From positions 1-31,377 of the IMG/VR virus record IMGVR_UViG_3300043449_000497: a DNA stretch of 31,377 bases. The stretch is one strand, 5' to 3'. The notes beneath the pieces were generated by a model. It did no database searches. It worked only from the letters and a program-made list of their open reading frames with translations, and was not told the origin of the DNA. This document shows positions 1 to 31,377 of this stretch, in pieces. Position numbers and translations under genes: made by a program. This DNA is from a virus. Numbering within the stretch: the first letter of the stretch is position 1; every line of letters begins with the position of its first letter.

Positions 1-39
1 CTTTCACCGCTCGCCTTTTATTGCGCCTGTTTTCCTACG

Positions 40-219
40 CATAATGCACACCAAAATTCACACGCTAAACACATGGTGAATAGCGGACCCCAATATGACC
101 CCACAATTATGAGCCTCGGTTAGGTCCTTGCGTCATGCCCCCGTCACACACGCATTATGAGGCGACAAGGAATTTTTGGTGGCACTTTATGAGGCTATTC
201 ATAATGCCGAAATCATAAT
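40..219. repeat. Iteron-like ATTATGA/TCATAAT boxes
   Basis: TTATGAG occurs at 107-113, 155-161 and 187-193. The inverse TCATAAT is at 199-205 and 213-219, and CATAAT is at 40-45. The copies at 187 and 199 form an inverted repeat with 6-bp arms. The stretch 1-341 has no convincing gene, and this clustering is the main structure in it. It lies about 1.5 kb from the putative small terminase, so a packaging site or replication origin is possible. Neither is shown by the sequence alone. Confidence 0.5.
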
Positions 220-250
220 CCAAACCTCGCCTAGCCACATGGCGCATGGC

Positions 251-290
251 ACACGGGGGCATGGGGGGGTACGCCCCTATGTGTATTTAT
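251..290 (+). terminator. GC-rich hairpin followed by T-rich run
   Basis: ACAC at 251-254 and GGGGC at 256-260 can pair with GCCCC at 273-277 and GTGT at 281-284. ATTTATTTATT follows. The shape is terminator-like for plus-strand transcription entering from the left, or it could be a structural element of the noncoding end. The loop is G-rich and the stem has mismatches. Confidence 0.3.
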
Positions 291-341
291 TTATTGAAGG
301 AGGTAGAGCCGATTTGTGAAAATTTTATATGAGGGAGGCGT

Positions 342-632
342 TTACCATTTGACTTTGTTTGCCCAATATGCTGCGCTCATTGGTCCTTTGGCGATGTTTT
401 TTGCGTGTCGTGTTTGAAATCGGTTACGGCGGCTGGCGTAAGCCTTGCTTTCGCCTGCTTTTTTGGGTGAGCCTTTTACGCCTTGTTGTCCGAATCTGAT
501 GGTTTTGATTTGTCCACCTGATTTTGCTACAACTATATGGGATTTGGTTGGGTGGTTTGGTGTGGCTTTTGGTTTATTATAACCTGATACACCTGCTCTT
601 GCTAGTCTTGGGTCACGATTTGGGGTTGCCAT
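342..632 (-). CDS. Small basic conserved phage protein (SGYNKPK type)
   Basis: This 96-residue lysine- and arginine-rich protein has no signal peptide or membrane segment. Its key stretches are SGYNKPK, TIRFGQQG, KAGESKAYASRR and a C-terminal AAYWANKVKW. I recognise this arrangement from small uncharacterised proteins in aquatic phages, and I think it is a named domain of unknown function, though I am not sure of the number. No enzyme motif is visible. It starts at an ATG sharing one base with the stop of the upstream gene (TAATG) and is the last gene of a minus-strand operon. A nucleic-acid-binding or virion role would suit the charge but is inference. Confidence 0.85.
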   Translation of the reverse strand: MATPNRDPRLARAGVSGYNKPKATPNHPTKSHIVVAKSGGQIKTIRFGQQGVKGSPKKAGESKAYASRRNRFQTRHAKNIAKGPMSAAYWANKVKW

Positions 633-1033
633 TATTGGTTCCTTGCGTTTCTTCCTGCTGTCCGTGCTGCTTTGGTGTTTGGTACGAACTGTTTACCTTG
701 GGCTGTACCTTTGCGTTTTGCTTTTGTTGTGGCAGCATATTCTGCTGCCGACAACGATTGGATTGCTTTCTTTGGCAGATAGCGTTCACCTGTGGCTTTG
801 GGTCCTTGGGTGGATGGTTTACCTGATTTGGTGGTCCATTTTTCTTTTGTCCATTTACTCAGGTTGGATTGGGCTTTAGTTTTTGCTCCAGTGTAACCAC
901 CACCAGCCTTTTCGTAGCGTTGTGCTACGATTTGGGCTTTACGGGCGGACCATTGTCCTGCGGCTCCGCCTGCTGTCCCCGCTTTCACAGCGGAGACAAT
1001 TCGCCGCCTTAGTTCAGGTTTTGTGTAACCCAT
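632..1033 (-). CDS. DUF5872-like basic protein
   Basis: The protein has 133 residues and is rich in Lys, Ala and Gly. Residues about 25-50 contain GQWSARKAQIVAQRYEKAGG, followed by a Trp/Thr/Lys segment (LSKWTKEKWTT) and a GERYLPKKAI motif. This order resembles the DUF5872 family, which is found in phages and has no known function. The family name is from memory. It is joined by TAATG junctions to the genes on both sides, so translation of the four neighbours is probably coupled. The basic composition is compatible with DNA or RNA binding, but no fold can be read. Confidence 0.8.
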   Translation of the reverse strand: MGYTKPELRRRIVSAVKAGTAGGAAGQWSARKAQIVAQRYEKAGGGYTGAKTKAQSNLSKWTKEKWTTKSGKPSTQGPKATGERYLPKKAIQSLSAAEYAATTKAKRKGTAQGKQFVPNTKAARTAGRNARNQ

Positions 1034-1119
1034 TACTTATGCTTTTTGCCTTTCATCAGTTTACCGTTTGGCATAACATGGTATCCTGCTGGTACTTTCT
1101 TTTTCTTTTTGGCAGCCAT
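1033..1119 (-). CDS. 28-residue basic micro-protein
   Basis: This is a very short gene. The product begins MAAKKKKK and continues with VPAGYHVMPNGKLMKG, a pattern similar to short phage proteins with a GYH-MP-G-LM core. Its ATG shares a base with the stop of the upstream gene, and its own TAA shares a base with the next ATG, so it sits exactly between two TAATG junctions. That is good evidence it is real. An in-frame ATG at 1158 would give 41 residues but would overlap the upstream gene by 40 bases, so the shorter form is preferred. Function is unknown. Confidence 0.7.
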   Translation of the reverse strand: MAAKKKKKVPAGYHVMPNGKLMKGKKHK

Positions 1120-1394
1120 TATGGTCGTTTTACTCGCATTTTGTTTTGGTTTTGCCATAGTTGCATCAACATTTTTTCTGCTACAGGCTGCCAGTCACCA
1201 TCAGAGAACTTCTGTGATATATCACCCTCACTGAGGGCATCCATCATAGCGGAAACAAAACGCTTCGGATTCTTATATTCACGGGCAATACCTTGTTGAC
1301 GAATCTTTTTGATGTCACCATCACGCAAATACCATCGTGCGCCCTGAATCACCTCAGGGTCATTAGTCGGTGGGCTGGCATCTCTTGGTTTCAT
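1119..1394 (-). CDS. Hypothetical protein, minus-strand left operon
   Basis: The 91-residue protein has an acidic N-terminal half and a basic C-terminus ending NKMRVKRP. I see no recognised domain, no signal peptide and no membrane segment. The middle (IKKIRQQGIAREYKNPKRF, then a helix with two Met) looks helical and might be a small adaptor or DNA-binding module. This is not supported by a motif. It is coupled by TAATG to a small membrane protein upstream and to the 28-residue gene downstream, so all are probably expressed from one transcript. Confidence 0.7.
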   Translation of the reverse strand: MKPRDASPPTNDPEVIQGARWYLRDGDIKKIRQQGIAREYKNPKRFVSAMMDALSEGDISQKFSDGDWQPVAEKMLMQLWQNQNKMRVKRP

Positions 1395-1543
1395 TAGGCA
1401 TCCATTTCAACATCATAATCTATTTTCTCCAAACTGGAGAAAAGCATCCGCAGAAACACTAAGATGCCACCAATGGTGGCAACGGCTGTTCCTACTATTA
1501 CCAGTAATGTTCCCCAAATTCCCATAACATTCTTTCTGTCCAT
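1394..1543 (-). CDS. Small single-pass membrane protein (holin-like candidate)
   Basis: This is a 49-residue protein. After a short MDRKN start there is one hydrophobic segment at about residues 8-30 (IWGTLLVIVGTAVATIGGI), then LRMLF and an acidic tail ending DYDVEMDA. It is the first gene of the left minus-strand operon. A weak Shine-Dalgarno (AGG) lies 7 bases before the ATG, and its TAA overlaps the next ATG. A one-segment protein with a charged tail could be a holin, antiholin or pinholin, or simply a membrane anchor. The main lysis cassette is elsewhere (4474-5627). A longer ORF in another frame over the same DNA was judged a shadow. Confidence 0.65.
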   Translation of the reverse strand: MDRKNVMGIWGTLLVIVGTAVATIGGILVFLRMLFSSLEKIDYDVEMDA

Positions 1544-1562
1544 GCTGTACCTGTAAACAAAG

Positions 1563-1586
1563 CAACCATCCCCTTAGGGATGGTTG
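1563..1586 (-). promoter_or_regulatory. Perfect 10-bp leader hairpin
   Basis: Bases 1563-1572 pair perfectly with 1577-1586 around a 4-base loop. On the minus strand this lies 20 bases before the start of the first left-operon gene, inside its presumed 5' leader, followed by a modestly T-rich GCTTTGTTT. It could be an attenuator, a transcript-end protector or a processing site. It is too far from any upstream minus-strand gene to be a normal operon terminator. Confidence 0.55.
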
Positions 1587-1605
1587 TATCCTTTCTCGTA
1601 CTGTT

Positions 1606-1636
1606 ATTGTACATTTCGCTAGTCGCTCAATGTACA
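1606..1636 (-). promoter_or_regulatory. Putative promoter with operator-like inverted repeat
   Basis: On the minus strand TACAAT (1606-1611) is a good -10 hexamer, but no convincing -35 is present at 16-18 bases. Overlapping it is an inverted repeat, TGTACATT at 1608-1615 and AATGTACA at 1629-1636, with centres 21 bp apart (two helical turns). That arrangement suits a dimeric repressor covering the promoter of the left operon. Predicted transcript start is near 1599, giving a leader of about 56 bases that contains the hairpin at 1563-1586. Confidence 0.35.
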
Positions 1637-1708
1637 CAGTTATCCTTCCCCCCTCCGTAGGTTCCCCCCATCCATGTTCCCTCTGTTCCCTAGACAAGTT
1701 GCATACAA

Positions 1709-1724
1709 GTTAGGTACACCTAAC
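1709..1724. promoter_or_regulatory. 16-bp palindrome, operator candidate
   Basis: GTTAGGT and ACCTAAC are exact reverse complements separated by AC. The site ends 24 bases before the ATG of the putative small terminase, in the divergent intergenic region. Position and symmetry suggest a protein-binding site. Self-regulation by the adjacent HTH protein, or a terminase recognition site, are both possible. No clear -35/-10 pair was found for the plus strand here. Confidence 0.45.
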
Positions 1725-1748
1725 ACATAGAACAATCCGTCTAATGGC

Positions 1749-2171
1749 ATGGACAACATCCTAGACCCCCGTCAAGAAAAATTCTTAAACTGGCTTATGG
1801 TCCCACAACCCAACCGTGTGCCATCATCCCAAGAAAAATATGCTATAATGGAAGGCGTAGATGAAACGACCTTACGCCGCTGGAAAAAGAAACCCGCTTT
1901 CAAAATGGAATGGGAAAAACGGGTATCCGAACAACAACAATCCCCCGAACGAACCCAAAAACTACTAGACAACCTGTATCAGCGAGCCTTAGAAGGCGAC
2001 AACAACTCCGCCAAACTGTATTTGCAAGCAACAAACCGTCTAGCCCCAACCCAAGTCCAAGTAGAACACTCCACCAAACCATCAGAAATCTCAGACGCAG
2101 AACTAGACAGTCTCATAGCGTCAGTCGCTCAATCGGAAATTGAGTCCCGTAGGGAACTAAAAGAACATTAA
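1749..2171 (+). CDS. terS: Putative terminase small subunit (HTH protein)
   Basis: This 140-residue protein would recognise phage DNA and feed it to the large terminase. Residues about 20-60 (SSQEKYAIMEGVDETTLRRW followed by KKKPAFKMEWEKRV) look like the helix-turn-helix of phage small terminase subunits. They are followed by a long helical oligomerisation region with a repeated acidic and Ser-rich tail. It is the first gene of the rightward late operon, as small terminases often are, although terL lies 3.4 kb downstream rather than next door. No good Shine-Dalgarno precedes the ATG. Another kind of HTH regulator cannot be excluded. Confidence 0.65.
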   Translation: MDNILDPRQEKFLNWLMVPQPNRVPSSQEKYAIMEGVDETTLRRWKKKPAFKMEWEKRVSEQQQSPERTQKLLDNLYQRALEGDNNSAKLYLQATNRLAPTQVQVEHSTKPSEISDAELDSLIASVAQSEIESRRELKEH

Positions 2172-2311
2172 TGGGTTCTACTATTGAATGTCCGACTTGT
2201 GGATGCGAGTATCCTCCTGTTGCGACACGATGGCGTTGCCCTGAATGTGGCTTCAAGGATTCTTGTTGTGAGGGTGAGCCTAGGAAGATGAGAGATTATG
2301 ACAACAACTAA
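2171..2311 (+). CDS. 46-residue zinc-ribbon protein
   Basis: This short gene starts at an ATG sharing one base with the stop of the preceding gene (TAATG) and overlaps the next gene by 14 bases. The product has CPTC at residues 7-10, C12, CPEC at 23-26 and CC at 32-33. The paired CPxC knuckles are the standard layout of a zinc ribbon. The tail is charged (GEPRKMRDYDNN). Function is unknown; small zinc-binding proteins often bridge nucleic acid or other proteins. The tight packing between two real genes supports the call. Confidence 0.75.
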   Translation: MGSTIECPTCGCEYPPVATRWRCPECGFKDSCCEGEPRKMRDYDNN

Positions 2312-2594
2312 CGATGCGATGTACACCGCCCTCAGGGCGTTGTATCCGTCCGCTGGAGCGACTTTGGGTGACTTGTTGTATGCTCATTGGTCTAATGTGG
2401 GTTTACAGTATCGTGGGACTCTCCAGTTTGACTATTATGTTGCTCAGGGTGCTGTTGGGACTACTTGGGGTGATTTGGCAAACAATTTTTGGTCTGACCC
2501 CGATTTTGTGGTTTCCAACCTAGAGTTGGAATCAGGGAACGATTTACTCTTAGAGGACGGGTCTTTTATGTTGTTGGAAGTAGGTAATGGATAA
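2298..2594 (+). CDS. Hypothetical virion-type protein
   Basis: The 98-residue protein has an N-terminal part with ALRALYPSAGATLGDLLYAHW that looks like a small helical domain. The C-terminus alternates leucine and acid (LELESGNDLLLEDGSFMLLE), a pattern common in phage head- or tail-fibre-associated proteins. Its ATG lies within the 3' end of the zinc-ribbon gene, and its TAA overlaps the next ATG (TAATG). It leads a block of four or five decoration or fibre-like genes. The exact position in the particle is not readable. Confidence 0.75.
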   Translation: MTTTNDAMYTALRALYPSAGATLGDLLYAHWSNVGLQYRGTLQFDYYVAQGAVGTTWGDLANNFWSDPDFVVSNLELESGNDLLLEDGSFMLLEVGNG

Positions 2595-2977
2595 TGGCTG
2601 ACCTTAAGATTTCTCAGTTGACGGCGTTGACTTCTATTGATGCTGCTTCAACTGATATTTTGCCTATTGTGGATACTAGTGCGACTACTACGAAAAAGAT
2701 TTCGTTGTCTGATGTTGCTGAGCATGTTTCTACTAGTACGGCTATAACCAATTTGGTTTCACCAAAGTTGGATGCCACTACTGCTGCTGCTACTTATGCC
2801 ACTATAACTAATTTGGCTTTGAAGGCTAACTTGGACAGTCCAGCGTTGACGGGTACTCCTACGGCTCCTACGGCTGCTGTGGGAACCTCTAGTACTCAGG
2901 TGGCTACTACGGCGTTTGTTATGAACTCATCTGACGATGACCAGTTTGTGTTGTCGGCAGCAATTTTTACTAGTTAA
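2594..2977 (+). CDS. Tail or head fibre-like protein
   Basis: This protein has 127 residues. The start (MADLKISQLTAL) and the following Asp/Ile/Val/Thr-rich segment resemble N-terminal attachment regions of phage fibres. Residues about 76-110 carry SPALTGTPTAPTAAVGTSST followed by QVATTAFV, a repeat unit widely seen in tail-fibre proteins. Low aromatic content and many Thr, Ser and Ala suit a beta-structured trimer. It would be a short appendage or an adaptor for one. No receptor-binding or chaperone domain is visible. Confidence 0.75.
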   Translation: MADLKISQLTALTSIDAASTDILPIVDTSATTTKKISLSDVAEHVSTSTAITNLVSPKLDATTAAATYATITNLALKANLDSPALTGTPTAPTAAVGTSSTQVATTAFVMNSSDDDQFVLSAAIFTS

Positions 2978-3001
2978 TTAAGGAACAAAGGAATATATTA
3001 T

Positions 3002-3370
3002 ATGGCAACTTTTAGCAAAATACCTCTAAGCGGTAACACTTCAGGAATGGGAATCTTGGTGAACTCTGGTTCATCAGGAGTTGCTGGTCCGACCATTCAC
3101 GCTGGTTCATCAAACCCTAATGTTACTGATGAAGTTTGGTTGTATGCAGTAAACTATGACACAACAGACCGAAAACTGACCATTCAATATGGTGGCGTTA
3201 CTGCTGGAACAAACGAAATTGAATATACCGTTAAAGCAGAAAATGGTTTGTATTTAATTGTTGCTGGTTTGGTACTTGTGGGCAATGCTGCACCAAAGGT
3301 TATTTCGGCTTATGCTGCGACTAACACCAGTATTGTTGTTTATGGGTATGTAAATCGTATCCAAGCGTAA
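3002..3370 (+). CDS. Structural protein, decoration or fibre type
   Basis: The 122-residue protein starts MATFSKIPLSGNTSGMGILV. The pattern continues with small beta strands (IHAGSSNP, DEVWLYAVNYDTTDRKLTIQYGG). Similar short proteins opening with a FxKIPLSGS-like start are common in aquatic phage genomes and are regarded as virion components. No cysteine and no membrane segment is seen. GGA in AAAGGA serves as the ribosome-binding site, 11 bases before ATG. The next protein begins similarly (MPTFSK), so both may attach to the same partner. Confidence 0.7.
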   Translation: MATFSKIPLSGNTSGMGILVNSGSSGVAGPTIHAGSSNPNVTDEVWLYAVNYDTTDRKLTIQYGGVTAGTNEIEYTVKAENGLYLIVAGLVLVGNAAPKVISAYAATNTSIVVYGYVNRIQA

Positions 3371-3381
3371 CGGGTGTTTTA

Positions 3382-3933
3382 ATGCCTACTTTTAGTAAAC
3401 AGATGTCTGGTGGTAAAGCCGTTAGTGGCGGAGCCTTGGCTCCAAGAGGTCGGCGTGGAACAAGTAATCAAGTAGCAACTTATTGGGCTGGCTCAATGAT
3501 TGTTGATGTTCCAGTTTTGGCTACCGCTAGCGCACAAAATGCTTCATTTACTGTTGCTATTTCCAATTATGATTCAACTGTAACATATCTTCTTTCAACT
3601 ACTGCTGGTTCAATCTCTAGAAGTGGTGCAACAATTACTGTTAGTGGTTTGAGCGCATCTGCTTCAGCAACTATTACCGTGACTGGAACAAAGAGTGGTT
3701 TTGAAAACTCTGCTCCAGCAACAAGAAGCGGTAACGCTGCTGCTGCATGTTCTTGTGTATATGCTTACACTCAGGTTGAAGGTGGAAACTGTTGTTGTGT
3801 TGGCTTCTGCGGTGGCGCAGCAAATCAAGTATGCTGCTACAATATTATTGTTTATACACCTGCATCATCTCCTTGCACTGGAAGTTGTGGTTCTAGCGTT
3901 GGTGGATGGTATGCTTGTGACGGAACTTGTTAA
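3382..3933 (+). CDS. Ig-like protein with cysteine-rich C-terminal domain
   Basis: Residues 1-40 share the MxTFSK opening of the previous protein and probably anchor it. Residues about 45-115 look like a bacterial Ig-like beta sandwich (FTVAISNYDSTVTYLLSTTA, then ATITVSGLSASASATITVTG), a module used on phage surfaces to bind sugars or cells. Residues 120-183 are different: twelve cysteines at 123, 125, 137, 138, 139, 143, 151, 152, 165, 169, 179 and 183, with Gly, Ser and aromatic residues. Such density suggests disulfides formed outside the cell or metal binding. It is likely an exposed adhesin. The cysteine domain is not one I recognise. Confidence 0.75.
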   Translation: MPTFSKQMSGGKAVSGGALAPRGRRGTSNQVATYWAGSMIVDVPVLATASAQNASFTVAISNYDSTVTYLLSTTAGSISRSGATITVSGLSASASATITVTGTKSGFENSAPATRSGNAAAACSCVYAYTQVEGGNCCCVGFCGGAANQVCCYNIIVYTPASSPCTGSCGSSVGGWYACDGTC

Positions 3934-3953
3934 TTAAATAATAAAGGATAATC

Positions 3954-4214
3954 ATGTCAAATACTGAAGAAACATTTCAATCACCAAAAGGACATCCTGA
4001 AGCACCATACGACCCAAATGCTCCTATAAACTGGTATGCGTTTGTAATTGAAGGTGATGTTGTTTGGATGCAAACAGCGCAAACTTCATTAGAGTTTTTG
4101 AATATGGTTTTACAATCTGACCCTAAGATTGTTCCAGTTCCAGAACATCTTGCTGGTGAAGTTTTTTCTGGTTGGACCTATGACGGATTTGAGTTTCATG
4201 CGCCAACAGAATAA
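3954..4214 (+). CDS. Hypothetical protein
   Basis: This acidic 86-residue protein has a proline-rich start (SPKGHPEAPYDPNAPINW) and a compact core containing YAFVIEGDVVWMQTAQ. The core looks like a small alpha/beta domain. No catalytic or membrane motif is seen. AAAGGA precedes the ATG by about 6 bases. It follows the cysteine-rich adhesin by 20 bases and its end overlaps the next gene, so it belongs to the same transcript. It could be a chaperone or accessory of the neighbouring surface proteins, but the sequence does not show this. Confidence 0.65.
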   Translation: MSNTEETFQSPKGHPEAPYDPNAPINWYAFVIEGDVVWMQTAQTSLEFLNMVLQSDPKIVPVPEHLAGEVFSGWTYDGFEFHAPTE

Positions 4215-4443
4215 GGAATTAACTCCTTGGCAAATTTATAAACAGCGTTTAGGTGATTCACGACCTTGGCATGCTGTTCAAAAAGACCATAGAGTTGATA
4301 CTGAACTTTCTTTAAAGAGATATTCGGTTTGTGAGGGATGTCCTTCTTTGATTAAGGTGACAAAACAGTGTAAAGAATGTGGCTGTTTTATGAAAATTAA
4401 AACAAAAATTGACAATGCAACATGTCCACTTGGTAAATGGTAA
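4198..4443 (+). CDS. Zinc-binding protein with four-cysteine C-terminal ribbon
   Basis: The 81-residue protein has a C-terminal half with C-x2-C (VCEGCP), C-x2-C (QCKECGC) and a last CPLGKW, typical of a small zinc ribbon. The N-terminal half has TPWQIYKQRLGDSRPWHAV. Similar proteins occur in cyanophages and other aquatic phages, without a known role. The reading frame stays open upstream to an ATG at 4129, but that would overlap the previous gene by 86 bases with non-homologous-looking hydrophobic residues. The ATG at 4198 (17-base overlap) is therefore preferred. Confidence 0.7.
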   Translation: MRQQNKELTPWQIYKQRLGDSRPWHAVQKDHRVDTELSLKRYSVCEGCPSLIKVTKQCKECGCFMKIKTKIDNATCPLGKW

Positions 4444-4473
4444 TATATCACTAGGGAACAAATAGCCTATAGT

Positions 4474-4704
4474 ATGGAAAAGATTAAAGCCTTCGTTTAT
4501 AACAACCCTGTCCGTGTGGCAGCGTTTGTTTCATCTGCTGTGGCGTTGGTCGCTTCTTTTCTGGTACCAGATGTACCAACTGAAACCGTTGTTGTTTTTG
4601 TTTTGTCTGCATTGGGGTTGGGCGAATACGCCCAACGAGCAGAGAACCGTAAAACCGATGAAGCGTTGTTCAGCGAAATCCCTAACGAGGACGACCTAGT
4701 TTGA
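4474..4704 (+). CDS. Putative holin
   Basis: This 76-residue membrane protein has hydrophobic segments at about residues 14-32 (VAAFVSSAVALVASFLV) and 37-50 (TVVVFVLSALGLG), a short cytoplasmic start and a charged tail ending NEDDLV. Two membrane spans of this kind, with the stop overlapping the start of the endolysin gene (TTGA), are the usual signs of a phage holin. It would permeabilise the inner membrane to release the adjacent muralytic enzyme. No strong Shine-Dalgarno is present; a GGGAACA box sits 19-20 bases before the ATG. Confidence 0.7.
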   Translation: MEKIKAFVYNNPVRVAAFVSSAVALVASFLVPDVPTETVVVFVLSALGLGEYAQRAENRKTDEALFSEIPNEDDLV

Positions 4705-5156
4705 AATATACTGGCACATCCGATGGGATAGCCAAGGGTAAACGCAAAGGCACAGAAGCCTTTGTAAAACATGTGTCACTATTATCTAAGGGTAACCTGT
4801 GGAATAATGGGACTTGGGGTGTTCGCCCGATTAAAGGAAAACCCCAATACCTTAGCGTTCACTCAACGGGTCGGGCTATGGACTTGAGTTGGCGTGGCAA
4901 GTCTCGTGCGGAAGCCAACAAGGTTATTGAAATGATTGTCGCTAACGCAGACAAACTTGGCGTAGAAATGGTCCTAGATTATTTCCCCAAGCCGTATGGG
5001 CGAGGCTATAAGTGTACCCGTAAAGGTTGGAGCAAATACACTAAGGCGACCCTTGGGGGTGCGCCGAATGGTGACTGGTATCACCTAGAACTCAGTCCAG
5101 AGTTCGCTGATGACCCTAAGAAGGTCCACGAAGCATTTAAGGCTTTGTTCAAGTAA
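4701..5156 (+). CDS. Endolysin, M15-type zinc peptidase
   Basis: This 151-residue enzyme should cleave peptide cross-links or stems in the host peptidoglycan. The zinc motif SxHxxGxAxD is complete (S52, H54, G57, A59, D61), and the second zinc/catalytic element WYHLE gives H128 and E130. This is the D-Ala-D-Ala carboxypeptidase / L-Ala-D-Glu peptidase (M15) layout. No signal peptide and no separate wall-binding domain is present, so release depends on a holin. It starts at TTG, overlapping the holin stop by four bases. The N-terminal residues GTSDGIAKGKRKGT lack a known domain. Confidence 0.85.
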   Translation: MKYTGTSDGIAKGKRKGTEAFVKHVSLLSKGNLWNNGTWGVRPIKGKPQYLSVHSTGRAMDLSWRGKSRAEANKVIEMIVANADKLGVEMVLDYFPKPYGRGYKCTRKGWSKYTKATLGGAPNGDWYHLELSPEFADDPKKVHEAFKALFK

Positions 5157-5168
5157 TATTCCCGATTA

Positions 5169-5182
5169 ACGGCTTTAGCCGT
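5169..5182. other. 14-bp palindrome between lysis genes
   Basis: ACGGCTTTAGCCGT can fold into a 5- to 6-bp hairpin between the endolysin and lysozyme genes. There is no T-run after it, so it is not an obvious terminator. It may stabilise or help process the mRNA. Confidence 0.3.
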
Positions 5183-5195
5183 ATAGGATGGTGTT

Positions 5196-5627
5196 ATGAG
5201 AAAAGTTTTGTTATTGGCTATTGCCATGTTTTTGTGGATTTCACCAACTGTTGTCCACGCTAAGAAGTATCCGACAATTCGTTGTAGGAACCATTATGAC
5301 ATTATTACAATGATTGCAGATAGCAAAGACATGATGTATCAGGTGGATTACATTATGTGGCGTGAATCACGATGCAACGCATCGTTGATTAACCGTGATG
5401 ACCCTAACGGTGGGTCTATTGGGCTATTTCAGATTAACAAGTTTTGGTGTAAACCAAACCGATACACCAAGCAGGGTTTTCTTCAGGATGCTGGTGTTTT
5501 AACAAAATGTAAAGAACTTTATAATCCTGAAACAGCAGCGAAGGCTTTTATGGCTATTTATGATTATGCTGATAATCGTTATGGTGATGGTTTCGGTCCG
5601 TGGGGCGGTGAACCTAGGTGGACTTAA
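5196..5627 (+). CDS. Secreted lysozyme / transglycosylase-like protein
   Basis: This 143-residue protein has a signal peptide at residues 1-22 (MRK, hydrophobic stretch, then VHA). The mature part has MWRESRC with the likely catalytic E57, then GGSIGLFQIN at 72-81, the hallmark of goose-lysozyme and lytic-transglycosylase folds. GPWGG closes the domain. C30, C60, C85 and C105 could form disulfides outside the membrane. It would cut the glycan strands, complementing the peptidase upstream, or act during infection from the particle. AGGA lies 9 bases before ATG. Its end overlaps the GTG of terL by 10 bases. Confidence 0.8.
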   Translation: MRKVLLLAIAMFLWISPTVVHAKKYPTIRCRNHYDIITMIADSKDMMYQVDYIMWRESRCNASLINRDDPNGGSIGLFQINKFWCKPNRYTKQGFLQDAGVLTKCKELYNPETAAKAFMAIYDYADNRYGDGFGPWGGEPRWT

Positions 5628-7216
5628 ACGCTTTACTGAATGAGAAGGAGTGGCGTAAGTGTCGTGGTCCTGAGAACGCTACGATTGACGAACAACTAGA
5701 GGCTTTTAAATATTTTTGTGAAACTTTTTGGTGCATTAAACATCCTGAAAAAGGTCGTATAAAGTTTAATTTGCGTAACTCGCAAATTGAAACAGTTAAA
5801 ACTTGGATGTCTGAGCGTTATACTATTGTTTTGAAAGCCCGTCAGATTGGGTTTTCTACTTTGGCGGCTGCATACGCTTTTTGGTTGGTGTTTTTTGCTC
5901 CCGACAGGTTTGTTGTTATGTTGTCCCGTACTGAGCGTGAATCAGTAAAACTGCTCGCTAAAAGCAAGTATGGTTATCGCTTTATTCCGCAGTGGATGAA
6001 GGAGCGTGGACCACGCCAAACCACTGACCATCAGTTGAAAATGATGTTTGATAACGAGTCCGCTATTGAATCACTTCCATCAGGTAGTGACCCTGCTCGT
6101 GGTGAGTCTGTGTATTTGGTTATTGTGGACGAGTGGGCGTTTTTGCCTAACCCTGAGGAAGCGTGGGCATCTATTGAGCCTATTACGGATGTCGGTGGAC
6201 GGGTTGTGGGTTTGTCAACTGCTAATGGTTCGGGAAACTTTTTTCACCAGTTGTGGGTTGGGTCGCAAACTAAGTCTAATAAGTTTAAAGGTATTTTTTA
6301 TCCGTGGGATGCTGACGGTGAGCGTAACGAGGATTGGTATGAGGCTAAAAGCCGTAACATGCAGTCTTGGCAGATGCACCAAGAGTATCCACGCTTCCCT
6401 GAGGAAGCGTTTATTAAGTCAGGTAACCCTGTTTTTGATATTGACCTATTAAATAGCATGGAACCTGATGATGGTGATGTTGGTTATTTGCATTTGTATT
6501 CTGATGGTAATGGTGAGTTTCGCTTGCAGGAGAATGGTGAACTAGAGGTGTGGGCTTACCCTGAGAGTGGTGGGGTTTATGTGATTGGAGCCGATGTCGC
6601 TGAAGGATTGGCTCATGGTGACTACAGTTCTGCTCATGTTATTGAAGCATCATCAGGTTTAATGGTTGCTCATTGGCATGGACATATGGAACCTGACTTG
6701 TTTGGTGAACTGTTGGCTGAAATTGGTTGGTGGTATAACACAGCCTTGTTGGGTATTGAAAGCAACAACCACGGTTTGACTACTTTGAAGGCAGCGCAGA
6801 AGCATGGTTATAAGAATCTTTATAAGCAACGCCGACTTAATGCTGTCCATGCAGATGCTAGTGATGTTTTGGGTTGGCGGACTACCGCTTCCAGTAAACC
6901 GTTGGCTATTGACGAGTTGAACGCCGCCATCCGTGATGGTGGTGTGACCGTGCTGTGTTCTAAGACCCTAGCGGAAATGCGAACATTTGTTCGTAAGGAG
7001 AATGGTCGTATGACGGGTAGCCCACATGACGACAGAATTATCAGTATGGCTATCGGGACACAAATGTTGAAGTATGTTTGGTTGCCTGAGTATCGTGGCG
7101 ATGTTTCTTTACCAAAAAACAGTTTAATGTGGTGGGAACAGCATCTTTTTAGCCCTCAGGGCGAAAATCGGATGTTTATTGGCTCCCATAATGTTAGAAA
7201 GCGCACACCTTTTTAA
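5618..7216 (+). CDS. terL: Terminase large subunit
   Basis: The 532-residue packaging motor combines an ATPase and a nuclease. Residues 73-81 (KARQIGFST) are the Walker A variant of large terminases, and YLVIVDEW has Walker B D171 and catalytic E172. GLSTANGSGNFF near 200 is the coupling motif. The RNase H-like nuclease is visible as VIGADVAEG near 325 (first Asp), GIESNNHG near 380 and SPHDDRI near 468. Length is normal for the family. The start is GTG, inside the 3' end of the lysozyme-like gene. It pumps DNA through the portal encoded 0.7 kb downstream. Confidence 0.95.
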   Translation: MDLNALLNEKEWRKCRGPENATIDEQLEAFKYFCETFWCIKHPEKGRIKFNLRNSQIETVKTWMSERYTIVLKARQIGFSTLAAAYAFWLVFFAPDRFVVMLSRTERESVKLLAKSKYGYRFIPQWMKERGPRQTTDHQLKMMFDNESAIESLPSGSDPARGESVYLVIVDEWAFLPNPEEAWASIEPITDVGGRVVGLSTANGSGNFFHQLWVGSQTKSNKFKGIFYPWDADGERNEDWYEAKSRNMQSWQMHQEYPRFPEEAFIKSGNPVFDIDLLNSMEPDDGDVGYLHLYSDGNGEFRLQENGELEVWAYPESGGVYVIGADVAEGLAHGDYSSAHVIEASSGLMVAHWHGHMEPDLFGELLAEIGWWYNTALLGIESNNHGLTTLKAAQKHGYKNLYKQRRLNAVHADASDVLGWRTTASSKPLAIDELNAAIRDGGVTVLCSKTLAEMRTFVRKENGRMTGSPHDDRIISMAIGTQMLKYVWLPEYRGDVSLPKNSLMWWEQHLFSPQGENRMFIGSHNVRKRTPF

Positions 7217-7241
7217 CTTTAGGAACAGATTCAGCACTATT

Positions 7242-7463
7242 ATGATATTTAAATGCTCAAATTGCAACAAAGATTTTGCTGCCGATGAACTTCCCCGCCG
7301 AGGCGAGGTTTGCTTTGCATGTCACATTAAAACCGTCAGATTAGGGTTCACTTATGGTCAAGAAGATTTTCATGGTCCTACTATTGCTGAGCGTCAGCGT
7401 CAAACTGTGGAACAGGCTAAAATTAACGGTTACAACGCCGAACCTGTCACGAACTGGATGTAA
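7242..7463 (+). CDS. Small zinc-finger protein, actinophage type
   Basis: In this 73-residue protein, MIFKCSNCNKDF and EVCFACH give two CxxC knuckles. They are followed by VRLGFTYGQEDFHGPTIAER, a pattern I associate with small actinobacteriophage proteins of unknown function encoded near the terminase or portal. An open frame extends to an ATG at 7179 inside terL, but the zinc knuckle begins right after the ATG at 7242, which is the more natural start. The Shine-Dalgarno is poor, and an AGGAACA box lies 20 bases upstream. It may be a packaging or early-assembly accessory. Confidence 0.75.
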   Translation: MIFKCSNCNKDFAADELPRRGEVCFACHIKTVRLGFTYGQEDFHGPTIAERQRQTVEQAKINGYNAEPVTNWM

Positions 7464-7469
7464 TGAGTC

Positions 7470-7676
7470 ATGCTTTCATCCGTATGGGTCCCAATCATTG
7501 TCGCAATCATCATGGGACCAGTCGTGGTGGTCTTACAAAAACTTCGTAAAGAAAATACCGAACAACACAACCAAGGGCAAGTCTTGCTTCGGGTTATCGG
7601 GAATAAGGTTGACAAAATAGGTAGCAAACTAGACAACCATATTGGTTGGCATGAAGGACAAAAAGATGGCAAGTAA
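7470..7676 (+). CDS. Membrane-anchored coiled-coil protein
   Basis: The 68-residue protein has a single hydrophobic segment at residues 5-23 (VWVPIIVAIIMGPVVVVLQ), then a charged helical stretch with heptad-like pattern (VLLRVIGNKVDKIGSKLDNH). This resembles short actinophage proteins sometimes annotated as holins (DUF2746-like). The two-span protein at 4474 is better placed to be the holin, so this one may be an antiholin, a second lysis component or a membrane tether. It overlaps the next gene by 11 bases. Confidence 0.65.
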   Translation: MLSSVWVPIIVAIIMGPVVVVLQKLRKENTEQHNQGQVLLRVIGNKVDKIGSKLDNHIGWHEGQKDGK

Positions 7677-7932
7677 AAAACGGGGCATAGATGACATCGT
7701 TAGACCAATTAAAGGTGAATTGCGTTTATATGTCAACAAGGCTGTAAAGTCGGCATACAAGGCTGGTAACACCAAGAAGGCTAGAGATAATGCTGTTTGG
7801 TGGGCTAAGGATGCTTACAAGTCTTATTATGGTACAACCAAAGGTTTCGCTCAGGCTTTTGAGAAGGCTGAACGAGAGTTAGCCGCTAAGCGTGTTGCAT
7901 CTAAGGCTAAAACAATTAGGAGAACAAAGTAA
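7666..7932 (+). CDS. Small basic protein, tag-family member 1
   Basis: This 88-residue Lys/Arg/Ala-rich protein starts at the ATG at 7666, preceded by AAGGA at 7 bases. A longer frame has no such signal. The N-terminus MASKKRGIDDIVRPIKG matches the start of the basic proteins at 11949 to 13004 (MASKKR and GIDD). The rest is helical (YVNKAVKSAYKAGNTKKARD, then WWAKDAYKSYYG), resembling a DNA- or RNA-binding helical bundle. It is joined to the portal gene by TAATG. Likely a minor head protein or DNA-binding internal component. Confidence 0.75.
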   Translation: MASKKRGIDDIVRPIKGELRLYVNKAVKSAYKAGNTKKARDNAVWWAKDAYKSYYGTTKGFAQAFEKAERELAAKRVASKAKTIRRTK

Positions 7933-9692
7933 TGGCTAAGAAGTCTGCGGCAGACCAACTTAAAATGTACAAGCAACGCTTAGAAGCATCTAAGCGTTGG
8001 CGTAAAGACGAAGGTTACGATGAGGTTTGGCGCAGGCTAACAGACCTATATAAGGGTCACCAATATGAGGATTATCGTGACGAGGACAGACTTCTTGTTA
8101 ATATTGCTTTCTCAACGGTAAACATTATTGCACCAAACATTTCGGTAAACTTCCCTAAGATTGCTGTTAATGCTGTTAAACCTGAAAATGCTCCTAATGC
8201 GGTTATCGCTGAAGCGGTTGTGAACTATTGGTGGAAGCATCGTGATATTCGCACCGAGTTCCGCCGTGCAGTAAAAGACTCGTTGATTATGGGTCATGGT
8301 TGGATTAAGAGTGGTTACCGTTTTGTTGAAGAAGAAGTAGTTGGACAGGACACAGAAGTTTCCGACCCTGTTGAGGGTGGTGAAATGACATCCACAACGG
8401 TAATCCTAGAGGACAGTCCGTTTGCCGAGCGTGTCAGCCCTATGGATGTTTTCGTGGACCCTGATGCTACCAGTATGCGTGACATTAAGTGGATTGCTCA
8501 GCGTATCCGCCGACCAATCCGTGATGTTAAAAACGACAAGCGTTATGCGAAGGTTGCACGGGACGAAGTGCAGGTTATGGCTGTCAGCCGTTATGCCGAT
8601 GACCCGTCACGCAAAAAGATTAACGACAAAAATGAAGGTTATGCCGAAATTTTTGAGTTTTATGATGTTGCTAACAAATCAATGTCGGTGTTCTGTGAAG
8701 GTGCAGAGAACTTTTTGGTAAAACCAACGGCTATGCCATATTCGTTTGGTCAGCCTTTTGTTATGTTGCGTAATTATGATGTCCCTGACCATTTTTATCC
8801 GATTGGTGACTTGGAATCTATTGAACCGTTGCAAAAAGAGTTGAACGAAACTCGTACACAGATGATGAATCACCGTAAAAAGTATTCACGCAAGTATTTG
8901 TACAAGGAATCAGCGTTTGACAGTATGGGTCGTGCAGCATTGGAGTCAGATGACGACAATGTGATGGTTCCCGTCATTAGCGATGATGCTCTTGGTGGTG
9001 TGGTGGCTAACTTCCCTGCGTTGATTAACCCACCAGATTTTTATGACCAGACCGCAACCATCATTGGTGACATTGACCGTGTTTCAGGTGTGTCTGAAAT
9101 TCAGCGTGGCGGTACAACCGAGATTCGCCGTACCGCAACCGAGTCCGCTTTGGTTCAGGATGCAAGTAACGCCCGTACAGCAGACAAACTTGCGATGGTG
9201 GAGCAAGCCATCAGCGAAGTTGGTCGCCGTATGGTTGCTTTGGCACGACAATACATGTCAGGTGAACAGGTAGCCCGTATCACAGGTAAAGATGGTGAAC
9301 CTGTGTGGGTTCAGTTTGACCGTGACTATTTGGAAGGTGATTTTGACTTTGAAGTAGTTGCTGGTTCAACACAACCACAAAACGAGTCATTCCGCCGACA
9401 GATGGCATTACAAATGGTTGACGCTATGGCTCCGTTCGCTGGTGCAGGAATCATAGATATGGGCAAACTTGCCGCCTATGTGTTACAGCAAGGTTTTGGC
9501 GTTAAGAACCCTGATGAGTTCATAATGCAACCACAGCCCCCTATGGCTCCTGAGATGGCTGGTGCTGGCGCACCACCTCCTAGTGGGCAACCTCCTGTCC
9601 CCGCTGAACAACCAATGGGTCCTTTAACTGGTGACCCTGCGATGCTCCAAGCGATGCTTGGACAGCAGGGACAGATGCCTCCAATGGCATAA
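7932..9692 (+). CDS. Portal protein
   Basis: The 586-residue protein would form the dodecameric ring at the capsid vertex through which DNA enters and leaves. The features fit podovirus portals: an N-terminal helical region with RWRKDEGYDEVWRRLTDLYK, a VNIAFSTVNIIAPNISVNFP segment, a clip/wing region with ERVSPMDVFVDPDATS, and a long stem region with ELNETRTQMMNHRKKY. A Pro/Met/Gln/Ala-rich tail runs from about residue 535 (PPMAPEMAGAG). It lies between terL and the scaffold, the conserved order. The start is at a TAATG junction. No protease fusion is seen. Confidence 0.9.
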   Translation: MAKKSAADQLKMYKQRLEASKRWRKDEGYDEVWRRLTDLYKGHQYEDYRDEDRLLVNIAFSTVNIIAPNISVNFPKIAVNAVKPENAPNAVIAEAVVNYWWKHRDIRTEFRRAVKDSLIMGHGWIKSGYRFVEEEVVGQDTEVSDPVEGGEMTSTTVILEDSPFAERVSPMDVFVDPDATSMRDIKWIAQRIRRPIRDVKNDKRYAKVARDEVQVMAVSRYADDPSRKKINDKNEGYAEIFEFYDVANKSMSVFCEGAENFLVKPTAMPYSFGQPFVMLRNYDVPDHFYPIGDLESIEPLQKELNETRTQMMNHRKKYSRKYLYKESAFDSMGRAALESDDDNVMVPVISDDALGGVVANFPALINPPDFYDQTATIIGDIDRVSGVSEIQRGGTTEIRRTATESALVQDASNARTADKLAMVEQAISEVGRRMVALARQYMSGEQVARITGKDGEPVWVQFDRDYLEGDFDFEVVAGSTQPQNESFRRQMALQMVDAMAPFAGAGIIDMGKLAAYVLQQGFGVKNPDEFIMQPQPPMAPEMAGAGAPPPSGQPPVPAEQPMGPLTGDPAMLQAMLGQQGQMPPMA

Positions 9693-9705
9693 AGGAACGA
9701 CCTTT

Positions 9706-9717
9706 TCTATATATAGA
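9706..9717. promoter_or_regulatory. 12-bp palindrome / -10-like TATATA
   Basis: TCTATATATAGA, a perfect palindrome, lies in the 58-base gap before the scaffold gene. Its TATATA could serve as a -10 element; the sequence 17 bases upstream (TGGCAT) is a weak -35. A promoter boosting scaffold and capsid synthesis is plausible but unproven. Confidence 0.3.
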
Positions 9718-9750
9718 GCAACCAACTAGGACTCTAGGAGAAATTACATA

Positions 9751-10551
9751 ATGAGCGATGAACTCGCAACACCAACACCGTCTGTGGAACCCGTACTAGA
9801 AGGTACAGGGTCACCCGATACAGGAAGTGTTACCGAAACCCAAGATACACCCATTTTATCTGTTGAGGAATATTCTAATTATAGAGTTCCAGTCAAGTTG
9901 GATGGTGAGCAGTTAGAAGTACCCCTGAGTGAGGCACTCGCTGGTTATCAAAGGCAAGCAGATTATACTCGTAAGACGCAAGAACTTGCACAGCAAAAAG
10001 AACAGTTTCAATTTGCTACTGCACTTCAAGCGGCTTTAGATAATGACCCTGCTGCCACAATTAACCTGTTGAGTCAACATTATGGTATTAGCCGTGAGGC
10101 TGTTACCGATATGATTGCCGATGGTGAAGATTTTGATGCTTTGGACCCTGTGGAACAAAAGTATCGTGAACTTGACAAACGGATTGCATCATTTGAGGAT
10201 TACCAAACGAAACAAGAAATTGAGCGTGAGGTTAAACTTTTACAGTCTAAGTATGAGGATTTTAATATCAATGAAGTTGTCACAACCGCTTTGCGGTTGG
10301 GTTCAACGGATTTGGAAGGCACATACAAGCAGATTGCGTTTGATAAAATGATGGCAAAAGCAGAACTGGAACGGCAAGCCCGTGAACACCAACAACAGAA
10401 GGAAGCAGGTCTGTTGGAGGCGAAACGGCAAGCCAGTGTGGTGTCGGGCGGTGCGTCCGCTACGGCTTCTACAACCAGCGAAACCTTTGAGCCAATCACA
10501 TCAATTGCTGAGGCTTGGGCTGCCGCAAAGCGTCAAATAGGCGCATTGTAG
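9751..10551 (+). CDS. Scaffold protein
   Basis: This 266-residue acidic protein directs assembly of the procapsid and is then lost. The N-terminal 40 residues are disordered (Thr, Pro, Ser, Glu). They are followed by YRVPVKLDGEQLEVPLSEAL and AGYQRQADYTRKTQELAQQK, a signature of podovirus and actinophage scaffolds. Residues about 75-225 are a long Gln/Glu/Lys-rich coiled coil. A conserved-looking C-terminus (SIAEAWAAAKRQIGAL) probably binds the capsid protein. It sits between portal and major capsid genes. TAGGAG stands 9 bases before the ATG. Confidence 0.9.
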   Translation: MSDELATPTPSVEPVLEGTGSPDTGSVTETQDTPILSVEEYSNYRVPVKLDGEQLEVPLSEALAGYQRQADYTRKTQELAQQKEQFQFATALQAALDNDPAATINLLSQHYGISREAVTDMIADGEDFDALDPVEQKYRELDKRIASFEDYQTKQEIEREVKLLQSKYEDFNINEVVTTALRLGSTDLEGTYKQIAFDKMMAKAELERQAREHQQQKEAGLLEAKRQASVVSGGASATASTTSETFEPITSIAEAWAAAKRQIGAL

Positions 10552-10552
10552 T

Positions 10553-10564
10553 ACTAAATTTAGT
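10553..10564. promoter_or_regulatory. 12-bp palindrome before capsid gene
   Basis: ACTAAATTTAGT is a perfect 12-bp palindrome just after the scaffold stop, 28 bases before the capsid start. It may be a protein site or an mRNA feature. No clear promoter hexamers were found around it. Confidence 0.3.
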
Positions 10565-10591
10565 CCAAATTTAATCCCTTAGGAGAATATC

Positions 10592-11530
10592 ATGTCTAAC
10601 CCAAACTTTGATGCGTTGCTCAGTACAACGCTCGCAAACTACCGTGACCAACTCACGGACAACATCTTTACGGCTCGCCCGTTGACCTATTTCCTTCAGG
10701 ATAAGGGTCGCATCCGTATGCTCAACGGCGGTACGAAGATTGTTGAACCACTCATCTACGGTCAGAACTCAACTGTAGCATCGTACTCAGGTTATGACAC
10801 CATTTCGCTTACAGCGCAAAGTGGTATCACGGCTGCTGAATACGACTGGAAGCAGTATGCTGCTTCAATCGCTATCAGCGGTATTGAAGAAGCAAAGAAC
10901 AACGGTGAACAAGAAATCATCAACTTGCTTGAAGCCAAGATTATGCAGGCTGAGGAGTCAATGCGTGAAGGTTTCAACCAAATGTTCTTTGCAGACGGAA
11001 CTGGCAACAGCGGCAAGGACTGGAACGGTCTTGGAAATATCGTTGAAGCATCAGGAACCGTTGGTGGTATCAACCGTGCAACAGGTGGCAACGAGTACTG
11101 GCGTTCATACGAGGAAAACACCGCAGGTGCTTTGACCCTCGCACAACTGTCCACTGCTTACAACAGCGTGTCTGTTGGTAACGACCACCCTGACATGGTT
11201 CTGACCACTCAGACCTTGTTTGAAAAGTATGAGGCTCTTTTGCAGCCACAACTTCGTTACACCGACACCAAGACAGCGGATGCTGGTTTCCAAAACCTGT
11301 TGTTCAAGGCTGCTCCTGTTGTTTACGATGAACACTGCACCGCAGGTGTTGTGTACTTCTTGAACAGCAAGTACCTGACCTTGGTTGGTCACTCAGGCAA
11401 GTGGTTCGCACAGACAGACTTTGTGCGTCCTGAAAACTTGGATGCCCGTTATGCACTCATCATGTGCTACGGTAACTTGACCTGCCGTAACGCAGCGAAG
11501 CAAGGAAAGTTGACCGCTAAGACTGCATAA
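10592..11530 (+). CDS. Major capsid protein (HK97 fold)
   Basis: The 312-residue protein is the main head subunit. N-terminal FDALLSTTLANYRDQLTDNI and FLQDKGRIRMLNGGTKIVEP are typical of podovirus and actinophage capsid proteins of the HK97 fold. The long helix EEAKNNGEQEIINLLEAKIM and the loop AGALTLAQLSTAYNSVSVGN, followed by DHPDMVLTTQTLFEKYEAL, fit the spine helix and P/A domains. There is no long propeptide, and no maturation protease was found in the window, so processing may not occur. AGGAG is at ideal spacing. The gene is followed at once by a strong intrinsic terminator. Confidence 0.93.
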   Translation: MSNPNFDALLSTTLANYRDQLTDNIFTARPLTYFLQDKGRIRMLNGGTKIVEPLIYGQNSTVASYSGYDTISLTAQSGITAAEYDWKQYAASIAISGIEEAKNNGEQEIINLLEAKIMQAEESMREGFNQMFFADGTGNSGKDWNGLGNIVEASGTVGGINRATGGNEYWRSYEENTAGALTLAQLSTAYNSVSVGNDHPDMVLTTQTLFEKYEALLQPQLRYTDTKTADAGFQNLLFKAAPVVYDEHCTAGVVYFLNSKYLTLVGHSGKWFAQTDFVRPENLDARYALIMCYGNLTCRNAAKQGKLTAKTA

Positions 11531-11551
11531 GTCTTGGGGAACAACTGAGTT

Positions 11552-11583
11552 AATGGTGGGGGAGAAATCCCCCACCATTTTTC
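11552..11583 (+). terminator. Intrinsic terminator after capsid gene
   Basis: A perfect 12-bp stem (11552-11563 with 11668 replaced here by 11568-11579) encloses a GAAA loop at 11564-11567 and is followed by a T-run (TTTTTC). The stem is very GC-rich in the middle. This is the strongest terminator in the window. Partial read-through would set a high ratio of capsid to downstream proteins, as in T7-like phages. Confidence 0.9.
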
Positions 11584-11601
11584 ATTTCTAGGAGCAAAAT
11601 A

Positions 11602-11949
11602 ATGCCTAACAAAACTGGTGGAACTAACAGCGAAGTAGCCCGCAAGCGTATGCGTGGCAAGGACATGCGTAAATCAAAGCAAGATGCTTGGTCCAAGAAC
11701 GATGAAAAGTTGTATAAGTTGATGGGCGGAAAGTCCAAGACTAAGTACAACGAGGACCAAGCAACTTACCGTGAGTTTGGTCGCACCTATGGTGGACCAA
11801 CCGATGCTGCTAGTGTTGCTATGCGTAAACGCCGTGAGCGTGGAGATTATTCTTTTGGTGAAAAGCCAAAGAGTCGTGTGACAAAAAGTTCTGCAAAGCC
11901 TGTTAAAAAAATGGTCCGCAAAAAAGTCGCAAGAAAGAAGGCATACTAA
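11602..11949 (+). CDS. Small basic head-associated protein
   Basis: This 115-residue protein is very rich in Lys and Arg (for example EVARKRMRGKDMRKSK; C-terminus ending KKMVRKKVARKKAY). The middle has YREFGRTYGGPTDAASVAMR. No known enzyme motif is present. It is the first gene after the capsid terminator and is joined by TAATG to the next basic protein. Position and charge suggest a DNA-binding minor head protein, possibly packaged with the genome. TAGGAG precedes the ATG by 9 bases. The extreme C-terminal lysine clusters are like those of several neighbours. Confidence 0.8.
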   Translation: MPNKTGGTNSEVARKRMRGKDMRKSKQDAWSKNDEKLYKLMGGKSKTKYNEDQATYREFGRTYGGPTDAASVAMRKRRERGDYSFGEKPKSRVTKSSAKPVKKMVRKKVARKKAY

Positions 11950-12167
11950 TGCGTAAACCTGCTATCACTGGATTGGCTCGCCCACAAGGAATTGATGATG
12001 TCATCAAACCTTTGGCTAAAGGTGCAAAGAAAGTTGCTAAGAAAGCCAGCAAGGCTAAGAATGATATTCCTGACCCTAAGTATAAGAAAAATCCTTATAA
12101 CAAGAAGGGTGGGTTGACCACCGATTATAAGGATTATGTTTTGCGTAACAGCCGAGGCGATTACTAG
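11949..12167 (+). CDS. Small basic protein, tag-family member 2
   Basis: In this 72-residue protein, MRKPAITGLARPQGIDDVIK combines the ARxxG(L/I)DD signature of the proteins at 12454 and 12717 with the GIDDxxxP pattern of the one at 7666. It is followed by a lysine/alanine run (AKGAKKVAKKASKAKND), like a histone H1 tail. The C-terminus is DYKDYVLRNSRGDY. Its ATG overlaps the stop of the preceding gene (TAATG). Likely a DNA-binding virion protein. The family is discussed under findings. Confidence 0.75.
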   Translation: MRKPAITGLARPQGIDDVIKPLAKGAKKVAKKASKAKNDIPDPKYKKNPYNKKGGLTTDYKDYVLRNSRGDY

Positions 12168-12169
12168 AA

Positions 12170-12454
12170 ATGGCTGCTAGGAAGCGTAAGCCTGCTATTG
12201 AGCGTGGTGTTGGTCATTCTTATGGTGACTTTGCTGGTTATGACTCTATTAAATATGATGAAAGTGTTGAACTAAGCAAAATATTGAATCGCCGTGGAAT
12301 GACTTTGACAAGTAAACCTAATAAGAAAAGTGCTACTGACCATGAAATGATGTGGGACAGTTTGATTGATGTGAACGAAGCAGCGTCCCGTTCGTATGCA
12401 AAATATAATAAAAAACCAGTAAAGAAAAAGAATGTTAAACGAGGAGCAAGATAA
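12170..12454 (+). CDS. Small basic protein, tag-family member 3
   Basis: This 94-residue protein has MAARKRKPAIERGVGHSYGD at its N-terminus, related to the RVGHxQG signature of the next two proteins. Its C-terminal half (KKSATDHEMMWDSLIDVNEA, ending KKPVKKKNVKRGAR) resembles that of the next protein (KKSDDWNIMGDSYKSLRRAE, ending NKNMKKGAR). The two genes therefore look like a tandem duplication. The TAA overlaps the next ATG. No catalytic motif is seen. Confidence 0.75.
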   Translation: MAARKRKPAIERGVGHSYGDFAGYDSIKYDESVELSKILNRRGMTLTSKPNKKSATDHEMMWDSLIDVNEAASRSYAKYNKKPVKKKNVKRGAR

Positions 12455-12491
12455 TGGCATCTAAGAAGCGAGCAATTGAAGCCCGTGTAGG
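12443..12491 (+). repeat. 49-bp direct repeat, copy 1
   Basis: These bases are identical to 12706-12754. The repeat covers the last codons of the preceding gene, the GGAG ribosome-binding site, the TAATG junction and the first 12 codons. Similarity continues more weakly for about 25 bases. Confidence 0.95.
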
Positions 12492-12717
12492 TCACGCACA
12501 GGGACTTGATGATATTGCTAAAGAACTTGGTAAATTTGTTAACCGTTATGGTGCTATGCGTAGAACCAAGCATGGTGTTGTAGAGTCTTTGTCAAAGGCT
12601 TCAAAAACCAAGAAAAGTGATGATTGGAATATTATGGGAGATTCATACAAGTCTTTGCGCCGTGCTGAAAAGGTTAGTAAAAAGTTTAATAAGAACATGA
12701 AAAAGGGAGCAAGATAA
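12454..12717 (+). CDS. Small basic protein, tag-family member 4
   Basis: This 87-residue protein opens MASKKRAIEARVGHAQGLDD and then has a short helical body (IAKELGKFVNRYGAMRRTKH). The first 12 codons are identical in DNA to those of the next gene, while the C-terminal half is closest to the preceding protein. It therefore looks like a mosaic produced by duplication and recombination. The product is very basic and ends MKKGAR. TAATG joins it to both neighbours. Probably a minor virion or DNA-binding protein. No homologous fold is recognised. Confidence 0.75.
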   Translation: MASKKRAIEARVGHAQGLDDIAKELGKFVNRYGAMRRTKHGVVESLSKASKTKKSDDWNIMGDSYKSLRRAEKVSKKFNKNMKKGAR

Positions 12718-12754
12718 TGGCATCTAAGAAGCGAGCAATTGAAGCCCGTGTAGG
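12706..12754 (+). repeat. 49-bp direct repeat, copy 2
   Basis: Identical to 12443-12491, offset by 263 bp. It duplicates a ribosome-binding site and N-terminal coding sequence rather than a whole gene. Confidence 0.95.
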
Positions 12755-13004
12755 ACATACACAGGGTCTTGACGATATTGGTAAGGGTATTGTAAAGTTT
12801 GGTGAAAAGTACGCCAACAAGTTGCATCGTGGCAAGGTTTATATGAAGGTCCGCAAGGAATTAAAGAATGAACCTGACAAGGTTATTCGTGAAATTCGCA
12901 AGGACATGTATTTGCCAGCAAAGAAGGGTACTTACGCTAACCCATATAGCAGCAAGGCACTTCCTAAGAAGATTAAAAAGAATGTATTGAAAGGAATGAA
13001 GTAA
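12717..13004 (+). CDS. Small basic protein, tag-family member 5
   Basis: In this 95-residue protein, residues 1-21 are nearly the same as in the previous protein (MASKKRAIEARVGH, then QGLDDI). The body differs (GKGIVKFGEKYANKLHRGKV, then KVRKELKNEPDKVIREIRKD) and resembles a helical, nucleic-acid-type surface. It ends PKKIKKNVLKGMK. The shared start joined to unrelated bodies suggests the N-terminus works as a separate tag, for instance for entry into the procapsid. That is inference. Confidence 0.75.
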   Translation: MASKKRAIEARVGHTQGLDDIGKGIVKFGEKYANKLHRGKVYMKVRKELKNEPDKVIREIRKDMYLPAKKGTYANPYSSKALPKKIKKNVLKGMK

Positions 13005-13570
13005 TGGCATCATCAAAGAAGCCAAAAGGCATTGAGGACGACCTAGCGAAAAAGATTTTGGCGTTACTCCGTAAGGGTACTCCTGCCGCAAAAAAGAAGG
13101 CACAAGAACTTCAAGGTGTTCAGCGTGGATTTCGTGAATCATCTACAAAAATTGAGCGAGACAAAGAAGCACTCATTAGAGAGTGGAATCGTAAACTTGG
13201 TGCAGAGTACTATGCAACAAAACGAGCATCCGAGGCTAAGAGTGTGTCTCAGCGTTTGCGTGAAGAATCTGCTTTGAAAGGTATGGATTCCAAGTTCAGG
13301 AAGGTTGCTAAAAGAGAACGAGCCGATGAAGCCGCAGCGGCAAGCAACGCAGGTATTCGTGCTGCTCGCAAGAAGGCAACTCGTGATGCTGGTGGTCGTA
13401 ACGCTCCTGACCGTATTGATGCCCGTAAGAAGGCTGCCGAGAACCGTGCTAAGAACGCTCGTCCGAAGCCTGCTGCTGGTGGTGCAGGTAAAGGTCCTAA
13501 GCCTCCAAAGAAAACTGGTACTGCTTCAGCACCTAAGGGTCCGAAGAAGCCACGAAACAACAAGAAGTAG
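13004..13570 (+). CDS. Basic protein with histone H1-like tail
   Basis: The 188-residue protein has an N-terminus (MASSKKPKGIEDDLAKKILA) that is a looser version of the neighbouring tag. Residues about 35-110 are a charged helical region (KAQELQGVQRGFRESSTKIE, then SVSQRLREE). From about residue 110 the protein is Ala/Lys/Arg-rich. The last 40 residues are a Gly/Pro/Lys tail (GKGPKPPKKTGTASAPKGPK), like linker histone or AlgP tails. It should bind DNA or RNA non-specifically and may condense the packaged genome or enter the cell with it. It follows the previous gene by a TAATG junction. Confidence 0.75.
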   Translation: MASSKKPKGIEDDLAKKILALLRKGTPAAKKKAQELQGVQRGFRESSTKIERDKEALIREWNRKLGAEYYATKRASEAKSVSQRLREESALKGMDSKFRKVAKRERADEAAAASNAGIRAARKKATRDAGGRNAPDRIDARKKAAENRAKNARPKPAAGGAGKGPKPPKKTGTASAPKGPKKPRNNKK

Positions 13571-13573
13571 ATT

Positions 13574-14065
13574 ATGGCTGGCAAGAAACCAAAGTTTGAT
13601 ATCAGCGACCTGTTGGGGTTCTTGAATCAACCTAAGGTTAAGGCTGCTACTAATTTGTCTCAGGGCAAGTTAACTTCATCTGATGTTATGGGTTTAACTG
13701 GTGGCGGTCAGTCTAAGGCTGCACCGTATTCTAATATGTTGGCTCAGGCTGCTAATCAAAAAGTTAAAGCCGATTATGATGTGGTGAAGTTTTTGGCTGA
13801 TTTCTATTTGCCAGCATCAGAAGGTCAACGACTTATTCAGGGTAAGTCTGAAAAGATGGACCCATTATGGGCTGCTATGGCATATTTGCCGTATGGTAAA
13901 GCGGCTAAAAAGATTAAGAACATTGACCGACCAATCAAGGATATGTTGAACGCCCTAGGGTCGTCCAAGCCTTTGCGTTCTAGTGTTGCTGGTATGAACA
14001 GTGGTTCCACGGATACACAGTACTCTCCGTTTGACTTGCTGTTGATGCAATTAGCAGGCGAATAA
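13574..14065 (+). CDS. Hypothetical head or connector protein
   Basis: The 163-residue protein opens MAGKKPKFDISDLLGFLNQP, again lysine-rich then acidic. There are small-residue segments (KAATNLSQGKLTSSDVMGLT) and a patch resembling membrane-active peptides (LWAAMAYLPYGKAAKKIKN). The C-terminus is neutral to acidic (SPFDLLLMQLAGE). It is the last gene before a small hairpin and the zinc-binding protein. No domain is recognised; a minor virion protein is most likely from its place between head and connector genes. Confidence 0.7.
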   Translation: MAGKKPKFDISDLLGFLNQPKVKAATNLSQGKLTSSDVMGLTGGGQSKAAPYSNMLAQAANQKVKADYDVVKFLADFYLPASEGQRLIQGKSEKMDPLWAAMAYLPYGKAAKKIKNIDRPIKDMLNALGSSKPLRSSVAGMNSGSTDTQYSPFDLLLMQLAGE

Positions 14066-14073
14066 AGGGTTTG

Positions 14074-14088
14074 GGGGAACAATTCCCC
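14074..14088 (+). other. Short hairpin before zinc-protein gene
   Basis: GGGGAA (14074-14079) pairs with TTCCCC (14083-14088) around CAA. No T-run follows, so termination is unlikely. It sits just upstream of the next start codon and could influence ribosome access. Confidence 0.35.
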
Positions 14089-14096
14089 TAAGAGTG

Positions 14097-14321
14097 ATGA
14101 ACAACAACTCTGTCCCCGCCCACGCCTATTATGGCACTCCTCAGACTGGCTACCGCCTTGCAGGCGTAGCCGAGTCCCGTATTGCTGCCCCTAGTGGACC
14201 GTATCTTGGTCGTGGGGATAAGTGTGCTGGAAACGATGATACCTGTAACGCCAACAAGGTGCGTGGACAGGAGTTCTGTGTGGGGCATATGAAGAAGATT
14301 AAGTCTGAACGGGGTGCATAA
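14097..14321 (+). CDS. Small zinc-binding protein (C-C-CxGH type)
   Basis: This protein is 74 residues from the ATG at 14097; a GTG at 14094 adds one residue. A cysteine/histidine cluster, DKCAGNDDTCNANKVRGQEF followed by CVGH, has the spacing of a small zinc finger known in actinophages near head-tail genes. The first half has YYGTPQTGYRLAGVAESRIA. There is a weak ribosome-binding site and a hairpin nearby. Its TAA overlaps the start of the adaptor gene. Function is unknown; it may be an assembly factor for the connector. Confidence 0.75.
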   Translation: MNNNSVPAHAYYGTPQTGYRLAGVAESRIAAPSGPYLGRGDKCAGNDDTCNANKVRGQEFCVGHMKKIKSERGA

Positions 14322-15031
14322 TGGCTTATAATCAGATGACTGCTACAGCGTTGCGTCAGACTGTTCGTGATATTACGGACCTTGATGCTACCGATTTGCC
14401 TGATTCGTTGTTGAACTTGTATTTGCGTGACGGGTATTACCGTATTTTGGATATTGAGAAGCGTTGGACTTTTTTGGAAAAGTCTTTCAGTTTTAATACT
14501 GTTACTGACCAGCGGGCTTACGATATTGATTCTTTTACTGCTGACCCGATGGCACAGATTGTTTCTATTGTTGATAATACTGGTGTTGGTTTGCGTTTGG
14601 ATATGGTTGCCCATGATGAGGCTGAAACAACTTATGTTGGCTCATATGACACTAGTGGTGACCCGTTGTTCTATAGCATTTGGGAAGGTAAAATTCATTT
14701 GTTTCCCAAGCCGAACAATGTTCGTACTTTAACGGTTCGTGGTTATCGTGAACCTATTGATTGGGTTACTAGTGGGGGTTTTGTTGATGCTAGTCCTAAT
14801 TTGCATTTTGCTTTAGCGTATTATGCTTGCAGTCGGGTGTATCAACGCTTAGAAGATGTCGCTATGGCTGATGCCTACAAGAGGTCTTTTGATGAGGGTG
14901 TTATGTTGGCTGTTAAGTCTATTATGACTCCTAATAGTCATGCTCATTTGGTGTTGTCGGCTGGACGAACCAATGGTCGTCCAACCTTTAACGGATGGAT
15001 GCAAAATCTCGGTAAAACTTTAGGACAGTAA
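14321..15031 (+). CDS. Head-tail adaptor (tubular protein A-like)
   Basis: This 236-residue protein belongs to the podovirus adaptor class that forms a ring under the portal. The N-terminal helices (TATALRQTVRDITDLDATDL, then PDSLLNLYLRDGYYRILDIE) match this family. A beta region follows with RAYDIDSFTADPMAQIVSIV and GKIHLFPKPNNVRTLTVRGY. A C-terminal helical part has FALAYYACSRVYQRLEDVAM and ADAYKRSF. Overlap with the nozzle gene (TAATG at 15031) and the order portal, capsid, adaptor, nozzle support the role. Confidence 0.85.
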   Translation: MAYNQMTATALRQTVRDITDLDATDLPDSLLNLYLRDGYYRILDIEKRWTFLEKSFSFNTVTDQRAYDIDSFTADPMAQIVSIVDNTGVGLRLDMVAHDEAETTYVGSYDTSGDPLFYSIWEGKIHLFPKPNNVRTLTVRGYREPIDWVTSGGFVDASPNLHFALAYYACSRVYQRLEDVAMADAYKRSFDEGVMLAVKSIMTPNSHAHLVLSAGRTNGRPTFNGWMQNLGKTLGQ

Positions 15032-16641
15032 TGGCTGGCTTAAATATTACCGAAGTGAGTGATTTTACTGGTGGGTTGAACTTTCGTGCTGACCAGTTTC
15101 AGTTGTCAACTTTTGAGTCACCTGACATGTTGAATGTTGAAATTGACCCCCGTGGTGGTGTGTTTAGTCGTGGTGGTTATCGTCAGTTTAACACGACAGC
15201 GGTTGCTGGTACTTGGAGTCCACAAAAGTTGTATCCGTTTAGTGGTGCTACACCAACGGTTATGTTGACAAACGGAACTAAAGTGTTCCGTTCTACTGGT
15301 GGTAACTTTACTACACTTCAAGTTAGTTCTGGCGTGGACATGACATCTTCTAGTCCGCATGGTGCTTGTATGGCTCAGTGGGCTGACAGCATGTATATTG
15401 CTACTGGTTCTACAGGTTCTGGTGGTTATGTTTGGAAAACAACGGATACTTATGCGTTTGCTTTGACAGCATCTGGAACCGTTCCTCACGCTTGGCAAAC
15501 AACTCCTACTAGTGCTGAACGCAAGATGCCAACCTCGGAACATCTGCTTGTCCATGCTAATAAAATGTGGGCGGCTAACACTACTGAGGATGGAACATAT
15601 TATCCGAACCGTTTGCGTTGGTCGTTGGAGAACGCACCTGAGAACTGGGCTAGTGATGACTATTTTGATATCGTTGGCGGTGGCAACGGTATCACGGGTA
15701 TGGCTGTTGTTTCAGGACAATTAGTTGTGTTTAAACCTAATGCTGTGTATGTTGTGTTTGGTTATGCTAGTGACAATTTTCAGGTTGTTGAGTTAACGAA
15801 CCGTTTGGGTTGTTTGAATCATCATTCTGTTGCACAGGCAGATGATGGTGTTTACTGGTTTAGTCATAATCAGGGACTATATTTTTATAATGGCGCATCC
15901 ATTAAAGATATGTTTGACAACCTTCGTACAGCAATTGACTTGAATTATATTAACCCTGCTTCGCATGAGGCTGTGACTGTTTCTTGGGTTGGTCGGCGTG
16001 TATGGGTTTCAGCACCATATTCCACTACTACCACTGTCACTGATGCGACAGTTAACTTTGTGTTGGACCCAACTATTCGTGGTGGTGTGTACACGATGTT
16101 TTCAACACATGATGGTTATGGTTTGGTTGGTGGTTGTGACTGGACTGATTCCAGTGAAATTGATTACCGTTTAATGTGTCATCCAACTTCAGCGTATGTT
16201 GTTAAGGTTGACATGTATGGTGAAGAAACGGACAACATTACTGGAAGTAATGTTGCTTTCTCTAGTTATTATAAGACACGATGGTTTGATGGTGGGTCTT
16301 ATATGCAGAAGAAAATGTTCCGCCGACCTGACTTTGTTGTTAAAGAATCCGATTTGGCTCAATCTATAACCGTCAAGGTTTACCATGATTTCACCGAAGG
16401 TGAAGGTAATGAGCGAAAGATTTTTGACATTTCTCAGTCTCCACCAACAACAGCGTTGTTGTGGGGTTCAGGTTTGTGGGGTGAGGATTGGGCTAGTGGT
16501 GCTGCAAGTTCTAAAGTTTTGGCTGGTCGGAACCTTGGTTTGGCTAGGGCTATCCAGTTGGAATTCGTTGGTCCATCCCAACAACGATGGGGTGTAAACA
16601 GTATCGGTTACAAATATCAGGCACGGAGAATTAAAGGATAA
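15031..16641 (+). CDS. Tail nozzle protein (tubular protein B-like)
   Basis: This is a 536-residue protein. The start, DFTGGLNFRADQFQLSTFES followed by PDMLNVEIDPRGGVFSRGGY, is a hallmark of podovirus nozzle or DNA-stabilising proteins, in which a beta-propeller-like body closes the tail. Repeated beta segments with WADSMYIATGS, MWAANTTEDG and GVYWFSHNQGLYFYNG support a propeller. The C-terminal part (KVYHDFTEGEGNERKIFDIS and WGVNSIGYKYQARRIKG) is the usual end of such proteins. It would join the adaptor ring to fibres and keep the genome inside. Confidence 0.87.
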   Translation: MAGLNITEVSDFTGGLNFRADQFQLSTFESPDMLNVEIDPRGGVFSRGGYRQFNTTAVAGTWSPQKLYPFSGATPTVMLTNGTKVFRSTGGNFTTLQVSSGVDMTSSSPHGACMAQWADSMYIATGSTGSGGYVWKTTDTYAFALTASGTVPHAWQTTPTSAERKMPTSEHLLVHANKMWAANTTEDGTYYPNRLRWSLENAPENWASDDYFDIVGGGNGITGMAVVSGQLVVFKPNAVYVVFGYASDNFQVVELTNRLGCLNHHSVAQADDGVYWFSHNQGLYFYNGASIKDMFDNLRTAIDLNYINPASHEAVTVSWVGRRVWVSAPYSTTTTVTDATVNFVLDPTIRGGVYTMFSTHDGYGLVGGCDWTDSSEIDYRLMCHPTSAYVVKVDMYGEETDNITGSNVAFSSYYKTRWFDGGSYMQKKMFRRPDFVVKESDLAQSITVKVYHDFTEGEGNERKIFDISQSPPTTALLWGSGLWGEDWASGAASSKVLAGRNLGLARAIQLEFVGPSQQRWGVNSIGYKYQARRIKG

Positions 16642-16644
16642 TTT

Positions 16645-16875
16645 ATGGCAACTCTTAATATTCCAAACAACTTCACCAACGGCACTCCTGCCGTTGCTAC
16701 AGAAGTTAACGCAAACTTTCAGGCAGTAAAAACTTTTGCTGAAGCACTTGCAGCGGGGACAAATCTTGATGATGGGTCTATTGTGTATAGCAAGTTGGCG
16801 GCAGCCACCGTTTCGGCTTTGACCGCTTCGGGTGACAGTGACCAAGTTGTTTTGGGTGTACAGATTTTCGGATGA
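16645..16875 (+). CDS. Short fibre-anchor-like protein
   Basis: The 76-residue protein, opening NIPNNFTNGTPAVATEVNAN followed by FQAVKTFAEAL, is the N-terminal motif used by many phage fibre and appendage proteins to attach to a tail or baseplate. Here it stands alone, followed only by LDDGSIVYSKLAAATVSALT and a short end. There is no shaft or receptor-binding domain. AAAGGA precedes the ATG. It may be an adaptor, with the receptor-binding part supplied by another gene. Its TGA overlaps the next ATG (TGATG). Confidence 0.75.
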   Translation: MATLNIPNNFTNGTPAVATEVNANFQAVKTFAEALAAGTNLDDGSIVYSKLAAATVSALTASGDSDQVVLGVQIFG

Positions 16876-17045
16876 TGAGCAACGGCTGGCAAACCCCTTT
16901 TCTGTCCGTGCTGACAGGTTCCGACAAAGATGCGCTTCAGCGTATCTTTGCTTCACTTCAGGCTGAGTTGGCTCGGATGCAAACCGAAATAGACATCCTT
17001 AAAGAGCGAAACACCTTTAAATATAAGGAACAAACGAGGTATTAA
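16875..17045 (+). CDS. 56-residue coiled-coil protein
   Basis: This short gene begins at a TGATG junction with the previous gene; an in-frame ATG three bases earlier is possible. The product has WQTPFLSVLTGSDKDALQRI, then a heptad-patterned helix (ASLQAELARMQTEIDILKER) and a charged tail NTFKYKEQTRY. It is likely an oligomeric spacer or chaperone for the fibre-anchor gene. Clean packing between two genes and the coiled-coil pattern make it likely real. Confidence 0.7.
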   Translation: MSNGWQTPFLSVLTGSDKDALQRIFASLQAELARMQTEIDILKERNTFKYKEQTRY

Positions 17046-17046
17046 T

Positions 17047-17484
17047 ATGAGCATGACCGAGGCATATTATAACGATTTTGGACAGAATGAATCTGCTCAG
17101 ATTGCTAGGCGACAGAAGCGTTCTATTGCTAATCAGCAGGCTGCTTTGCTTGGACAGCAGCGTGGTTCACGCCGTATTGCTGACATCACTAAGGCTGGTG
17201 TTCAGGGTTATAATCCGCTGGTTTCATCGTATGGTCGCCGTGGTTTGTCGGGTCCTAATGTTCAGTCGGGTATTACTCGCAAGGGTTTGGCTGATTATGC
17301 GGCTGGTTTGCAAGCACAGTTGGGTGCTGAGCAAACCAATATTCAGGATGAGTTGAACAAGATTGCTATGGAGGAATCTACTCAGCAGGCGGATTTGGAA
17401 TCATATTTGGCTGAACAGCGTTTGCAGAAGCAGCGTGACATTATAAATGCCGCAACACAGTTGCAGCAGTTCTCTAGGTACTAG
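17047..17484 (+). CDS. Putative internal virion protein (small)
   Basis: This 145-residue helical protein is rich in Gln, Ala and Arg (ESAQIARRQKRSIANQQAAL, later LQAQLGAEQTNIQDELNKIA). A Gly/Pro break near residues 50-75 has NPLVSSYGRRGLSGP. There is no known domain. The position after nozzle and anchor genes and before two larger helical proteins matches the small internal core or ejection proteins of podoviruses. GAGG precedes the ATG. In T7 such proteins help build the ejectosome; this role is by analogy only. Confidence 0.75.
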   Translation: MSMTEAYYNDFGQNESAQIARRQKRSIANQQAALLGQQRGSRRIADITKAGVQGYNPLVSSYGRRGLSGPNVQSGITRKGLADYAAGLQAQLGAEQTNIQDELNKIAMEESTQQADLESYLAEQRLQKQRDIINAATQLQQFSRY

Positions 17485-17492
17485 GAGTTATT

Positions 17493-18569
17493 ATGGGTAT
17501 TGTTTATGTGAATGGTCGTTTGGTTCGTGAATCTGATGAGGAGAAGGCAGCCCGTTTAGCGTTGGCTGGTGCTGGTAATACTGTTACTCAGGAACAGTTT
17601 GATAAGCAACGCATGTTTGGTTCTACGGCACAAAAGAATCTTGTTAAGGCTGGTCGTGCATCAAAAGAACCAACCGCAACTGTTGGTCCATATAATCCTG
17701 CTAAAAATAATCGTGTTAGTTTAACTACTGGTAAACCTGTTAAAGCACCAACCGCAGATAGCAATAAAGGTGGTTCAGGTGCAGCCGTAACTGACAAGGC
17801 TTTGCAGGAGGCTCAGGACCGTGCGTTGGCTTACGCTTCAGGTATGCAAGCAGTTTCAGAATATGAAGCACAGGCAAAAGCAGCCAAAGATGCTGCGTTA
17901 AAAAATTTACAAGATATTTATGACCCGCAACAAAAACAGATTGAAGATGAACGGTTGCGTCAACTAAAAATTTTGGAAGGTTTAATTTCTCAGGGTCAAA
18001 CAGATATTTCTCAGGCTGAAACAGATTTTTTAAATTCTGTTAAACCAACATCGGCATATTCTAATATGCCGATGGTTAACATGGAGGCTATTCAGAATCC
18101 GTTGTTAGCGGCTTTGCGTCAAGCAGGTGCAGGTGAGGAATCTGTTCAATCACAGTCAGCGATGGACAAGTCGTTGGGTGACTTTATGAATCAGTTACAG
18201 CAGCAATCTGCCACTAGGTATGGTAATGTTCAAGAGAACTATTTGGAGTCGTTAAAGAACGCTGGTCGTGGTGGTGCTTTGGCTGGTCGCACATATTTGG
18301 GTCAGCGTGGTAAAGAAATTACTGCTGGTATTGAATCAGATTATTCCAAGATGTTGAACGAATGGGCTGCGGCACAGGCTTCTGCACAATCTAATGTTTA
18401 TGACCAGTTGAATGATGCGTTGTCCAAGATTACCGAACTCAAGGCTGACACTACAGCGAAGTATGCTCCCGCACCTGAGAAGCCTGCTAAACCTAGTACG
18501 CCTGCTGGTAAGGGTATGCACTGGAAGTGGAGTGGTAGTCAATGGGTAGCAACGCAGAATAAGAAATAA
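17493..18569 (+). CDS. Putative internal virion protein (medium)
   Basis: The 358-residue protein, from about residue 105 to 325, is predicted helical and rich in Ala, Gln, Glu and Lys (ALQEAQDRALAYASGMQAVS, then AKDAALKNLQDIYDPQQKQI). The first 100 residues are basic and Thr/Asn-rich and look disordered. The C-terminus (KPSTPAGKGMHWKWSGSQWV) resembles a small terminal tag. TAGGAG is well placed. It lies between the small and giant internal protein genes, the usual place of a core or ejection protein. No peptidase or transglycosylase motif is seen. Confidence 0.75.
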   Translation: MGIVYVNGRLVRESDEEKAARLALAGAGNTVTQEQFDKQRMFGSTAQKNLVKAGRASKEPTATVGPYNPAKNNRVSLTTGKPVKAPTADSNKGGSGAAVTDKALQEAQDRALAYASGMQAVSEYEAQAKAAKDAALKNLQDIYDPQQKQIEDERLRQLKILEGLISQGQTDISQAETDFLNSVKPTSAYSNMPMVNMEAIQNPLLAALRQAGAGEESVQSQSAMDKSLGDFMNQLQQQSATRYGNVQENYLESLKNAGRGGALAGRTYLGQRGKEITAGIESDYSKMLNEWAAAQASAQSNVYDQLNDALSKITELKADTTAKYAPAPEKPAKPSTPAGKGMHWKWSGSQWVATQNKK

Positions 18570-18577
18570 AGGAAGTT

Positions 18578-21500
18578 ATGTCTGTAACTCGTGGTCCGTT
18601 AAATGTTCCTAAACCTTATGTGGGTAAAGGTATTGCTATTGGTAATGTTATTAAACCAAAAGCAACCGAAAAAGATGAGGAAACAAACCGTCAAAAGTTG
18701 GATGCAACTTTGCAGACCGCTATTGAGCGTATCGCACGGGACCCGAAGTTGTCAGAGGACCAAAAAATTAAGGCTGTTATAGAAGTACAAAAACAGGCTG
18801 AAGGTAAAAAGTCCCCTAGTGTGTGGGGTGGTGTTGTTGGTGCTGTAAGTGGTGCGGCTAAAAAGGTTGTTGCTGGTCCTATTTATGCTATGAACCAGTG
18901 GGCTGATTTGGTTAAACCTCTGACGAATACGGCGATGTCTGCGGCTAACGAAATTGAAGGTGCGCTTCAAACTCAGGGTGCAAAACTTGAACAAAAGAAA
19001 CAAACAGGTCAACCGTTAAGTGCAACAGAAAAGATTTTTAGCACACTTGGTATTGGTGGTTATGGTGATGAGGGCAAAACTAGCAGGATTTTGTCCAACC
19101 CTGACCAGTATGCACCAAGTTGGGACAGGTTTGTAAAGAACGCTGGTCGTGAGGACCATTATAATCCGTTTTTCACTGAAGAAAAGTTTGCTGACAAGTC
19201 AACTGCATCAAAACTGTTTTCAACAGTTTATGTTGGTGCTATGGCTGACCCGTTAACTTATGCTGGTGTTGGTGCATTAAACCATGCTGGTCGTGCAGGT
19301 CGTGTCGCATTAGCGATACGCATGGTTGAAAAGTATGGTGACGATGTTGTGGATGTTGCCCGTATCACTAGGTATGGTGTTGCTGGTGTTCCTAAGGCTT
19401 TGCGTGAAGCAGAGAACCTGAGCATGGGTATTCGTTATGCTGGCAAAATTATTCCTAAGACGGGTGGGGCTGAAACCGCTTTTGCTTATGGTCGTGCCGC
19501 TGTTGGTGATGTCCTTCAGGCTGGTAAATATAATCCGATTCGTGGACTGGTTACCGCTACAACACCTAAAAGTCTAAAGGGTATTCAGGCTTTGAATGTT
19601 GGTCGCCGTGCAGGTCAAGGTTTAGATTATGAACAGATTCGTCCAAGCATAGTTCAGTTCACTGCAAGCAAGTTCGCTAAGGGTGCTACTTCGGTTGCGT
19701 ATCGTCAAGCACAACAGGAACTTGTTGAGTTGGCTCAACGCCAAAGGGCTTTGGTTGGTAAAGGTTTGCGTAACAAAGCCGCTAAGGCTGTTGGTATCGG
19801 TGCTAGGGATGCTGAAGCGTTAAACATTTATCGTTATATTGAAATGCCTGAGTCAGAAATGTTGGCTAGTAAGGCTATTACGGATGAAACCAAACAGTTA
19901 GTTGTTGATATTCGTGCATGGCAGGACAAGTTGCGTAATTCCGCTAATGCGGAAATACGCCAGTTCGGTGATGACTTTGGTACGAATGTTACTGAGATTG
20001 GTTTCATTGATGACTATTTGCATCACAAGGTTACACCTGAGGCTAGAAAATGGATGATGTCTCAGCAAGGACAGCGTAGTTTGGCACGAGGTGAATGGAA
20101 GGGTTCTGATATCACCTTGAAGGAGTTGACTGATAATACTGGTCCTTTGATGTATCGTAAGTTGCGTGGTGAATATGTTGACCCTGATACTGGTGAAGTT
20201 GTTGTTGAAACATTTTTAGGTCAACCTGTTCGTTATGGTACGGTTGATGAGATTAACAAGATTTTTGGTGACGCTACAGAGGCACAGGGTTTAGGTCGTT
20301 TGCAGTGGTTTGAAACCGATATGGTTTCTATTTTGGATAGTTATGCGTTTTCTATTTCAAAGGTTAAGGGTAAGGTTGCGTTTGCTAGACGGGCTTTTGA
20401 TTTTGGTGACCCTGATATTATTCGTCCTTTGATTAAGAAGGTTGTCCCTGATGCTGAACTTGTGACACGCTTGGAGCGTGTTCATAGCACTATCGTAAAG
20501 ACACAGACACGGTTGCGTAATCGTGTTCAAACGAATGTTATTCGTTTGCAAGATATGGGTAAGTATGGTGTTCGTTATGCAACCAAGTTTTTGAATGGTG
20601 AATTAACTAAGAAGGCGATGACAACACAAGAGATTGCAAAGTTGACTCGTAGGTTGGATTTGGCTATTGCTGATTTGACTGCCGCTAATGTTCGTGCGGC
20701 ATCTATTGAGGCGGCTAAGCGTGGCGAGTTCCCTGTTTTGAACGCCGTGTTTTTGGATGAGTTAACAAACCTGCGGGCGGCGATTAATAACGCTGAGCGT
20801 TATGCCGCAACTATTGAGTTGCGTAACATTTATGCAACGATTTATCCGAATCATAATCCTACGACTTTGGCTGGTCGCAGCCCTGAGTGGTTGGCTGAAA
20901 AGATTATGAATTCCAAAGGTATTCCTGCTACTCGTGAGTTGCGGGAGGTTAATGCACGGATGCGTCAGTTGCGGGCGCAAATGGATGCGATGCCAGACGG
21001 ACCAGAGTTCACCCAGATGCGAGCCAGTTTGGAATCAGATTATTATGATTTGGAAAATGTTGAGCGTGGTTACAGTCAGATTGCAAGCGTAAAAGCAGAG
21101 GCTACTTATGCTGATGATGGTTTACTTTATGGTTCAGCAGATGACCTGATTGCTTTACCTGAGGAGGCTGGCTATAAGGCTTTCCGTACACGCCCACGAG
21201 ATGCTGGTTTCGCTAACGGTGATGACTCGGTTGCTGTCCACGCTATCCCTGAAAAAGAATTGGTTGACTTTCGTCAGCCAGCAGATTTGTTGGACTATTT
21301 TTCACCTGACAACTTCGGTGAGGATTTGGGTTTTGCTTTAGCACAAAAAGGTTTACAACTGGAAGGGGAGGAGTTCTCTTTTGGGTATCGCCAGTTGATT
21401 GAAACTGGCGAATACGATGACCAATTAGCCGAGTTTTATCCAGCGATTGCCACATTGATTGACACTATTCGTTGGAACACGCTTAATCATATTGACCCGA

Positions 21501-24052
21501 ACGATATTGTTTCTGATGCACAAATTGTAGAAATTTTTGAATCCATTGATGACGCTATCCGTCAGATACCTGACTTGGCTGACCCTGAAGATGTGGACAT
21601 TTTTGCTAGGGAGATTATGGAGGAAGTTTTTGGTGCTAGTGCTTTCCGCCGTAGCGTTGACCCACAAGACCCACGACAAGGTTTGCTAATCCCATCTAGG
21701 TTGATTGACGACACTGGTCCTGCTGATGAAGGTTTCGCTGTCATCCTTCCACATAACCATAATTTCCCACGAGCAACAGGTAACCCTACTGATGGTGTTC
21801 AGACTGTTAAGGGTAACAAGTTGGTTAAGAGTATTCTTGATGGTGATTATGAGCAAGCAAGTTTGCAAACAAGTTTGGCTAAGGCTGCTAAAGAGGAAGA
21901 AATCGTTGAACTTGAAAAAGCCGCACTTAATAGTGCGGATGCACGAGCAGAGTTGGCTTCTTTGGGTAAAAAGAAAGGTGGCTTCAAGTCAGCCGCTTCT
22001 AAGCGTCTGACCAAAACCGAGAAGGCTAAAGAAGTATTAGCACGGACAGGTACGGTTGAAATAAATATCGGTGGCGTTAAACAAACCGTTACTCGTGAGC
22101 AGGCGCAGAAACAGTTGGTCAAAATGGAGGCGCAACTTGAACGCAAGTTGGCTTCATTAGAAACCGAGATTGATGCTGTGTATCGTTCTGAGGGTGTTCC
22201 TAGGATTGGTTCTAAGGGTGGTCCGAAGGTTGATGCTGTAGCGGATTATAAAGAGCGTTTGCCGATGTTGATGAATCAGGCACGGGTTCTGAAAGATTGG
22301 AACAATACTGTCGGTACTGTCCTTGCTAAGGATATTCAGGATTTGCATTTGTTGGTTACTGCCCGCCCACCTAAGGGTGCGGCGGCTATGCAGTCGGCTG
22401 CTTGGGCAAGAAAGGTTTCTAGGTCTTTGGATGCTATTGACACGATTGTTGACCCTAGTGTGCGTCAAGCGTATGAGCGTATCACAAACCTGTTACATGC
22501 TGATGAGGCGCAACTGGCGTTGCTGGAAGGTGTAACTATTCCGAACATTGAGCGTCAACTAGAGTTGATGAAAAGCGGTTTGGTTGGTCGTTTGGTTGAT
22601 GACACTTTGGATGGTTGGACTGAGATTACGAATCTTGGTGTGATGATGCCTGATGAGATTATGAGTGTTTGGAAACCAAACTTGGAGAAGTTGCGTTCTA
22701 AGATTAATCAAAACAATTTCTTGAAAGCATACGACTATAGTGTGCAGTTCTTTAAAACTTATGCGACTGGAACTATCGGGTTCTTTGTTCGTAACGGTAT
22801 GTCGGCAACCTTTATGAATTATGTTGCTGGTGTTGGTAGTGACAATATTGTTTTGGGTTTCCGTGCCGCCCGTGCCATTGGCAAGGGCGAGGATGCTTGG
22901 ATGCGTTTCTTGTCCAAGTTGGACCCTAGTGAGCGTGAACTGTTTCAGACAGCATGGAAAATGACTGAGGCTTCAGGTCGTGGTGTTTCTGATGACCTTG
23001 CAAGCGTAGCGTTGCGAGGCAAGTTGAATGAAAAGATTATCAACAACAAGGCTACACAGTTTATTGCTCGTAAGAACGATTTCGTTGAACGGGCTGTTCG
23101 TCTGCCTATGGCGATTGACTCTTTGAAGCGTGGACAAACATACGATGAGGGTGTGGCTCGTATTGTGCGTTACCATTTTGATTATAGTGACCTGAGTGCT
23201 TTTGATGAGTCTGCTCGTAGGTTTGTTCCGTTTTGGATTTGGACTAGCCGAAATGTTCCGTTGCAGATGGTTGAACGGATGGTTCATCCGTCAGCGTATA
23301 ACACATATAATCGTATTGTTGAAGCGTCACCTGTTGGTGCAGATATTTTGATGCCAACATGGTTGAGTGAATATAATCCGATTGCTATTGCTGGTGTTGA
23401 CCAAGAGAATAAGAATGTTCCGTTCTTGCCGTTTGATGTTCCAATGACAAAGAAGGGTGGTCAGTGGGTTATGACACCTGATTTGCCTATGGTTCGTTTG
23501 CAACAGCAACTAGAGTCGTTTACCAACCCTGCTAAGTTGGTTGGTCAACTTGCGCCTGTGATTAAGTTGCCTGCCGAATTTATTGCTGGACGACAACTAG
23601 GTATTGATGTTGGACCGTTTAAGGACAGCAAAGTTCCTGCTGAAGGTGTTGTTGACAAATATGTTTTGGCAACTATCGCAGAAATTGTTGGTGGCGATGC
23701 TTTGGTTGGTATTGACCCTAAGACTGGTGGGCTGGTTATTAACGAGAAGGTTCCGTACACGGCACAAAACATTTTCCCAACATTAGGTCAAATGAACCGT
23801 GTTAGTGGTGGTTTAACTGGCGGTAAGGGTTCATACAAGGAGCGTATGTTGGGTAACATCGCTAACTGGTTTGGTATCCCAATTCGTTATGTTGGTCCTG
23901 ACCAACAAGAGTCGCAGGCAGTGGGTAACGCTGTAACTATTCGTGAATGGTTGGCTAACGAGGTTGAGGCTGGTCGTATGACCCCAACTAAAGAGTTGCC
24001 GAAGGTTGCAAAGAAATCTACGAAGCCAACGCAACCGATAGTTCTGCCATAA
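18578..24052 (+). CDS. Giant internal virion protein (1824 residues)
   Basis: This gene alone takes about a sixth of the window. The product is mainly helical with long Ala/Glu/Lys/Arg stretches, as expected for a podovirus ejection protein that forms a channel or enters the cell with DNA. Visible marks are a Gly/Ala-rich hydrophobic stretch near residues 80-105, a mixed region near 830-1060 with acidic segments and HNHNF (about 1055), coiled coils at 1085-1220, FFVRNGMSATF near 1400, and RFVPFWIWTSRNVPLQ near 1546. The last two motifs recur in large virion proteins of actinophages and cyanophages. No lytic domain is recognised. Its end overlaps the convergent gene at 24018. Confidence 0.85.
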   Translation: MSVTRGPLNVPKPYVGKGIAIGNVIKPKATEKDEETNRQKLDATLQTAIERIARDPKLSEDQKIKAVIEVQKQAEGKKSPSVWGGVVGAVSGAAKKVVAGPIYAMNQWADLVKPLTNTAMSAANEIEGALQTQGAKLEQKKQTGQPLSATEKIFSTLGIGGYGDEGKTSRILSNPDQYAPSWDRFVKNAGREDHYNPFFTEEKFADKSTASKLFSTVYVGAMADPLTYAGVGALNHAGRAGRVALAIRMVEKYGDDVVDVARITRYGVAGVPKALREAENLSMGIRYAGKIIPKTGGAETAFAYGRAAVGDVLQAGKYNPIRGLVTATTPKSLKGIQALNVGRRAGQGLDYEQIRPSIVQFTASKFAKGATSVAYRQAQQELVELAQRQRALVGKGLRNKAAKAVGIGARDAEALNIYRYIEMPESEMLASKAITDETKQLVVDIRAWQDKLRNSANAEIRQFGDDFGTNVTEIGFIDDYLHHKVTPEARKWMMSQQGQRSLARGEWKGSDITLKELTDNTGPLMYRKLRGEYVDPDTGEVVVETFLGQPVRYGTVDEINKIFGDATEAQGLGRLQWFETDMVSILDSYAFSISKVKGKVAFARRAFDFGDPDIIRPLIKKVVPDAELVTRLERVHSTIVKTQTRLRNRVQTNVIRLQDMGKYGVRYATKFLNGELTKKAMTTQEIAKLTRRLDLAIADLTAANVRAASIEAAKRGEFPVLNAVFLDELTNLRAAINNAERYAATIELRNIYATIYPNHNPTTLAGRSPEWLAEKIMNSKGIPATRELREVNARMRQLRAQMDAMPDGPEFTQMRASLESDYYDLENVERGYSQIASVKAEATYADDGLLYGSADDLIALPEEAGYKAFRTRPRDAGFANGDDSVAVHAIPEKELVDFRQPADLLDYFSPDNFGEDLGFALAQKGLQLEGEEFSFGYRQLIETGEYDDQLAEFYPAIATLIDTIRWNTLNHIDPNDIVSDAQIVEIFESIDDAIRQIPDLADPEDVDIFAREIMEEVFGASAFRRSVDPQDPRQGLLIPSRLIDDTGPADEGFAVILPHNHNFPRATGNPTDGVQTVKGNKLVKSILDGDYEQASLQTSLAKAAKEEEIVELEKAALNSADARAELASLGKKKGGFKSAASKRLTKTEKAKEVLARTGTVEINIGGVKQTVTREQAQKQLVKMEAQLERKLASLETEIDAVYRSEGVPRIGSKGGPKVDAVADYKERLPMLMNQARVLKDWNNTVGTVLAKDIQDLHLLVTARPPKGAAAMQSAAWARKVSRSLDAIDTIVDPSVRQAYERITNLLHADEAQLALLEGVTIPNIERQLELMKSGLVGRLVDDTLDGWTEITNLGVMMPDEIMSVWKPNLEKLRSKINQNNFLKAYDYSVQFFKTYATGTIGFFVRNGMSATFMNYVAGVGSDNIVLGFRAARAIGKGEDAWMRFLSKLDPSERELFQTAWKMTEASGRGVSDDLASVALRGKLNEKIINNKATQFIARKNDFVERAVRLPMAIDSLKRGQTYDEGVARIVRYHFDYSDLSAFDESARRFVPFWIWTSRNVPLQMVERMVHPSAYNTYNRIVEASPVGADILMPTWLSEYNPIAIAGVDQENKNVPFLPFDVPMTKKGGQWVMTPDLPMVRLQQQLESFTNPAKLVGQLAPVIKLPAEFIAGRQLGIDVGPFKDSKVPAEGVVDKYVLATIAEIVGGDALVGIDPKTGGLVINEKVPYTAQNIFPTLGQMNRVSGGLTGGKGSYKERMLGNIANWFGIPIRYVGPDQQESQAVGNAVTIREWLANEVEAGRMTPTKELPKVAKKSTKPTQPIVLP

Positions 24053-24251
24053 TTTTTCCGAATTCATGTAAACACAATGCCAAGGCAACAGAGTCGCCTT
24101 GACATGCTTTACCCCAATGTCCGAGCAGTTCTTTGGCGGAAAGTTTGCTGATTATGAATTCCATAACGAAACCTGTTTCGTTATCCTCAATCATCTGAGC
24201 AAAGATGCCCTCCAGTTCGGACATGTCATCAGGGTTGAACTCGTCACTCAC
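24018..24251 (-). CDS. Small hypothetical early protein
   Basis: The 77-residue acidic protein has MSDEFNPDDMSELEGIFAQM and a helical core (EFIISKLSAKELLGHWGKAC, then ALALCLHEFGKIMAELS). It starts at GTG, with AAGG six bases before it, inside the end of the upstream gene. It is the last gene of the leftward operon, and its last 35 bases overlap the end of the convergent giant gene. No domain is recognised. Small acidic proteins at operon ends are often host-takeover factors, but nothing here proves it. Confidence 0.65.
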   Translation of the reverse strand: MSDEFNPDDMSELEGIFAQMIEDNETGFVMEFIISKLSAKELLGHWGKACQGDSVALALCLHEFGKIMAELSVALAS

Positions 24252-24408
24252 GGGTTGCCTTATGTTTTTCCAACCATGCTACGGATACGGCTACATCCTC
24301 TACACGCCTAGTTGCAGTTTTTGGTGCGCCCATAGCGACCAAAACTTCATGCAGATGGGTCAGTTGTTCGTTCAACGCCACTAGATTCAACTTCTTTGAT
24401 TTGCTCAT
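24244..24408 (-). CDS. 54-residue protein in an overlapping frame
   Basis: A strong ribosome-binding site (CAGGAGAAATTT) precedes the ATG at 24408. The product is NLVALNEQLTHLHEVLVAMG then APKTATRRVEDVAVSVAWLE, a compact helical pattern with a basic end. It overlaps the upstream gene by 62 bases in another frame and the downstream gene by 8 bases. The site quality and the way it fills an otherwise empty gap make it more convincing than a chance frame. Function is unknown. Confidence 0.6.
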   Translation of the reverse strand: MSKSKKLNLVALNEQLTHLHEVLVAMGAPKTATRRVEDVAVSVAWLEKHKATRE

Positions 24409-24577
24409 AAATTTCTCCTGCCAAATTTTCTATAGCCGCATCAATAGATGGGTATTCTTTGTTTATTTCTTTCAACGCATAAATAATAGCCATTAATGTT
24501 GCTATAACAAACTTGTCATCTACATTGAATTCTGTTCCTTCAATGCTGTATGGTTTCCCGTTTTTTCCGTAAGACAT
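24347..24577 (-). CDS. Hypothetical early protein
   Basis: The 76-residue protein starts MSYGKNGKPYSIEGTEFNVD and has a helical middle (DKFVIATLMAIIYALKEINK) rich in Ile and Leu that might be amphipathic. A Glu-rich stretch follows (IENLAGEIYEQIKEVESSG). It starts at TAATG, sharing a base with the stop of the DUF1599-like gene, so the two are probably translated together. The end lies inside the next gene's start region. No known domain is visible. Confidence 0.65.
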   Translation of the reverse strand: MSYGKNGKPYSIEGTEFNVDDKFVIATLMAIIYALKEINKEYPSIDAAIENLAGEIYEQIKEVESSGVERTTDPSA

Positions 24578-25074
24578 TAGATGTCCCTTTCTAGTTTGTA
24601 TTGGAATGTTCCAGCGTGATACATAACTGCAATTGTGGCGTAGCCAACAATGTCACGGTATGAATCCTCTAATGGTTCGTTCACTCCTTCGGAGCCACGA
24701 CCAATCAGATTTTTAATTCTAGCAATCTTGTCGCACATACGAACAGCCAAACCGAGAATACCAAAGTTGTTGATGTTCTCGTGACCGTAGTCGTGTTGTT
24801 TGCGACACAACAGTTCCAGCATGTCATTATGGTTGTATGGGATGCCCATTGATGTCATGTGTTGCAACGATTGTTCTCCAGCAGACTTCAGAACATCAAC
24901 CACTAGGTTGATGTCGTCACTGTCGTATTCGCCTGCTTGTAGTTTCAGAACCCACCTGCTCAGGAATGTTTCATGTGAGTCAAAGTCTTTCGGGTCGGGC
25001 ATTGTTGTCCGTGCTGCTTCCTCCATTATGTTTAGAACATAATCGGCAGCGGAATCCCATGTTTTATATTCCAT
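24577..25074 (-). CDS. DUF1599 (Nmad1)-like all-helical protein
   Basis: In this 165-residue protein, residues about 92-152 hold KQHDYGHENINNFGILGLAV, then RMCDKIARIKNL, then EPLEDSYRDIVGYATIAVMY. This is the DUF1599 pattern, a MazG-like helical fold proposed to act on nucleotides or on modified-DNA synthesis. The acidic residues in DYG, RMCDK and EDSYRD are candidates for metal or nucleotide binding. The N-terminal half is not conserved in what I can recognise. GGGAG gives a good start site, inside the end of the sigma-like gene. Role in replication or in nucleotide clean-up is inference. Confidence 0.75.
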   Translation of the reverse strand: MEYKTWDSAADYVLNIMEEAARTTMPDPKDFDSHETFLSRWVLKLQAGEYDSDDINLVVDVLKSAGEQSLQHMTSMGIPYNHNDMLELLCRKQHDYGHENINNFGILGLAVRMCDKIARIKNLIGRGSEGVNEPLEDSYRDIVGYATIAVMYHAGTFQYKLERDI

Positions 25075-25387
25075 ATATTTCTCCCATCATTTCTGTGAAT
25101 CGTTCGTCTTTGATTAGTGCCTTCTTTAGATTAGCCAAAGCCGAGTCCACCTTCCTCCATGCGTGTGACTTGGCTTTAATGCCAAGTTCGCTTGCCAACT
25201 CCTGATAAGTATTTCGTTGATAAAATATTCCATGTAATGCCTCTTGGTCTGCTTCGCTTAGCGTGGACAAAACCTCTTGAACGAGTTCAATTAATTCCCA
25301 ATCCGTTTCGCTGTGTTGTACCGAGAATGGTTGCATTAGCAACTCTATTTCGGTGTTTCCTGTTTTGCTAGTTGGTTCGTACTTCAT
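25064..25387 (-). CDS. Sigma-70 region 4-like HTH protein
   Basis: This 107-residue protein has LSEADQEALHGIFYQRNTYQ, then ELASELGIKAKSHAWRKVDS and ALANLKKAL at about residues 43-92. This is the layout of sigma region 4 (helix, turn and recognition helix), which reads -35 promoter elements. Region 2 is missing, so it cannot be a full sigma factor. It may bind host RNA polymerase or DNA as an anti-sigma, appropriator or repressor. It overlaps genes on both sides by 11 and 20 bases, so it is made together with the replication proteins. Confidence 0.75.
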   Translation of the reverse strand: MKYEPTSKTGNTEIELLMQPFSVQHSETDWELIELVQEVLSTLSEADQEALHGIFYQRNTYQELASELGIKAKSHAWRKVDSALANLKKALIKDERFTEMMGEIYGI

Positions 25388-25844
25388 CGTATGCTGTGTT
25401 AATCATCATGTCCATCACATCCTCAGGTTCCAGCAAATATCCTTTGGATGGGTTGCTGGATGCCATAGCAAAGTTGTGATATTTTTTGGGATTAAATCGC
25501 TCCTTGTTTACCTTTAGATACCGTTTGATTCTGTCTGTGCTGACGATTACAAAGGAGCCATCCAAGGTATAAACATATACCCACCATTTTGCTTTCGTTA
25601 TGGCAAGCCCTGAGGGCTTCCATAAAGGTTTACCTTCCTCATCAACTTTTTTGCGTGGGTTGTGAGTCATCTCTAGGACCATGCGCCCGTTGCGGTATCG
25701 GTCTGTTTTAACTTCAAAAGAACCTGACGACATCGCATCAAGGAAATCCTCTACAAGTTTTTCACCTTTTTGACCAAACTTTAAGTCTTGGTGGAAGTCA
25801 AACTTGCGGGCTGGAATGTCATAATCGGATTGGTTTTTGGTCAT
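25368..25844 (-). CDS. PD-(D/E)XK-type endonuclease
   Basis: In this 158-residue protein, residues 21-35 have LKFGQKGEKLVEDFL (E28) and residues 43-58 have FEVKTDRYRNGRMVLE, giving the E44-V-K46 half of a PD-(D/E)XK active site and E58. The same order is common in small phage nucleases of the VRR or Holliday-junction groups. It continues with KWWVYVYTLDGSFVIVSTDR. It probably cuts branched or replicating DNA, next to a RusA-like gene with related duties. Start and stop overlap neighbours (ATGA on the upstream side). Exact substrate cannot be read. Confidence 0.7.
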   Translation of the reverse strand: MTKNQSDYDIPARKFDFHQDLKFGQKGEKLVEDFLDAMSSGSFEVKTDRYRNGRMVLEMTHNPRKKVDEEGKPLWKPSGLAITKAKWWVYVYTLDGSFVIVSTDRIKRYLKVNKERFNPKKYHNFAMASSNPSKGYLLEPEDVMDMMINTAYDEVRTN

Positions 25845-26338
25845 CTTTTTTCCGCCCTGACCACGATTACCTGTTTGTCATCCAACCATGCGACACCATT
25901 AAGACCGTCCATCAATAGTTTCACATAGTTGTCTATGTCGCCACGCAATTTGGATTGCGCCCCGTCAACTGGTGTGACGATTACAGTTGTGCCTTCAGGT
26001 GTGAATACACAGTCCACCTCTACTAGCCCTTCGTATTTAGGTCCGTTCCATGCTTGCGCTATGATTGCTTCGGCGTTAAGTGTGGTTGCTGGTGTGAATA
26101 CACGACCATAACGGGTCATGCGTGGTCTGCCTTTTGGCACAGGCTTTGAATCAACCTTCAGTTTGTATGCTTTGTTTTGACCTTTATTAATGGTTTTGCG
26201 TACAGCCTTCGGGTCAACTTGTTTGATTTCTACAGTGCCATCAGCCTTGGTGACTTTGATTGGTCCTGCTTTGGGTATAATGGCGGCTTTTTTTCTTCGT
26301 ACTTGTTTAGCCCGCTTCTTAGAGTATTCAATTCCCAT
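25841..26338 (-). CDS. rusA: RusA-like Holliday-junction resolvase
   Basis: The 165-residue protein, from about residue 60, has PVPKGRPRMTRYGRVFTPAT and then LRGDIDNYVKLLMDGLNGVA followed by WLDDKQV. These are the RusA marks: PxPKxRPR, the D-x-DN-xx-K metal-binding element and the W-DD pair. RusA dimers cut four-way junctions that form in replication or recombination. The first 55-60 residues are an extra lysine-rich region (SKKRAKQVRRKKAAIIPKAG) not present in the classic protein; it may add DNA binding. The start is at TAATG, the stop at an ATGA junction. Confidence 0.88.
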   Translation of the reverse strand: MGIEYSKKRAKQVRRKKAAIIPKAGPIKVTKADGTVEIKQVDPKAVRKTINKGQNKAYKLKVDSKPVPKGRPRMTRYGRVFTPATTLNAEAIIAQAWNGPKYEGLVEVDCVFTPEGTTVIVTPVDGAQSKLRGDIDNYVKLLMDGLNGVAWLDDKQVIVVRAEKR

Positions 26339-26922
26339 TATGGTTTCGCTGTCTGTATAAAGGTGTGGAACGGTGCGCCGCTACCGTTATCAAACTTGGC
26401 GGCTACCGTTAATGATTTCAACAACACCTGTTTAGCATTTGCTTGTAAGACACGCTTGCCAGCGGTGTACGCCTGTAATGCTCCTAGACCGTAGTGTGCG
26501 CCTGAACCGATTGCATACAGGTTGCATGTGTCGGTTTCGGTTCCATAATCGCTGTCTATTTGAAAGATGACACCATTAGCGCAAACGAGTATGTCGTTTG
26601 CTGATTGTGCTGGCTGGTCATCATATTGTGGTCTGCCTGCACCATGCGCTTCTAAACATTCTTTGTAGGCGGGGACAAACTGTGACACGATGAACTTAAC
26701 CAGTTTTGCGCCAACGAGTTTAGGGGGCAGTACTGGTGGTGTGAACGCATGTTGAATAACATTCGCTCCACGGGTATCACCTGCGACACCAATCAAATAT
26801 TTACCTACGGTAACTACTTTGGGCTGGTTCATTTTGCCGACACGGTTATAATCATCGGTCCATTGTGAATCGGAACCGATTGCACAATAGTCGTCACCTT
26901 GGATTGCGAGTATGGTTGTCAC
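26338..26922 (-). CDS. Proteasome beta / HslV-like Ntn hydrolase
   Basis: In this 194-residue protein, Met1 is followed by TTILAIQGDDYCAIGSDSQW, with Thr2 ready to become the N-terminal nucleophile. GSDSQ supplies the conserved Asp, and QPKVVTVGKYLIGVAGDT has the conserved Lys and the following beta strand. Later NDILVCANGVIFQIDSDYGT and YAIGSGAHYGLGALQAYTAG match the proteasome fold, including its GSG segment. HslV has the same length and layout and no propeptide. It starts at GTG (GTGA overlap with the primase stop). It could be a peptidase, or an inactive relative used for assembly. No unfoldase partner is seen in the window. Confidence 0.75.
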   Translation of the reverse strand: MTTILAIQGDDYCAIGSDSQWTDDYNRVGKMNQPKVVTVGKYLIGVAGDTRGANVIQHAFTPPVLPPKLVGAKLVKFIVSQFVPAYKECLEAHGAGRPQYDDQPAQSANDILVCANGVIFQIDSDYGTETDTCNLYAIGSGAHYGLGALQAYTAGKRVLQANAKQVLLKSLTVAAKFDNGSGAPFHTFIQTAKP

Positions 26923-27836
26923 GAATGTACCCTAACTACGAGTTTGTCTATTTCTAGTTCACCATCGTGGCGCAAATGATATTTGCCCCAACGCTTGTCC
27001 GCTGTCATCAACACAATTTTGGTTTGACTAGGGTTTAGCCCACTGCGAACAGTTTCGTGACCTAGTTTTGCCAGTGTGGATGAACGGTCTTTGCCTGTTA
27101 ACGGTCCGTCACGCCAAATGACTTTGCCCAACGGGCTAAGGAGTTGCATAGCCTCATCAAGAGTTGCATCATAAACATAATCATGGTTTACGACTGCCGT
27201 TTGCTTGGGTGGTTGATACATGGATGCGATGCGCTGGATGGTTTCCTGCGGAGTCCTAGTTGCCATAGCGGCTTCAACGAAGTCGTTGAAACTGTACGGA
27301 TTGGTGAACTTGCCCCACGCAACATCTTTCGCATGAAAGATGCGTTGCTTGTCAGTTTGGTAATTACCAACATTCGGATACGGTAACCGTACATAGTTCC
27401 CATATTGACCTGCTTTCAAAGTAATCTGCTTAGGGTTGACTTCGGTGGTTGGTGTTTCCGCAACCTGTGATGCGACCATCAACATGTTACGCATATCCTC
27501 AGCGAGGACAGCATGTTCAGCGAATACCCAAACATGGAATCCTTTTGAACGGGACTTCTCTATCCATGACACAATGCCTGCTTCCATGAGTGCATCATGC
27601 AAACGAACAGCATGTTCCTGTGCATCGGCTGTGTCATAATCAACGCAACCCCAAGCAACATAATAGTTGTCAATGTGTGGAACAAGCGGATACACACCAA
27701 TAGGTGCAGACCCGTCAAGATGATGTTGGAACACAAGTTCGGTCAATGGTTCTTTCACACATTTACCTTCGTTATGCCCATAGACATCACCTCTGCCACG
27801 AAACAGGGTTATGAAATCCCGTATGTCAGTTATCAC
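26919..27836 (-). CDS. Archaeo-eukaryotic-type primase
   Basis: In this 305-residue protein, WGCVDYDTAD near residues 62-71 gives the D-x-D metal pair (D66, D68), and SKGFHVWVF at 97-105 gives the S-x-H motif of AEP primases. A third part, LKAGQYGNYVRLPYPN near 140-155, matches the G-x-GNY-x-LP element of the same superfamily. A C-terminal region follows with SPLGKVIWRDGPLTGKDRSS. It would start DNA chains for replication, alongside the DnaB-like ATPase, with which it overlaps by GTGA. The start is GTG behind a GGAGG site. No polymerase domain is fused. Confidence 0.85.
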   Translation of the reverse strand: MITDIRDFITLFRGRGDVYGHNEGKCVKEPLTELVFQHHLDGSAPIGVYPLVPHIDNYYVAWGCVDYDTADAQEHAVRLHDALMEAGIVSWIEKSRSKGFHVWVFAEHAVLAEDMRNMLMVASQVAETPTTEVNPKQITLKAGQYGNYVRLPYPNVGNYQTDKQRIFHAKDVAWGKFTNPYSFNDFVEAAMATRTPQETIQRIASMYQPPKQTAVVNHDYVYDATLDEAMQLLSPLGKVIWRDGPLTGKDRSSTLAKLGHETVRSGLNPSQTKIVLMTADKRWGKYHLRHDGELEIDKLVVRVHS

Positions 27837-28909
27837 CAGTCCTCCAATGCTTCAGCGATAGTTAATTGTTCTAGTGGATTGTCCACGCTAGGTCGTTGTT
27901 CTTTCCACGGTAACACACCAGTGTCCAACCGATGCAAACGACCCGTGCCATATTCAATCGTAAAGTCCATGTCATCCAACAATGCGGATGCAGGACGCTT
28001 ACACTTCACAAGGTTCAAGGTCAAAGTATCCATGTGGATACGCAACTCATACTGCAAAGATTCAATCTTTTCCATAATCTTTTCAGTGTTAGATGCCCGT
28101 TCCAGTTTCTCTTGCAAGTCACGAATGTGACCTTCAATTTCAAACCGTTTACGGCGCACACCAATGATATGTGTTGCCTGCTGTTCACCACCATATGCAC
28201 CTGAACTGATAGTCATTTTCCGTCCGTCAGCACCAGCGGTGCGTGACGACTGATGCAACACTAGCAAAGGTTTATTATGGCGTTTACCGAACGCTTTGAT
28301 TGCGTTAGCCTTGGATGGAACATCCTCACCTGCACCTGTTATGAGTTCCAAATAGTCCACAACGATTAGTTGTGGTTCACCCATAACATCGGACACTTCT
28401 GCCAATGAGCGTTCCATGTCCAACAGTGAAACTGTTTGGTCAAAAACCGCTAGGTTCGGGAAATGTTCTGTTGCTGTTTCTTTAAGCAGGTTGATTGCTT
28501 CACGGTCATTGTTTGCGACCTGTTGTTCCAACTGGTTCGCATCCACCCCATGCACAACACACGCCAACTTTATGAGTGTCAGTGTGCGTGGTTCATCAGG
28601 ACAGAAATATACGACACGCTTGTTACGGTTCGCACTCAGGATTTGTAGCAACGCCAGCGTTTTACCGCTATGCGAGTAACCGTTAATCAGGCATAGTTCG
28701 CTTGGTGCGATGCCACGCATCTGTTCGTCAATGTCTGCGAAACCCAAATAGACACGCTCGTTTGGTGTTTGCGCCCAATGAACATAATCATCGGCAGCCT
28801 TAACCAATGGCGCATAATAGTTGTATTTTGGCGTAGATAAAGAATCAGGCGGGGAGATAATTTCTCCCCGCCCAATCTTTGCCCATCGCTCCGTGTAATC
28901 AGGAGCCAT
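27833..28909 (-). CDS. DnaB/RecA-like replicative helicase
   Basis: The 358-residue protein has GYSHSGKT at 77-84, the Walker A of RecA-fold ATPases, and LIVVDYLEL near 181-189 with Walker B D185. HQSSRTAG near 219-226 and GAYGGEQQATHIIGVRRKRF near 238-257 are DnaB-type sensor and DNA-binding loops. A normal DnaB has an N-terminal primase-binding domain of about 150 residues. Here only about 55 residues precede the motor, and they differ. A coiled coil near 260-290 and a tail with GTGRLHRLD complete it. It likely unwinds DNA with the adjacent primase. Confidence 0.87.
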   Translation of the reverse strand: MAPDYTERWAKIGRGEIISPPDSLSTPKYNYYAPLVKAADDYVHWAQTPNERVYLGFADIDEQMRGIAPSELCLINGYSHSGKTLALLQILSANRNKRVVYFCPDEPRTLTLIKLACVVHGVDANQLEQQVANNDREAINLLKETATEHFPNLAVFDQTVSLLDMERSLAEVSDVMGEPQLIVVDYLELITGAGEDVPSKANAIKAFGKRHNKPLLVLHQSSRTAGADGRKMTISSGAYGGEQQATHIIGVRRKRFEIEGHIRDLQEKLERASNTEKIMEKIESLQYELRIHMDTLTLNLVKCKRPASALLDDMDFTIEYGTGRLHRLDTGVLPWKEQRPSVDNPLEQLTIAEALEDW

Positions 28910-28915
28910 TATGGT

Positions 28916-29368
28916 TTAACGCTTTGCTCGTGGTTCCCAAAACGCCTTGTCGCCATTAACGGCTTTGAACCAAGGACGCTTAGGGTTGGCTGACAAACCA
29001 TCACGGTTGTCCCACACTTCGTTCACACCAACTTTGGCGCACTCTGTGTGCAACCATGCTGGAATCGGACCGTGCTGTTGACCCTTGATGCGAACCTGAA
29101 AACCGCCAGTGGAAGCCTGTGGGGCTGGTGCTGGTGTAGGTGCTTGTACAGGTGTTGCGCCGAACGCCTCAGTGATTGCCTGAGTTACCTGTGGTTCGCT
29201 CATTGTGGTCATGCCATGCTTTTCAAGCAAGGCTTCGGTGGTGGCATCAAACGCAATCGCCCAATTAGCGATGTTTGTCATAATGTCATCCGTTTTCGGT
29301 GTCAGGTCAGCCGCAATTTTTGCAGCCACCTGTGTGATGATGGATTGGTCTTTGCTTACGGTACTCAT
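28916..29368 (-). CDS. SSB-like protein with degenerate zinc-ribbon tail
   Basis: In this 150-residue protein, the N-terminal helical part (IITQVAAKIAADLTP to LEKHGMTTM) is followed by a Pro/Ala/Gln linker (PVQAPTPAPAPQASTGG). A C-terminal segment then has VGVNEVWDNRDGLSANPKRP and WFKAVNGDKAFWEPRAKR. In related actinophage proteins encoded beside DnaB, as I recall them, the tail is a zinc ribbon with FKC and C-x-x-x-W; here the cysteines are replaced. It may bind single-stranded DNA or a replisome partner. AGGAGG is at ideal spacing, and a promoter and hairpin lie upstream. Confidence 0.65.
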   Translation of the reverse strand: MSTVSKDQSIITQVAAKIAADLTPKTDDIMTNIANWAIAFDATTEALLEKHGMTTMSEPQVTQAITEAFGATPVQAPTPAPAPQASTGGFQVRIKGQQHGPIPAWLHTECAKVGVNEVWDNRDGLSANPKRPWFKAVNGDKAFWEPRAKR

Positions 29369-29408
29369 ATCAAGCCTCCTGCTTGTTTGTTTGGTTTATG
29401 AGATTAGT

Positions 29409-29450
29409 GAACGACACGACCTGACTGGAGGTAACCGAGCCGTGTCGTTC
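29409..29450 (-). promoter_or_regulatory. Inverted repeat in leader, operator or hairpin
   Basis: GAACGACACG (29409-29418) and CGTGTCGTTC (29441-29450) are perfect 10-base arms separated by 22 bases. On the minus strand the repeat begins about 8 bases after the predicted transcript start (see 29465-29493) and ends 41 bases before the next start codon. It can be an RNA hairpin in the leader or an operator near the start site. Confidence 0.6.
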
Positions 29451-29464
29451 GTGAACTGGAAAAA

Positions 29465-29493
29465 ATTGTAGCACACACATGTCAGACATCCAA
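29465..29493 (-). promoter_or_regulatory. Putative sigma-70-type promoter
   Basis: On the minus strand there is TTGGAT (-35, 29488-29493), a 17-base spacer and TACAAT (-10, 29465-29470). The start would be near 29458. It would drive the operon from 28916-29368 leftward through helicase, primase and nuclease genes. The -35 is only half matched. The TACAAT -10 is the same as in the left operon candidate. Confidence 0.45.
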
Positions 29494-30318
29494 CTGTTCA
29501 GGGAAGGCGTTGTCCGCTTCACGAACAAACGCACCTTTACAAATGGACCAAAAACCGCACCATGCTTCAGAACACAGCGCAGACGAATCGTTCATTATCC
29601 AGTTGTTTTCGTAACCGCTGTTTAAAGCAGTATTGACCGCACCACGGATATATTGACGCAACCATTGTCCATGCGCTTCGGTTCGCACAATAGACACAAT
29701 CTGCGACTTTGGTTTCTCTTGACGGACCATAACGCCGAAACGGAAATCCACAGGATAACTAGGCGACAACCCAAGGTTGACGCAAGCATCAGCATAAACG
29801 CTGGCTTGGATGCTGGACTTCTGCTTTTCCTTAATGTTGTATTGGCGACTGGCTGTTTTCCAATCCCAAATAACACCACTAGGGGAAACATAATCCATAG
29901 TTCCCTCAACATAAACGGCATAATCGTTGATGGTGAAACCCAATGGGGCAGAGAACTTGTGTTCCACCTGACCGCCTTGCTCAACATGGGGTAGGATGCC
30001 TTCATAAAAGGCTGACGACATGGATTCCAGATATGCAGGGATTTTCTCTGGGTCAATGTTGGTCTGTTTATAATTCGTTTGCTGAAGAACAGCAAACTCA
30101 TCGCTAACAACATTAAGCATTTGACCGAACTCCGATGACCTGCCATCCAACACCGACTCAATACCAGCATGTAACGATGTGCCGATAATCGTGGCATCCG
30201 AACCAGTACGGAATTCAGGTCGCACCTGACCAAGCCTAGCCCGTTCAGGGCAAATCGTCATGTCACCTAACCATGACTGGCGAATATAAATCTTTTGATT
30301 AACTCTATCAATTCTCAT
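29482..30318 (-). CDS. RecB/Cas4-like exonuclease
   Basis: In this 278-residue protein, a G-x-x-x-H element (GTSLHAG, H50), then VEGTMDYVSPSGVIWDWKTA near 135-155 with the D and D-W-K motif, and KSSIQASVYADACVN with the Q-x-x-x-Y end are the RecB nuclease motifs. C23 (TICPERARLG) and three cysteines near 249-260 (ALCSEAWCGFWSICKG) could hold an iron-sulfur cluster, as in Cas4 and AddB. It probably resects DNA ends for recombination or replication. GGAGG precedes the ATG by 7 bases. It lies upstream of the helicase-primase group. Confidence 0.85.
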   Translation of the reverse strand: MRIDRVNQKIYIRQSWLGDMTICPERARLGQVRPEFRTGSDATIIGTSLHAGIESVLDGRSSEFGQMLNVVSDEFAVLQQTNYKQTNIDPEKIPAYLESMSSAFYEGILPHVEQGGQVEHKFSAPLGFTINDYAVYVEGTMDYVSPSGVIWDWKTASRQYNIKEKQKSSIQASVYADACVNLGLSPSYPVDFRFGVMVRQEKPKSQIVSIVRTEAHGQWLRQYIRGAVNTALNSGYENNWIMNDSSALCSEAWCGFWSICKGAFVREADNAFPEQLDV

Positions 30319-30364
30319 TTAAGACCTCCAATAATTAGCATGGACAGATAATAACAAATAGGTG

Positions 30365-31063
30365 TCACACATTTCCATGTGTTCTCCTGTAATAGTAAAT
30401 TGCATCCTGAGTGTACTCAATGTTGTACTTATCTTTTATGGTTTGCAGGATTTCTTTATCAGGAATTTCACGAGCAAGAATCATGTCATGGAATTCTTTT
30501 TTCACGAACCCCATACTGTTTCCTTGTCCATGCTGCCTAATAACCATAGGTTCATAAAGTTTCTTAAACGAACCAACCATGTTCCGACTCATGTTATGTT
30601 TGCGAACAATACTCATATAGTTTGGTCGCAACATCAGCATGTCTGCCTCAAACGCCATGAACTCGTCAACCGTAAGTGTACGCCCAAACTTGTCGGTACT
30701 CATCGCAGTCATAAACTCATCCAAAGTTAAACCAAACTTTGTGATGACATCAATAACACTGGTAACAGGGAACTGTGCAACCGCAATCGCAACCGATTCA
30801 CGGATAATTTTCCAGCGTTGCAACGGATTCGTTGGCAGTTCCAACGGTTCAAGGGATTCAAAGTTCGGGGCAATAAATTCCTCCACAAACTTGTCGTGAA
30901 TTTCTGTTACCGCTTGCAACCAATTCAACAAGTCATCCCTGTCGGTCAGGTCATAACCTTTCAGTTCTGCGATACGGTCACCCATCCACATGCCATTAAT
31001 CGCATCGGAGTTGAGTTCAACACCGATGGGTATAATGTCACCCAACCAATCATGTTCACACAT
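30365..31063 (-). CDS. Hypothetical early protein with HTH-like regions
   Basis: The 232-residue protein has an acidic N-terminal half (DWLGDIIPIGVELNSDAING) and a middle with helices LTLDEFMTAMSTDKFGRTLT and then VDEFMAFEADMLMLRP. The C-terminal part, RKHNMSRNMVGSFKKLYEPM and IPDKEILQTIKDKYNIEYTQ then DAIYYYRRTHG, resembles two helix-turn-helix segments. A DNA-binding regulator of early genes is possible. No enzyme motif is seen. AAGGCGG lies 9 bases before the start, which overlaps the previous gene by 8 bases. Confidence 0.7.
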   Translation of the reverse strand: MCEHDWLGDIIPIGVELNSDAINGMWMGDRIAELKGYDLTDRDDLLNWLQAVTEIHDKFVEEFIAPNFESLEPLELPTNPLQRWKIIRESVAIAVAQFPVTSVIDVITKFGLTLDEFMTAMSTDKFGRTLTVDEFMAFEADMLMLRPNYMSIVRKHNMSRNMVGSFKKLYEPMVIRQHGQGNSMGFVKKEFHDMILAREIPDKEILQTIKDKYNIEYTQDAIYYYRRTHGNV

Positions 31064-31226
31064 TCTGTAACCGCCTTGCTTGTGTTGTTGTTTCCACTAG
31101 GTTTTGCCACTGTTCATCAGTGGTCAAATCATAAATCAACTTCAAGCACACAACCACACTCAGTTCTGCGCCGAAAGTTTTTATTAGATTCTGTTCCACT
31201 TGGAACATTTCGTCTTGGTCTTTCAT
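31056..31226 (-). CDS. 56-residue hypothetical protein
   Basis: The start at 31226 is chosen because GAAAGGAAA stands just before it. A longer frame starts at 31247 but has no such site. The product (MKDQDEMFQVEQNLIKTFGA, then ELSVVVCLKLIYDLTTDEQW) is acidic and helical. It sits between two early genes and overlaps the downstream one by 8 bases. No known domain is visible. Confidence 0.65.
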   Translation of the reverse strand: MKDQDEMFQVEQNLIKTFGAELSVVVCLKLIYDLTTDEQWQNLVETTTQARRLQNV

Positions 31227-31237
31227 GTTGTTTCCTT

Positions 31238-31377
31238 TCATTCCCAAGTCACAAAGCCTTCGGGAGTCGTATAAGTTGGTGGAGTTGGTTCAATGGATTC
31301 CATCAAAGTTGGTCGTTCAACAATGACCGACCTACGGTTATAATCCTCAATGGCTTCCATAACACCACATGACGAAC
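31238..31377 (-). CDS. Partial early gene at window edge (C-terminal part)
   Basis: The frame is open from the window edge to a TGA at 31238. The readable end contains MEAIEDYNRRSVIVERPTLM and then PTPPTYTTPEGFVTWE. An internal ATG at 31360 has no ribosome-binding site, so the gene probably begins outside the window. The stop lies inside the ribosome-binding region of the next gene, which fits an operon. Function is unknown. Confidence 0.6.
   Translation of the reverse strand, partial: SSCGVMEAIEDYNRRSVIVERPTLMESIEPTPPTYTTPEGFVTWE

Follow-up and report, generated by a model that had tools for sequence, protein, structure and literature searches.

The minus-strand open reading frame at 26338–26922 of the window (the whole 31,377-nt stretch of viral DNA analysed here, or 31.4-kb record) is a genuine gene for a proteasome-like Ntn hydrolase, its similarity to that superfamily lying far above chance, and it sits in a phage replication operon between a primase-polymerase and a RusA-like resolvase. 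The peptidase joins a family that is already known in phages and is functionally unexplained: Fuchs et al. 2021 (PMC8665760) described 22 new proteasome homologues, among them the phage-borne PPH and AAH, and phage homologues have been catalogued since then without function or informative gene context. In our main reading, to which we give a probability of about 0.5, the protein is a propeptide-less, catalytically competent threonine peptidase of the HslV/BPH group that is made early, assembles by itself and works without a dedicated unfoldase.

Reading frame, fold and active site

The frame opens with GTG and runs for 194 codons, yielding a 194-residue protein (excerpted: MTTILAIQGDDYCAIGSDSQ...QPKVV...GVAGD...AIGSGAHYGLGA...FDNGSG), and the gene overlaps both of its neighbours, through GTGA with the primase-polymerase stop and through TAATG with the RusA start. 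The in-frame codons upstream of the GTG are TTC, ACA and GGT, then the stop TAG. Because this stop lies four codons upstream and no start codon intervenes, the gene cannot encode a propeptide, in line with the earlier reading from the sequence letters that there is none. Homologues start at the corresponding position, with either ATG or GTG, and differ in their upstream sequence. Thirty-six close relatives encode the same full-length peptidase, and its dN/dS of about 0.07–0.26 among close relatives indicates purifying selection.

Pfam PF00227 (Proteasome) matched the peptidase with 22.7 bits, just over the curated cut-off of 22.4, and was matched independently by the peptidases of 46 of 50 relatives (best 1.3e-13), while PHROG 1040 (‘peptidase HslV family’) aligned over the whole length at 8e-21. 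A sequence search of the PDB returned BPH at the top (8.4e-9 with the single sequence, 4.5e-13 with a profile), followed by HslV and 20S beta subunits. For structure prediction, an earlier model built from a shallow alignment (pLDDT 50) was discarded and an alignment of 50 viral sequences was used instead, giving an AlphaFold monomer model with pLDDT 93.2 and pTM 0.89. This model has the four-layer proteasome beta fold, with helices H1 (residues 50–58), H2 (71–92), H3 (142–153) and H4 (160–177) and no S12/H5, and a loop of about 16 residues after H2 (HGAGRPQYDDQPAQSA) that contains no acidic run. Foldseek placed BPH 5ovs first (2.7e-13, TM 0.76/0.79), then HslV and 20S beta, at probability 1.00; in a viral structure library, a 92%-identical entry (UniProt A0A6J7XBU4, TM 0.98) was already named HslV.

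The sequence-only reading of this DNA had called the protein an Ntn hydrolase of the proteasome/HslV superfamily, and two of the checks that it proposed, a profile search with the proteasome family and structure prediction followed by a structural search, bore this out; Thr, Asp and Lys, the oxyanion Gly and the GSG element all stand where they should. Its narrower suggestion of an HslV or 20S beta type held for the superfamily only: the nearest solved structures are those of BPH instead, and the HslV equivalog cut-offs were missed.

The gene and its key positions are as follows, with active-site conservation counted over 137 distinct phage homologues.

26338–26922, minus strand: proteasome-like Ntn hydrolase (phage HslV/BPH/AAH-like peptidase), GTG start; profile, PDB and structure matches
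26917–26919, minus strand: Thr2 codon, predicted nucleophile (Thr1 after Met removal); Thr in 136 of 137, Ser in 1; aligns with Td-BPH Thr-1
26869–26871, minus strand: Asp18 codon (proteasome Asp17); invariant, 137 of 137; aligns with BPH Asp-17
26818–26820, minus strand: Lys35 codon (proteasome Lys33, Td-BPH Lys-37); invariant, 137 of 137
26779–26781, minus strand: Gly48 codon (oxyanion-hole Gly47, Td-BPH Gly-50); Gly in 134 of 137
26599–26646, minus strand: loop from H2 to the next strand, residues 93–108, at the BPH pore-loop position; from the secondary structure of the model
26503–26505, minus strand: Ser140 codon of the GSG element (Td-BPH Ser-139); Ser in 101, Thr in 35 and Cys in 1 of 137

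The sole Ser at residue 2 belongs to Tenacibaculum phage pT24. Mean column identity among the homologues is about 44–51%, far below the conservation of the triad, and across 17 very diverse phage proteins only Met1, Ile4, Asp18, Lys35, Gly45, Gly139 and Gly141 are strictly invariant; a profile from these 17 was too variable for pattern searches. In Td-BPH, Thr-1, Asp-17, Lys-37 and Gly-50 were named as catalytic by the BPH authors (PMC5777263). Judged by its residues, the peptidase active site is intact and predicted to be catalytically competent. An intact triad is no guarantee of bulk proteolysis, because BPH assembles into a ring (a tetradecameric double ring) yet is inactive in standard assays (PMC5777263).

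Replication operon, variable slot and relatives

The genes surrounding the peptidase are listed below.

29482–30318, minus strand: PD-(D/E)XK exonuclease of the same operon (PF12705, 3.8e-11)
27833–28909, minus strand: DnaB-like helicase (PF03796, 4.7e-14; phrog_19, 6e-19)
26919–27836, minus strand: primase-polymerase of the archaeo-eukaryotic type, upstream of the peptidase (PF22548 AEP-TOTE, 1e-20); syntenic in relatives
25841–26338, minus strand: RusA-like Holliday junction resolvase, downstream of the peptidase (PF05866, 3.3e-16)
25368–25844, minus strand: conserved operon gene, phrog_13596 (PHROG profile match; synteny)
25064–25387, minus strand: sigma-70 region-4-like protein (Pfam and PHROG profile matches)
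24577–25074, minus strand: DUF1599 nucleotide-modification-associated protein (Pfam profile match)

The operon reads PD-(D/E)XK exonuclease, small protein, DnaB-like helicase, primase-polymerase, peptidase, RusA, phrog_13596 and sigma-like protein. The peptidase lies between the primase-polymerase and RusA in 36 of 36 close relatives, some of whose neighbouring genes run off their contigs, and this synteny, together with the overlapping genes, confirms the earlier placement of the gene within a phage replication operon with a primase and RusA. Its median identity in relatives, 78%, matches the helicase value, exceeds those of the primase-polymerase (69%) and RusA (60%) and places it among the best conserved genes of the operon. 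Homologues in named phages lie among genes for DNA ligase, thymidylate synthase, DHFR and ribonucleotide reductase.

With the helicase as bait, we counted relatives having at least 3 kb of sequence downstream (n = 50), and the peptidase was present in 44 of them. It was missing from the slot in the other six (L166, L167, L169, L173, L181 and L182); in three of these, RusA follows the primase-polymerase almost directly, and in three the slot is filled by small ORFs or a lysozyme-like gene. Three further relatives (L136, L139 and L147) have a helicase that is 78–84% identical and a peptidase that is only 43–44% identical, and the tree puts the L136 peptidase in a different subclade. Because of these absences and swaps, we regard the peptidase gene as accessory yet well conserved, and its slot as variable.

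The slot itself appears as a hot spot in which unrelated small genes stand beside the peptidase or replace it (L001:7450–8001, L006:7454–7987, L140:7976–8398, L181:7992–8390, L182:7947–8330). The lysozyme-like genes of L181 and L182 resemble the window ORF at 5196–5627, and some slot ORFs read, by eye, like nucleases.

A separate observation concerns the first ~21 codons of the helicase gene, which contain two adjacent hairpins (minus strand, helix 1 at 28906–28888 and helix 2 at 28873–28847) with about −40 to −45 kcal/mol per 81 nt. Among 21 distinct sequences, standard pairs fill 95.8% of the pair cells, and both partners are changed in 33 cells, against a mean of 7.8 after shuffling and 7 in the best slid control. 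An Rfam search with the hairpins gave no match, and they occur also in relatives without the peptidase; they look like a coding-embedded regulatory RNA element.

By profile, the structural genes are those of a podovirus-like phage, with a P22-type portal and an SU10-type capsid. At the end of the structural strand, an 1824-residue protein (18578–24052, plus strand) has only weak matches to phrog_19395 and phrog_3927 and is perhaps an internal virion or ejection protein. The left end of the window encodes a 183-residue ORF (3382–3933, plus strand) with a strikingly cysteine-rich C-terminus (CSCVY...GGNCCCVGFC...CCYN...).

In a tree of 40 proteins, the peptidase falls in a supported clade (98/96) that also contains the proteins of Actinomycetia phage DSL-LC01, Planktophila phage E7, Arthrobacter phage Pitbull and Microbacterium phage Pumpernickel. 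Its sister clade combines plasmid proteins from rhizobia and Paraburkholderia with those of Moorella, Geobacillus, Psychrobacter and Tenacibaculum phages. Of 18 matches to plasmid homologues, 15 are rhizobial, two from Paraburkholderia and one from Streptomyces; on Rhizobium jaguaris plasmid pRCCGE525b, the homologue (L276:8001–8546), labelled hypothetical, lies near nifH and nodD2. Phages E7 and F5 were isolated on ‘Ca. Planktophila’ (PMC10202952). The G+C content of the window (44.8%) is similar to that of E7 and F5, and E7 has in common with the window the peptidase, the DUF1599 gene and one small ORF (67% identity). WhiB was found in four large relatives, in DSL-LC01 and in E7, and in none of the 24 close relatives; scans of genome contigs with the peptidase alignment and with the DSL-LC01 WhiB confirmed no relatives. 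An actinobacterial host is our best guess for this phage, and because WhiB is absent from the close relatives we infer it from the gene tree only.

Unfoldases, proposed mechanism and alternative readings

No AAA+ match was found within the 31.4-kb window, which agrees with the earlier remark that no AAA+ unfoldase is visible; the remark holds for this record and not for the fuller operon of longer relatives. The close relatives measure 33–42 kb against 31.4 kb for the record, which looks incomplete, and in 22 of 24 longer relatives the operon contains, farther upstream, a gene for an AAA+ ATPase, at a place that would fall just past the right edge of the window (31377). This ATPase lies about 8.7 kb upstream of the peptidase, matches PF00004 (up to 3.7e-12) and phrog_249 (2.4e-61), is of the AAA_5/phrog_249, MoxR/CobS type and has a DUF7192 protein next to it. 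In nearly all longer relatives the two genes, in that order, head the operon, for example at L268:316–2467 and L272:43–2252.

The MoxR/CobS-type AAA+ occurs in each of the six relatives that lack the peptidase and could not be found in the peptidase-bearing phages E7, F5, Pitbull, D’Alembert, Geobacillus E3 and Vibrio 166E36-1, a distribution on which we demoted it as a dedicated unfoldase. Searches for an HslU/ClpX-type AAA_2 (PF07724) gave nothing over the cut-off in 24 close relatives and nothing in 11 named phages carrying a peptidase homologue; sub-threshold AAA_2 matches in 16 relatives fell on the MoxR-type ATPase. Given these two results, a dedicated proteasomal unfoldase in the phage is unlikely, but the peptidase could still make use of the MoxR-type AAA+ of the operon or of a host ATPase.

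In our main reading, the peptidase would be translated early in infection with the helicase, primase-polymerase and RusA genes; their synteny and overlaps are observed, and the early timing is suggested by gene order. By the established rule for Met before Thr, methionine aminopeptidase would take off Met1 and so free the Thr2 nucleophile at once. Subunits with the predicted fold may then build a single or double ring that encloses the active sites and is gated, as in BPH, by the loop after H2, and this assembly would cut unfolded or recruited proteins without a dedicated phage unfoldase. The targets would most likely be a narrow set of host proteins, in takeover or counter-defence, because the gene is accessory and swappable and not essential to replication. 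We put forward only tentatively the wider possibility of an actinobacteriophage clade with its own unfoldase-independent, early proteasome-like ring that removes specific host or defence proteins; if true, this ring would be the first functional viral proteasome-type compartment.

It seems unlikely to us that the protein is a ring peptidase in need of an ATPase, be it the operon's own MoxR/CobS-type AAA+ or an unfoldase of the host, such as ClpX or Mpa/ARC. The shared operon in 22 of 24 longer relatives speaks for it, as does DSL-LC01, which has an AAA ATPase/CobT-like pair upstream of its peptidase homologue; however, the AAA+ is MoxR/CobS-type rather than HslU/Clp/Mpa-type, its occurrence does not follow that of the peptidase in either direction, and Fuchs et al. 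2021 reported no AAA+ co-occurring with the new proteasome homologues (PMC8665760). We also doubt, and rather strongly, that the protein is a catalytic non-bulk enzyme whose monomers or small oligomers process or ligate one particular protein. The monomeric ligase connectase does belong to the proteasome-like proteins (PMC8665760) and BPH is inactive on model substrates (PMC5777263), yet connectase lacks H1 and H2, whereas our model has H1–H4, which in ring members are inter-subunit contact helices (PMC8665760).

Two readings offered earlier from the sequence are disfavoured by gene placement and by residue conservation, respectively. That the enzyme matures virions by cutting capsid or internal virion proteins is very improbable. 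Prohead proteases are common in phages, and profile searches recognised none among the structural genes that they covered, but in all relatives the peptidase lies in the replication operon on the strand opposite the structural genes, its homologues elsewhere lie near nucleotide-metabolism genes, and relatives that lack it retain the rest of the operon. A non-catalytic ring or scaffold resembling proteasome alpha subunits is scarcely credible, as Thr/Ser2, Asp18 and Lys35 are kept in every one of the 137 homologues at a mean column identity far lower than that.

Returning to the threonine peptidase of the main reading, its context is tight, always primase-polymerase/RusA in relatives bearing the gene, and its active site is kept. 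Sister phages without the gene in the same slot provide a natural with/without comparison, and the named phages provide usable phage–host pairs; with such sisters and with homologues in phages of cultured actinobacteria, what the peptidase cuts therefore becomes testable.

Comparison with known systems

PHROG 1040 and A0A6J7XBU4, an HslV peptidase subunit of an uncultured Caudovirales phage, are like the peptidase, their annotation having been transferred from HslV. HslV (ClpQ) has the same fold and catalytic residues and supplies the second-best solved matches; in contrast, its linker after H2 is short where the peptidase loop is longer, and the phage has no HslU match over the cut-off. HslV proper was rejected on the NCBIfam equivalog models, which gave 32.4 and 31.6 bits against cut-offs of 137 and 157.75.

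BPH (PDB 5ovs, 5ovt and 5ovu; PMC5777263) is the best solved match by both sequence and fold. The two proteins share the catalytic residues, the longer loop after H2, the lack of a propeptide (for BPH, PMC5777263) and the lack of a known unfoldase. However, they are 22–24% identical, BPH stands on a long separate branch of the tree, and its H2–S7 loop has a five-residue acidic run, whereas the peptidase loop is long without one. Connectase lacks H1 and H2 and has a two-helix insertion between S3 and S4, whereas the peptidase has both helices and no such insertion. PPH is, like the peptidase, a phage-borne group I protein, but has about 140 residues and no H2 (PMC8665760); the 194-residue length and helix H2 (71–92) of the peptidase rule out this assignment.

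The peptidase is probably a phage proteasome homologue of group I, of the AAH type. As in AAH, the subunit is compact, with H1–H4, no H5 and no propeptide, and is found in phages; the rhizobial origin of its closest plasmid homologues is in keeping with AAH. Fuchs et al. 2021 found no gene context hinting at function and no actinobacterial phage with AAH (PMC8665760), whereas the peptidase clade includes Arthrobacter, Microbacterium and ‘Ca. Planktophila’ phages. If the peptidase is an AAH, this clade would fill the actinobacteriophage gap stated in 2021.
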